From the NCBI GenBank assembly GCA_036001065.1, contig DASYUQ010000090.1:1-43301 (forward strand): a DNA stretch of 43,301 nt. Direction: 5' to 3'. This document shows positions 1 to 43,301 of the stretch, piece by piece (within the stretch, counting starts at the first letter, position 1; each line of letters opens with the position of its first letter). Under the pieces are notes generated by a model. It had not been told where the DNA came from and did not search any database. It was given only the letters and a program-made list of their open reading frames with translations. Made by a program: the position numbers and the translations under genes. This stretch comes from Candidatus Methylomirabilota bacterium. Lineage in GTDB: Bacteria; Methylomirabilota; Methylomirabilia; Rokubacteriales; CSP1-6.

Positions 1-1676
1 GTCAGCGCCGCCCGGATGCTGATCTGCGCCGTCTCCAGATCGCGCGTCTCGCCCACCAGGATCACGTCCGGGTCCTGGCGCAGAAACGACCGCAGCGCGG
101 TGGCAAAGGTCCGGCCGATGCCCTCGTTGATTTGTACTTGATTCACTCCCTTTAGGTTGTATTCAACAGGATCTTCGGCCGTCATGATATTGTGCTCGGG
201 GGAGTTGATCGTGTGGATCGCCGAGTACAGCGTCGTCGTCTTGCCCGAGCCCGTGGGCCCCGTGATCAGCACCATCCCGTAGGGCTGGTGGATGGCCTTC
301 TGGAACTGCTCCAGGCTCCAGGGGTCGAACCCCAGCTGCAAGAGGTCCAGCTTCAGCGCGTCCTTGTCCAGGATGCGTAGCACCGCCTTCTCGCCGAAGA
401 TCGTGGGCAGCACCGACACCCGGAAGTCGATCTCCCGCGTGTTGTAGCGCAGCTTGATCCGCCCGTCCTGGGGCAGCCGCCGCTCGGCGATGTCCAGGTT
501 GGCCATGATCTTCAGCCGCGAGAGGATCGCCGGCTCCAGCCGCTTGGGCGGCGCCAGCATCTCGTGCAGCACCCCGTCGACCCGGAACCGGACCCGGAAC
601 ACCTTCTCGTAGGGCTCCCAGTGGATGTCGGAGGCCCCCTTCTGGATGGCGTCCACCAGCACCATGTTCACTAGCTTCACCACCGGCGCCTCGTCCGCCG
701 ACCCCTTCAACTCGAAGACGTCGACCTTGCCGCCCGCCTCCTGGTCCTCGACGACCTCGACGCCCTTGAGGTCGCCGGCGAGAGCGCTCCTCAAGAGATC
801 CGCCACCGGTCCCGACGCCTGCGCCTCGTAGCTGCGCTCGATCGCCCCGCGGATCGCGCCTTGCGCCGCCACCACGGGCAGGATCCGGAGCCCCGTGATG
901 AACCCTATCTGGTCGATCGCCTGGACGTTGACCGGATCGGCCATGGCCACCGTAAGGGTTTCGCCCTCGCGCCTGATCGGCACCACGTCGTAGCGCTTGG
1001 CCACGTCGGCGGGCACGAGCTCGACGAGGTCCGGATCGATGATGAACGTCCCCAGCGTGATGGAGGGCACGCCGTACTGGGCGGACAGGAAGCCGGCCAG
1101 CTGGTCCTCGGAGATGAACCGCTGGCGGATCAGGATCGAGCCGATCTTCTCCTTGGAGGTGCGCTGCAGCCGGAGCGCCTGCTCCAGCTGAGCGCGCGTG
1201 ATCAGCCCGCCGGCGACCAACAGGTCGCCCAACGGCTGCTGCTGCAGGCGGGTGGCCTGGCTCTCGCCGACCTCACGCAGACGCGGCTTCGGCGCGGTCC
1301 GCGACGGGGGCTTGGTCTCCCGGGCCGGGAAGGGCTTGGGCGGGCCGGACGGCGGCCAGCCCTCGCGGGCCGGGGAGGGCCTGGGCGGGTTCGGCGGCGC
1401 CGCCTCGCGGGTGGGAGAGAGCTTGGGCGCGCCGAGAGGAGACGGGGGCGGGTGCAGCTTGGGGATGGCGCCCGGAGGCGTGGCCTCCCGGGCGGGCCGG
1501 GCAGCGCCGAGACGCGCGCTCACGCGCGCGAGCTTTTCCTTGTCGCCGAGCTTGGTGTAGATCTCCGACAGCGCTTCCAGCGCGCTCCGGTCGCCAGGGT
1601 TCGCCTCGGCGATCATCTCGAAGACCGCCGCGGTCTCCGTGAGTTCTCGCCGCTCGTCGGGCGGATTGGGGGCCAT
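1..1676 (-). CDS. pilB: Type IV pilus assembly ATPase PilB/GspE, partial at C-terminus
   Basis: Hexameric secretion ATPase that powers pilin polymerisation at the inner membrane. About 558 residues are visible; the C-terminal end lies beyond base 1. The order is a short TPR-like helical segment (about residues 10-45), a long Pro/Arg-rich linker, a MshEN/GspE N-terminal domain (from about 140), then the ATPase core. The core shows GPTGSGKTTT (Lys about 479), an Asp box EDPVEY, and Walker B DPDVILVGETRD. The start ATG at 1676 lies just after the MglB stop, and no better start was found upstream. The cysteine zinc motif usual for PilB would be beyond the window. It is the last visible gene of the Mgl/chemosensory operon, so it is probably the motor that the pathway controls. 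GspE of a type II secretion system is the alternative, but the Mgl neighbours favour PilB. Confidence 0.93.
   Translation of the reverse strand, partial: MAPNPPDERRELTETAAVFEMIAEANPGDRSALEALSEIYTKLGDKEKLARVSARLGAARPAREATPPGAIPKLHPPPSPLGAPKLSPTREAAPPNPPRPSPAREGWPPSGPPKPFPARETKPPSRTAPKPRLREVGESQATRLQQQPLGDLLVAGGLITRAQLEQALRLQRTSKEKIGSILIRQRFISEDQLAGFLSAQYGVPSITLGTFIIDPDLVELVPADVAKRYDVVPIRREGETLTVAMADPVNVQAIDQIGFITGLRILPVVAAQGAIRGAIERSYEAQASGPVADLLRSALAGDLKGVEVVEDQEAGGKVDVFELKGSADEAPVVKLVNMVLVDAIQKGASDIHWEPYEKVFRVRFRVDGVLHEMLAPPKRLEPAILSRLKIMANLDIAERRLPQDGRIKLRYNTREIDFRVSVLPTIFGEKAVLRILDKDALKLDLLQLGFDPWSLEQFQKAIHQPYGMVLITGPTGSGKTTTLYSAIHTINSPEHNIMTAEDPVEYNLKGVNQVQINEGIGRTFATALRSFLRQDPDVILVGETRDLETAQISIRAAL
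1318..1440. repeat. Imperfect tandem repeat encoding the PilB proline-rich linker
   Basis: Three imperfect copies of a GC-rich unit of roughly 35-45 bases, each containing a GCGGG...GGGCTTGGGCG or GGGCCTGGGCG core, encode a linker with repeated P-A-R-E and P-P-x-P motifs. They sit between the TPR-like segment and the MshEN domain of PilB. The function is unknown; this is probably a flexible, fast-evolving spacer. Confidence 0.6.
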
Positions 1677-1698
1677 CAGCTCGGCCCGGGCGATGGCC

Positions 1699-2184
1699 TC
1701 AGCGTTGCGGAGGCTTCCAGGTGGGCCGCGTTTCCTCCACGGTCAGCGGCGTGGCGAACTCGCCGATCCGCTTGGGCCGCGTTCGCGTCTCGGCGAGGAC
1801 GGCGCCGATCGCCTTGCTCGCTTCCTTCGCGAAGAGCCGCACCATGCCCACCGTCGTCCGCTCGTCGAAGATCGCCAGCAGGATCGCTTCCTCGCCGACG
1901 GTCGAGACGTGGATGGACTGCTTGTTGCCTTCGTGGAAGAGCACCGTGAACTCGGTCTCGCCCAGGAGCTGGGCCATGGCGCTGGTGGAGCTGAAGGCGG
2001 CTGCGGCCAGCGCGGAGATGGAGACCGTGTCGAGCGCCCGGGAGACGCCGTCCATGGCCAGGAGCTGGCCGCTCCGGTCGATGAGCAGCGCTTCGGCGGC
2101 GCTCGATTCGCGAAGGAAGCGCCCGAGGATCTGGTTGATCCGCGCCGCGTCCTGTTCGTGGATCACCATGTCACGCACCTTCAT
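1699..2184 (-). CDS. mglB: MglB-like roadblock/LC7 protein (GTPase-activating partner of MglA)
   Basis: A 161-residue protein with a single roadblock/LC7 domain over about residues 10-125 (helix, strand ALLIDRSGQLLA, helix, strand FTVLFHEG, strand ILLAIFDE, final helix). In Myxococcus-type systems MglB dimers stimulate GTP hydrolysis by MglA and mark the lagging pole. The ATG overlaps the stop of the upstream mglA by four bases (ATGA), so the two are translationally coupled. The C-terminal tail (about 35 residues, rich in Arg, Pro and Thr) is outside the domain. The assignment rests on domain pattern and adjacency to mglA. A generic roadblock protein is possible, but the pairing is typical of MglAB. 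Confidence 0.9.
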   Translation of the reverse strand: MKVRDMVIHEQDAARINQILGRFLRESSAAEALLIDRSGQLLAMDGVSRALDTVSISALAAAAFSSTSAMAQLLGETEFTVLFHEGNKQSIHVSTVGEEAILLAIFDERTTVGMVRLFAKEASKAIGAVLAETRTRPKRIGEFATPLTVEETRPTWKPPQR

Positions 2185-2789
2185 GGCGCTCCCTTTTGGA
2201 CATCTCCGAACTCGCTGGCCAGCACCATGCGGGAGACCGTGTTCAAAGTGTCGAAGACCCCCTTCCCGTCCGTGGCCACCGCCTCGAAGAACGGAACCCG
2301 CTGGGCCCGCCGGTTGAGGACGTACTCCAGATAGTCTATCGGCGCCGCGTTCGGAAGGTCACGCTTATTGTACTGGACCACGTAGGGGAGCTCGTCCAGA
2401 GACTGCTCGTACTCCCGGAGGTTCTCCTCCAGATTTCGGAGACTCTCGACGTTCTCGCGGAGTCGCTCGAACTGCGAGTCGGCCACGAACACCAGCCCGT
2501 CGACGCCGCGGAGGACGAGACGCCGTGTCATGTTGTAGAGCACCTGCCCGGGGACCGTGTAGAGCTGGAAGCGCGTCTCGAACCCACGCACCATGAGGGC
2601 CGAGACGGGAAGGAAGTCGAAGAACATCGTCCGATCGTCCCCGGTGGCCAGCGAGATCATGTTGCCCTTGTTGGCGTGGGGCAGGGAGCGGTGGATGTAC
2701 TGGAGATTCGCCGTCTTTCCCGCGACACCGGGGCCGTAATACACGATCTTGAGGTTGATGACCTTCTCGGCGTGATTGATGACGGACAC
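2181..2789 (-). CDS. mglA: MglA-like small Ras-type GTPase
   Basis: A 202-residue Ras-superfamily GTPase that acts as the cytoplasmic polarity switch for gliding and type IV pilus motility. Visible motifs are the P-loop GPGVAGKT (19-26), TVPGQ (78-82, the MglA form of the DxxGQ motif) and NKRD (141-144) for guanine specificity. The length is normal for MglA. The start is GTG at 2789 with an AGGGG ribosome site just upstream, three bases after the stop of the preceding gene; its own stop overlaps mglB. The strand 78-82 with Pro in place of the usual Asp-Thr-Ala is characteristic of the MglA subfamily. Confidence 0.95.
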   Translation of the reverse strand: MSVINHAEKVINLKIVYYGPGVAGKTANLQYIHRSLPHANKGNMISLATGDDRTMFFDFLPVSALMVRGFETRFQLYTVPGQVLYNMTRRLVLRGVDGLVFVADSQFERLRENVESLRNLEENLREYEQSLDELPYVVQYNKRDLPNAAPIDYLEYVLNRRAQRVPFFEAVATDGKGVFDTLNTVSRMVLASEFGDVQKGAP

Positions 2790-2792
2790 GGT

Positions 2793-5009
2793 TCAACCCC
2801 TCGGAGCCTCGCGCAGGCGCGTGGCCGCGCGGTCGAGCTCGAGTCGCGCCAGCCCCGGACGGTCCAGGGTCCCGCCGCCCACCACCAGCAGGGTCGTGCA
2901 GCTCGCGGTCGTCTCTACGGTGCGTACGACCACCCGCGCCGTCTCCAGTCGCAGAACGACCGTGGACACCGAACCGATCTCAGCCGCCTCCAGCGCGCCG
3001 TGCAGATCACGGGTGAACTGCCCGATGGGGAGCGCGGGCAGCCCGGGTCGCAGGAACAGGTAGACGAGGAGCGTCCCCGCCGGATCGCGCAGCACGGTCG
3101 GCGTCACGGAACCAAACGCCCGCAACGAGTCCGCCAGAACGCGCACGTCCGCCGGAACCGTGGCATCCCGCAGTTCGGCGACGCCGGCAGAGCGGGGCTC
3201 TCTCGGTTGGTCGGGAATCCCGGATCTTCCCGAGCGAGCCCCGCCCCAACCGACGACGCGCCCCTCGCCGGCCGCGCGTAGCGACAGGCGCTCGAGCAGC
3301 GCCAGCGGCGCACCGGAAGCCACCGCCGTGACCAGCACAGGGCCTGTCAGGTCGGCGGCAGCGAAGGGCGTGAGCACGACGGCGGCGTCCGTTCCGCGAA
3401 GCGTGGCCTGCGTCACCGGCGCCGGCAGCCGCGCGTCGGCCAGGAAGGGCAGCACCCGCGCCGCCGCGTCGGCGATTGCGTCCGCGCTCAAGCCTGGCGA
3501 CACCACGGTGAAGAGCGTCGCGCCGCCGCCCTGTCGCGGGTACACCTCGAGCGGGCTCATCGCTGGCCCGAGCAGGGCGGCCATGCGCTGCGCCTCGCGC
3601 GTCTCTCCTCCCTCCACCGCCCTCGATGACGTCCGGCGCTCGAGTGGAGACTCCACCGGCGCGGCCGGCGCCTCGGGCCCGGGATCGAGCCCGACCGGGG
3701 ACCGCTCGGGCAGCACCGCCGCCAGCGGTACCGCGCGCTCCGGCTCGGACGGCGTCTCCGCGTCGGCACTCACGGCCTCGATCTCCGGCGCCGGCCCCGT
3801 CTCGATGGCCATGGGCTCCGCGGGTTCCTCCTGGACATCGGTGGGCTCTTCGACCGGCGTCTCGAGCGCGGGCTCTTCCGTCATCCCCGAGGGCGGCGGG
3901 ACGTGCGGCTGGAAGGGCGGCGGAAAGTCCTCGATCCCGCGCACGTCGATGGTCGGCGTGGACACGACAAACAGCTCGGGAGGCATTTGACGCACGATCT
4001 CGTCGAGCGGCAACACCAGCGCCCCGTTGTCGATCCGCCGGGTGATGTCGGCGTCGGGTAGCGCGAGAGCCTGGCGAGGGAACTGGTCGGCGATGACTTC
4101 CCACCCGACCTGCACCAGGCCTTCGCCGAGCTGCGGCAGGATCAGGCGCTGAGGAATCAGCAGGTAGCCGGCCTCGAGGAGATTGGCCGACACGCGGTCG
4201 CGCGTCAGCAGAAATATCTCGACGGGTAGCTGGTCGACCACGCGAGCGAAGGGAATGCGGATCATCTCCTCCACCGGCTCCGCGGCCGGCGGGCGCGCCG
4301 CTGGCGCCGGCCGTGGTTCCGGTCGTGGTTCCGGCCGGGGCGCCGGTCGTGGTTCCGGCTGGGGCGCCGGCCGTGGTTCCGGTCGGGGCGCCGGCGGTGG
4401 AGCCGGGGGCGCCTCCGGCGTGGGCGGCTTCGCAGGCGGAGGAACGATGATGCGGTCCGGCTGGCCGGCCCGCGCCGGGGGCGCAGCGCCCTGGTCCTTG
4501 GCCCCGCGAGGGCCCGGGCTTGGTGCGGCCGGCGCCGGCGGCGCGGGGGGCCGGTTGGCGGGGCTCGGGCGCGAGGTCGCGCGGACGTCGCGGCGCGCAT
4601 GCCGCCGCGTCTCGAGCAGCGGGCGGTACGGCGCCAACATCAGCAGGGCGCCCACCAGCGGCAGCAGCGTCAGGGCGGGGGAGCTCCACGGCGCTTCCAC
4701 CAGAGCGGTGACCGTCGGCGCGGCGACGGCGAAGAGAAAGACCGTCCCCACGGCGAGGAGCGCGTGCACCCCGCCCAGCGCTCCCAGCGCGACGAGCGCG
4801 CGCTCCAGCGAGAAGCGCCAGAGACCGATCAGGAAGAGGACCGCGTACACGAAAGGCGGAAGCACGAGCGGCATCCACCACGGCCCCGGCAGGCTCACGC
4901 CGAGATCCAGCGTGAGGACCACGAACGCGGCGCCGGCGTAGAGCGCCAGACCGAGCGCGGACGCGAGCCACGCCGCCGGGCCGATTCTCGACGATGCCCT
5001 GGTCCCCAT
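2793..5009 (-). CDS. Membrane protein with Pro-rich linker and C-terminal roadblock-like domains
   Basis: A 738-residue protein with no full-length family that I recognise. The N-terminal about 180 residues hold four hydrophobic segments, beginning WLASALGLALYAGAAFVV. A long Pro/Ala/Arg/Glu-rich linker follows. Next come two related motifs, FARVVDQLPVEIF and LDEIVRQMPPELF, about 90 residues apart, suggesting a duplicated module. Two C-terminal alpha/beta segments end in LARLELDRAA and resemble divergent roadblock/LC7 domains. The ATG at 5009 touches the stop of the upstream receiver-roadblock gene (TGATG). An in-frame ATG-type codon further upstream would overlap that gene by 70 codons and is rejected. 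Position directly before mglAB suggests a membrane scaffold for MglA/MglB; this is inference. Confidence 0.8.
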   Translation of the reverse strand: MGTRASSRIGPAAWLASALGLALYAGAAFVVLTLDLGVSLPGPWWMPLVLPPFVYAVLFLIGLWRFSLERALVALGALGGVHALLAVGTVFLFAVAAPTVTALVEAPWSSPALTLLPLVGALLMLAPYRPLLETRRHARRDVRATSRPSPANRPPAPPAPAAPSPGPRGAKDQGAAPPARAGQPDRIIVPPPAKPPTPEAPPAPPPAPRPEPRPAPQPEPRPAPRPEPRPEPRPAPAARPPAAEPVEEMIRIPFARVVDQLPVEIFLLTRDRVSANLLEAGYLLIPQRLILPQLGEGLVQVGWEVIADQFPRQALALPDADITRRIDNGALVLPLDEIVRQMPPELFVVSTPTIDVRGIEDFPPPFQPHVPPPSGMTEEPALETPVEEPTDVQEEPAEPMAIETGPAPEIEAVSADAETPSEPERAVPLAAVLPERSPVGLDPGPEAPAAPVESPLERRTSSRAVEGGETREAQRMAALLGPAMSPLEVYPRQGGGATLFTVVSPGLSADAIADAAARVLPFLADARLPAPVTQATLRGTDAAVVLTPFAAADLTGPVLVTAVASGAPLALLERLSLRAAGEGRVVGWGGARSGRSGIPDQPREPRSAGVAELRDATVPADVRVLADSLRAFGSVTPTVLRDPAGTLLVYLFLRPGLPALPIGQFTRDLHGALEAAEIGSVSTVVLRLETARVVVRTVETTASCTTLLVVGGGTLDRPGLARLELDRAATRLREAPRG
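3192..3244. repeat. REP-like imperfect palindrome inside a coding sequence
   Basis: The outer arms GCGGGGCTCTCTCGG (3192-3206) and CCGAGCGAGCCCCGC (3230-3244) are complementary at 14 of 15 positions. Inside them, TCGGGAA (3211-3217) pairs with TTCCCGA (3227-3233). The 53-base structure lies in the linker between the two C-terminal roadblock-like segments of the membrane protein and is read through in frame. Confidence 0.65.
4306..4400. repeat. Tandem repeat encoding a PEPRPAP-type linker
   Basis: Imperfect repeats of the unit GGTTCCGGTCGTGG/GGCGCCGG encode alternating P-E-P-R-P and A-P residues in the membrane protein. The encoded segment joins the membrane region to the first QLPVE module and is probably an extended cytoplasmic or periplasmic spacer. 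Confidence 0.7.
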
Positions 5010-5869
5010 CAGAGGATCCGCTGAAGTTCCGGCAGCATCTTCTTCACGTAGTAACGCACCTTGCCCAGCGCCGCAGGATCGCTGATCAGGACCGCCAGCA
5101 GGGCCGTCGGCCCCACGCCGTGCAGCAGCAGGATCCCGGATCCGTATTCGAGGATGATGCCCTGCAGCGCCCCCTGACCGAGCTCCCGGCCGAGCCCGTC
5201 GGACGATTCCGCCAGGCACGACGCCAGCGCGCTGGCCTCCTCCACTTTCGCCGCCAGCTCTCCCGCCGATTCGATGAGGAACCCCTCACGATCGGCGAGC
5301 GCGGCAAAGCGAATGCCCGGCGTGGCGGCCAGCGCCTGCAGGCGGGCTTTCAGGCTTTCGACCGCCGTCCCTCCACCGGGCTCGGCGACGGACGGGGGCG
5401 CGGGCGCGACGAACGGCGCGCGGGCCGGCGGAGGGGACGCGAGGGTAGCCGGCGCCCGGCCGACGGTGCTGGTCGCCGGCGGTGCGAGGTGAGCGCCGTT
5501 GCCCCGACCGCTCAGCAGGGCGTCGATCTTCCGCACCAGCTCGTCGGCCGCGAACGGCTTGAACATGACGTCGTCGGACTGCACCTCGGCGGCCCGGGCC
5601 AGGACCGTGCTGTTCACCATGCCCGAGATCAGCAGGACCGGCGTGTTGCCCATCGCGGGGTGCGCGCGAATGAACTCGCAGATCTGGTAGCCGTCCTTGT
5701 CGGGCAGGATCACGTCGCAGATGACCACGTCCGGTCGCTCCTGCTCGATGCGCTCGATCGCCTCGGTGCCCGAGGCCGCAGACAGCACCTGCACGCTCCG
5801 CCCCTCGAGCGCCTTCTCGACGACCTTGCGGACGCTCAGGCTGTCGTCGACCACGAGGACCTTGGGCAT
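5009..5869 (-). CDS. Response regulator receiver fused to a roadblock/LC7 domain
   Basis: A 286-residue two-domain protein. Residues 1-118 are an intact receiver with the acidic pair D8-D9, phospho-acceptor D52 in VVICDVILPDKDG, and K104 in MFKPF. After an Ala/Pro-rich linker, residues about 165-285 form a roadblock/LC7 domain (RFAALADREGFLIES ... ILLLHG ... ALLAVLISDP). This architecture could carry phosphorylation from the CheA kinase to the MglA/MglB module by a roadblock contact, which is inference. It lies 12 bases after the PATAN gene and touches the next gene. The ATG is preceded by a GAGGAACG ribosome site. Confidence 0.92.
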   Translation of the reverse strand: MPKVLVVDDSLSVRKVVEKALEGRSVQVLSAASGTEAIERIEQERPDVVICDVILPDKDGYQICEFIRAHPAMGNTPVLLISGMVNSTVLARAAEVQSDDVMFKPFAADELVRKIDALLSGRGNGAHLAPPATSTVGRAPATLASPPPARAPFVAPAPPSVAEPGGGTAVESLKARLQALAATPGIRFAALADREGFLIESAGELAAKVEEASALASCLAESSDGLGRELGQGALQGIILEYGSGILLLHGVGPTALLAVLISDPAALGKVRYYVKKMLPELQRIL

Positions 5870-5881
5870 CGCGCGTTCCTC

Positions 5882-6658
5882 CTACTTGATGGGGACGATG
5901 GCGGCCGGGCCCGCCTGTCCCTCGTCGATCTCGGCCGCCGTGCTGAGCAAGAGCTGCTTGACGCTCCGCTGGATCGTCTTGGGGACGTTTGGCGCGAGCA
6001 CCTCGACCGCGTTGAAGGTGAAGCTGCCGCGCCCCTCCTTGTGCGCGGCGATCACCAGCGCCGCGAACGCCGGCTCGCCCACCAGCCGCCCGAACTCGGC
6101 GTGCACGATCCGGCCGTGGCCGAAGACGACGACGCCCTCGCCCGAGCCGAGCACGAGTGCCAGGATGCCGGTCTTGTTGCCGAGGGCGATGGCCTGGGTG
6201 AGATCCGGCAGGTCCATGACCCCCAGGGAGCCGTGCAGGCCGTGAGCCGGCTCGGCGTCAGGCGTCGCCGGACCGGGGACGTCGGCGGGTTGGTCGTGTC
6301 CCAGCAGATTCATCACCTCGCTGACGATCGTCGCCGCCGTGAGCTCGCCCACCAGCGTCCGATCCGGCGCCCCCTCGATCCCCCCCGTGGGGCCGGCGTC
6401 GCCCGGTTCCGCCAGCAGCAGGAAGAGCACGCCGGCCATCGAGGGGTCGCTGCGGACGATCGAGCACAGCTCGTAGCCGTCGATGTCGGGGACGCCCGCC
6501 CGGCTCACGATGAGGTCGGGCCGATCGCGCTCGAGCATGGTCAGCGCGAAGGACGCGCTGGGGACGGCGGCCACGTTCGTGAGCCCCGCATCGCCCAGCG
6601 CCTTCTGCAGAGCCGCCAGGCCGTCCCGATCGGGATCGATCAGCAGCACGCGCGGCAT
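5882..6658 (-). CDS. PATAN (DUF4388) protein with degenerate receiver domain
   Basis: A 258-residue protein. Residues 1-120 have the fold pattern of a receiver (VLLIDPDRDG ... PDLIVSRAGVPDIDGYEL). The residue at the phospho-acceptor position is Arg53 rather than Asp, and the conserved Lys is not visible, so it is probably a pseudo-receiver that is not phosphorylated. Residues about 140-250 (HGSLGVMDLPDLTQAIAL ... GEGVVVFGHGRIVHAEFG ... EGRGSFTFNA) match the PATAN/DUF4388 effector domain known from PatA and other output proteins. It lies between the CheA hybrid and the receiver-roadblock gene. It could compete with or scaffold active receivers; this is inference. Confidence 0.88.
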   Translation of the reverse strand: MPRVLLIDPDRDGLAALQKALGDAGLTNVAAVPSASFALTMLERDRPDLIVSRAGVPDIDGYELCSIVRSDPSMAGVLFLLLAEPGDAGPTGGIEGAPDRTLVGELTAATIVSEVMNLLGHDQPADVPGPATPDAEPAHGLHGSLGVMDLPDLTQAIALGNKTGILALVLGSGEGVVVFGHGRIVHAEFGRLVGEPAFAALVIAAHKEGRGSFTFNAVEVLAPNVPKTIQRSVKQLLLSTAAEIDEGQAGPAAIVPIK

Positions 6659-6665
6659 GCGCGCC

Positions 6666-9584
6666 TCAGACCGCCACTCCCGCGGTCTCGGTCGCCGTCA
6701 GGGCGTCGATGAGCTGGACGAACGCCTGTTCGTCGACAGGTTTGGTGACGTAGTGCTGGACGCCGAGTTGCCGCGCCAGACCCACATGCTTTTCCCCCGC
6801 GCGCGTGGTCAGGACGACGATGGGCAGGTCGCGCGTGGCCGGCCGTCGCTTGAGGTCGCGGATGAGCTCGTAGCCGTTGAGGCGCGGCATCTCGAGATCG
6901 GTGACGACGACCTTGACGACCAGGTCGTCGCCGAGCAGATGGAGCGCCTCGGCGCCGTCGTTCGCGGTGACGACCTGGAAGCCGGCCCGTTCCAGCATCT
7001 GTCCCACGAACTTGCGCACGCTCACCGAGTCGTCCACGAGGAGGACGCTGCGGGCCGCCTGCGGCGCGCGCGAGGCGACGGCCGGCGGGCTGTCGACGGT
7101 GACCGCGGCGCTCCGCGTCGCTTCGGCCCCCCCGCCCGCTTCCAGGAGCCGCACGGGATCGAGCAGGAGGATGACGCGCCCGTCGCCCGACACCGTGGCC
7201 CCCGAGAAGTAGCCGACGCCTTCCAGGAAGGCGCCCAGGCGCTTGATGACGATCTCCTCCTTGCCGAGCAGCTCGTCCACGACGACCGCCAGCGTCTTGC
7301 GGCCGGTGCGGAGCGCGACGATCGGCAGCGGCCCTCCGGGGTGCAGGCTCGTCAGCCCGAGGATGCGATCGAGGCGGACGACGTCGAGGCGCTGCCCCTC
7401 CACCTCCACCGTCTCGACCCCGCCCGCGCCCTGAATCTCGTCCGGACGAACGCGGACCATGGCCTTGACCGCCGGCACCGGGATGGCCAGGGTCTCGGTC
7501 CCGATCCGCGCCAGCAGGGCGTCCGCGATCGCGACCGTCAGCGGCAGCTTGAGGGTGAACCGCGTTCCCGCGCCGACCTCGGTCTGGACGTCGATCTCGC
7601 CGCCGAGCCGGCCGACGTTCGTGCGGACCACGTCCATTCCGACGCCGCGGCCGGCGGCGGTCGTGACCGTCGGCGCCGTGCTGAAGCCCGGCAGGAAGAG
7701 GAGGTCGAGCACGTCATGCTCGCTCATCAGGGCCAGCGCCTCGGGCTTCACGAAGCCATCCTCAACGGCCCGCGCCTTCACGAGCTCGATGTCGATGCCA
7801 CGCCCGTCGTCGGCCACCTCGATATAGATGGCGCCGCCTTTGTGCACGGCGCTCAGGCGGATCGTGCCGTGCGAAGCCTTGCCGCGCTCCCGCCGCTCGT
7901 CCTCCGTCTCGATGCCGTGCGCGATGGCGTTCTGCAACAGGTGCAGCAGCGGGTCGGTGATCTGCTCGATGACCGTGTTGTCCATCTCCACCGCCTCGCC
8001 GCTGACCTCCAGCCCGACGGTCTTGCCGGCCGCCCGCGCGGCCTCCCGCATTTGTCGCTCGAAGCGGGCGAAGAGCCGGCCGATGGGGACCATGCGCGCG
8101 CGGGTGATCTCGCTGCGCAGCTCGCCGCTGAGCTGCTGCATGCGCGCGGCGTCCTCCCGCACGGCGCGCACGAGCGCGGCGAGCTGGAGCTGAACCTCCG
8201 AGATGTCCCCCGCCAGCTCGGCCGCCCGCCGCGCCAGGATGTTGAAGTCGTCGTACCGGTCGAACTCCAGCTCGGCGAACGCGTCCGCTGGCGATGGCGC
8301 GGGGGCGGGCGCGGGCGATGGACCGAGGGCGGCATCGGGTCCGCGTCGGCGGGCGCCGGCCCCCGCCCCGCCCACTCCCGGTAACCCGGGATTCACGTAC
8401 TTGGTCTCGAACTCCCCGAAGGCCTGCGTCATGCGTGTCTGGGTGAAGACGAGCAGCTCACCCACCCGGTCGAGCTGTGCCAGGTGCCGCTCGAGACGGC
8501 TGCGCGCGATGACCAGCTCGCCCACCAGGTTCATGAGGGCGTCCAGGCGATCGAGGTTGACGCGGATGCTCGGACGGAGCGGCCGCTCGGGCGCGGTCCT
8601 CGGTGCGCTCGGCGACGGCGGCGGCGACGCCCGCCCGGCGACGGCGGGCGGGGCGGCCGCCTCCGGCTCCGGCGCGACGGGCCGGGCCATCGTCACCGGC
8701 TCGCGCTGGGCCGTCCCGGCGGCGGGGAGCGTCGCCAGCTCGGGGGGCGGCGCCGCCTCGGCGGCCGGCGTCAGCGAGGCGAGCAGGCTGGCCGCGTGTC
8801 CGAACGTCTCCTCGCGCCCCGCCGGCACGCCTTCGGCGCTGCGGATCAGCAGACGCAGCGCATCGAGGCCGGCGTAGACCGCCTCCAGGGCTGCCGGCGT
8901 GAGCGGCCGCTGGTTCTCGCGGATCTCTCCGAGGAGATCCTCGATGCGGTGGGCGAGGGTGGCGATGATCGTGCAGCCGACCGTGTAGGCGGCGCCCTTG
9001 AGCGTGTGCACGGCCCGGAAGAGGGTGGCCAGCTCGGCGTCGCTCCGTCCCTGCTGCTCGAGGGCGCGCAGCGACTGCGCCATCAGCTCGAGGTGCTCGG
9101 TGGCTTCCGGAATGAAGTACTCGACTACGTCCCCGTTCTCGAGGAAGAAGCGGTCCAGCGCCGCTAGCAGGCCCGAGGCGCCGGGCGCCGGGGCCGGCGG
9201 CGGGGACGCCACCGCCTGGGCGCCCAGCACGGCGCCGATCGCCGCCGCGTCCTCCTGGCCGGTGGCGCCGATGCCGTCGAGCGCCTGCTTGAGACCCGCC
9301 ACCAGCTCGACCAGGCGCGCGATCGCGCGGGGCCGCGCGGCCGGCGGCGCGGCGGAGGCGCGCTCGACGGTTGCTTCCATCGCGACGGCCAGTGCCGAGA
9401 CCCTCGGGAAGCCGTTCAGCGCGGCCGCGCCCCGGAGTCGATGCGTGACGATACGAAGCGGCTCGACGTCGGCGTCGGCCTTCCCGGCCAGGGCCGTGGC
9501 GCCCTCTTCGACCGCGGCAAGGGTGTCCCACGCCTCCATCAGGAAGACGCTCAGCAGGAACTCGCGGTCGGGGGCCTCGGACAC
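6666..9584 (-). CDS. CheA-type hybrid histidine kinase (PilL/ChpA/FrzE-like)
   Basis: A 972-residue chemosensory kinase. There are two Hpt domains: His48 in VTHRLRGAAALNG and His193 in RAVHTLKGAAYTVG. The dimerisation region (about 338-500) has a long Pro-rich insert at 400-440. The HATPase domain (500-680) shows QNAIAHGIE, DDGRGID and GRGVGMDVV. A CheW-like domain (685-820) and a C-terminal receiver with D896 and K948 follow. The N-box has Ala where CheA proteins usually have Asp (N-A-I-A-H-G). Two Hpt domains plus a receiver fit the pilus-associated Chp/Frz class. It is 26 bases downstream of the chemoreceptor gene, so the two probably form one signalling array. Confidence 0.94.
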   Translation of the reverse strand: MSEAPDREFLLSVFLMEAWDTLAAVEEGATALAGKADADVEPLRIVTHRLRGAAALNGFPRVSALAVAMEATVERASAAPPAARPRAIARLVELVAGLKQALDGIGATGQEDAAAIGAVLGAQAVASPPPAPAPGASGLLAALDRFFLENGDVVEYFIPEATEHLELMAQSLRALEQQGRSDAELATLFRAVHTLKGAAYTVGCTIIATLAHRIEDLLGEIRENQRPLTPAALEAVYAGLDALRLLIRSAEGVPAGREETFGHAASLLASLTPAAEAAPPPELATLPAAGTAQREPVTMARPVAPEPEAAAPPAVAGRASPPPSPSAPRTAPERPLRPSIRVNLDRLDALMNLVGELVIARSRLERHLAQLDRVGELLVFTQTRMTQAFGEFETKYVNPGLPGVGGAGAGARRRGPDAALGPSPAPAPAPSPADAFAELEFDRYDDFNILARRAAELAGDISEVQLQLAALVRAVREDAARMQQLSGELRSEITRARMVPIGRLFARFERQMREAARAAGKTVGLEVSGEAVEMDNTVIEQITDPLLHLLQNAIAHGIETEDERRERGKASHGTIRLSAVHKGGAIYIEVADDGRGIDIELVKARAVEDGFVKPEALALMSEHDVLDLLFLPGFSTAPTVTTAAGRGVGMDVVRTNVGRLGGEIDVQTEVGAGTRFTLKLPLTVAIADALLARIGTETLAIPVPAVKAMVRVRPDEIQGAGGVETVEVEGQRLDVVRLDRILGLTSLHPGGPLPIVALRTGRKTLAVVVDELLGKEEIVIKRLGAFLEGVGYFSGATVSGDGRVILLLDPVRLLEAGGGAEATRSAAVTVDSPPAVASRAPQAARSVLLVDDSVSVRKFVGQMLERAGFQVVTANDGAEALHLLGDDLVVKVVVTDLEMPRLNGYELIRDLKRRPATRDLPIVVLTTRAGEKHVGLARQLGVQHYVTKPVDEQAFVQLIDALTATETAGVAV

Positions 9585-9610
9585 CGGATCGGGCTCCTGG
9601 ACGCTCCGGG

Positions 9611-11395
9611 CTACGTCCCCGCCGCTAGCCGGAACCGCGACAGGTTCGCCATCAGCGCCTCGGCGACTCGCCCGAGCTGATCCATCGTCTTGCGCGTCTC
9701 CATGACGGCTTTCTCCGTCTGCACCGCGACGCTGGCGATCGACTGCACCGCCACCGCCGCGTTCTCGACGCCCTGCACCTGCCCCTGGGTCGCCCGCGAG
9801 ATGTCCTCGGCCAGCGCCGCCGACTTCCGCGAGATGTCCCCGATCTCGTGCAGGCTGTCTCCGGCCTGGACGGTGGCCTTGTATCCGGTCTCGACTTCTC
9901 GGGTGCCCTCCTCCATGGCCACGACCGCTTCCTGCGTCTCGCTCTGGATGCTCTTGATGAGCACGACGATGTCTTTGGCCGCCTTGGACGAGCGCTCGGC
10001 GAGTTTGCGGACCTCGTCGGCGACGACGGCGAATCGCAGCCCGGCCTCACCGGCGCCGGCCGCCTCGATGGCGGCGTTGAGGGACAATAGATTGGTCTGG
10101 GACGCGATCTCCTCGATGGTGTTGACGATCTCGGAGATCTCGAGCGACCGGTCGGCGAGCCCCTTGATCTTCTTCGAGATCCCCTGCACCTCGCCCCGGA
10201 TCCGCTGCATGCCGGCCAGGCTGCCCCGCACCGCCTGCTCGCCCCTGGCGGCGGAATCGAGCGTCTGCTTGGCCGCGCCGGCCGAAGCCTCGGCGTTCTC
10301 GGCCACCTGACGCATGGAACGTGTCAACTCCTCCACGGCGCGGCTCACGCCGACCGCCTCCCGTGACTGGGTCTGAGCCCCGGCGGCCGTCTGCTCCATG
10401 GCGCCGATCATCTCGTTGGCGCTCGCCGACACCTGCTGGGCCGCCTCGCGCACGTCCTCGATGATGGCGTGCAGCTCGCCGACCATGACGTTGATGGCGT
10501 CGACCACGCTGCCGAGCACGTCGGAGGTGACCTCGCCGCGCTTGGTCAGGTCGCCCTGGGCGATCTCGGTGGCGACGTCGAGGAAGCGGGTGATGTTCCG
10601 CTGCAGCTCCTCGCGCTTGCGCCGCTCATCGTCGCGCTCGGTTTCGGTCTGGACGAGGGACCGGAGCCGGACCACGGTGTCGTTGAAGGTGATGGCCAGC
10701 TGGCCGATCTCGTCATGGGACGTGACGGGAACAAGCTTCGAGAGATCGCCCTGGCCGACCCGTTCGGCGGCGTGCACGACGTGCGCGATGGGGCGGGTGA
10801 TGCGGCGCGCGAAGAGGACGCTGGCCAGGACGACCGCCACGGCCACGCCGGCGAACACCAGCAGCAGCTTCTGGCCCTCGTGGAAGGCGGCGTCGGTGAT
10901 GATCGCCTGGTCCATGCCCACGCGCACGGTGCCGAGCTGGCCGGCCAGCACCGGCACGCCGATGTCGATGATGTGACGGCCGGCGCCGGTGACGGGATCG
11001 GGATACCGGATCTCCTTGATCTGCTGGGCCGCCTCGCCCGGGACCGGATTCTGCTCGATGATGCCGGGCGGCACGATCGGCGAGAAGGTATGCGCGACCA
11101 GCGTCTTCTGCGGGTCGTACACCATGACGTAGGCGACGCCGGGGATGGCGGCGAACTGGTCGACGACGGCCTGGACCGTCGAGGCGTCACGGGTGAGGAG
11201 CAGGTCCACCCCGGAGCTGGCGAGGCTCCTGGCGATGGCGATGCCCTTCGAGCTGAACTCGTCGGTCATCTTGGTGGTCAGGGCCTGGACGGCGATCCAC
11301 CAGGTGATCGCCGCCAGCGGCACCAGCGCCGCCCCGAGGAAGAGGATGATCTTCGGCAGCAGACCGAACCGAGGTTTGTCCTGTTTCTTCGCCAT
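9611..11395 (-). CDS. Methyl-accepting chemotaxis protein (PilJ-like)
   Basis: A 594-residue transmembrane chemoreceptor. It has an N-terminal membrane helix ([21 protein letters not shown]), a Cache-like periplasmic sensor of about 140 residues, a second membrane helix ([19 protein letters not shown]), HAMP ([23 protein letters not shown]), a linker with a second HAMP-like stretch, and a long coiled-coil signalling domain. The hairpin tip reads [35 protein letters not shown] in two halves around the turn, which is normal except G-L-R for the usual G-R-G. ATG at 11395 has AGGGAG upstream. An in-frame ATG at 11413 overlaps the preceding stop (ATGA) and is an alternative. It is the likely partner of the upstream periplasmic binding protein. 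Confidence 0.93.
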
Positions 11396-11409
11396 CGCCT
11401 TCTCCCTGG

Positions 11410-12735
11410 TCATGCCTTGACCGCCGCCGTCCAGTCGTTGACGGGCACCCACCGGCCGTTGTCGACGCGGGTGAAGTAGACGCTGTCCAGGCCCTGGTGC
11501 CGCTCCGGGCTGAAGGTAAGGGGCGCGCCGATGCCGAGATCGACGTTTCGCATCGACTCCAGCGCCTGGCGGAAGCCCGCCCGGGTGGGGTTCGGCCCGG
11601 CCCGGCGGAGCGCCTCCACGATCACCTTGGCGTTCACGAAGCCTTCGAGGCTGCGGAAGCTCAGGAGCTCGGGTACGTACTTGGGGTCCCGCAGCGCGTC
11701 GGGGACCTTCGGGTTGTGCTTCTCCATGAGCGCGCGGTACTCGACCACCGCCGGCAGCGTGGGGTCGTCGTAGCTCGGCACCACCTGCGAGTTGATCAGC
11801 GCCTGCGTGTAGTCGCGCCTCGTCGTCTTGCCGTGCTTGAGCAGGAGGCTCAGCATCGCCTCGCAGCCGACGAACGACACGTTGGAGATGGGCACGTTCC
11901 AGCCGGCATCGCGGACGGACCTGACGAAGGCGCCGCAGCCCTGATAGGCGCCGGTGCACAGCACCACGTCCACCCCGGCGCCGCGGAGCGCCTTCACCGC
12001 CGGCGTCATGTCGTCCTCGAACTTGGCGCCCCGGATGTAGGTCGCCTCGGCGACGATCTTCGCCCCCCGCTGCGCCAGCCCGCGGGCGACGCCGTCGGTG
12101 CCACTCCGCCCGTAGGCGTCGATCTGGTAGTAGACGCCGAACCTCCGCGCGCCGGCCTGCCAGAAACGGTCGACCAGCGCCATCATCTCCTGCCGGTAGG
12201 AGGCGCGGACGTTGAACACCTGATCGACGTAAGGCTCCTCGCGCTGGGGCTGGGCCCCGGTGAAGTTCCCCACCAGGATGACCTGCTGGTCGGCGTAGCG
12301 CTTGATCACCGGCAGGGCCCGGGTGAGCGTCGGCGTGCCCACGTAGTTGGAGAGGAAGAACACCTGCTCTTTTTCGATCAGCTGCAGCGTGTTCTTGATG
12401 CACGGCGTCGGCTCATAGCCGTCGTCGAGCGTGACGATGCTGATCGTCCGCCCGTAGATGCCGCCCCGGCCGTTGATCTCGTTGTAGTAGGCCTGGGCGC
12501 CGCGGTAGAGCTCGGTGCCCAGCCCCGCCGCCGTCCCCTTGAACGCGGCGCTCATGCCGATCTTGATGTCGCGGGTGCTGACGCCGGGCGCGCTCGCCGT
12601 CCGCGGCTCCGGCAGGGCCAGTTCGCGAGCTCTCAGGCCGCCCCGAGCCGGCGGCTCCGGCCAGGCCAGCTCCCGCGGGGCGAGGACACCGATCGCCGTT
12701 CCCGTGAGGATCTTGAGAATCTGGCGCCGCTCCAT
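11410..12735 (-). CDS. Leu/Ile/Val-type periplasmic substrate-binding protein within the chemosensory operon
   Basis: A 441-residue type I periplasmic binding protein (Peripla_BP_6 class). A signal peptide is visible ([17 protein letters not shown]), followed by a Pro-rich spacer containing two copies of an R-E-L-A-x-P-E-P motif. The mature domain begins at [17 protein letters not shown] and runs to the end ([39 protein letters not shown]). No permease or ABC ATPase adjoins it. It sits 14 bases after cheW, and its stop overlaps the longer chemoreceptor start by four bases. It is therefore more likely a ligand-presenting subunit for the receptor than a transporter subunit; this is inference. 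The ligand (amino acid, amide or other small molecule) cannot be read from the sequence. Confidence 0.92.
12604..12680. repeat. 48-base-spaced direct repeat in the binding-protein signal region
   Basis: CGGCTCCGGCAGGGCCAG at 12604 recurs as CGGCTCCGGCCAGGCCAG at 12652, with the similarity continuing for about 26 bases. The offset of 48 bases (16 codons) keeps frame and duplicates the R-E-L-A-x-P-E-P peptide directly after the hydrophobic core of the signal peptide. Confidence 0.7.
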
Positions 12736-12749
12736 GCTCCTTCCTCCCC

Positions 12750-13223
12750 TCAGGCCGCGCTGCTCCGTGCCGTCGCCGGCCGGAGCGCATTGATGACCTT
12801 CTCCGCGTCGAGCAGCGGGACGAGCAGGTCGTCACGCTTGAGGAACCCGAGCGTCCACCGAGCGCAGGGTCGTCCCGCCGCCTCTTCGACCGGCACGATC
12901 TCGCCGAACGCCTCCAGGCTCATCACGCCGTCGATGACGAGCGCGATCTCCAGGCCGTCCGCGCCGACGACCAGCGTCCGCTGCGCGCGGCCAGGCCGGC
13001 GGAGAGGCAATCCGAGGAGGCCGTGCGCGTCGACGATCGGCATGACATCACCGCGGAGGTTGGCCAGCCCGATGACGTGCGGAGGCGCCAGCGGCACCGC
13101 GGTGAACTCGTCGAAGATCACGACCTCGCGGACGCGCGCGACATCCAGGGCGAACGGCTCGCCGCCGAGCATGAAGACGCAGGCCCGGACCACCGCCGAG
13201 GTGTCGAGCAGGCTCGTCGTCAC
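12750..13223 (-). CDS. cheW: CheW-like coupling protein
   Basis: A 157-residue single-domain CheW protein that links chemoreceptors to CheA. Typical elements are CVFMLGGEPFALDVARVREVV, then HVIGLANLRGDVMPIVD, LVVGADGLEIALVIDGV and a final LVPLLDAEKVI. The start is GTG at 13223, whose GTGA overlaps the stop of the receiver gene; longer frames extend through that gene and are not credible. A truncated-looking acidic segment is absent, and the length is normal for the family. It sits between the CheY/PilH-like regulator and the binding protein, in the usual order for pilus-type chemosensory operons. Confidence 0.92.
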   Translation of the reverse strand: MTTSLLDTSAVVRACVFMLGGEPFALDVARVREVVIFDEFTAVPLAPPHVIGLANLRGDVMPIVDAHGLLGLPLRRPGRAQRTLVVGADGLEIALVIDGVMSLEAFGEIVPVEEAAGRPCARWTLGFLKRDDLLVPLLDAEKVINALRPATARSSAA

Positions 13224-13582
13224 CGGGCGAACCGCCGGACGGCCGTGAGGAGCTGCTCGGCCGTGAAGGGCTTGGGCAGATACTCGTCGGCGCCCTGCTT
13301 GAGTCCCCAGGCGCGGTCGCTCTCCTGGTTCTTGGAGCTGACAACGACGACGCGCGTCTGCTTCGTGCGCTGGTCCTTGCGGAGGCCGCGGAGGACGTCG
13401 AAGCCGTTGCGCTTCGGCATGACGATGTCCAGCAGCAGCACGTCCGGTCGCTCCACCGCGACCTTCTCCTCGAGCTGCTCGCCGTCGGGGTACGTCACGA
13501 CCTCGTGACCGGCCGACTTGAGGATGGATTCCATGAAATGAAGATCCGAGTAGGCGTCGTCGACCACCATCACCTTTGCCAT
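13220..13582 (-). CDS. Single-domain response regulator (PilH/CheY-like)
   Basis: A 120-residue stand-alone receiver. The acidic pair is D8-D9 (VMVVDDAYSD), the phospho-acceptor is D52 in LLLDIVMPKRNG, the conserved Ser is in VVVVSSKNQ, and K104 is in LPKPF. It is the first gene of the minus-strand operon. The sequence before ATG 13582 contains AGGAGG at a spacing of about 12 bases, which is longer than usual. An upstream start giving 157 residues would add a low-complexity Arg/Pro stretch and is rejected. It resembles PilG/PilH in pilus chemosensory systems and would be phosphorylated by the CheA hybrid two genes beyond the binding protein. Confidence 0.92.
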   Translation of the reverse strand: MAKVMVVDDAYSDLHFMESILKSAGHEVVTYPDGEQLEEKVAVERPDVLLLDIVMPKRNGFDVLRGLRKDQRTKQTRVVVVSSKNQESDRAWGLKQGADEYLPKPFTAEQLLTAVRRFAR

Positions 13583-13904
13583 CGTGGATGCAGGCCTCCT
13601 GGCGGCGCGCCCGCCGAAGTGTCGATTGGGGAAGGGGGTGCAACCCATCTGCCAAAGGCGCCCCGGTCCCCAGGCCCCGGCGAAATCGAACAAAAACGGC
13701 GGTCTGCTCGGCCGCCAGGCGGCGCCGGGGCGGCGCCGGGTCGCTCAGGGGTAGGCCGAACGCATGGGTCCACGGTGACAACTTGGTCCGGGCCATGACA
13801 CGCTGTCATGCCGCGCTGGCTCCCCGGGGGACAAGGTCCCGTCGACGCAGGCTTTCAGGGCGCGGTCCGGACTTGGCCAGAAAATTGAATGCCTAGCGCG
13901 AGCT
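13583..13904. other. Divergent intergenic region between the two halves of the motility block
   Basis: No convincing gene occurs in these 322 bases; the short open frames have no family pattern or ribosome site. The region must hold promoters for the 11-gene minus-strand operon and the plus-strand TPR-roadblock pair. I see no strong sigma-70 or sigma-54 match on either strand. It contains a direct repeat CGGCGCCGGG (13720-13729 and 13731-13740) and the palindrome described separately. Confidence 0.6.
13794..13810. promoter_or_regulatory. Candidate operator palindrome CATGACA-N3-TGTCATG
   Basis: A perfect 7-base inverted repeat with a three-base centre (CATGACACGCTGTCATG) lies about 210 bases upstream of the regulator start and about 95 bases upstream of the TPR-roadblock start. 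Its size and symmetry suit a dimeric transcription factor. The arms are too short and there is no T-run, so a terminator is unlikely. The regulator is not identifiable from the window. Confidence 0.5.
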
Positions 13905-14690
13905 ATGGTGCTCACGCGTCTCTGGAGGACTGTCAAGGGTGAGCGGTCTCCCGTGACGACGGTCCAGCTCTTTCGTCAAGCGAGCCGCTGTCGCGACCAG
14001 GGAAAGTTCGAAGAGGCGACGAGTCTCGTCGCTCAGGGGCTCCGGCTCGATCCCGACAACGTCGTCGGTCTCCTCCTGGCGGGCTCGCTGCACACGGTGT
14101 TTCGCGAGGCGCACCTGGCCAGGGCGGCGTTCGAGCGCGTGCTGGCGCTCGATCCCAGGCAGCCGCGCGCTCTGCTGGGGCTCGCGCGGATCGCCTTCGA
14201 GGAAGGCGAGGCCGGCACCTGCATGGAGGTCCTGAGACGCGCGCTCGCCCACTACCCCGAGTTCCCCGAGGCCCAGGCGTTGCTGGAGGTCGTCAGGAGC
14301 GTCGGCGTGCCGGTGGCGCCGGCGCCCACGCCGCGCCCGGTGGTGCACGTCGATCGGTTGCGCGTGCCGGTGGACAGCCGCGAGGCGCTGCTGGCGCGGG
14401 TCGACGCCACGCTGATCTTCGCCCAACCGCGGGGCGCCCGGACGGAGGAGATAGCCGCGCTGACCTCTCAGCTGTGCCGGGTCGCCTCCGCCATGCTCGC
14501 GCGGTCAGGGCTCGGCCCGCTCCACCACGCCGTCATCGAGGGCGCCGCCGAAACGACGTTCCTGAGGACCGACGGCGAGGTGGTCCTCTCGATCGCGTTC
14601 GGCCGCGACATCGACACTAGCGCGGGCCTGGCCCATCTCGAACGTGTCTGGACTAACTGTCGCCATGAGCTGGCGACTCAGGTGGCGTGA
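13905..14690 (+). CDS. TPR protein with C-terminal roadblock-like domain
   Basis: A 261-residue protein. Residues about 20-130 form three TPR units (FRQASRCRDQGKFEEATSLV; LLLAGSLHTVFREAHLARAAF; LLGLARIAFEEGEAGTCMEVL). After a Pro-rich linker, residues about 165-255 show helix-strand-strand patterns (VIEGAAETTFLRTDGEVVLSIAFG) like the second half of a roadblock domain. Its stop overlaps the GTG of the next roadblock gene (GTGA). Start choice is uncertain: ATG 13905 has no clear ribosome site and GTG 13953 is in frame. Divergence from the chemosensory operon suggests an Mgl-pathway adaptor; the function is unknown. Confidence 0.82.
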   Translation: MVLTRLWRTVKGERSPVTTVQLFRQASRCRDQGKFEEATSLVAQGLRLDPDNVVGLLLAGSLHTVFREAHLARAAFERVLALDPRQPRALLGLARIAFEEGEAGTCMEVLRRALAHYPEFPEAQALLEVVRSVGVPVAPAPTPRPVVHVDRLRVPVDSREALLARVDATLIFAQPRGARTEEIAALTSQLCRVASAMLARSGLGPLHHAVIEGAAETTFLRTDGEVVLSIAFGRDIDTSAGLAHLERVWTNCRHELATQVA

Positions 14691-15106
14691 TGATGCCCTC
14701 CTACAGCAACGGGAACGTGAACTCGGCGATCGAGCTACAGCCCGCCCGCGGCCGGGACTTCCGCTACGTGCTCGGCGAGCTGGTGAAGCTCGAGCACGTC
14801 CGCGGCGGCCTTCTGGTCGCCCCCGACGGGCTCGTCATCGCCGCCGATCTACCAACCGAGATCGCGGTGGAGCCGCTGTCGGCGCTGGCCGCGACGCTCG
14901 GCCGCGAGCTGGAGCTCCGTGGGCCGCGGCTCCGGCGCGGCACGTTCCTGATGGCACACTTCGCCGACGGCGACGGGACCGTGTTTCTCGGCGGCACGCC
15001 GGTGGGTTTCATCGTCCTGCTGGGCGACGCGGAGGTGAACCGCGACAAGGTCCGCTTCGCGATGCGCACGGCGATGGACACCGTGCGGCAGGCCTGGAGC
15101 CGGTGA
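14687..15106 (+). CDS. Roadblock/LC7 domain protein
   Basis: A 139-residue protein that is almost entirely one roadblock/LC7 domain: FRYVLGELVKLEHVRGGLLVAPDGLVIAADLP in two halves, a helix (ALAATLGRELEL), then LMAHFADGDGTVFLGGTPVGFIVLLGD and a final helix. GTG 14687 overlaps the TPR-gene stop; ATG at 14690 or 14693 would give nearly the same protein. It is the fourth protein with a roadblock-type domain in this block, beside MglB, the receiver fusion and the TPR protein. It probably forms homo- or heterodimers with one of these. Confidence 0.87.
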   Translation: MMMPSYSNGNVNSAIELQPARGRDFRYVLGELVKLEHVRGGLLVAPDGLVIAADLPTEIAVEPLSALAATLGRELELRGPRLRRGTFLMAHFADGDGTVFLGGTPVGFIVLLGDAEVNRDKVRFAMRTAMDTVRQAWSR

Positions 15107-15113
15107 CCTCCCG

Positions 15114-16598
15114 CTAGCCTCCGCGAGCCGCCCGCGCGGCGGTGCGGCCGGCGATGCGGCCGAACACGGCGCCGGCCATCAGCCCCGCCCCGCCCGGATA
15201 GTTGTGATAGAAGAGCCCCCCCACCAGCTCGCCGGCGGCGAAGAGACCGGGAATCGGGCGCTGCTCGCAGTCGATCACCTGGGCGTCGGGTGTGATCCGC
15301 AGCCCCCCGAAGGTGAAGGTGATCCCCGTGGTCACGGCGTAGCCCACGTAGGGCGGCGTGTCGAGCGGCAGGGCCCAATTCGACTTGGGCGGCGTGATCC
15401 CCCGCGTGGCCTGGCCGTCCTTGATGGCCGGGTTGAAGACGCCGGGCTGGACGGCGGCGTTGAACGCGGTCACCGTGGCCACGAACCCCGCCCCGTCGAT
15501 CTCGAGCTTGCGGGCGAGCCCCTCCAGCGTCATGTCTTCCGCCTTCGTCACCTCGCGGATGCGGTACTCCTCGCGCAGCAGGTGGACGACCTTCTGGTCG
15601 AAGATCTGGAAGGCGGCGCGTCGGGGCTGCTCGATGACCGCCCGCCCGTATTTGACGTAGGTGTAGTTGCGGAAGTCCGCGCCCTCGTCCACGAAGCGCT
15701 CGCCCCGGAGGTTGACGATGATGCCCAGCGGATAGGAGTGCTTCTGGAAGTTGTCGCCGACCTTCCGATCGCCGTGCCAGGGCGCGTTGAGGTCCCACTG
15801 CACGGAGTGGCAGCCGCTCCAGTGGCCCCAGGGCAGCGCCCCGATCTCGAGCGCCATGCGGATGCCGTCGCCGGTGTTGTACGGGGTGCCGCGGACGCGC
15901 GCCAGCTCCCAGTTGGGGCCGAGGTAGCGCGTGCGCATCTCGGGGTTGGCCTCGAAGCCGCCCGAGGCCAGCACGACGGTGCGCGAAGCGAGTGACTCCG
16001 TGCCAGACGGGGTGCGCACGACGACGCCGGTGACGGCGCCCCGGTCGTCCACGATGAGGCGGGTGGCCTTGGCCTCGAAGCGCACGTCGATCCCGGCCTT
16101 GGCCGCCGCCGCGTACTCCATGTCGATCAGCCCCGCTCCCCCCCCCACCGCCTCCAGCACGAGCCCGCCCCAGAAGCGAAAGCGGTCGCCGACCTTGTAG
16201 GCCTGACGGCCGAACATGGGGATCCAGCGGATGCCGCGCCCCTTCATCCAGCGCACGGTCGGCTGGGACTCCCGCACCAGGAGCAGTGCCAGATCGGGGT
16301 CGGCGCAGTCCTCGGTGACCCGCATGAGGTCGTCGTAATACGTGTCCTCGGTGTATGGGTCCACCTCCATCGAGGCCGCTTCCCCGTCGGAGAGGTCGCC
16401 CACCAGCTCGCGCAGCTCCTCGAAGCTCTTGAACGCGAAGCGAAAGCCCCCGGCCGTGAAGAAGCCGTTGCCTCCGCGCCAGGCCTCGGGCGCCTTCTCT
16501 AGCACGAGCACGCGCGCACCGTGCTCGCGGGCCGAGAGGGCGGCGCAGAGGGCGGCGTTGCCGCCGCCGACCACGACGACGTCGTATGGTCCGCTCAC
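15114..16598 (-). CDS. FAD-dependent oxidoreductase, tricarballylate dehydrogenase (TcuA)-like
   Basis: A 494-residue flavoprotein of the fumarate reductase/succinate dehydrogenase family. The N-terminus has the dinucleotide site YDVVVVGGGNAALCAALSA, followed by the family strand VLVLEKAPEAWRGGN. The C-terminus has GLFAAGELVGGLFYHNYPGG, which positions FAD. The G-G-N-x-x-F motif (GGNGFFTAGGFRF) is typical of TcuA-like members. The start is GTG at 16598, eight bases after the EthD stop; upstream codons run back through that gene. The substrate is probably a small polycarboxylate, but this is family inference. The neighbour is a small EthD-like protein and no TcuB-like electron-transfer partner is seen. 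Confidence 0.87.
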   Translation of the reverse strand: MSGPYDVVVVGGGNAALCAALSAREHGARVLVLEKAPEAWRGGNGFFTAGGFRFAFKSFEELRELVGDLSDGEAASMEVDPYTEDTYYDDLMRVTEDCADPDLALLLVRESQPTVRWMKGRGIRWIPMFGRQAYKVGDRFRFWGGLVLEAVGGGAGLIDMEYAAAAKAGIDVRFEAKATRLIVDDRGAVTGVVVRTPSGTESLASRTVVLASGGFEANPEMRTRYLGPNWELARVRGTPYNTGDGIRMALEIGALPWGHWSGCHSVQWDLNAPWHGDRKVGDNFQKHSYPLGIIVNLRGERFVDEGADFRNYTYVKYGRAVIEQPRRAAFQIFDQKVVHLLREEYRIREVTKAEDMTLEGLARKLEIDGAGFVATVTAFNAAVQPGVFNPAIKDGQATRGITPPKSNWALPLDTPPYVGYAVTTGITFTFGGLRITPDAQVIDCEQRPIPGLFAAGELVGGLFYHNYPGGAGLMAGAVFGRIAGRTAARAARGG

Positions 16599-16605
16599 GT
16601 CGGGG

Positions 16606-16920
16606 TCAGCCCACGATCTCGCTGATCTGGATCTGCGGCTGGATGTTCGTGTAGTTCGGGATATCGCCCATGATCTCCTTGTTGTGCGCACCGATCCCCT
16701 TCTGGAAGTCGCCGAGCGCATTGAAGTAGAGGTGGCACGCCCCCACGAACGGCGCCGGGACCCCAGGCGCGCCGCCGGCCACGCCCTTGTCGACCTCGTA
16801 GCGGATCAGGCCGAAGCTCTTGAGCCGCTCGGCGACCAGCGTCATGTGCTTGTTCTTGTAGTAGTCGTGGTCGAACTTCTTGCCCGATTCGTTCGGGTAG
16901 AGCACCGTCACGCGGATCAT
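16606..16920 (-). CDS. EthD-like small dimeric alpha/beta-barrel protein
   Basis: A 104-residue protein of the EthD family. It has the opening strand IRVTVLYPNESGKKFDHDYY, the K-x-K-H-M motif after it, and a final strand region ending in ISEIV. EthD proteins are dimeric ferredoxin-like folds found beside oxidative degradation genes; the biochemical role here is unknown. The start ATG has AGGAGG six to seven bases upstream. It is the first gene of a two-gene unit with the TcuA-like flavoprotein. Confidence 0.88.
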   Translation of the reverse strand: MIRVTVLYPNESGKKFDHDYYKNKHMTLVAERLKSFGLIRYEVDKGVAGGAPGVPAPFVGACHLYFNALGDFQKGIGAHNKEIMGDIPNYTNIQPQIQISEIVG

Positions 16921-16953
16921 GGCCGACCTCCTCTTGAGGGTGTGGTGAAGCGT

Positions 16954-16982
16954 ACGCTATGCGGGCCGCGCCGAGGTGTCAA
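16954..16982 (-). promoter_or_regulatory. Candidate sigma-70 promoter of the EthD-flavoprotein operon
   Basis: On the minus strand a perfect -35 TTGACA (16982-16977) is followed after 17 bases by TAGCGT (16959-16954), a weak -10. The EthD start lies 34 bases further. The perfect -35 and canonical spacing support it; the -10 matches only three of six positions. Confidence 0.45.
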
Positions 16983-17009
16983 GCGAGACGGCCCGTCGCG
17001 AAGAGGAGG

Positions 17010-17792
17010 CTAGGTCCCGCCCCGGGCCCGTCGCAGCATCTCGATCAAGACCGCGCGGCTGTCCCCGGCGCTGGTGACCTCCCGCGGGAACGGGATGCGC
17101 ACGCTCCACCGCCGCTGGCCTTGGCGGAGGCGGAGCTTGAACCCCAGGCGGTCCACGGCGGCCATCGTCGCCTCCTCGGCCTGGGCGCCCGCGAAGAACC
17201 GCGCGTAGGCCACCAGCGCGTCGGCGTGGTCGCGGTTCATGTGCTCGAGGATCCCCGGGGCGACCTCCGCCAGCGGGTCGGGCCGGGCCCGCCGGTACTC
17301 CTCCGCCTCCACCCACCCCATCGCGGCAAAGCCACCGACGAAGTAGACATCGGTGACCTCGAGCCGCCAGAAGCCGAAGTCCTCGAACTCCGCCCAGTAG
17401 GCCGCGCTCTGGTGACGGGCGAGGTACGTCGCCCGCGCGGCGACCCGCTGCTCGGCCGGCAGGGGGCGCGCCTCGCCCATCAGCGTCACCCGCCCGGCCG
17501 CCAGCGGTTCGCCGGTCGTCCCGGCCTGGGTCACGAAGAGGCTGGCGCGGGGATCCGCCCCCAAGTTCTGCGTGTGCATCGCCATCGAGCTGATCAGGAG
17601 CAGCGGGCGCCCCTCGGCGTCGAGCGCGTACGGCATGATCGAGCCGAACGGGTGGCCGGGATGCTTGCGCGAGAGCGTCGCCAGCGTCCCCGTCCGTCCC
17701 TGGTCCACCAGCGTGCGGGCGCGCTCGGCGAACGTGGGCTCGGGGACCGGGGGCGCGTCGGACACGCGCGGCGGATCGGCGTGACGGCTCAT
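17010..17792 (-). CDS. HugZ-like protein: split-barrel FMN-binding domain plus DUF2470
   Basis: A 260-residue protein. Residues about 20-165 form a pyridoxamine-phosphate-oxidase-like split barrel (TGTLATLSRKHPGHPFGSIM; PLLLISSMAMHTQNLGADPRASLFV; GRVTLMGEA). Residues about 175-255 form the DUF2470 domain with LEHMNRDHADALVAYA. This two-domain layout is that of HugZ/HutZ-type heme-associated proteins, but related flavin or heme binders share it, so the substrate is uncertain. Its ATG overlaps the stop of the upstream Fic remnant (ATGA), so it may have been the second gene of an older operon. Confidence 0.85.
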   Translation of the reverse strand: MSRHADPPRVSDAPPVPEPTFAERARTLVDQGRTGTLATLSRKHPGHPFGSIMPYALDAEGRPLLLISSMAMHTQNLGADPRASLFVTQAGTTGEPLAAGRVTLMGEARPLPAEQRVAARATYLARHQSAAYWAEFEDFGFWRLEVTDVYFVGGFAAMGWVEAEEYRRARPDPLAEVAPGILEHMNRDHADALVAYARFFAGAQAEEATMAAVDRLGFKLRLRQGQRRWSVRIPFPREVTSAGDSRAVLIEMLRRARGGT

Positions 17793-18034
17793 AGCATCTT
17801 CCGCAAGGTGGCGATCCCTTCGGCCAGACCCCGGCCGTTGGCGTTGGCTCTCAGTCGGGGCATCAAGCGACCAACCCGACCATTACCATCCAGGAACGGA
17901 TGGATGGCCTCGAACTGGACATGCATCAGCGCGGCCTGCACGAGGATCGGCAGCGACCGATCGTGAAGGAACTTCTCCCACGCGTCGAGGCACTCCATGA
18001 GCGCCTCGGGCGGCGATAATAACACAGATGCCAT
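17789..18034 (-). pseudogene. Truncated Fic (AMPylase) gene remnant
   Basis: About 80 codons carry the Fic core motif IHPFLDGNGRVGRLM, a good match to HxFx(D/E)GNGRxxR, and the preceding helices SPPEALMECLDAWEKFL and ALMHVQFEA. The N-terminal about 150 residues that Fic proteins normally have, including the start of the catalytic helix bundle, are missing. After the motif the sequence runs quickly into a short unrelated tail ending A-T-L-R-K-M-L. The similarity stops at about 18034, only 60-110 bases from the toxin-antitoxin promoter, so the 5' part was probably lost when that module arrived. A live small protein cannot be excluded. Confidence 0.8.
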
Positions 18035-18094
18035 TGAAAGAGACCTTTCAGAGGTCGGTGGATTAGCAGGGCCTCTCCCGGCGCGCGGTGGCGC

Positions 18095-18124
18095 TTGTCC
18101 CAGTGGTATGACCATGGTTATACT
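18095..18124 (+). promoter_or_regulatory. Promoter of the toxin-antitoxin pair
   Basis: TTGTCC (18095-18100) and TATACT (18119-18124) are separated by 18 bases, 22 bases before the antitoxin ATG. The -10 matches the consensus at five of six positions. Confidence 0.65.
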
Positions 18125-18136
18125 CTTGCCATACCA
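18104..18136. promoter_or_regulatory. Candidate autoregulatory operator of the toxin-antitoxin pair
   Basis: GTATGACCATGGTTATAC (18106-18123) is an 18-base near-palindrome with one mismatched pair and a perfect ACCATGGT centre, overlapping the -10. Outer arms TGGTATG (18104-18110) and CATACCA (18130-18136) form a second inverted repeat. Ribbon-helix-helix antitoxins bind such short symmetric sites to repress their own operon; the assignment to this antitoxin is inference. Confidence 0.65.
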
Positions 18137-18146
18137 GGGAGGCGGC

Positions 18147-18404
18147 ATGCCGAAGGCAGCGACGAAGGTCGCCGTCAGCATCCCGGACGATCTCTATCGC
18201 ATCCTCGAGCGGGTGCGCCGGGCGAGGGGCAAGACCCGGAGCGCCGCGATCCAGGAGGCCCTCCGGCATTGGCTCGACCACGAGGCCCAGCGGGCGCTGG
18301 TCCGCGAGTACGAGGCGGGGTACCGGCGCAAGCCCGAGGGGCGCCGGGAGGTCAAGGCCGCGGAAGCGGCCGCCATCCGTCTTCTGGCCGCCGAAGATTG
18401 GTAA
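18147..18404 (+). CDS. Ribbon-helix-helix (CopG-type) antitoxin
   Basis: An 85-residue protein with an N-terminal RHH fold: strand KVAVSIPDDLYRILERV, then RGKTRSAAIQEALRHWLDHE. The C-terminal part is charged and Ala-rich (VREYEAGYRRKPEGRREVKAAEAAA), as in antitoxins that wrap around MazF-type toxins. ATG 18147 is preceded by AGGGAGG. Its TAA shares one base with the toxin ATG (TAATG), the usual coupling of such pairs. It should bind the symmetric site in its own promoter. Confidence 0.9.
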   Translation: MPKAATKVAVSIPDDLYRILERVRRARGKTRSAAIQEALRHWLDHEAQRALVREYEAGYRRKPEGRREVKAAEAAAIRLLAAEDW

Positions 18405-18718
18405 TGCGCCGCGGCGAGGTGTGGTGGGCGGAGCTGCCGGCCCCCGCCGGCCGGCGGCCGGTGGTGCTGCTGTCACGCAACGAGGCCTATGCCGTGCGCG
18501 AGTTGGTGACCGTCGCCTCAGTCACGACGCGGATTCGGCAGATTCCCACCGAGGTTGGTCTCGGGCCCGCGGAAGGGTTGCCGAAGGCATGCGTGGCCAA
18601 CCTCGACACGATCACAACCATCCCCAAGCGGGCGCTGACGCAGCTCATCGGCCCGCTCCCGCCGGAAAAGCTGGCGGCCGTGGAGCGCGCGCTCCGATTC
18701 GCTCTCGGCCTCTCCTAA
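18404..18718 (+). CDS. MazF/PemK-type endoribonuclease toxin
   Basis: A 104-residue toxin of the PemK/MazF family. It has the opening RRGEVWWAELPAPAGRRPVVLLSRN, the strand LVTVASVTTRIRQIPTEV, the V-A-N-L-D-T-I-T-T-I segment and the closing helix LPPEKLAAVERALRFALGL. Family members cleave mRNA at short sequences and are neutralised by the cognate antitoxin. The frame starts by overlapping the antitoxin stop. The sequence is intact, including the Arg of the R-P-V-V-L-L segment that forms the catalytic pocket in relatives. Confidence 0.92.
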   Translation: MRRGEVWWAELPAPAGRRPVVLLSRNEAYAVRELVTVASVTTRIRQIPTEVGLGPAEGLPKACVANLDTITTIPKRALTQLIGPLPPEKLAAVERALRFALGLS

Positions 18719-18740
18719 CCGGCCGGGGCGGGAGTCGGCC

Positions 18741-21700
18741 CTACTCGCTGGTCGCGGTGAACGGGCAGATCTGATTGTACGCGCAGAAGCGGCACGCGTT
18801 GTAGGAGGGCGTCGCCTCGAACCGGCGCGCGCGAATGCCGGCGGCCGCCGCCTTCACCGCCGCCACCGCTTCCTTTATATCCTCCTCGGTCGGGGTGTGG
18901 CGGCCGATCAGGTTCGAGTCCACGAAACGAAGCTCCAGGCGCTGGGGCGGCGTGCCCGTCATCTCCCGCCAGGCCAGCGCGTAGATCTTGAGCTGGAGAC
19001 TCGCCACGGTGCGGCGGTCGGCGTCCTTCTGCCGGACGACGTCGCCCGTCTTGTAGTCGACGATCACCGCGCCGAGCAGGTCCTCGTCCACGCGGTCGAA
19101 GCGGCCCCGGACGCGGTCAGGCCCCAGGTTGAAGCCGAACTCCTTCTCGACGTGCGTCGGCTTGGCGCCCGCCGCCTCCTCCTCGTGCCAGAAGCGCGTC
19201 AGCGCCTTGCGCCCGGCCGCCCGCCGGGCCTCCTCGTGCTCGCGGGTGAGGAAGCCTTCCGCCGGCTCGTTCAACCCAGGGCGCTCGCGCAGGATGTCCT
19301 CCCCGGCCCACGCGCGTTCGTACGCGCCCAGGAGATCGTCGAGCGGAGTGTAGTTGCCGACCGCCCGCCGGCGTAGGTAGTACTCGACCGTCTTGTGGAC
19401 GATCGATCCGTAGGCGACGGTGTGGTGCCGCCGGATCGGGACCCTCAGGACGTGGACGTATTGATACTTGAGCGGGCACGTCTGATAGTCGTCGATCTGC
19501 TTGTGACTGATCGTCAGCTCTTCATCCGGCGCCAGCGGCACCATCGTGCCTTCGCCGGTCTGCGCCGGCGGCGCGAACCGTTCGATCTCCTCGACTGCGC
19601 GGGCCTTGAAGGGGTGCGCGGCATCGCGCGGCAGGTCGAGCGCCTCCAGCACGAACTGGCTCACCTTGCGCTGACGGGTGCCGCCGTAGTCGCGCGCGCT
19701 CGTGTGGTAGAGCTCGCGCTTGGCGCGCGTCATGCCCACGTAGAAGAGGCGGCGCTCCTCTTGGAGATGGAAGTCGCCGGAGGGCAGCGTGTCCTTGATC
19801 ATCGCCACGGGCAGCTCCAGCGCGTCCCGCCGCCGCCGCGACGGGAACTTGTCCTGCACGAGATTCACCAGGAAGACCACCGGGAACTCGAGGCCCTTGG
19901 CCTTGTGGACGGTGAGCACGTGCACGGCCGGGGTTTCGACGTCCGCTTCAGCCACGGCCGGATCCTCTCCAGCGTCGATCAGCGCGTCGAGGTGCTTGAC
20001 GAACTCCCGCACATTGTCGTAGCGGAGCGCCTTGGACGCCGACCGGATCCGATCGAAGAACTTCGCGATGTTGTTCGTTTCCGCGATGTCCCGCGCCGTC
20101 TCCGCCCGGTACATCCGTCCCAGCCAGCCACAGTCCTTCAGGAACTGGTACAGCACCTCGCCCGTCGGGACCTCCCGTCCCAGCTCCATGTAGCGGGCGA
20201 GATGCGCCACGAGATGACCGACGGCCGCGTGCCCCTCCTCGCTGACCTCGTCGCGCAACTCGGCGATCTTGTCGACCCGTCGGAGGACGTCGAACAGCGA
20301 GACGTGCTTGCGATCGGCGTAGGTCGAGCAGCGGGTGAGATCGACGATCGGCACCTGGTAGAGCTCGGACGATGCCAGATAGTGCAGGCTCACCGACTCG
20401 TCCACGTGCACAACCGCGCGCAGAAAGGCGATGAGCAGCCGGATCTCCGGACGACCATAGAGTCCGGCGTTCCCGGAGAAGGTCCACGGAATGCCGCGGA
20501 GGTTCAGGGAGCGGAGGAACTGGTCGGCGTCCCCGTTCGAGCGCACCAGGACCGCCACATCGTCGTAGCGCCATACTCCCTCTTCGACCCGCTCGCGGAT
20601 CATCTGGGCGACGGCGTCCGCCTCCTGGCTCGCCGTCTCGTAGTGCAGGTGGGCGGGCGACCGGCCGGCTCCCGCCCGCGCCGTGAGCTGCTTGCTGATT
20701 CCGCTGCGGACCTCCAGTCGGTCGGGGTTGTTGTACTGGATGAGCCGGTAGGCGGCGTCCAGGATCTCCTGCGTCGACCGGTAATTGTCGGTCAGGACGA
20801 TCTGGGCGGCTTCAGGATAGGCCTCGAGGAAGCCCAGCACATTGGAGATGGCGGCGCCCCGGAACTTGTAGATCGAGTTGTGGACTACAATCCCCTCGGC
20901 CACGAAGTTGTGCGTGCGGTCTATCTCGAGATCATAGACGTCCTGCATTTGGACTCTCTCGGAAACGTCGACCACCCGCTCGTACACGACTCGATTGTCC
21001 CTGACAACGGGCACGTAGTGTCCGGGCAGCACGTTCCCGGCTGGCATGACGAGCGCCCCCTTGGACTTCACCGGGCCCCGTCCAACATCAAAGCAAACCT
21101 CGAGAATGCCGCCGGTCAGTTCGCAGAGGAGCTCGGCCCGAATACCGACCTCACGCAGCGAGGTGCTTGTGGCCCGATGGCGCCATCCACGCTTCGCCTT
21201 GCGAAGTGAGAGCCCGGCAGCGCGCAGGCGTTCGATTACACCTGGCGCCGAAGTCTCCACGCTGACTCCGTGGAGAATCTGGGGTGCCTTGAGGAGCCTC
21301 GCCCCCTTCTTAGGTGCGTACCGGCGCCAGCACATCGTAAGAACAACCTTGACGCGCGATTGCCCGCCGCGATGCACTCCGCCTAGGGCGAAGTGGTGTG
21401 CGTTCAGATCGATACCCAGCTCGACGGCCAGCATTTCGGCGTTCTTTCTCGTTTCGAGCTGGCGGAAGAGTCCCTCGAGGTAGTTGCCAACAATCATCAC
21501 GTCACTGCGAGGCATGAACGGCAACGTGGGAATCGAGTATTTCAGCGACCACAGCACCTCATGGTAGCGAGCCTCAGCCTCCGAGCGAAACGCGCGAAGG
21601 CCAACGATCCGATCCGCTCCAGCTTCCAAGCGGAGCCGGACCGCCAAATCATTCGTAACGCCGATACGCCAACCGAGATCCCGCCGCTCCATTAGGTAAA

Positions 21701-22787
21701 CGTAGGTAAGCTCGTCTGACGGCCCTCGCCTCGGCACATAACAGAACATCTTGTGGTTATCGGTCACAGTGAGCCGGCGCCCCGACTCGGTCTCGAATGT
21801 CAAAAGGCGCGTGTGCTTTCTCTGCCTGAACACGCGTGTGACAACGCTTGTTCCTAGGAAGCCTTTCCCCGCTGCTGTGAGGACTGCATCACCGGGCTTA
21901 AATGATTCGATCGGGCGAGGACCGGTCGCGGTCTCCACCAGTGTGCCGGACGGCAGGCATTGATCGTCATCAGCGACGACCGCCACGTTGGCGTGACGCG
22001 CCGCCAGCAGCTTCACGAGCTCGAACTGCGCGTAGTTCGTGTCCTGGAACTCGTCCACCAGGATGTACTTGAAGCGGCGCTGGTAGGCGCCCAGCACGTA
22101 GGGGCGCGCGCGGAGGAGGCGGAGCACGAGCACGATCTGGTCGCCGAAGTCGACGACGCCCTCGCGGGCCGTCAGCTCCCGGTACTTGGCGTAGGTCGCC
22201 GCCAGCTCGGCTTGCTGGGCGGCGCGCTGGCGCGCCTCCTCGTAGTCGGGGGCCAGCGTGGCCTCGCGGGCCAGCCGCTCGGCATAGGCCCCGTACTCTT
22301 CGGGCGCGACATCCTCGTCCTTGCAGCGGCTGATGAGCGTGATGAGCGCCTGCAGGTGCCTCGTCGGGTCGCCGAGTGGACGGTAGTGGTCGAGGGGCAG
22401 CTCGAAGAGCCGGTCCCGAAGGAAGATCACCTGCTCGGCGCGATTGAAAACCCGGAAATCGGGGGTGAGCCCGATCTCCAGCGCGTGCTCGCGCAGGATG
22501 CGGTCGCCGAAGGCGTGGAAGGTCGCGATCTCGACGTCGGCGTAGCCGTAGGGCACCAGGGTGTCGACGCGCTCCTCCATCTCCGCCGCGGCCTTGTCGG
22601 TGAAGGTCAGGGCGAGGATCTCTTCGGGCCGGGCCCGGCGCTGGGCGATCAGGTGGGCGATGCGCCGGGTGATGACGGTGGTCTTCCCGGTGCCGGCGCC
22701 GGCGACGATCAGGAGCGGGCCGGCGTCGTGGCTGACGGCCTCGCGCTGCGCCTCGTTGAGCCCCTCGAGGATGCGGTCGGCCGCCAT
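18741..22787 (-). CDS. UvrD-family helicase with C-terminal PD-(D/E)XK nuclease, intein-containing
   Basis: A 1348-residue precursor (987 after removal of the intein). The helicase has Walker A GAGTGKT (30-36), ALTFTDKAAAEMEERV, motif II LVDEFQDTNYAQF, motif III ADDDQ/S (interrupted by the intein after residue 276), NYRST and VHKAKGLEFPVVF. The C-terminus has a RecB-like nuclease: GRFDRVDEDLLGAVIVDYKTGD, then QLKIYALAW. An iron-sulfur-type cysteine set is present, with one Cys in YQTCPLKYQY and three in CRFCAYNQIC. This layout matches helicase-nuclease proteins of recombination repair such as AddB/AdnB relatives. ATG 22787 is the only sensible start. Confidence 0.94.
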   Translation of the reverse strand: MAADRILEGLNEAQREAVSHDAGPLLIVAGAGTGKTTVITRRIAHLIAQRRARPEEILALTFTDKAAAEMEERVDTLVPYGYADVEIATFHAFGDRILREHALEIGLTPDFRVFNRAEQVIFLRDRLFELPLDHYRPLGDPTRHLQALITLISRCKDEDVAPEEYGAYAERLAREATLAPDYEEARQRAAQQAELAATYAKYRELTAREGVVDFGDQIVLVLRLLRARPYVLGAYQRRFKYILVDEFQDTNYAQFELVKLLAARHANVAVVADDDQCLPSGTLVETATGPRPIESFKPGDAVLTAAGKGFLGTSVVTRVFRQRKHTRLLTFETESGRRLTVTDNHKMFCYVPRRGPSDELTYVYLMERRDLGWRIGVTNDLAVRLRLEAGADRIVGLRAFRSEAEARYHEVLWSLKYSIPTLPFMPRSDVMIVGNYLEGLFRQLETRKNAEMLAVELGIDLNAHHFALGGVHRGGQSRVKVVLTMCWRRYAPKKGARLLKAPQILHGVSVETSAPGVIERLRAAGLSLRKAKRGWRHRATSTSLREVGIRAELLCELTGGILEVCFDVGRGPVKSKGALVMPAGNVLPGHYVPVVRDNRVVYERVVDVSERVQMQDVYDLEIDRTHNFVAEGIVVHNSIYKFRGAAISNVLGFLEAYPEAAQIVLTDNYRSTQEILDAAYRLIQYNNPDRLEVRSGISKQLTARAGAGRSPAHLHYETASQEADAVAQMIRERVEEGVWRYDDVAVLVRSNGDADQFLRSLNLRGIPWTFSGNAGLYGRPEIRLLIAFLRAVVHVDESVSLHYLASSELYQVPIVDLTRCSTYADRKHVSLFDVLRRVDKIAELRDEVSEEGHAAVGHLVAHLARYMELGREVPTGEVLYQFLKDCGWLGRMYRAETARDIAETNNIAKFFDRIRSASKALRYDNVREFVKHLDALIDAGEDPAVAEADVETPAVHVLTVHKAKGLEFPVVFLVNLVQDKFPSRRRRDALELPVAMIKDTLPSGDFHLQEERRLFYVGMTRAKRELYHTSARDYGGTRQRKVSQFVLEALDLPRDAAHPFKARAVEEIERFAPPAQTGEGTMVPLAPDEELTISHKQIDDYQTCPLKYQYVHVLRVPIRRHHTVAYGSIVHKTVEYYLRRRAVGNYTPLDDLLGAYERAWAGEDILRERPGLNEPAEGFLTREHEEARRAAGRKALTRFWHEEEAAGAKPTHVEKEFGFNLGPDRVRGRFDRVDEDLLGAVIVDYKTGDVVRQKDADRRTVASLQLKIYALAWREMTGTPPQRLELRFVDSNLIGRHTPTEEDIKEAVAAVKAAAAGIRARRFEATPSYNACRFCAYNQICPFTATSE
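20877..21959 (-). mobile_element. Intein (361 residues) with GIY-YIG-like segment in the UvrD-type helicase
   Basis: It covers precursor residues 277-637. It begins CLPSGTLVET (block A), has TVTDNHKMF (block B), VYDLEIDRTHNF (block F) and ends in His-Asn before extein Ser638. A GIY-YIG-like segment at intein residues 85-145 reads YVYLMERRDLGWRIGVTND, then RLR and a Glu in SEAEARYHEV. Intein residues about 160-320 resemble no domain I recognise. The extein joins Q276 to S638 in helicase motif III, a known intein insertion site. Base composition is visibly more AT-rich than the flanking helicase, in keeping with recent transfer. Splicing residues Cys1, the block B His, and terminal His-Asn-Ser are all present. 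Confidence 0.93.
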
Positions 22788-22796
22788 GCCGCCTCG

Positions 22797-22802
22797 ACTA
22801 TA
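22797..22802 (-). promoter_or_regulatory. Candidate extended -10 promoter of the helicase gene
   Basis: On the minus strand TGGTATAGT gives an extended -10 (TG-N-TATAGT; hexamer at 22802-22797). Only nine bases separate the hexamer from the helicase ATG, so a transcript starting there would be nearly leaderless. No -35 match is seen. Confidence 0.4.
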
Positions 22803-22894
22803 CCAGTAGACGGGCGGCCGCTCGCGCGCCTATGCTTTCGCCCCATACGAGGAACGCCGCGCGTCCTCGCGATTCCCGAGCCAAGGAGACCGCC

Positions 22895-23866
22895 GTGACC
22901 AAGATCGTCTTCTCTCCCCCGCTCCCCGCCGCCGTCATGGACATCGCCCGCGCCATGCTGCCCCCGGGCTATGAGCTGGAAGTCCTCGACCGGAGATCGC
23001 CGGCCTTCCTCGGCGAGATGAAGGACGCCGCGTACTGGATGGGGTTCGCCCGGGGTGGCATGGACGATGAGTTCTTCCGCGCCGCGCCCGCGCTCCGGCT
23101 GGTCCAGCTCATCAGCGCCGGCTACGACCGCATCGACATCGAAGCCGCCCGCAAGGCCGGCGTGCCCATCGCCAACAACGGCGGCTCCAACTCGGTGGCC
23201 GTGGCCGAGCACACCGTGATGCTGATGCTGGCGGTGCTCAAGCGGCTCCCCTGGCTCCACCGCAACGTCGTCGCCGGCAACTGGCGAATGGGCGGCTTCG
23301 ACGAGCACCGTCTCTACGAGCTGGCCAGCAAGACCGTGGGCATCGTGGGGCTCGGCACCATCGGCAAGAAGGTGGCGCGGCGAGTGCGGGCGTTCGACAC
23401 GCAGGTCCGCTACTACGACATCGTGAGGCTCAGCGAGGACCAGGAGGACGCGCTGGGAGTCCGCTTCGTCCTCTTCGAGGAGCTCCTCCGCACTTCCGAC
23501 GTGGTCACGCTGCACGTGCCGCTGAACGAGAGCACGCGCAACATGCTGGGCGCGCGCCAGCTCGCCCTCATGAAGCCGAGCGCGGTCCTGATCAACACCT
23601 GCCGGGGCCCGGTGGTGGACGAGGTGGCGCTCGAGAAGGCGCTGACCAGCGGGCTGATCGCCGGCGCCGGGCTGGACGTGATGGTGGAGGAGCCGCCGGC
23701 CCCCCAGCACCCGCTGTTCGCCCTCGACAACGTCATCCTCACCCCCCACATGGCCGGCCCCACCTGGGAGAACTGGAGCAAGGCCTTCCGCAACTCCTTC
23801 GACAACATCGAGCGGGTGGCCGCCGGGCGCGAGCCGCTGTGGGTCATCCCGGAGCTGCGTCCATGA
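22895..23866 (+). CDS. D-2-hydroxyacid dehydrogenase (NAD-binding), first copy
   Basis: A 323-residue D-isomer-specific 2-hydroxyacid dehydrogenase. The Rossmann motif is VGIVGLGTIGKKVARRV. The catalytic residues lie in NTCRGPVVDE (Arg), a Glu in VMVEEPPAPQHPLF and the His of VILTPHMAG. The N-terminal substrate-domain segment LVQLISAGYDRIDIEAARKAGVPIANN is typical. GTG 22895 is preceded by AAGGAG and is chosen over an upstream frame without a ribosome site. The substrate is unknown. Its stop overlaps the next dehydrogenase start (ATGA). Confidence 0.93.
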   Translation: MTKIVFSPPLPAAVMDIARAMLPPGYELEVLDRRSPAFLGEMKDAAYWMGFARGGMDDEFFRAAPALRLVQLISAGYDRIDIEAARKAGVPIANNGGSNSVAVAEHTVMLMLAVLKRLPWLHRNVVAGNWRMGGFDEHRLYELASKTVGIVGLGTIGKKVARRVRAFDTQVRYYDIVRLSEDQEDALGVRFVLFEELLRTSDVVTLHVPLNESTRNMLGARQLALMKPSAVLINTCRGPVVDEVALEKALTSGLIAGAGLDVMVEEPPAPQHPLFALDNVILTPHMAGPTWENWSKAFRNSFDNIERVAAGREPLWVIPELRP

Positions 23867-24825
23867 AGATCCTCTATACGCCCCTCATGATCGTGCCGTC
23901 ACTCGAGGCTGGAGACCGGGCGCGGATCCTGGAGGCCGCCGGCCCCGGCGCCCGCCTGGTCGAGGCGAAGGATGCCGATCAGCAGCGCGCGGAGATCGTC
24001 GACGCCGACGTGCTGTTCGGGCGCGTGTCGGCGGAGATCTTCACCCGCGCCAAGCGCCTGCGCTACTACCAGTCCATCGGCGCCGGAGTGGACGCCATCC
24101 TCACGCCCGAGCTGATCGAGAGCGACGTCATCCTGGCCAGCGAGAAGGGCCAGGTCGGTATCCACCTGGCCGAGCACGCCTTCGCCCTGCTGTTGGCGCT
24201 CACTCGAGGTCTCCATACGGCGATGCGCCGGCCCGACTATGGCCTGCGCGAGTCGATCCGCCGGGAGCAGCGTGAGCTGTTCGAGCAGACGATGGGGATC
24301 GTCGGCTTCGGCGGGACCGGCCGGGAGGTGGCGCGCCGCGCCCTCGGCTTCGGGATGCGCGTGCTGGCGGTGGACATCGAGGACGTGCCGCCCGAGCCGG
24401 GCGTGGAGGCGATCTGGAAGCCCGACCGGCTGCACGACCTGCTGGGGGCCTCCGACGTCGTCGTCATCGGGTTGCCGCTGACCAAGGCGACCCATCACCT
24501 CTTCACGCGCGATCTCTTCCGCCGGATGCGCCCCTCCGCGGTCCTCATCAACGTGACCCGGGGCGCGATCGTCTACGGCGACGACCTGCTCCGGGCGCTG
24601 GAGGAGGGGTTGATCTGGGCCGCCGGGCTGGACGTCACCGATCCCGAGCCGCTGCCGGCCGGCCATCCGCTCTGGACCCATCCGCGCGTGATCGTGACGC
24701 CGCACACCGCCGGCGGCTCGCCCCGGCGCGCCGGGCGCGCCATCGACACGCTCTGCGAAAACCTCCGCCGGCTGCGCGCCGGCCAACCCCTGGTGGCGGT
24801 CATCGACAAGCGGAAGGGCTACTGA
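23863..24825 (+). CDS. D-2-hydroxyacid dehydrogenase (NAD-binding), second copy
   Basis: A 320-residue paralogue of the same family, translationally coupled to the first. The Rossmann motif is MGIVGFGGTGREVARRA. Catalytic positions are the Arg of NVTRGAIVYGDD, a Glu in DVTDPEPLPAGHPLW and the His of VIVTPHTAG. Identity with the first copy looks modest, so it is probably an old duplication or two imported genes with different substrates. A 24-base frame extension upstream to GTG 23839 lies inside the first gene and is not favoured. Confidence 0.93.
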   Translation: MKILYTPLMIVPSLEAGDRARILEAAGPGARLVEAKDADQQRAEIVDADVLFGRVSAEIFTRAKRLRYYQSIGAGVDAILTPELIESDVILASEKGQVGIHLAEHAFALLLALTRGLHTAMRRPDYGLRESIRREQRELFEQTMGIVGFGGTGREVARRALGFGMRVLAVDIEDVPPEPGVEAIWKPDRLHDLLGASDVVVIGLPLTKATHHLFTRDLFRRMRPSAVLINVTRGAIVYGDDLLRALEEGLIWAAGLDVTDPEPLPAGHPLWTHPRVIVTPHTAGGSPRRAGRAIDTLCENLRRLRAGQPLVAVIDKRKGY

Positions 24826-25478
24826 ATGGGCGGCTTCGCCGAGTACGAGCGGTACGACGCGCTGGGCCTCGCCGATCTGGTGCGGCGGGGTAAGGTCACC
24901 TGGGACGCCCTGCCCGAGGACAGGAAGGACCGCCTCCAAGGCCTCGTCGTCGAGCACAGCATCGTGTACTCGCGGAGCCTCATCGGCTACCGGTTCAGCG
25001 AGGTGGAAGCGGCGGCGCTCCCGCCCGTCCAGCAGACGCTGGTCCGGACGCATCCGGTGACGCGGCGCCGGTCGCTCTTTCTGGGCTCCCCCGCCTCGCA
25101 CATCCTCGGCTGGCCGGTGGACGAGGGGCGGAAGCTCCTAGTGCCGTTCCAACTTGTTGATACTAAATCTGTCCACGAACGACGTACACGGTGCCTTCCT
25201 AGGCGCGAATAGTTGGAACGGCACTAGGGGCGCTGCTCGAGTACGCGACCCAGCCCCAGTTCGTCTATCGCCACTCGTGGCGCGTCACCGATCTCGTGAT
25301 GTGGGACAATCGGTGCGTCCTGCATCGGGGACGCCCCTGGGATGAATCCAAGTACCGTCGTGTGATGCATCGGACCACGGTCGCCGGAGAGGGACCGACC
25401 GCGATAGACGGCCGGCCGCTCCAGGCGCAGCAGCGAAAGGAGAACGACGATGGGCCAGACCGTAGCGCTCACGGCTGA
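24826..25478 (+). pseudogene. Chimeric and interrupted TauD/TfdA-type dioxygenase gene
   Basis: The first about 25 codons (EYERYDALGLADLVRRGKV) resemble the N-terminus of amidases. From WDALPEDRKDRLQGLVVEHS onward the sequence is the middle of a TauD/TfdA Fe(II)/2-oxoglutarate dioxygenase (VRTHPVTRRRSLFLGSPASHILGWPVDEGRKLL). An 82-bp element with a 4-bp duplication then shifts the frame. After it the dioxygenase resumes (QFVYRHSWRVTDLVMWDNR, LHRGRPWDESKYRRVMHRTT), ending at 25478 inside the next gene. The N-terminal Fe-ligand region is missing, so even without the insertion it is incomplete. Confidence 0.85.
25142..25223. mobile_element. 82-bp MITE-like element with 13-bp terminal inverted repeats
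   Basis: TGCCGTTCCAACT at the left end (25142-25154) is the exact reverse complement of AGTTGGAACGGCA at the right end (25211-25223). CTAG flanks both sides (25138-25141 and 25224-25227) as a four-base target duplication. Removing the element and one CTAG restores the TauD reading frame as K-L-L-G-A-L-L. No transposase is encoded; mobilisation by an IS with CTAG/YTAR-type targets is inference. Confidence 0.9.
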
Positions 25479-26121
25479 AGACGGCCACAAGCTCTCCGCT
25501 TATCGCGCCACCCCGACCGGCAAGCCGAGGGGCGGGCTCGTGATCGTCCAGGAGATCTTCGGCGTCAACTCCCACATCAAGAAGGTGTGCGACGGCTTCG
25601 CCGCCGACGGGTACGTGGCGCTGGCGCCGGCGCTCTTCGATCGCGTCGAGCCCAACGTGTCCATGGGCTACCAGCAGGCCGACATCGAGCGGGGACGCGC
25701 GATCCGCGGGAAGATCGGCTGGGACGCGATGGTGGCGGACCTCCGGGCCGGCGTGCGGGCGCTCCAGGCCGACAAGCTCAAGATCGGCGTGGTCGGCTAC
25801 TGCATGGGCGGCTCGGTGGCCTGGCTGGCGGCGACGCGCGTCGACGGGCCGGCGGCGGCAGTGGGGTACTACGGAGGCGCCGTCGCCGACTTCGCCTCCG
25901 AGCGGCCGCGCTGCCCGGTGCTGCTCCACTTCGGCGAGACCGACCAGTCGATCCCCCACGAGCACTGGGACCGCATCCGGACCGCCCAGCCGACGGTCCC
26001 GATGCACATCTACCCCGCCGGGCACGGCTTCAACTGCGACGAGCGGGCGAGCTACCACGAGCCCAGCGCCCGGCTGGCGCGCGAGCGCACGGTGGACTTC
26101 CTGCGCAAGCACCTGGGGTAG
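25450..26121 (+). CDS. Dienelactone hydrolase family protein
   Basis: A 223-residue alpha/beta hydrolase of the dienelactone hydrolase family. The nucleophile Cys is in VVGYCMGGSV, the acid in FGETDQSIP, and the His in PAGHGFNCD, giving the Cys-Asp-His triad. The N-terminus (LVIVQEIFGVNSHIKKV) and the R-G-R segment are normal. ATG 25450 follows AAAGGAG. It overlaps the tail of the broken dioxygenase gene by 29 bases. Natural substrates are cyclic or other esters; the actual one is unknown. Confidence 0.92.
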   Translation: MGQTVALTAEDGHKLSAYRATPTGKPRGGLVIVQEIFGVNSHIKKVCDGFAADGYVALAPALFDRVEPNVSMGYQQADIERGRAIRGKIGWDAMVADLRAGVRALQADKLKIGVVGYCMGGSVAWLAATRVDGPAAAVGYYGGAVADFASERPRCPVLLHFGETDQSIPHEHWDRIRTAQPTVPMHIYPAGHGFNCDERASYHEPSARLARERTVDFLRKHLG

Positions 26122-26127
26122 CTTACG

Positions 26128-26180
26128 TCGGAGGGGGCGACTCCACAGGCGCGCCCACAGGGCGCGACGGCCCCCTCCGA
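26128..26180. repeat. Hairpin with TCGGAGGGGGC stem
   Basis: TCGGAGGGGGC (26128-26138) pairs exactly with GCCCCCTCCGA (26170-26180). The 31-base loop contains a self-complementary GGCGCGCCC-like core. It lies directly after the dienelactone hydrolase gene, without a T-run. Confidence 0.7.
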
Positions 26181-26190
26181 GATCCATAGT

Positions 26191-26216
26191 CAGAGGGGGC
26201 CTCACGGCCCCCTCTG
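26191..26216. terminator. Strong hairpin, possible bidirectional terminator
   Basis: CAGAGGGGGCC (26191-26201) pairs with GGCCCCCTCTG (26206-26216) around a four-base TCAC loop. It lies between convergent genes (hydrolase and sirtuin) and shares the GAGGGGGC core with the preceding hairpin. No uridine tract follows, so terminator function is uncertain. Confidence 0.5.
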
Positions 26217-26234
26217 AACCTCCCCAGTGTGATT

Positions 26235-26253
26235 GCGCGGGCGAAGCCCGCGC
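26235..26253. repeat. Small GC-rich hairpin after the sirtuin stop
   Basis: GCGCGGGC (26235-26242) and GCCCGCGC (26246-26253) pair around GAA. It lies about 70 bases downstream of the sirtuin gene in its direction of transcription. Bases 26122-26323 otherwise contain only these hairpins and no gene. Confidence 0.5.
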
Positions 26254-26323
26254 TCGAACGCCGGCGGAGCAGGCGCTCGAAAGGGCGGGCAGTGGCCACC
26301 GACAGGCCCCGAAGGGCAGCGAG

Positions 26324-27082
26324 TCAGGGCTCGGCGCCGACGAGGGGCGGCAGCAGCGCGCTGATCGAGCCACGGAGCACGGCGTCGGCGAGCTGATCCA
26401 TCTCGGTGGGCTCGGCGTTCACGATCACCACGCGCGCCCCCGCCTCCTTGGCCAGGGGCACGACGCCGGCGATTGGCCAGACCGAGAGCTTGGTGCCGAC
26501 CGCCAGCAGGAGGTCGCACTGCCGGGCGGCGGCCTCGGCGCGGGCCAGGTCCTCCGGCACCAGCGGCTGACCGAACGAGATCGTTGCCGTCTTGAGGATG
26601 CCGCCGCACGTCCGGCACGGCGGGTCCTCTTCGCCGGCGCGGACGCGCTCGAGCACCCGTTCCGTGGGCGCCCGCTCGGCGCAGGCCAGGCACGTCACCT
26701 CGCGCATCGTGCCGTGGATCTCGATCACGCGCGGGGGCGACGAGCCGGCCATCTGGTGCAGCCCGTCCACGTTTTGGGTGATCAGCGCATCGAGCTGGCC
26801 GCGGCGCTCGAGGACGACGAGGGCGCGGTGGCCGGCGTTGGGCCGGGCTCGCCAGGCGGGCGACTGGAGCCGGTTACGCCAGGCGCGCCGGCGCACCTCC
26901 GGATCGGCCAGGTAGTGCTGGAGCGTCGCCATCTTCTCGGCGCCGGGGTTCCTGGTCCACGCGCCTTGCGGCCCCCGGAAGTCCGGAATGCCCGAGTCGG
27001 TGGAGATCCCGGCGCCCGTCAGCGCCACGACGCGTCGAGCGACCTCGATCCACGATCGGACCGTCGCGTCCGTCGACACCAT
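26324..27082 (-). CDS. Sirtuin (SIR2/CobB) NAD-dependent deacylase
   Basis: A 252-residue sirtuin that removes acyl groups from lysines using NAD. Motifs are VALTGAGISTDSGIPDFRG, TQNVDGLHQMAG and IEIHGTMREVTCLACAE. Zinc cysteines lie in CLAC and CRTCG, and the NAD-binding GTKLSVWPIAGVVPLA and VIVNAEPTEMD follow. The catalytic His is in IHG. The C-terminus is short and Asp/Ala rich. No partner acetyltransferase or acetyl-CoA synthetase is adjacent. The start ATG at 27082 is preceded by a purine-poor region. Confidence 0.95.
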   Translation of the reverse strand: MVSTDATVRSWIEVARRVVALTGAGISTDSGIPDFRGPQGAWTRNPGAEKMATLQHYLADPEVRRRAWRNRLQSPAWRARPNAGHRALVVLERRGQLDALITQNVDGLHQMAGSSPPRVIEIHGTMREVTCLACAERAPTERVLERVRAGEEDPPCRTCGGILKTATISFGQPLVPEDLARAEAAARQCDLLLAVGTKLSVWPIAGVVPLAKEAGARVVIVNAEPTEMDQLADAVLRGSISALLPPLVGAEP

Positions 27083-27246
27083 CGTGCGGCGAGTCTAGCC
27101 CAGACCAATCCCCTCACGTATAGTACGAATGTCTGGGGCGACCGCCGGCTCATTGGGGAACCGCGATCCACCAGCCCGTGTCTCGGCTGCTCTTCCGCAT
27201 TCTGAGACGCGCGCACCAGGCGGAAGCAGCCGGAGGCGCCAGGCCG

Positions 27247-27573
27247 ATGGGCCCCGTCATCGAGAACGGCTCGACCGTTCGGCTCGAGTACACGCTGAAG
27301 GACGAAGCAGGACAGGAGCCGATCACGTATACGCACGGCGACAACCAGATCCTCCCCGCGCTGGAGGAGGCGCTCGGCGGCCCTCCGGGCCGGCGACGGC
27401 AAGCAGGTCACGGTCCCTCCGGAGGAGGGCTACGGGTCGGTCGATCCCACTGCGGTGGTCGCAGTTCCCAGGGGCACGGTCCCGCCCGACGCGCTCAGCC
27501 CCGGCATCCGCTGGCCGGCAAGACGCTCCACTTCGACGTGCAGATCCTGGAGGTGACGCCCCCCGCTCCGTGA
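27247..27573 (+). pseudogene. FKBP (SlyD-like) peptidyl-prolyl isomerase, frameshifted and shortened
   Basis: The first 45 codons are a clean SlyD/FKBP start (ENGSTVRLEYTLKDEAGQEPITYTHGDNQILPALEEAL). At about 27380-27386 one extra C shifts the frame; in the +1 frame the protein continues LRAGDGKQVTVPPEEGYGS to DPTAVVAVPRG. Near 27500 a stretch of about 40 residues (the insert-in-flap region) is missing and the original frame resumes with LAGKTLHFDVQILEV. Two lesions in one gene suggest a real pseudogene, though a base-call error could explain the first. Its end overlaps the PdxH-like start (GTGA). Confidence 0.8.
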
Positions 27574-28163
27574 GCGCCCCCGACCCCATCGCCGAAATCG
27601 CCGGCGAGCGGGAGCGCGCCCGCGCGGCGGGCGATCCGCTCGTCGATGTCTGCATCCTCGCCACCTCTGATGGGTCGGGCGCGCCCGGCGCCCGCGCGCT
27701 GGTCCTCCGCGACGTCGGACCCAAGGGTCTCGGGCTGCTGGTGAGCGCCACGAGCCCGAAGTGGCGTCCCCTGCAGACCGGCCGTTACGAGTGCCTGTTG
27801 CTCTGGACCAGCATCCGCCGTCAGTACCGCGCGCGGGGCGCGCTGGCGCCGATGCCCGAGCCGCTGGTCGAGCGGTACTGGGGGCAGAAGGTCCACGAGT
27901 CGCGCCTGCTCGATCTCTACTACGGCACGGTCCATCCCCAGAGCAGCGTCGTGGCCTCGCCCGAGGAGTTCCGTCGCGGGATCGAGGCGCTCCGCCGGCA
28001 GTACCCGACGCCCGAGTCCGTGCCCCGGCCCGAGGTGTTCCGCGGCGTCTATCTCGTGCCCCACCGCATCGAAGCCTGGCACGGCTCCCCCGACCGCCTG
28101 CACGATCGGCACCTCTACACGCGCAGCGGCCGCGGCTGGCGCGAGCAGTTCCTGGTGCCCTAG
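27570..28163 (+). CDS. PdxH-like pyridoxine/pyridoxamine 5'-phosphate oxidase
   Basis: A 197-residue FMN flavoprotein of the pyridoxamine-phosphate-oxidase family. The N-terminal barrel includes ARALVLRDVGPKGLGLLVSA. The middle has YWGQKVHESRLLDLYYG. The C-terminal dimerisation segment is the classic PdxH end (RGVYLVPHRIEAWHGSPDRLHDRHLY ... W ... VP), with R-L-H-D-R. The length is slightly short of Escherichia PdxH. GTG 27570 overlaps the FKBP stop. Role in vitamin B6 salvage is probable but paralogues with other flavin roles exist. Confidence 0.88.
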   Translation: MSAPDPIAEIAGERERARAAGDPLVDVCILATSDGSGAPGARALVLRDVGPKGLGLLVSATSPKWRPLQTGRYECLLLWTSIRRQYRARGALAPMPEPLVERYWGQKVHESRLLDLYYGTVHPQSSVVASPEEFRRGIEALRRQYPTPESVPRPEVFRGVYLVPHRIEAWHGSPDRLHDRHLYTRSGRGWREQFLVP

Positions 28164-28209
28164 CGCCGCGGACAGCTTCTGCGCGCGCTACGACGCGATC
28201 TTCGAGGCG

Positions 28210-28344
28210 TCAGACCGGGCGATCGTCGTAGAGCTTGAAGATTCCGCTGGTGTCCACCTCGCCGTGGCCGCGCGCGACGAGGAGCCCGTAGAGGGTCTGC
28301 GCCTGGGTCGTCATGGGCGTGAACCCGAGATCCCGCGTGTCCAT
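28210..28344 (-). pseudogene. C-terminal fragment of a 3-hydroxyisobutyrate-type dehydrogenase
   Basis: Forty-five codons (DTRDLGFTPM, then TQAQTLYGLLVARGHGEVDTS and GIFKLYDD) match the last helices of the NAD-binding beta-hydroxyacid dehydrogenase family, where L-T-x-x-A-x-x-L-Y precedes A-x-G-x-G-x-x-D-x-S. The rest of the gene is absent: upstream bases to 28430 show no dehydrogenase domain. No ribosome site supports its ATG. It is probably debris of a deleted gene. Bases 28164-28209 contain nothing I recognise. Confidence 0.65.
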
Positions 28345-28429
28345 CTCTGCCCCCCGCGCTCGCCTGGTAGGGGGAGTGTAAGCGAAAGTGCCGGCCGCGT
28401 CGGGTTATGCTACGGCGCTGGAGGGCGCG

Positions 28430-29431
28430 GTGAGAGAGGTCGAGATCGAGCCCACGTTCGAGGCCTGGCAGGGGGCGGCCCGCGCGCTGCTGCGCGAGGG
28501 CGTGCCGCCGGCCGAGGTGGAATGGCGTGAGGCCGCCCCGGGTCTGGTGTCAGGGACGGGGCCCGGCGCGTTCTCGCCCGCGGTCGCCCGTGTTCCCCGC
28601 CAGTTCCTCGACCTGGCGCGCCAGGTCGCCGGCCACCGCGATCCCGCTCGGTGGCGTCTGCTCTACGAGATCCTCTGGCGCCTGGTCCACGAGAACCGCG
28701 ATCTCCTGAAGAGCGGGAGCGATGGCCAGGTCCGGCGGCTCTTCGCCCTGGCCGGTCAGGCGCGCCGCGCGGCGTATCGCGAGGAGCTCGAGGAGATGCA
28801 GCGTGTCGAGGAGGCCGGCCCCGGCGCGGCGCCCTTCGTGCCCGCCAGCGCGAGTCTCGCCGAGGTCGGCCAAGCCGCCACGCGTTGCACCGGGTGCGAC
28901 TTGTACCGCCTCGCCACCCAGACGGTCTTCGGCCGGGGCCCCGCCGACGCCCGCATCGCGCTGGTGGGCGAGCAACCCGGCGACCAGGAAGATCTCCAGG
29001 GCGCGCCGTTCGTGGGTCCGGCCGGCGAGGTGCTCGACCGCGCGCTCGAGGAGGTCGGCCTTCCGCGCGAGCGGCTCTACGTAACCAACGCGGTGAAGCA
29101 CTTCAAGTTCGTCCAACGGGGCAAGCGCCGCATCCATCAGACGCCGCGTCTGTCCGAGATCGCCGCCTGCCGGCCCTGGCTCGAGGCCGAGCTGGGAGTC
29201 ATCAAGCCCGAGATCGTGGTCGGCCTGGGCGCCACCGCCGCTCGCGCGCTCCTCGGGCCCGACTTCCGGCTGATGAAGGAGCACGGGCGCTTCACCGCCA
29301 CCCGCTGGGCGCCGAAGACGATGGCCACGCTGCATCCCTCCGCCGTGCTCAGAGGCGAAGACGAGGCGGCGCAGGCACAGCTCTACCGGATGCTGGTGGA
29401 GGACCTCAGGCTCGTCGCCCAGGCGGCGTAG
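28430..29431 (+). CDS. UdgX-type uracil-DNA glycosylase with shortened DUF4130 N-terminus
   Basis: A 333-residue fusion. Residues 1-120 resemble the first part of DUF4130 (EPTFEAWQGAARALLREGVP; VPRQFLDLARQVAGHRDP; LYEILWRLVHENRDLL) but stop before its second half. Residues 145-333 are a family 4/UdgX glycosylase: VGEQPGDQEDLQGAPFVGPAG, the K-R-R-I-H loop whose His forms the covalent uracil-site bond in UdgX, and LHPSAVLRG. GTG 28430 follows GGAGGG; an earlier in-frame GTG (28388) is less likely. Only three Cys (C-x-x-C and A-C-R-P-W) are visible, although the family normally uses four for its iron-sulfur cluster. Confidence 0.88.
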   Translation: MREVEIEPTFEAWQGAARALLREGVPPAEVEWREAAPGLVSGTGPGAFSPAVARVPRQFLDLARQVAGHRDPARWRLLYEILWRLVHENRDLLKSGSDGQVRRLFALAGQARRAAYREELEEMQRVEEAGPGAAPFVPASASLAEVGQAATRCTGCDLYRLATQTVFGRGPADARIALVGEQPGDQEDLQGAPFVGPAGEVLDRALEEVGLPRERLYVTNAVKHFKFVQRGKRRIHQTPRLSEIAACRPWLEAELGVIKPEIVVGLGATAARALLGPDFRLMKEHGRFTATRWAPKTMATLHPSAVLRGEDEAAQAQLYRMLVEDLRLVAQAA

Positions 29432-29463
29432 GCCGGGGCGCCGCCAGCTCCCAGAAAAAAGTC

Positions 29464-29492
29464 CTGAAGCGCGCCGCGCGGCAGATTAGGAT
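29464..29492 (+). promoter_or_regulatory. Weak candidate promoter of the AOR gene
   Basis: CTGAAG and TAGGAT are separated by 17 bases and lie about 45 bases before the AOR ATG. The -10 matches four of six positions and the -35 only three, so this is tentative. Confidence 0.25.
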
Positions 29493-29533
29493 TTGAGCGT
29501 CCGGAGGTCAGCAGACTTCGAGGAGGGCACATC

Positions 29534-31411
29534 ATGGCGTCGGGCATCACCGGCAAGCTCCTGCACGTCGACCTCACCACGCGGCAGACCCGGGTCGAGG
29601 AGATCCCGGAGACGGTCATGCGCAAGTACCTGGGCGGTGGCGCGCTGGCCGCCTGGCTCCTGCTGCGCGAGATGCGGCCCGGCGTCGACCCGCTGGGGCC
29701 CGACAACGTCCTGGTCTTCACGACCAGCGTCATCAACGGGCTCTCGCTCTCCGGCACCAACCGCTACACGGCGGCGGCGAAATCGCCGCTGACCGGCGGG
29801 TACGGCGAATCCGAGGCCGGCGGCTGGTGGGGCCCGGAGCTGCGGGCGGCCGGCTGGGACGGCGTCGTCATCCGCGGGCGGGCGGAGGAGCCCGTCTATC
29901 TCTGGATCAAGGACGGGCAGGTCGAGTTCCGGGACGCGCGGCCCTACTGGGGCAAGCTCTCCGGCGAGGTGCAGGACGGCCTCGAGCTGGAGCTGGGCGA
30001 CAAGCGCATCCGCGTGCTCCAGACCGGGATCGCCGGCGAGCGGGGCGTGCGCTTCGCCGCCATCGTGAACCAGCTCAAGCACTTCCACGGCCGGGGCGGT
30101 CTGGGGGCCGTGATGGGCGCCAAGAACCTCAAGGCCGTGGTGGTCCGCGGCTCGAAGCCACCGATCGCGACGGACAAGGAGAAGGCCAAGGGCCAGCTCG
30201 TGTGGTTCAAGGAGCACTACGATCGTGCCAAGGACCGCTTTCACCAGCTCGGGTCGTCCAGCGCCGTGATGGCCCTGGAGGCCTCCGGCATCCTGCCGAC
30301 CCGCAACTTCCGCGACGGCTCCTTCGAGCACGCCCGCGCGATCAGCGGCCAGACGATGCGCGATACCATCCTGGTCAACCGCGGCACCTGCTACGCCTGC
30401 GCCGTCGCCTGCAAGCGCGAGGTGGAGGTCAAAGACCTGGGGGTGACGCCGAAGTACGGGGGTCCGGAGTACGAGACGCTCGCCGCCTCCGGCTCGCTCT
30501 GCGGCGTGAGCGACCTCAACGCGCTGGCCCTCGTCAACCAGCTCTACGCCCAGTACGTGCTCGACTCGATCTCCACCGGCGCCGTCATCGCCTTTGCCAT
30601 GGAGTGCTACGAGCACGGCATCATCACCAAGGAGATGACGGGCGGAATCGAGCTCACCTGGGGCAACGCCGACGCCGTCGTCCAGATCGTGCACCTGATC
30701 GGCAAGCGGGAGGGCATCGGCCGGCTGCTGGGCGAGGGCGTCAAGCGCGCGGCCGCCGAGCTCGGCTCCGGGGCCCAGCGGTTCGCGCTCCACGTCAAGG
30801 GGCAGGAGCTGCCCATGCACGATCCGCGGGGCAAGAAGGGGCTCTCGCTGGCCTACGCGCTCTCCCCGACCGGCGCGGACCACATGGAGGCGCCGCACGA
30901 TCCGCTCTACGCCGGGTTCCACGCCCAGGGCCACCCGATGGGGGTGCTGGGGCTCATCGAGCCGCTCGACCCGCTCGTCCTCGACGCCAAGAAGGTGCGG
31001 GCCTTCTTCGAGACCCAGAAGGTCTGGTCGAGCTACAACTCCGTCGGTATGTGCGACTTCGTCGGCACGCCCCTCAACGGCCTCGAGCTGGAGCCGATGG
31101 TCAGCTACATCAACGCGGTGACCGGCTGGAACATGAGTCTCTACGAGCTCATGAAGGTCGGCGAGCGCAACAACACGCTGGCGCGCCTGTTCAACGACCG
31201 CGAGGGCTTCACGCCCGACGACGACGTCCTGCCCCAGCGGATGCACGAGGGCATCGGCAACGGCCCGCTCCAGGGCCAGTCGATCGACCGCGACGAGTTC
31301 CTCTCGGCCCGCCGGACCTACTACGCGATGGCCGGCTGGGACCCGGAGACGGGCCGGCCGACGGCCGCCAAGCTGGCGGAGCTGGGGCTGGAGGACGCGG
31401 TCAAGAGCTGA
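29534..31411 (+). CDS. Aldehyde:ferredoxin oxidoreductase family protein
   Basis: A 625-residue tungsten/molybdopterin enzyme of the AOR family, which oxidises aldehydes to acids with ferredoxin as acceptor. The N-terminal domain has GKLLHVDLTT, AAKSPLTGGYGESEAGG (pterin site) and VRFAAIVNQLKHFHGRGGLGAVMGAKNLKAV. The iron-sulfur ligands include C-Y-A-C-A-V-A-C (about residues 287-293) and a later Cys in SVGMCDF. The C-terminal D-x-x-G-L and L-N-A-x-T-G-W-N segments are normal. ATG 29534 follows GAGGAGG. No AOR ferredoxin or pterin gene is next to it. Confidence 0.94.
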   Translation: MASGITGKLLHVDLTTRQTRVEEIPETVMRKYLGGGALAAWLLLREMRPGVDPLGPDNVLVFTTSVINGLSLSGTNRYTAAAKSPLTGGYGESEAGGWWGPELRAAGWDGVVIRGRAEEPVYLWIKDGQVEFRDARPYWGKLSGEVQDGLELELGDKRIRVLQTGIAGERGVRFAAIVNQLKHFHGRGGLGAVMGAKNLKAVVVRGSKPPIATDKEKAKGQLVWFKEHYDRAKDRFHQLGSSSAVMALEASGILPTRNFRDGSFEHARAISGQTMRDTILVNRGTCYACAVACKREVEVKDLGVTPKYGGPEYETLAASGSLCGVSDLNALALVNQLYAQYVLDSISTGAVIAFAMECYEHGIITKEMTGGIELTWGNADAVVQIVHLIGKREGIGRLLGEGVKRAAAELGSGAQRFALHVKGQELPMHDPRGKKGLSLAYALSPTGADHMEAPHDPLYAGFHAQGHPMGVLGLIEPLDPLVLDAKKVRAFFETQKVWSSYNSVGMCDFVGTPLNGLELEPMVSYINAVTGWNMSLYELMKVGERNNTLARLFNDREGFTPDDDVLPQRMHEGIGNGPLQGQSIDRDEFLSARRTYYAMAGWDPETGRPTAAKLAELGLEDAVKS

Positions 31412-31522
31412 CGCGACCACCGGATCAGACGGCGGGCCGGTCCACCTCCTCGAGGAAGTCGAGGTCCGGCTGATCGGCGCCGCCGGCCCGCTTCATGGTC
31501 TGGCGCAGGTCGGCTGACATAG

Positions 31523-31528
31523 TAGAAT
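31523..31528 (+). promoter_or_regulatory. Candidate -10 element of the aldo/keto reductase gene
   Basis: TAGAAT (five of six matches to TATAAT) lies 29 bases before the aldo/keto reductase ATG. CTGGCG, 17 bases upstream, is a poor -35. The gap 31412-31557 contains no convincing gene. Confidence 0.3.
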
Positions 31529-31557
31529 CCGCCGCAGTGTCGAAAAGGGGGAACCGT

Positions 31558-32544
31558 ATGCAGCAGCGGACGCTGGGAAAGAGCAGGCTGGAGGTATCGG
31601 CCATCGGGCTCGGCCTGATGTCGATGTCAGGCGTGTACGGCAAGGGCGACGACGCGGAATCCATCGCCGTCATCCACCACGCCCTGGATCGGGACATCAA
31701 CTTCCTCGACTCCTCCGATATGTATGGCTGGGGCCAGAACGAGGAGCTGCTGGGGCGGGCGATCCGGGGCCGGCGCGACCAGGTGGTGCTGGTCACCAAG
31801 TTCGGTCAGGTGAAGAACCCCGCCGGGGGCGGCAACCTCGTCAACGGGCGGCCCGAGTACGTCGAGCAGGCCTGCGATGCGAGTTTGAAGCGGCTCGGCG
31901 TGGAGGTGATCGACGTCTATTTCCAGCACCGCGTGGACCGGAGCGTGCCCATCGAAGACACGGTGGGCGGGATGGCGCGGCTGATCGAGCGGGGCAAGGT
32001 GCGTTACCTCGGGCTTTGCGAGGCGAAGCCGGAGACCATCCGTCGAGCCCACGCCGTTCACCCCCTGGCCGCGGTCCAGAGCGAGTACTCGCTCCTCTAT
32101 CGCACCCAGGCCGAGGAGACGCTGGCGACCTGCCGCGAGCTCGGCATCGGTTTCGTCGCCTACTCGCCGCTCGGACGCGGATTCCTCACGGGGCAGATTC
32201 AGAACCCCAGCGACCTGCCGGAAGGTGACCGGCGCCGCGAGCACCCCCGCTTTCAGGACACGAACTTCTTCCACAACCTGGAGCTGGTGCACCGCCTCGA
32301 GCAGATCGCCAAGGACAAGGGGTGCACGCCGGCGCAGCTCGTGCTGGCATGGCTCCTGGCCCAGGGCCGGGACATCGTTCCCATCCCCGGCACCAAGCGA
32401 AAGAGCCGCGTGGACGAAAACCTCGGCGCGCTGGACGTGCGGCTGGACGCGCGCGACGTCGAGCGGATCTCGGCCGCCGTTCCCCCCGGCGCCGCCTCCG
32501 GCACGCGCTACCCCGAGCCCCAGATGAAGGGGATCTACCTCTGA
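31558..32544 (+). CDS. Aldo/keto reductase
   Basis: A 328-residue NADPH-dependent oxidoreductase of the aldo/keto reductase barrel family. The catalytic tetrad is visible as Asp in [10 protein letters not shown], Tyr in the same segment, Lys in VLVTKFG and His in [12 protein letters not shown]. The C-terminal cofactor strand is [20 protein letters not shown] 31558 follows AAAGGGGG. A longer frame from 31495 adds a low-complexity start and lacks a ribosome site. It lies between the AOR and a secreted propeller protein; joint metabolism is possible but not shown. Confidence 0.93.
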
Positions 32545-32566
32545 GCCCGATGAGGAGGAAACCACG

Positions 32567-33724
32567 ATGAACGCCCAGCGGTGCGTCGCCCTCGCCCTGG
32601 TCCTCGCGGTCCTCACGCTCGCCTCGATGGCGGACGCCCAGATCGCGGTCTCGGCCAACGACAACAAGGTCGTCAACGTCAACGGCACCAACAAGGTCGT
32701 GCCGAATCCGCCGCCCGACACGGTGGCCATCATCGACCTCAAGGCCAGCCCGCCGCGGGTCGTCGCCGAGGTCCAGGCGCCAGCCAGTGTGGTGGGGCCG
32801 CCGGTCAGCGTGGCCATCACGCCCGATGAGGGCCTGGCTCTGGTGACGTCGGCCTCGAAAGTCGACCCCGCGGATCCCACCAAGCAGGCGCCCGACAACC
32901 GCCTGTCGGTCATCGACCTCAAGGCTTCGCCGCCCCGGGTCATCGCCACCCTGGAGGCCGGCAAGGCCGCGGCTGGCCTCAGCATCAACCGCCAGGGCAC
33001 GCTGGCGCTGGTGGCCAACCGGGCTGAGGGGACGGTATCGGTCTTCATCATCCAGGGTAAGACGGTGACCCCGGCCGGCAAGATCGAGATCGGCGACGCG
33101 AAGGCCGGCGTGAGCCACGTGACCATCTCGCCCGATGGCAAGCTGGCGCTGGTGAGCCGCGACGGTGACGACAAGATCTCCGTGCTGTCGATCGACGGCA
33201 CCAAGGTCGAGTACACCAAGCGCGACATGCACGCCGGCATCCGGCCCTACGGCATCGACATCGCCTCCAACGGCGCCTTCGCCGCGGTGGCCAACATCGG
33301 CCGGGGCGGCGGTGACGCGGACACCATCAGCCTGATCGACCTCCGGGCCAAGCCGCCGCGGGTGGTGGAGACGGTGACGGTGGGCCAGACGCCCGAGGGC
33401 ATCAAGGTCTCGCCCGACAGTTCCGTCGTCGCCGTGGTGGTCATGAACGGCAGCAACAAGGCCAAGGAGTCGCCGTTCTACAACGACAACGGCAAGCTGG
33501 TGCTCCTCCGCGTGAGCGGCACCTCGCTCAGCAAGGTCGCCGAGGCGCCCATCGGCCACTGGTCGCAGGGCGCCGCCTTCTCTCCCGACGGCCGCACGAT
33601 CCTGGTCGGCAACATGGTGGAGAAGGAGGTCTGGGTCTTCGACTGGAACGGCAGCGCCCTGCGCCAGACGGCGCGCATCAAGGTGAACGGCGGCCCGGCG
33701 GCCATCCGGACCGCGGAGAAGTAG
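32567..33724 (+). CDS. Secreted YVTN/lactonase-like beta-propeller protein
   Basis: A 385-residue protein with a signal peptide (LALVLAVLTLASMADA) followed by seven-bladed propeller repeats. The repeated phrases VAIIDLKASPPRVVAEV, LSVIDLKASPPRVIATL and ISLIDLRAKPPRVVETV come with VSITPDEGLALV-type and SPDGKLALV-type strands, typical of YVTN and lactonase-like propellers. Its catalytic role, if any, is unknown: the lactonase metal ligands cannot be judged from motifs. It begins 22 bases after the aldo/keto reductase, so the two may be cotranscribed. Confidence 0.88.
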   Translation: MNAQRCVALALVLAVLTLASMADAQIAVSANDNKVVNVNGTNKVVPNPPPDTVAIIDLKASPPRVVAEVQAPASVVGPPVSVAITPDEGLALVTSASKVDPADPTKQAPDNRLSVIDLKASPPRVIATLEAGKAAAGLSINRQGTLALVANRAEGTVSVFIIQGKTVTPAGKIEIGDAKAGVSHVTISPDGKLALVSRDGDDKISVLSIDGTKVEYTKRDMHAGIRPYGIDIASNGAFAAVANIGRGGGDADTISLIDLRAKPPRVVETVTVGQTPEGIKVSPDSSVVAVVVMNGSNKAKESPFYNDNGKLVLLRVSGTSLSKVAEAPIGHWSQGAAFSPDGRTILVGNMVEKEVWVFDWNGSALRQTARIKVNGGPAAIRTAEK

Positions 33725-33734
33725 CGCCGATCTC

Positions 33735-36161
33735 CTAGCGACCCGCGCCGGACGCCGCGGGGAGCGCGCTGGCCGCCAGCGGCCGCTCCGTCTGGGGCTC
33801 GCTGAGCGCCACGGTGACCCGTAGCGCGCGCAGGCCGTGGACGCCCTGGAGCTCCTCGAGCTCCAGGTCCTCCACCTCGCCGCTCAGGTAGCCAAGGTGC
33901 TGGAGGTACTCGATGTAGCCCCGATACTCGAGCGCCTCCCCGGGCTGAGCGTAGACGATCGCGATCTGGCCGGGCTGGGTCACGCGCTCGGTCGCGCCCT
34001 TGACCACCGCCTTGTCGATCCGCTTCTTGACGATCTCGTAACGGATGTCGTAGGCGCCGTCCACGTCAAAGCGCTTCTCGTCGAAACGGAACCGGATCGA
34101 GAGGGGGGCGTGCTGGACGAGGATCAGGTGCGTCGTCTGCAGCGGCACCGGCAGGCTCTTCGTGAGCTGGTCCGCCCGCGCGGCGATCCCGCACACGACC
34201 ATGAGCTGCCAGAGCCGGAGATTCTTCAGATACAAGGGATCGAACCGGCCGTCCTCCACCAGCGCGGCGCCGACGTAGATCTGGTGATCGACCCCGTCCG
34301 TCTTCTGCTTCTCGAAGTAGTGCGGGAACATCCCCTGGGCGGCCTGTTCCTCCAGGTCCAGGTATGACGAGATCGTCTCGGCGACGCGGGTGACGCTCTC
34401 CTCGAACACGCGACGCTGGCGATAGACGGTCCGCAGCCGCGGGTCGAGGGCCACCCGGTAGGCCTCGATCCGGGCCCGCACGCCGGGCCCGAACTCCTGG
34501 AGGCGATCGAACAGGCGCTCGACATCCGATCTCAGGAACGAGATGACGCCCACCTCGCCGCCCGACGCGAGGCCGGTTTCGATCTGGACGACGTGTGTGT
34601 CGATCCGGTAGAGGAGCTCGTCCAGCACGGGCAGCCGCCGGGCCTGGTGCGCCGCCTGGACCACGTCCTTGGCCAGCTGGAGCTGAGCCAGGAGGTCGTG
34701 TCGGATGGCCAGGGCCCGCTGGGTCGAGGAGCCGCGGATGTCCGAGAGCGCGTAGAGCGGGTACACGTTCTCGAAGACGATCGGCTCCAGCTCGAAGCCG
34801 GCACCGTCCCCGTGGTGCTCGAGGCCGTCGAGCACGGCCTTGCGGAAGCGCCACTCCACCACCGGGTGGATCGCCGTGAACTTCTCCTTGATCTGGGTCT
34901 GGATGCGGGCGTTCAGCTCCTCCATGCTCCGCTGCACCGCCATCGAGAAGAGCGGCAGCACGTCGTGCAGCTTCGGCAGCAGCGTGGCGTCGAGGTCGCG
35001 GGGATGCGGGGAGGCCAGACCGAAGGTGCCGATGACCCGGTCCTGATAGCGGAGCGGCGCGACGATCATGCTGCGGGCGCCGCTCTGGACGAGCTGGTCC
35101 TCGATGGGCGTCCGATCGGACAGCGCGGCGAGGTCGGCCACGATCAGGGGCTCGCCCTGGAGAACTGCGCGCTGGTAGATGGAGCCGGCGAACTCCGACA
35201 TATTGTGATGGATGGAATCGGCGAAGATGCAGGCGTGCTCGTGACGGACGCCGCTGTTGAGGATGAGCACGCGCTCGCCGTCGAGCGCGGCCAGCCCGAA
35301 GCGAAGATCGGGACGACGGAAGAGCGTCTGCATCTTCGCCTGCAGCCCGAGGAACTTGGCGTCGGAGACGATCGAATCGCGATCGATGAGGTCGTGCTTG
35401 AGCGCCGAGAGCACCTCCTGATCGGTGACCTCCAGGGCCCGGAAGATCGTCACGCCGCGGAACAGGAAGCGGTCGGCGGGCAGCGCCTCGCCGAGCAGCT
35501 CGGCATCAAGGATATTGGCGTGCAGGCGCTGCAGGCACCGCTCACTCAGCGCGGGGACGGTTCCGACCGACTCCACGTCCACGAACTGCCAGTCGAACAG
35601 CATCCGAAAGTGGCGCTCGAGCCGGGTCTCCGGGTCGGCGACCGTGATGATGAGCGGGTAGTCGACGTCGATATCGATCCCGTAGACGCGGCGCAGGATC
35701 AGCGCATGGGCGTAGGCCCGGCGCATGGCGCCCACCATGTGCTCCTCGAGGTTCACGCGTCCCTGGAGCGCGCCGTCCTCGGACATGAACAGCTGCTTGA
35801 GGGGCGGCGTCGCGTAGAAGCCGCGCAGCTGGAAGGGGATCATGGCGGCCCCGTACTCCTGCTTCCAGAACGCCGGCGGAAAGACGGCAGCCATGAGGAC
35901 GTCCACGAGGTCCCGATGGCGCTCGAAGAAGGAGGCGTCCTCGATCGTGCGAAGCAGCTCGGGGGCCTTTTGAACCTCGTCGGCGACGATCCGCGCGATC
36001 GTCCCTCTGGTCGATCGGTCGTCGCCGGAGGGCTTCGTCCAGAAGGCGACCAGCGGCGCCAGGCTCAGCTCGCACCGGAACGGGAAGCTCTTGGCGTCTG
36101 CGCCGAGGGCCGACTGGAGATCGGCCGCGCCGGGGGAGAGGCCGTCGCCGATGCTCTTCAT
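33735..36161 (-). CDS. Large GAF-domain protein of unknown function
   Basis: An 808-residue cytoplasmic protein. A GAF domain lies at about residues 290-420 (EFAGSIYQRAVLQGEPLIVADLAAL; SGARSMIVAPLRYQDRVIGTFGLAS). Residues 1-280 form a conserved alpha/beta region without a domain I can name (FWKQEYGAAMIPFQLRGFYATPP). The C-terminal half is helical (EELNARIQTQIKEKF; YRVALDPRLRTVYRQRRVFEES). This layout matches a family of GAF-domain proteins about 800 residues long that lack a kinase or cyclase. It is not followed by an output gene and is convergent with the propeller gene. The role is unknown, possibly ligand sensing. Confidence 0.8.
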   Translation of the reverse strand: MKSIGDGLSPGAADLQSALGADAKSFPFRCELSLAPLVAFWTKPSGDDRSTRGTIARIVADEVQKAPELLRTIEDASFFERHRDLVDVLMAAVFPPAFWKQEYGAAMIPFQLRGFYATPPLKQLFMSEDGALQGRVNLEEHMVGAMRRAYAHALILRRVYGIDIDVDYPLIITVADPETRLERHFRMLFDWQFVDVESVGTVPALSERCLQRLHANILDAELLGEALPADRFLFRGVTIFRALEVTDQEVLSALKHDLIDRDSIVSDAKFLGLQAKMQTLFRRPDLRFGLAALDGERVLILNSGVRHEHACIFADSIHHNMSEFAGSIYQRAVLQGEPLIVADLAALSDRTPIEDQLVQSGARSMIVAPLRYQDRVIGTFGLASPHPRDLDATLLPKLHDVLPLFSMAVQRSMEELNARIQTQIKEKFTAIHPVVEWRFRKAVLDGLEHHGDGAGFELEPIVFENVYPLYALSDIRGSSTQRALAIRHDLLAQLQLAKDVVQAAHQARRLPVLDELLYRIDTHVVQIETGLASGGEVGVISFLRSDVERLFDRLQEFGPGVRARIEAYRVALDPRLRTVYRQRRVFEESVTRVAETISSYLDLEEQAAQGMFPHYFEKQKTDGVDHQIYVGAALVEDGRFDPLYLKNLRLWQLMVVCGIAARADQLTKSLPVPLQTTHLILVQHAPLSIRFRFDEKRFDVDGAYDIRYEIVKKRIDKAVVKGATERVTQPGQIAIVYAQPGEALEYRGYIEYLQHLGYLSGEVEDLELEELQGVHGLRALRVTVALSEPQTERPLAASALPAASGAGR

Positions 36162-36349
36162 GCCGCCGTCATTGTAGCAGGCTGGGCCAGCCCGCTCACT
36201 CGCCCCTGGCGTGTCATCACGTCAACACGCGTCTGCCGGCGCGACCCGAAACCGTCAGAGCCCCGGCGTCCGCGCCGGCGTAACTGCGCGAGAAACTTCG
36301 GCAGCGCGCGGGCGCGCAGTTGGCATTCGCGCTGCAGCGCGTAGGGCTG

Positions 36350-37768
36350 ATGCGCTCCGCCCGCTACCACTTCTCGGGGATCGCTGGCGCCGGTATGCAT
36401 CCTCTGGCCCTTTTGATGCGCGCCCGCGGTCACGAGGTCCAGGGCTCCGACCGCTCCTTCGACCAGGGCAAGAACGAGCACATCGCCGCCGGGCTGCGCC
36501 GGCTCGGCATCGTGCTGAAGCCCCAGGACGGCCGGGCCGTGACGCGGGGGATCGACCGCGTCGTCTTTTCGGCCGCCGTCGAGGCGGACACGCCCGAGAT
36601 GCGCGCCGCGCGCGAGCTGGGCATCGCGCTGGTGCCCCGGCCGGCGCTGCTGGCCGAGGTCGTCAATGCCGGCCACCCCGGGATCGCCATCGCCGGCACC
36701 AGCGGCAAGAGCACCATCACCGGCATGGTGGCGTGGATCACGCGCCAGGCGGCGGTGCCGGCGACGGTGCTGGGAGGCGCCGCCCTGGTCGGCGATGGAA
36801 GCGGCGGATGCTTTCTGGCCGGCCCACCGGACGGGCCAGTGGTGGTCGAGGCCTGCGAGTCCGACGGGACGCTGGCCGGCTACCGCCCGATGGTCGGCCT
36901 CATTCACAACATCAGCCGCGACCACGACGAGCTGGACGCGCTCCGCGCCCAGTTTGCGGCCTTCGCCGGCAACTGTACGAAGCTGCTGGTCAACGCCGCC
37001 TGCGCGGAGGCCGCCCCCCTCGGCCGTGTCCGCGGCGCGCTCACCTACGGGGCCGCGCCGGACGCCGACGCGCCCCTGCGCGTCGGCGGCGCCGGCCCCC
37101 ACCGGGCGAGCGGCGTCCTGGGGCTCAGGAGCACGGAGATCAAGCTCGAGCTTCCCCAACCGGGAGTGCACAATCTCGAGAACGCGGCCGCAGCCGCTCT
37201 GGTGGCGGTCGAGCTCGGCATCGCGCCGGCCACGGTGGAGGGGGTGCTGCCCCGCTTTCCCGGCGTCGCGCGGCGCTTCGAGGTCATCGGCACGACCGCC
37301 GCCGGCATCCGGGTCGTGGACGACTACGCGCACAACGGCCAGAAGATCCGCGCCGCCATGACCACCGCGCAGGCGGGCTGCGATCGGTTGATCGCGGTGT
37401 TCCAGCCTCACGGGTTCGGTCCCGCCAGGTTTCTCCGCCCGGAGCTCGGCGAGTTGCTGCCGCGGCTGCTCCGATCACAGGATCGCTTCTGTTACCTCGA
37501 GATCTTCTACGCCGGCGGGAACGTCACCAGGGACATCTCGAGTCGGATGCTGACCGAGGATCTGCCGCCGCGCCCGGGCTGCGGCTACGCCGTCGATCAC
37601 GCCGCGGCGCTCCGCTGGATCCAGAGCGAGGCGCGACCGGGCGACACCGTGCTCATCATGGGCGCCCGCGACCCGGCCTTACCGCGCCTGGCGAGAGCGG
37701 TGTTCGGGGCGCTCCAGACCGACCGAAGCCCCGGGTCGGACCTGAGCTTCACCCGGCGGGCGAGCTAG
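36350..37768 (+). CDS. Divergent MurC/Mpl-like Mur ligase
   Basis: A 472-residue ATP-dependent ligase with the three Mur domains: an N-terminal Rossmann (HFSGIAGAGMHPLALLMRARGHEVQGSD), the ATPase loop AGTSGKSTITGMV, and the C-terminal domain. Several conserved positions differ from MurC: VVEACESDGTL has Cys where MurC usually has Asp, and DDYAHNGQKIRAA replaces the usual D-D-Y-x-H-H-P-x-E. The gene is not in a cell-wall cluster. It may ligate another amino acid or act in peptidoglycan recycling; substrate is unknown. ATG 36350 has a close AGGG; an earlier in-frame TTG at 36320 is possible. Confidence 0.82.
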   Translation: MRSARYHFSGIAGAGMHPLALLMRARGHEVQGSDRSFDQGKNEHIAAGLRRLGIVLKPQDGRAVTRGIDRVVFSAAVEADTPEMRAARELGIALVPRPALLAEVVNAGHPGIAIAGTSGKSTITGMVAWITRQAAVPATVLGGAALVGDGSGGCFLAGPPDGPVVVEACESDGTLAGYRPMVGLIHNISRDHDELDALRAQFAAFAGNCTKLLVNAACAEAAPLGRVRGALTYGAAPDADAPLRVGGAGPHRASGVLGLRSTEIKLELPQPGVHNLENAAAAALVAVELGIAPATVEGVLPRFPGVARRFEVIGTTAAGIRVVDDYAHNGQKIRAAMTTAQAGCDRLIAVFQPHGFGPARFLRPELGELLPRLLRSQDRFCYLEIFYAGGNVTRDISSRMLTEDLPPRPGCGYAVDHAAALRWIQSEARPGDTVLIMGARDPALPRLARAVFGALQTDRSPGSDLSFTRRAS

Positions 37769-37795
37769 CCCCGTCCCTGCCTCCCTGTCATCACA

Positions 37796-37824
37796 CTGAC
37801 ATAAAGTCCTGTAATTTCTACACT
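37796..37824 (+). promoter_or_regulatory. Candidate sigma-70 promoter upstream of the Cys-rich regulator
   Basis: CTGACA (37796-37801) and TACACT (37819-37824) are separated by 17 bases. The -35 matches five of six positions and the -10 four. The inverted repeat TCCTGTAA (37807-37814) / TTACAGGA (37849-37856) brackets the likely start site and may be a second operator. Confidence 0.5.
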
Positions 37825-37873
37825 GCACTCGTGGAGCTGTCGTGCAAGTTACAGGAATCATTGAAAAGTAAAG

Positions 37874-37897
37874 TTGGTAGTGCAAATGCACTACCAA
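37874..37897. promoter_or_regulatory. Perfect 24-base palindrome with 11-base arms
   Basis: TTGGTAGTGCA (37874-37884) and TGCACTACCAA (37887-37897) pair exactly around AA. It lies about 50 bases downstream of the candidate promoter and 22 bases before the TTG start. This suits an autoregulatory operator or an RNA hairpin controlling translation. Confidence 0.7.
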
Positions 37898-37918
37898 AGC
37901 ACAGGGCAAGGAGGACCT

Positions 37919-38185
37919 TTGGGTTTCTCGCTGGACCAGAAGGGTGAGGCCGAAGGCGGATGCCGAGTGGCGGCCTTCCTCAAGAAGTATCCCGGCATCC
38001 CTTTCTGCGACGCTTGCCTGGCCGAGGAGACCGGAATGTCACCGGCCGCGGTGACACCCGCCGCGCGCCGGCTCAAGGAACGCGGCCAGGCCGCGCGGAG
38101 CCACTGGTGGTGCGGGGGTTGTCTGAAACGAACGACGGTCACGGAAACTCCTGACGTCGAAAACTTCCTCGAGCGTTTGGGATGA
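37919..38185 (+). CDS. Small Cys-rich DNA-binding candidate (winged helix plus zinc knuckle)
   Basis: An 88-residue protein. FCDACLAEETGMSPAAVTPAARRLKER combines a C-x-x-C pair with a helix-turn-helix pattern, and WWCGGCLKRT gives a second C-x-x-C. Four cysteines at this spacing suggest a structural zinc. TTG 37919 is chosen because AGGAGG lies four bases before it; a longer frame from 37874 has no ribosome site and crosses the palindrome. The stop overlaps the response regulator start (ATGA). No known family was recognised. DNA binding, with the upstream palindrome as target, is inference. Confidence 0.72.
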   Translation: MGFSLDQKGEAEGGCRVAAFLKKYPGIPFCDACLAEETGMSPAAVTPAARRLKERGQAARSHWWCGGCLKRTTVTETPDVENFLERLG

Positions 38186-38586
38186 GTGACGACACGGAAA
38201 TGGGTCGATTGCAGGGTGTGCGCATCCTCGTCGTGGAGGACGCGCCTCATGTTCGCGACGCCTTTTCGCTCCTGCTCAAGTCCGAGGGAGCGGCGGTGCT
38301 CGCGACCGGGAGCGGGTGCGAGGCGATCGAGATGGCCAAAGAAGGGCGCCTCGACGTGTTGCTCACCGATCTCGAGCTCCCGGACGTCCCGGGTGATTTC
38401 CTCATCCGTCAGGTGCTCGACCAGGCAGGCCTCCGCCCGCGGGTGGTCGTCGTCACCGCCGCCGACGAGTCGGTGGTGAAATACGCCACCCAGGCAGGAG
38501 CCGATACGGTCCTGCTCAAGCCGATCACGTGGGAGCGTCTCCTCGAAAATCTCGCGCCCCACCACAGCCACACTCTCGCCGCGTAG
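38182..38586 (+). CDS. Single-domain response regulator
   Basis: A 134-residue receiver. The acidic pair is in ILVVEDAPHVRD, the phospho-acceptor Asp in VLLTDLELPDVPG, the Thr in VVVVTAADES and the Lys in VLLKPITW. The ATG overlaps the preceding gene's TGA by four bases, so it is coupled to the Cys-rich protein. No histidine kinase is adjacent; the nearest kinase is the CheA hybrid 29 kb away. A role with its partner as a small two-protein switch is inference. Confidence 0.9.
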   Translation: MSDDTEMGRLQGVRILVVEDAPHVRDAFSLLLKSEGAAVLATGSGCEAIEMAKEGRLDVLLTDLELPDVPGDFLIRQVLDQAGLRPRVVVVTAADESVVKYATQAGADTVLLKPITWERLLENLAPHHSHTLAA

Positions 38587-38654
38587 CGATCGGTAGCGCC
38601 TCGCCCGTTCCCGGCCTCCATCTCCGTCGGGCCCTCGATCCAGTTTCCCCTTCG

Positions 38655-38683
38655 TTGACAAGCGTGGTGTTTCCTCGGATAAC
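38655..38683 (+). promoter_or_regulatory. Candidate promoter of the ABC importer operon
   Basis: A perfect TTGACA (38655-38660) is followed after 17 bases by GATAAC (38678-38683), 84 bases before the substrate-binding protein start. The -10 matches four of six positions. Bases 38587-38766 contain no other feature. Confidence 0.6.
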
Positions 38684-38766
38684 TAGACCCCCCGGACGGG
38701 CATCGGTCGGGTGGTGCCACTCGTCCCTTCGGTGCAGGCGCCGCAACGGCGGAGGAGGAGCGCCTC

Positions 38767-40212
38767 ATGAGTGACCATGGGCTGGCCAGACGGACGTTCA
38801 TTCGAGCGGGACTGGCGGCCGCCTTCACCGGCCCCTGGGTGCTGCGGCACCCGCGCGCCGCCCAGGCGGGCCCCGAGGAGGACGGGATCGTCAAGGCCGC
38901 CAAGAAGACGGGGGCGGGCGACCTGAACGGCATGATCTGGTCACTCTACTACCGCAACATGCAGCGTCTCTCGGACGAGTTCCGCGGCCTCACCGGCATC
39001 GGCGTCAAGAACATCCAGGACATCAGCATCTTCCAGATCCCCCAGCGCGCGATGGCCGAGGCCTTGTCGCGCTCGCCCGAGTTCGACTTCTTCCACGTGG
39101 ACTCCAACATGATCCCCTCCCTCGCCTCGGCAGGGCTCCTGGAGCCGCTGGACGAGTACGTCAAGGAGGCGGGCTACCAGCTCGACATGGTGGCAAACTT
39201 CGCCAGCTTCATGCGCTACAAGGGAAAGACCTACGGCATCCCTACGGACGGTAACGTCCACATCCAGTACATCCGGAAGGACTACTTCGAGAACCCCGAG
39301 GAGCAAAAGGCCTTCGCCGACAAACACGGCCGGCCCCTCACCTGGCCCAAGACCTGGGAGGAGCATCAGCAGGTCCTGGAGTTCTTCCACCGGCCGGACA
39401 AGGGGCTCATCGGCTCGGGGAGCCTGCGCAACCGGGCCAACGGCGTGACCTGGTGGTACATGCACTTCTACAGCGCGGGGGGGTTCCCCTTCAACGATGA
39501 TTTCGAGCCCACGCTCAATACCAAGGCCGGCGAGTACGCTGTGGACGTCTATCTCAACTTGAAGAAGGTCTCCCATCCCGAGGCGCCGGGCTGGGGCACG
39601 CCCCAGATGATTCCCCAGATCGTCGGAGGCCACATGTTCTCGGCCCAGTACTGGGACGGGACGTGCCGCCAGATCGAGAGCGACCCGAACTCGAAGACCA
39701 AGGGAAAGTTCCTCTACGGCCTGGTGCCGGGCTCCCAGCTCTCCGGGAAGCTCGTGCATCGCTCGATCTCGTCGCCGCTGGCCGCCATCCTGATCAATCG
39801 CCACAGCCCGCGGAAGCGCCAGGCGGCCTACCTGGCGCTCTACTGGGGCACGTTGAAGAACAGCATCGAGATCGTGAGCCATCCGACGTGGACCTTCCAC
39901 GATCCCTGGCACGCCGGCCACTTCGCGAGCCCGGACGTGGAGCAGCGCTACACGAAGGAAGGGCTGGCCGCCATCAAGAAGAATCTCTTCGTGACGACGC
40001 CGCCCGTCTACCTGACCGGCCATCTGGAGTTCCAGGACGCGCTGGGCAAGGCGCTATCCGAAGCCTACGTCGGTCAGCTCAAGGCGAAGGACGTCCTCAC
40101 CCAGACCGAGGAGGAGTGGCGGAAGCTCGTCGCCAAGATCGGCAAGCGCAAGCTCAAGGAGGAGATGGCCAGCTACAAGGCCGCGTTCCCGAAGCTCGAC
40201 GTTCCGAGCTGA
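38767..40212 (+). CDS. ABC transporter substrate-binding protein (family 1, carbohydrate-type)
   Basis: A 481-residue extracellular binding protein of the sugar/polyol class. The N-terminus has a Tat-type signal: A-R-R-T-F-I-R-A-G followed by LAAAFTGPWVLRHP. Conserved core segments are MAEALSRSPEFDFFHVDSNM, LASAGLLEPLDEYVKE and YKGKTYGIPTDGNVHIQYIR. ATG 38767 follows GGAGGAGG. It is the first gene of a four-gene importer operon. The ligand is not readable. Confidence 0.92.
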   Translation: MSDHGLARRTFIRAGLAAAFTGPWVLRHPRAAQAGPEEDGIVKAAKKTGAGDLNGMIWSLYYRNMQRLSDEFRGLTGIGVKNIQDISIFQIPQRAMAEALSRSPEFDFFHVDSNMIPSLASAGLLEPLDEYVKEAGYQLDMVANFASFMRYKGKTYGIPTDGNVHIQYIRKDYFENPEEQKAFADKHGRPLTWPKTWEEHQQVLEFFHRPDKGLIGSGSLRNRANGVTWWYMHFYSAGGFPFNDDFEPTLNTKAGEYAVDVYLNLKKVSHPEAPGWGTPQMIPQIVGGHMFSAQYWDGTCRQIESDPNSKTKGKFLYGLVPGSQLSGKLVHRSISSPLAAILINRHSPRKRQAAYLALYWGTLKNSIEIVSHPTWTFHDPWHAGHFASPDVEQRYTKEGLAAIKKNLFVTTPPVYLTGHLEFQDALGKALSEAYVGQLKAKDVLTQTEEEWRKLVAKIGKRKLKEEMASYKAAFPKLDVPS

Positions 40213-40233
40213 GCGGGAGAGGAGGGTCCTCCG

Positions 40234-41154
40234 TTGCCACGGAGCCGCGGGCCGGGGGCCGTCTTCAAGTGGACCCTTCTCACCCCCTTCTTCGCCCTGC
40301 TGCTGTTCCTCGCTCCGGTCTTCCTCCTCCAGCTCTACTTCAGCCTGCACTCCTGGACGATCTACCTCACGAACTGGTGGGACGCCGAGTTCGTCTGGTT
40401 CGACATGTTCCAGGACGTGCTCACCGATCCCCGCTTCGGCTGGTCCATCGCCCGCTCGCTGGCGTTCGCCGCCATCTCCACGCTGGGCTGCTTCGTGGCG
40501 GGCTTCGGCCTGGCGCTGCTCATGTACCGGCCGTTCCGCGGCCACGGCATCTTCTATGCGGTCTTCATCCTGCCCATGCTCACGGTGCCGATCGTGATCG
40601 CCTACACCTTCGAGATGCTGCTCTATCAGAAGGGCCCGCTGAACGGCATCCTGAGCGCGATCCTCGGGACCGACGTCAACGTGATCTGGCTGAGCGATCC
40701 CCGGATCGCCGTCGTCACCACGATCCTCCTCGAGATCTGGAACTGGACCCCCTTCGTCTTCATCATCATGATGGCGGGGCTCTCGGCGCTGCCGCGCGAG
40801 CTCGATGAGGCGGCCCAGAACTTGGGAGCGAGCCGGTGGCGGATCTTGCTGGAGGTGAAGCTGCCGCTGCTGCGCCCGGTGATCTTCCTGGCCCTCACCC
40901 TGCGGTTCCTGGAGGCGATCGGCGAGTTCCCGAAGACCTGGGCCCTCTTCCAGGGCGGCCCGGGCACCGCCACCGAGACCATTCCCGTCTACCTCTACCT
41001 CACGACCTGGCAGTACTTCCACGTTTCGAAGGGCGCGGCGATGTCCTACCTGGTCATGCTGCTGATGATCGGCATCGTCCTCCTGGCGATCCGGGTGCTC
41101 CGGCGGGAGAAGCGGGTGCTCGACACGCTGTACACGGCGCCGGCGCGGCCGTGA
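40234..41154 (+). CDS. ABC transporter permease (MalF/UgpA-like)
   Basis: A 306-residue inner-membrane permease with six predicted hydrophobic segments, the first in FALLLFLAPVFLLQLYFSL. The coupling-helix signature is ELDEAAQNLGASRWRILLEVKLPLLRPV, matching the EAA-x3-G-x9-I-x-L-P motif. The start is TTG at 40234 preceded by GGAGAGGAGG. It is the third-position partner of a second permease whose GTG overlaps its stop (GTGA). Confidence 0.93.
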   Translation: MPRSRGPGAVFKWTLLTPFFALLLFLAPVFLLQLYFSLHSWTIYLTNWWDAEFVWFDMFQDVLTDPRFGWSIARSLAFAAISTLGCFVAGFGLALLMYRPFRGHGIFYAVFILPMLTVPIVIAYTFEMLLYQKGPLNGILSAILGTDVNVIWLSDPRIAVVTTILLEIWNWTPFVFIIMMAGLSALPRELDEAAQNLGASRWRILLEVKLPLLRPVIFLALTLRFLEAIGEFPKTWALFQGGPGTATETIPVYLYLTTWQYFHVSKGAAMSYLVMLLMIGIVLLAIRVLRREKRVLDTLYTAPARP

Positions 41155-42026
41155 AGCGCACGACGAGGCGGCGGCTCTACGCGGTGCTCCGCTTTGCCGT
41201 CCTGGGCGTCTGGCTCCTGATCGTCGCCTTCCCGATGTACTGGGTCGTCGCGACCTCCTTCAAGCCCGACCACGAGTGGTTCGCCTGGCCGCCCGTTTAC
41301 TGGACGAAGACGCCCACCCTCGAGAACTACCTCACGGTATGGACCGGCCTCTCGCGCGTCTATCGGACCCAGGAGGCCCTGTCGATGCAGAAGCCGTGGC
41401 TGGCGCTTCAGCACAGCCTGACGATCGCCCTCACCGCGACCGCGCTGTCGGTGGCCCTGGGGACGCTGCTCGCCTACGGCGTCTCGCGCTACCGCCTCCT
41501 GTCGGACACGCGGATGTTCAATTTGTTGATGCTGCGCATGATCCCGCCCATCGTGGTGGCGGCGCCGCTCACCCTCTACTACGCCGCCCTCAACCTGCTG
41601 GATTCGGTGACGGGGCTCGTGATCGTCTACGTCATCATCACGCTCCCCTACTCCGTCTGGATGACGAAGAGCTTCATCGACGAAATCCCCCTCGAGGTCG
41701 AACAGGCGGCGGCCATCCTGGGGGCGAGCCGGTGGAGGACGATCTGGGAGGTGACGGTCCCCCTGGCCCGCTCGGGCGTGGTGGCGACGTTCATGTTCGT
41801 CCTCATCCTCACCTGGAGCGAGTACCTGCTGGCGCTCATCCTGACCAAGACGGAGGTCGTGACACTGCCGGTGCAGCTCGCCAAGTACGAGGGCTCGAGC
41901 GAGGGCCGGGTCTACGGGCGGCAGGCCGCCCTGGCGGTGGGCATCACCATCCCCCTCGTCGTCATCGGCTGCCTGATCCGCAAGCACCTGGTCCGCGGCT
42001 TCAGCTTCGGCATGGTGAAGAGGTAG
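41151..42026 (+). CDS. ABC transporter permease (MalG/UgpE-like)
   Basis: A 291-residue permease and partner of the preceding one. The N-terminal membrane helix is FAVLGVWLLIVAFPMYWVVATSF. The EAA motif is EVEQAAAILGASRWRTIWEVTVPL, followed by a strong helix VVATFMFVLILTWSEYLLALIL. GTG 41151 overlaps the preceding stop. The longer frame upstream is a shadow of the first permease and is rejected. Confidence 0.93.
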   Translation: MKRTTRRRLYAVLRFAVLGVWLLIVAFPMYWVVATSFKPDHEWFAWPPVYWTKTPTLENYLTVWTGLSRVYRTQEALSMQKPWLALQHSLTIALTATALSVALGTLLAYGVSRYRLLSDTRMFNLLMLRMIPPIVVAAPLTLYYAALNLLDSVTGLVIVYVIITLPYSVWMTKSFIDEIPLEVEQAAAILGASRWRTIWEVTVPLARSGVVATFMFVLILTWSEYLLALILTKTEVVTLPVQLAKYEGSSEGRVYGRQAALAVGITIPLVVIGCLIRKHLVRGFSFGMVKR

Positions 42027-42032
42027 CTCGGC

Positions 42033-43112
42033 GTGGCGCGCATCGAGCTCCAGGGGCTGCGGAAGGTCTTCGGCCGGGACATCGAGGCGGTCAAGGGGCT
42101 CGACCTGGCGATCGAGGAGGGCGAGTTCGTGGTGCTGGTCGGGCCCTCCGGATGCGGCAAGACGACCACGCTGCGCATGATCGCGGGATTCGAGGAGCCG
42201 ACCGAGGGCGAGATCCGCATCGACGGCCGGGTGGTGAACGACCTGGAGCCCGGCCAGCGGAACCTGGGCATGGTGTTCCAGACCCACGCCCTCTTCCCCC
42301 ACAAGACGGTGTTCCAGAACATCGAGTTCGGTCCCCGCATGAAGAAGATGGATCCCGAGACGCGCAAGCGCCGCGTGCGGGAGGTCGCCGAGACGGTCAG
42401 GATCGCGCATCTGCTGGACAAGCTCCCCGCGCAGTGCTCGGGCGGCGAGGCCCAGCGGGTAGCGCTGGCGCGGACCCTCATCACCGAACCGTCCGCCTTC
42501 CTGCTCGACGAGCCCCTGGCCAGCCTGGACGCCAAGCTGCGCCGCGAGATGCGGGCCGAGATCGACCGGTTGCACGAGGAGCTCGAGAAGACATTCGTCT
42601 TCGTCACCCACGACCAGGAGGAGGCCATGACGCTGGCCGACCGCATCGTGGTCATGCGGGACGGCCGGATCGAGCAGATGGGCACGCCGCTCGAGATCTA
42701 CAACGATCCCGTCGACTACTTCGTGGCGGACTTCTTCGGCAGCCCCTCGATGAACCTGCTCCGGGGAAGGATCCGCCGATCGGACGGCGGGGCCACATTC
42801 GAGGGTCCCGGCTTCACGCTCGCCCTTCCGCCAGGCCTCGCCGGCGCGCCCGAGAGCCCCTGCACGCTGGGCATCCGGCCCGAGCATCTCCGGATCGGCG
42901 CGCCGAGCGGGACCTTCCACTGCAAGGTCAAGCTCGTCGAGCCCCTGGGGAAGGACACGCTGCTCTACTTCGAGCACGGGGCCGAGCGCCCCACCATCGC
43001 CATCGTGGAGGGGTCGAGCCCCTACCAGGCGGGAGAGTCGCTGGGTGTCACCTTCGATCCCGGGCGCATCTATCTCTTCGACGCAGCGGGCAGGCGCGTG
43101 CGCGCCGCCTAA
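42033..43112 (+). CDS. ABC transporter ATP-binding protein (UgpC/MalK-like)
   Basis: A 359-residue ATPase subunit. Walker A is GPSGCGKT (37-44), the signature is C-S-G-G-E at 135-139 instead of the usual L-S-G-G-Q, and Walker B is FLLDE (156-160) with switch His in FVTHDQEEAM. The C-terminal part holds a TOBE-type regulatory domain ending LGVTFDPGRIYLFDAAG. The start is GTG at 42033, six bases after the permease stop. It energises the upstream two-permease importer; polyol, oligosaccharide or glycerol phosphate is possible. Confidence 0.94.
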   Translation: MARIELQGLRKVFGRDIEAVKGLDLAIEEGEFVVLVGPSGCGKTTTLRMIAGFEEPTEGEIRIDGRVVNDLEPGQRNLGMVFQTHALFPHKTVFQNIEFGPRMKKMDPETRKRRVREVAETVRIAHLLDKLPAQCSGGEAQRVALARTLITEPSAFLLDEPLASLDAKLRREMRAEIDRLHEELEKTFVFVTHDQEEAMTLADRIVVMRDGRIEQMGTPLEIYNDPVDYFVADFFGSPSMNLLRGRIRRSDGGATFEGPGFTLALPPGLAGAPESPCTLGIRPEHLRIGAPSGTFHCKVKLVEPLGKDTLLYFEHGAERPTIAIVEGSSPYQAGESLGVTFDPGRIYLFDAAGRRVRAA

Positions 43113-43118
43113 TATAAT
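43113..43118 (+). promoter_or_regulatory. Perfect -10 TATAAT before the VOC gene
   Basis: TATAAT is exact and rare in this GC-rich sequence. It lies 30 bases before the next ATG. No convincing -35 is present, so extra activation or only a weak promoter is expected. Confidence 0.45.
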
Positions 43119-43148
43119 GATCGCGCGCGAACGCCAGGAGGCAGAGGA

Positions 43149-43301
43149 ATGAATATGACCACGTCAGCAGCCGTGCTCAGCCACTTCGGGATCCACGTGA
43201 CCGACCTCGAGCGCATGCAGGACTTCTACACGCGCGTGATGGGGCTCCTGGTCATGGATCGCGGGACGAACCGGGACGGGACCACGCTGGTCTTCCTGTC
43301 G
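43149..43301 (+). CDS. VOC/glyoxalase-family protein, N-terminal part only
   Basis: Fifty-one codons are visible before the window ends. The sequence LSHFGIHVTDLERMQDFYTR, then VMGLLVMDRGTNRDG and TTLVFLS, is the first beta-alpha-beta module of a VOC protein (glyoxalase or extradiol dioxygenase type), with the metal-ligand His in F-G-I-H-V. ATG 43149 is preceded by AGGAGGCAGAGGA. Function cannot be narrowed from this part. Confidence 0.85.
   Translation, partial: MNMTTSAAVLSHFGIHVTDLERMQDFYTRVMGLLVMDRGTNRDGTTLVFLS

Follow-up and report, generated by a model that had tools for sequence, protein, structure and literature searches.

A predicted homing intein with a divergent GIY-YIG-type nuclease core in a UvrD-type helicase of a Rokubacteria-like genome

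Results and discussion

The window, which is the whole 43,301-nucleotide stretch of DNA analyzed here, contains a UvrD-type helicase gene interrupted by a complete intein. This intein is very probably a mobile homing element whose predicted endonuclease is built from a divergent GIY-YIG domain and a basic module for DNA recognition, both nested between the two Hint halves. It is also likely, with somewhat less assurance, that it belongs to the first recognized intein lineage homing with a GIY-YIG nuclease, one that spans two bacterial phyla and phages and would bring its own +1 nucleophile through co-conversion of a few dozen bases. The features discussed below are as follows.

17860..22004, strand not assigned: tract differing from the same-genus intein-free genome G087 (genome comparison)
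18741..22787, minus strand: host gene, UvrD-type helicase with a C-terminal PD-(D/E)XK domain, 1348 aa (open reading frame, Pfam)
18762..19511, minus strand: PD-(D/E)XK (RecB-family) domain of the host protein, residues 1093-1342 (Pfam)
20874..20876, minus strand: Ser+1 codon of the C-extein, predicted splicing nucleophile (sequence, allele comparison)
20877..21959, minus strand: complete intein of 361 residues, class-1-type, between the Gln and Ser of motif III (sequence, curated families, full-length relatives)
20877..21062, minus strand: C-terminal Hint half, residues 300-361, with D343, H350, H360 and N361 (intein_Cterm, model, conservation)
21066..21362, minus strand: basic accessory module, residues 200-298 (model, charge)
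21363..21503, minus strand: linker module, residues 153-199, with two predicted helices at 158-168 and 170-181 (model)
21510..21710, minus strand: putative GIY-YIG-type nuclease core, residues 84-150 (hhalign, model, Foldseek, conservation)
21726..21959, minus strand: N-terminal Hint half, residues 1-78, with Cys1 and block B (intein_Nterm, model, conservation)

Host gene and intein boundaries

The host protein of this Rokubacteria-like genome matches the Pfam families UvrD-helicase (1.5e-70), UvrD_C (1.6e-48) and PDDEXK_1 (2.8e-36), and the insertion point is the Q|S junction of helicase motif III (VVADDDQ|SIYKFRGA), while 30 uninterrupted alleles of the gene are found in the same taxonomic family. 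The original prediction had placed the intein at 20877-21959, which is exact to the codon: on the minus strand, Cys1 is encoded by 21957-21959 and Asn361 by 20877-20879. Of the splicing motifs that it had located in motif III, Cys1, block B (TDNH, T66-H69), block F, the terminal H360-N361 and the extein Ser+1 are present at this junction, and its figure of 987 residues for the spliced protein agrees with the length computed after removal of the intein.

Curated families and the Hint halves in the predicted model support the identification of the element as an intein. Matches were obtained to Intein_splicing of Pfam (PF14890, E=3.4e-15, 56.6 bits against a cut-off of 35.8) and to intein_Nterm (3.1e-6) and intein_Cterm (3e-8) of NCBIfam. 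Foldseek searches with the whole intein model (pLDDT 87.6, pTM 0.86) returned only inteins and Hint domains, and phmmer and hmmsearch against the PDB returned Hint domains and chance matches, with nothing else. Within the family alignment, Cys1 and His69 are invariant in all 37 rows and T66 is kept in 35. Since full-length relatives with 40-67% identity and uniformly open reading frames occur in other genomes, the intein lies far beyond chance, and because its splicing residues are complete and invariant, it is predicted to splice.

Family distribution and probable marks of homing

Members of the family reside at motif III in helicases of Rokubacteria, Patescibacteria and coliphages, as well as in phage methyltransferases, and it is the insertion site, not the phylum, that governs how their lineages group, with members of different phyla falling together. 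Presence at the helicase site is patchy, with at least five changes on the extein tree, and in Rokubacteria Ser+1 is found in all 10 intein-bearing alleles versus 3 of 30 intein-free ones. The Rokubacteria inteins are old and mutually diverged, and the copy in the present host may itself be resident. Scanning IMG/VR with the query family or the PcrA-type set brought up, at most, short matches to the splicing ends; the methyltransferase set brought up 16 matches. The hallmarks of homing are seen in the family: scattered occurrence at a single site, movement from one lineage to another, and co-conversion of the flanks. This wide distribution, the empty alleles and the co-conversion marks go beyond what had been proposed from the sequence alone.

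The sharpest evidence for homing comes from the phage relatives, which are about 26% identical to the Rokubacteria intein. Near-identical coliphages with and without the intein share about 99% identity outside an island extending from -27 to +51 nt, within which 25-27 of 78 nt differ, compared with 12-27 of 1572 outside. The island sequence is identical in the intein alleles of two coliphage backgrounds and includes the codon for the new splicing nucleophile. On this sequence pattern, the island is the mark of homing with co-conversion, presumably driven by the intein nuclease. Because intein-plus phages (PaulScherrer, JohannJBalmer) and an intein-minus phage (EmilieFrey), all growing on E. 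coli K-12, belong to one public collection, homing is directly testable.

In the same-genus pair G000/G087, where G000 carries the intein, identity falls to 76-84% where alignable, compared with approximately 93% on both sides; the left end of this tract lies within 45 nt of the insertion, and the tract does not stop with the gene but extends into a variable island carrying toxin-antitoxin genes. In a permutation test of this pair, the densest differences fell far downstream and not at the insertion site; the pair therefore serves solely to place the left boundary relative to the 93% background. A further pair, G067/G068, is too diverged to inform on flank exchange.

Ordinary homologous recombination, or selection for splicing-compatible flanks, could also have produced such islands, and either would be compatible with the GIY-YIG fold. 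The length of the G000/G087 tract, which exceeds a minimal homing tract, and the need for Ser+1 in splicing in any case lend some weight to this explanation, but we consider it unlikely, as the coliphage island is confined to 78 nt around the insertion and recurs in different backgrounds, and the left end of the G000 tract lies so close to the insertion.

A probable divergent GIY-YIG core

The pattern YVYLM...WRIGVTND, which had suggested a GIY-YIG nuclease from the sequence, occupies intein residues 86-104, and profile-profile comparison and structure prediction independently support the central core as a divergent GIY-YIG domain with predicted cleavage activity. In hhalign comparisons, the core matched GIY-YIG (PF01541) at 90.6-91.9% probability (P 7e-7 to 1.3e-6), with reversed and non-nuclease controls below 1%, and T5orf172/MUG113 more weakly, at 80% (P 1.4e-5). 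The structure prediction called for originally shows, besides the Hint halves, the GIY-YIG element order strand-strand-helix-strand-helix, with strands at 85-92 and 96-102, a helix at 105-111, a strand at 117-124 and a helix at 127-141.

Residues Y88, R98, G100, R108, E112, E134, Y141 and P144 are invariant in 37 distinct relatives, including the catalytic-type Arg of the first helix (R108) and Glu of a later helix (E134). The Tyr of GIY is present as Y88 and that of YIG is replaced by Arg98, a position at which T5orf172-like members carry Lys; the conserved Asn of some GIY-YIG members is not evident in the core.

Scans of 23 members against Pfam, NCBIfam and PHROGs yielded intein and Hint models and no convincing nuclease match. 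None of the 23 reached a curated GIY-YIG threshold in Pfam or NCBIfam, single sequences lying below the Pfam cut-off. T5orf172/MUG113 models had no Pfam match in these members and no match in G000, HNH models were absent from the Pfam matches at E up to 10, and LAGLIDADG (PF14528) had no match within the contig and an hhalign probability of at most 2.6%. The profile search originally proposed thus recovered the Hint and intein families, and neither of the curated nuclease families, GIY-YIG or T5orf172/MUG113.

Conservation within the intein is highest in the core, whose dN/dS of 0.09, below the 0.16-0.19 of the splicing halves, suggests that selection maintains the nuclease. The loss of the YIG tyrosine and the age and divergence of the Rokubacteria inteins would nevertheless suit a domain of true GIY-YIG ancestry that no longer cuts, in an intein inherited vertically that only splices and perhaps regulates helicase maturation. 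Such a loss is improbable given the invariance of Y88, R98, G100, R108, E112 and E134, the strong constraint on this segment, the patchy presence and the fresh exchange marks in phages; moreover, cutting is retained by a T5orf172 enzyme whose motif is not the canonical one (PMC8263062).

Because Foldseek of the whole intein gave only inteins and Hint domains, the middle part was folded alone (pLDDT 73.8, pTM 0.53, less sure than in the whole intein); it matched phage GIY-YIG proteins at probability 0.92-0.99 and Slx1 weakly in the PDB, where the top matches were microcompartment shell proteins, with LAGLIDADG at low probability. These PDB matches and the lack of curated family matches would fit an unrelated accessory fold, such as a decayed LAGLIDADG part or a purely structural insert, but the profile-profile match with clean controls, the viral GIY-YIG matches and the absence of a LAGLIDADG signal make this very improbable.

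Linker and basic accessory module

The original prediction had left a region of about 150 residues, at 160-320, without a recognizable family. No known family was found for it here either, and its extent is corrected to approximately residues 153-298, in two parts. The linker module is retained in short methyltransferase inteins, from which the basic module is absent. The latter, with a net charge of +13 and a modeled strand-strand-helix-strand-helix order, is probably a DNA-recognition domain. A LAGLIDADG ancestry of residues 153-298, considered on account of the element order and weak I-SmaMI and I-OnuI matches, was rejected when hhalign gave no support.

Proposed mechanism

We propose that the helicase precursor is translated with the intein inside, and that Cys1, the TDNH block, His360-Asn361 and Ser+1 would then excise it, rejoining motif III and restoring the helicase. 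The freed intein would act as a site-specific nuclease, its basic module reading the uninterrupted motif III codons and its GIY-YIG core cutting there. Repair from the intein-bearing allele would copy the intein with a short flank, including a +1 codon fit for splicing. The coliphage and Rokubacteria sequences show the pattern of such flank copying, with the intein nuclease as its putative cause.

Relation to known systems

LAGLIDADG inteins of the PI-SceI and TliVMA type share the Cys1...HN/Ser frame, the nuclease nested between Hint halves and a site in an essential-gene motif, and they are the best whole-intein PDB Foldseek matches. The helicase intein differs in having no LAGLIDADG helix or profile match and a core of putative GIY-YIG type. 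Homing endonucleases of the I-TevI and Seg families resemble this core in fold order, catalytic Arg and Glu and a separate DNA-reading region after the core, but they occur in group I introns or as free-standing phage genes, not in inteins; the intein in turn has Arg for the YIG Tyr and a recognition module of no known family. T5orf172/MUG113 enzymes, such as Odn of phage ICP1 (PMC8263062), share the conserved Arg and Glu and have a non-canonical second motif, 'KIG.T' compared with 'RIG.T' in the intein, but do not lie inside a splicing element.

As had been anticipated, similar helicase inteins exist in databases, by the dozen. Among them, UvrD/Rep inteins of coliphages phi92, PaulScherrer and JohannJBalmer (BASEL collection) are members of the same family, as judged from sequence, insertion site and architecture, and have Cys instead of Ser as the C-extein nucleophile; some are annotated as 'intein', and none with a nuclease type. 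A 2006 survey found GIY-YIG nucleases in group I introns and not in inteins (PMC1564403), and the searchable literature, including that after the survey, yielded no description of an intein with a GIY-YIG nuclease. If cleavage is confirmed, one more nuclease type would join the few with which inteins home. Furthermore, the idea of a splicing-friendly +1 residue traveling with the intein in the conversion tract was called speculation in a 2025 paper (PMC11855218); the coliphage and Rokubacteria alleles offer natural evidence in its favor. The same genome also contains NrdJ and MoxR inteins with LAGLIDADG homing endonucleases.

Host gene and intein

The window carries a helicase gene interrupted at motif III by what its sequence presents as a complete intein:

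18741-22787, minus strand: host gene, a single open reading frame of 1348 codons, for a UvrD helicase (N and C domains) with a PD-(D/E)XK nuclease at its C-terminus
20877-21959, minus strand: intein insert, host residues 277-637 (361 residues), starting with Cys, ending with His-Asn and followed by Ser

Taking out the insert leaves a host protein of 987 residues whose motif III is intact (VVADDDQ/SIYKFRGA; here and below the slash marks the insertion point). The insert matches the Pfam Intein_splicing model at 3.4e-15, as well as both the N- and C-terminal intein models of NCBIfam. The original prediction was right about the intein's coordinates, terminal residues, following Ser and motif III site. 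The intein probably splices.

Identity of the nuclease core

Neither Pfam, searched at E up to 10, nor NCBIfam gave a nuclease match for any of 23 diverse members of the intein family. Because curated single-sequence nuclease models gave no match, three independent tests for GIY-YIG were used, based on profiles, predicted structure and conserved residues. A profile of residues 80-152 (37 family rows) was compared by hhalign with GIY-YIG domains taken with PF01541 from related genomes, giving probabilities of 90.6-91.9% (P 7e-7 to 1.3e-6, 64 columns). The value was 80% (P 1.4e-5) against T5orf172/MUG113 domains and only 7% (P 0.005) against UvrC-type domains alone, whereas reversed profiles and the remaining intein parts reached at most 0.7% in the GIY-YIG comparison. 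Against LAGLIDADG, intein parts scored at most 2.6%.

The AlphaFold2 model of the intein, built from nine aligned rows (mean pLDDT 87.6, pTM 0.86), orders residues 85-141 as strand, strand, helix, strand, helix, the order of the GIY-YIG core. Residues 76-303 modelled alone were less certain (pLDDT 73.8, pTM 0.53). The top three matches of this model among predicted viral structures were phage proteins, namely a helicase, an adenine methyltransferase and a 924-aa protein without a name; many of the named structures that followed were GIY-YIG or homing endonucleases (best probability 0.92-0.99). Matches in the PDB were weak and include the GIY-YIG enzyme Slx1 at 0.57.

Across 37 distinct rows, Y88, M90, R98, G100, R108, E112, E134, Y141 and P144 (intein numbering) are invariant, and they run Tyr, Gly, Arg, Glu, as expected for the GIY-YIG superfamily. 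In the intein family, Arg98 stands in place of the second motif's tyrosine, comparable to the Lys found at this position in the T5orf172 type. One T5orf172 nuclease whose motif departs from the canonical form is active nonetheless, and its activity depends on its Glu (PMC8263062; also PMC10448857). The sequences show that the core is GIY-YIG-like and strongly held by purifying selection; it probably cuts DNA.

In the portions available, later reviews give GIY-YIG among homing families generally, with no intein example (PMC7765530, PMC3943268). One study describes the phage ribonucleotide reductase R2 inteins as LAGLIDADG throughout, GIY-YIG being found in the introns (PMC8772380). No report of an intein with GIY-YIG was found in the literature, of which few subscription papers, supplements and preprints were covered, and an earlier report is possible. 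What would be new here is that the intein takes its putative homing nuclease from a superfamily not known from inteins.

Relatives and insertion sites

An intein occupies the same site of the same helicase in 12 of the 95 genomes searched within the phylum, the named relatives being Candidatus Rokubacteria/Rokuibacteriota, and also in Patescibacteria. A second group lies in motif III of a PcrA-like helicase (VVGDPDQ/S) in other Rokubacteria and Patescibacteria, and a third is carried by the UvrD-like helicases of Klebsiella phages and of coliphages in the Stephanstirmvirinae (Q/C). The fourth, in adenine methyltransferases (P/C), comes from Streptococcus suis prophages, environmental viruses and a Providencia plasmid. 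Its phage and plasmid members (loci L041, L043, L079-L093) are short, at 284-292 aa, lack the basic module (residues 200-298) and offer the nuclease in a usefully minimal form. The third group also has a longer member (398 aa), the helicase intein of a 485-kb jumbo phage (L044, 3501-4694), which has an additional stretch preceding the C-terminal Hint half and follows motif II instead of motif III.

In the intein tree, groups track host gene and site, not phylum, and the inteins that one helicase carries in Rokubacteria and in Patescibacteria unite at 100/100. The tree program flagged long branches between phage groups, and their branching order was left unused. In a 2287-codon patescibacterial frame (L059, G457:C7), matches to intein ends occur at four or more separate places: one gene holds several inteins. 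Four records named as Campylobacter phages (MG065639, MG065645, MG065656, MG065689) are coliphage-sized, and their intein shares 99% identity with the one in coliphage PaulScherrer; their host label may be wrong.

Exchange and patchy presence

Over 1572 flanking bases, coliphages with the intein (PaulScherrer, JohannJBalmer, phi92 and one more phage) show 12-27 differences from those without it (EmilieFrey, JLBYU50, alia). An island of 78 bases around the insertion site, from -27 to +51, has 25-27 differences, a density reached in 0 of 2000 shuffles. Within this island, intein-free phages differ among themselves at 0-2 positions and PaulScherrer from phi92 at none; outside it, PaulScherrer has 12 differences from intein-free EmilieFrey and 24 from phi92. 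The intein and island moved together between coliphage backgrounds. The outgroup anhysbys has the intein-free state at 15 island sites, the intein state at 6-7, and Ser+1; Cys+1 was brought by the island. A break at the insertion site, once repaired, would leave this pattern. The alignments show that the intein was exchanged with short flanks, the +1 nucleophile travelling along, and cutting was probably the cause.

Intein presence is also patchy: with the count restricted to well-supported branches, the extein tree still requires five or more changes. Of all intein segments the nuclease is the most conserved, both inside the groups and across them. Its median dN/dS in the copies from Rokubacteria is 0.09; the splicing halves have 0.19 and 0.16, and the modules 0.24-0.27. 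These values are comparative rather than absolute because synonymous sites are near saturation. The 30 uninterrupted alleles found in the window genome's taxonomic family have Ala (27) or Ser (3) at +1, and all 10 intein alleles with the codon read have Ser. Calculated by hand, this association has a probability of C(13,10)/C(40,10) = 3e-7, a figure that ignores kinship and is partly expected, since splicing needs a nucleophile. The other ten members of the window genome's clade (100/99) are all uninterrupted with Ala+1; therefore, intein and Ser changed together in the window's genome.

In a genome of the same genus (G087), the allele is uninterrupted and reads AIYR. Identity between the two genomes is about 93% across window 4.9-17.8 kb and in the helicase upstream of -45 nt, and 76-84% from -45 nt across the C-terminal half and on as far as about 17.86 kb. 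Since the drop begins at -45 nt, its left boundary falls at the insertion. The right boundary is past the gene, where different genes occupy the same place and therefore mark a variable island:

18149-18718, plus strand, directly downstream of the helicase: ribbon-helix-helix and MazF/PemK-like toxin gene pair
L129 2988-6704 (the same place in G087): Fic and restriction-type helicase

From this pair alone, the direction and cause of exchange cannot be told.

Linker and basic modules

Residues 153-199, two predicted helices, are retained in every relative. The next module, residues 200-298, has the order strand-strand-helix-strand-helix and a net charge of +13 (+5 to +16 in other helicase inteins). 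No known family was found for it, and profile comparison did not support a LAGLIDADG identity (at most 2.6%). Between insertion-site groups its identity is 17%, against 43% for the nuclease. This high divergence, together with charge and position, suggests that the module reads the DNA.

Other elements of the genome

Three more inteins lie elsewhere in the window's genome. A ribonucleotide reductase carries two (L002 and L003, contig C33), one with LAGLIDADG and one short, and a MoxR-like ATPase carries a LAGLIDADG intein (L004, contig C4). The genome also has 15 stand-alone GIY-YIG (PF01541) matches (e.g. on contigs C209, C202 and C116; several at contig ends), against 1-4 in relatives. Identical PF01541 scores recur at contig ends, which suggests a multiplied element.
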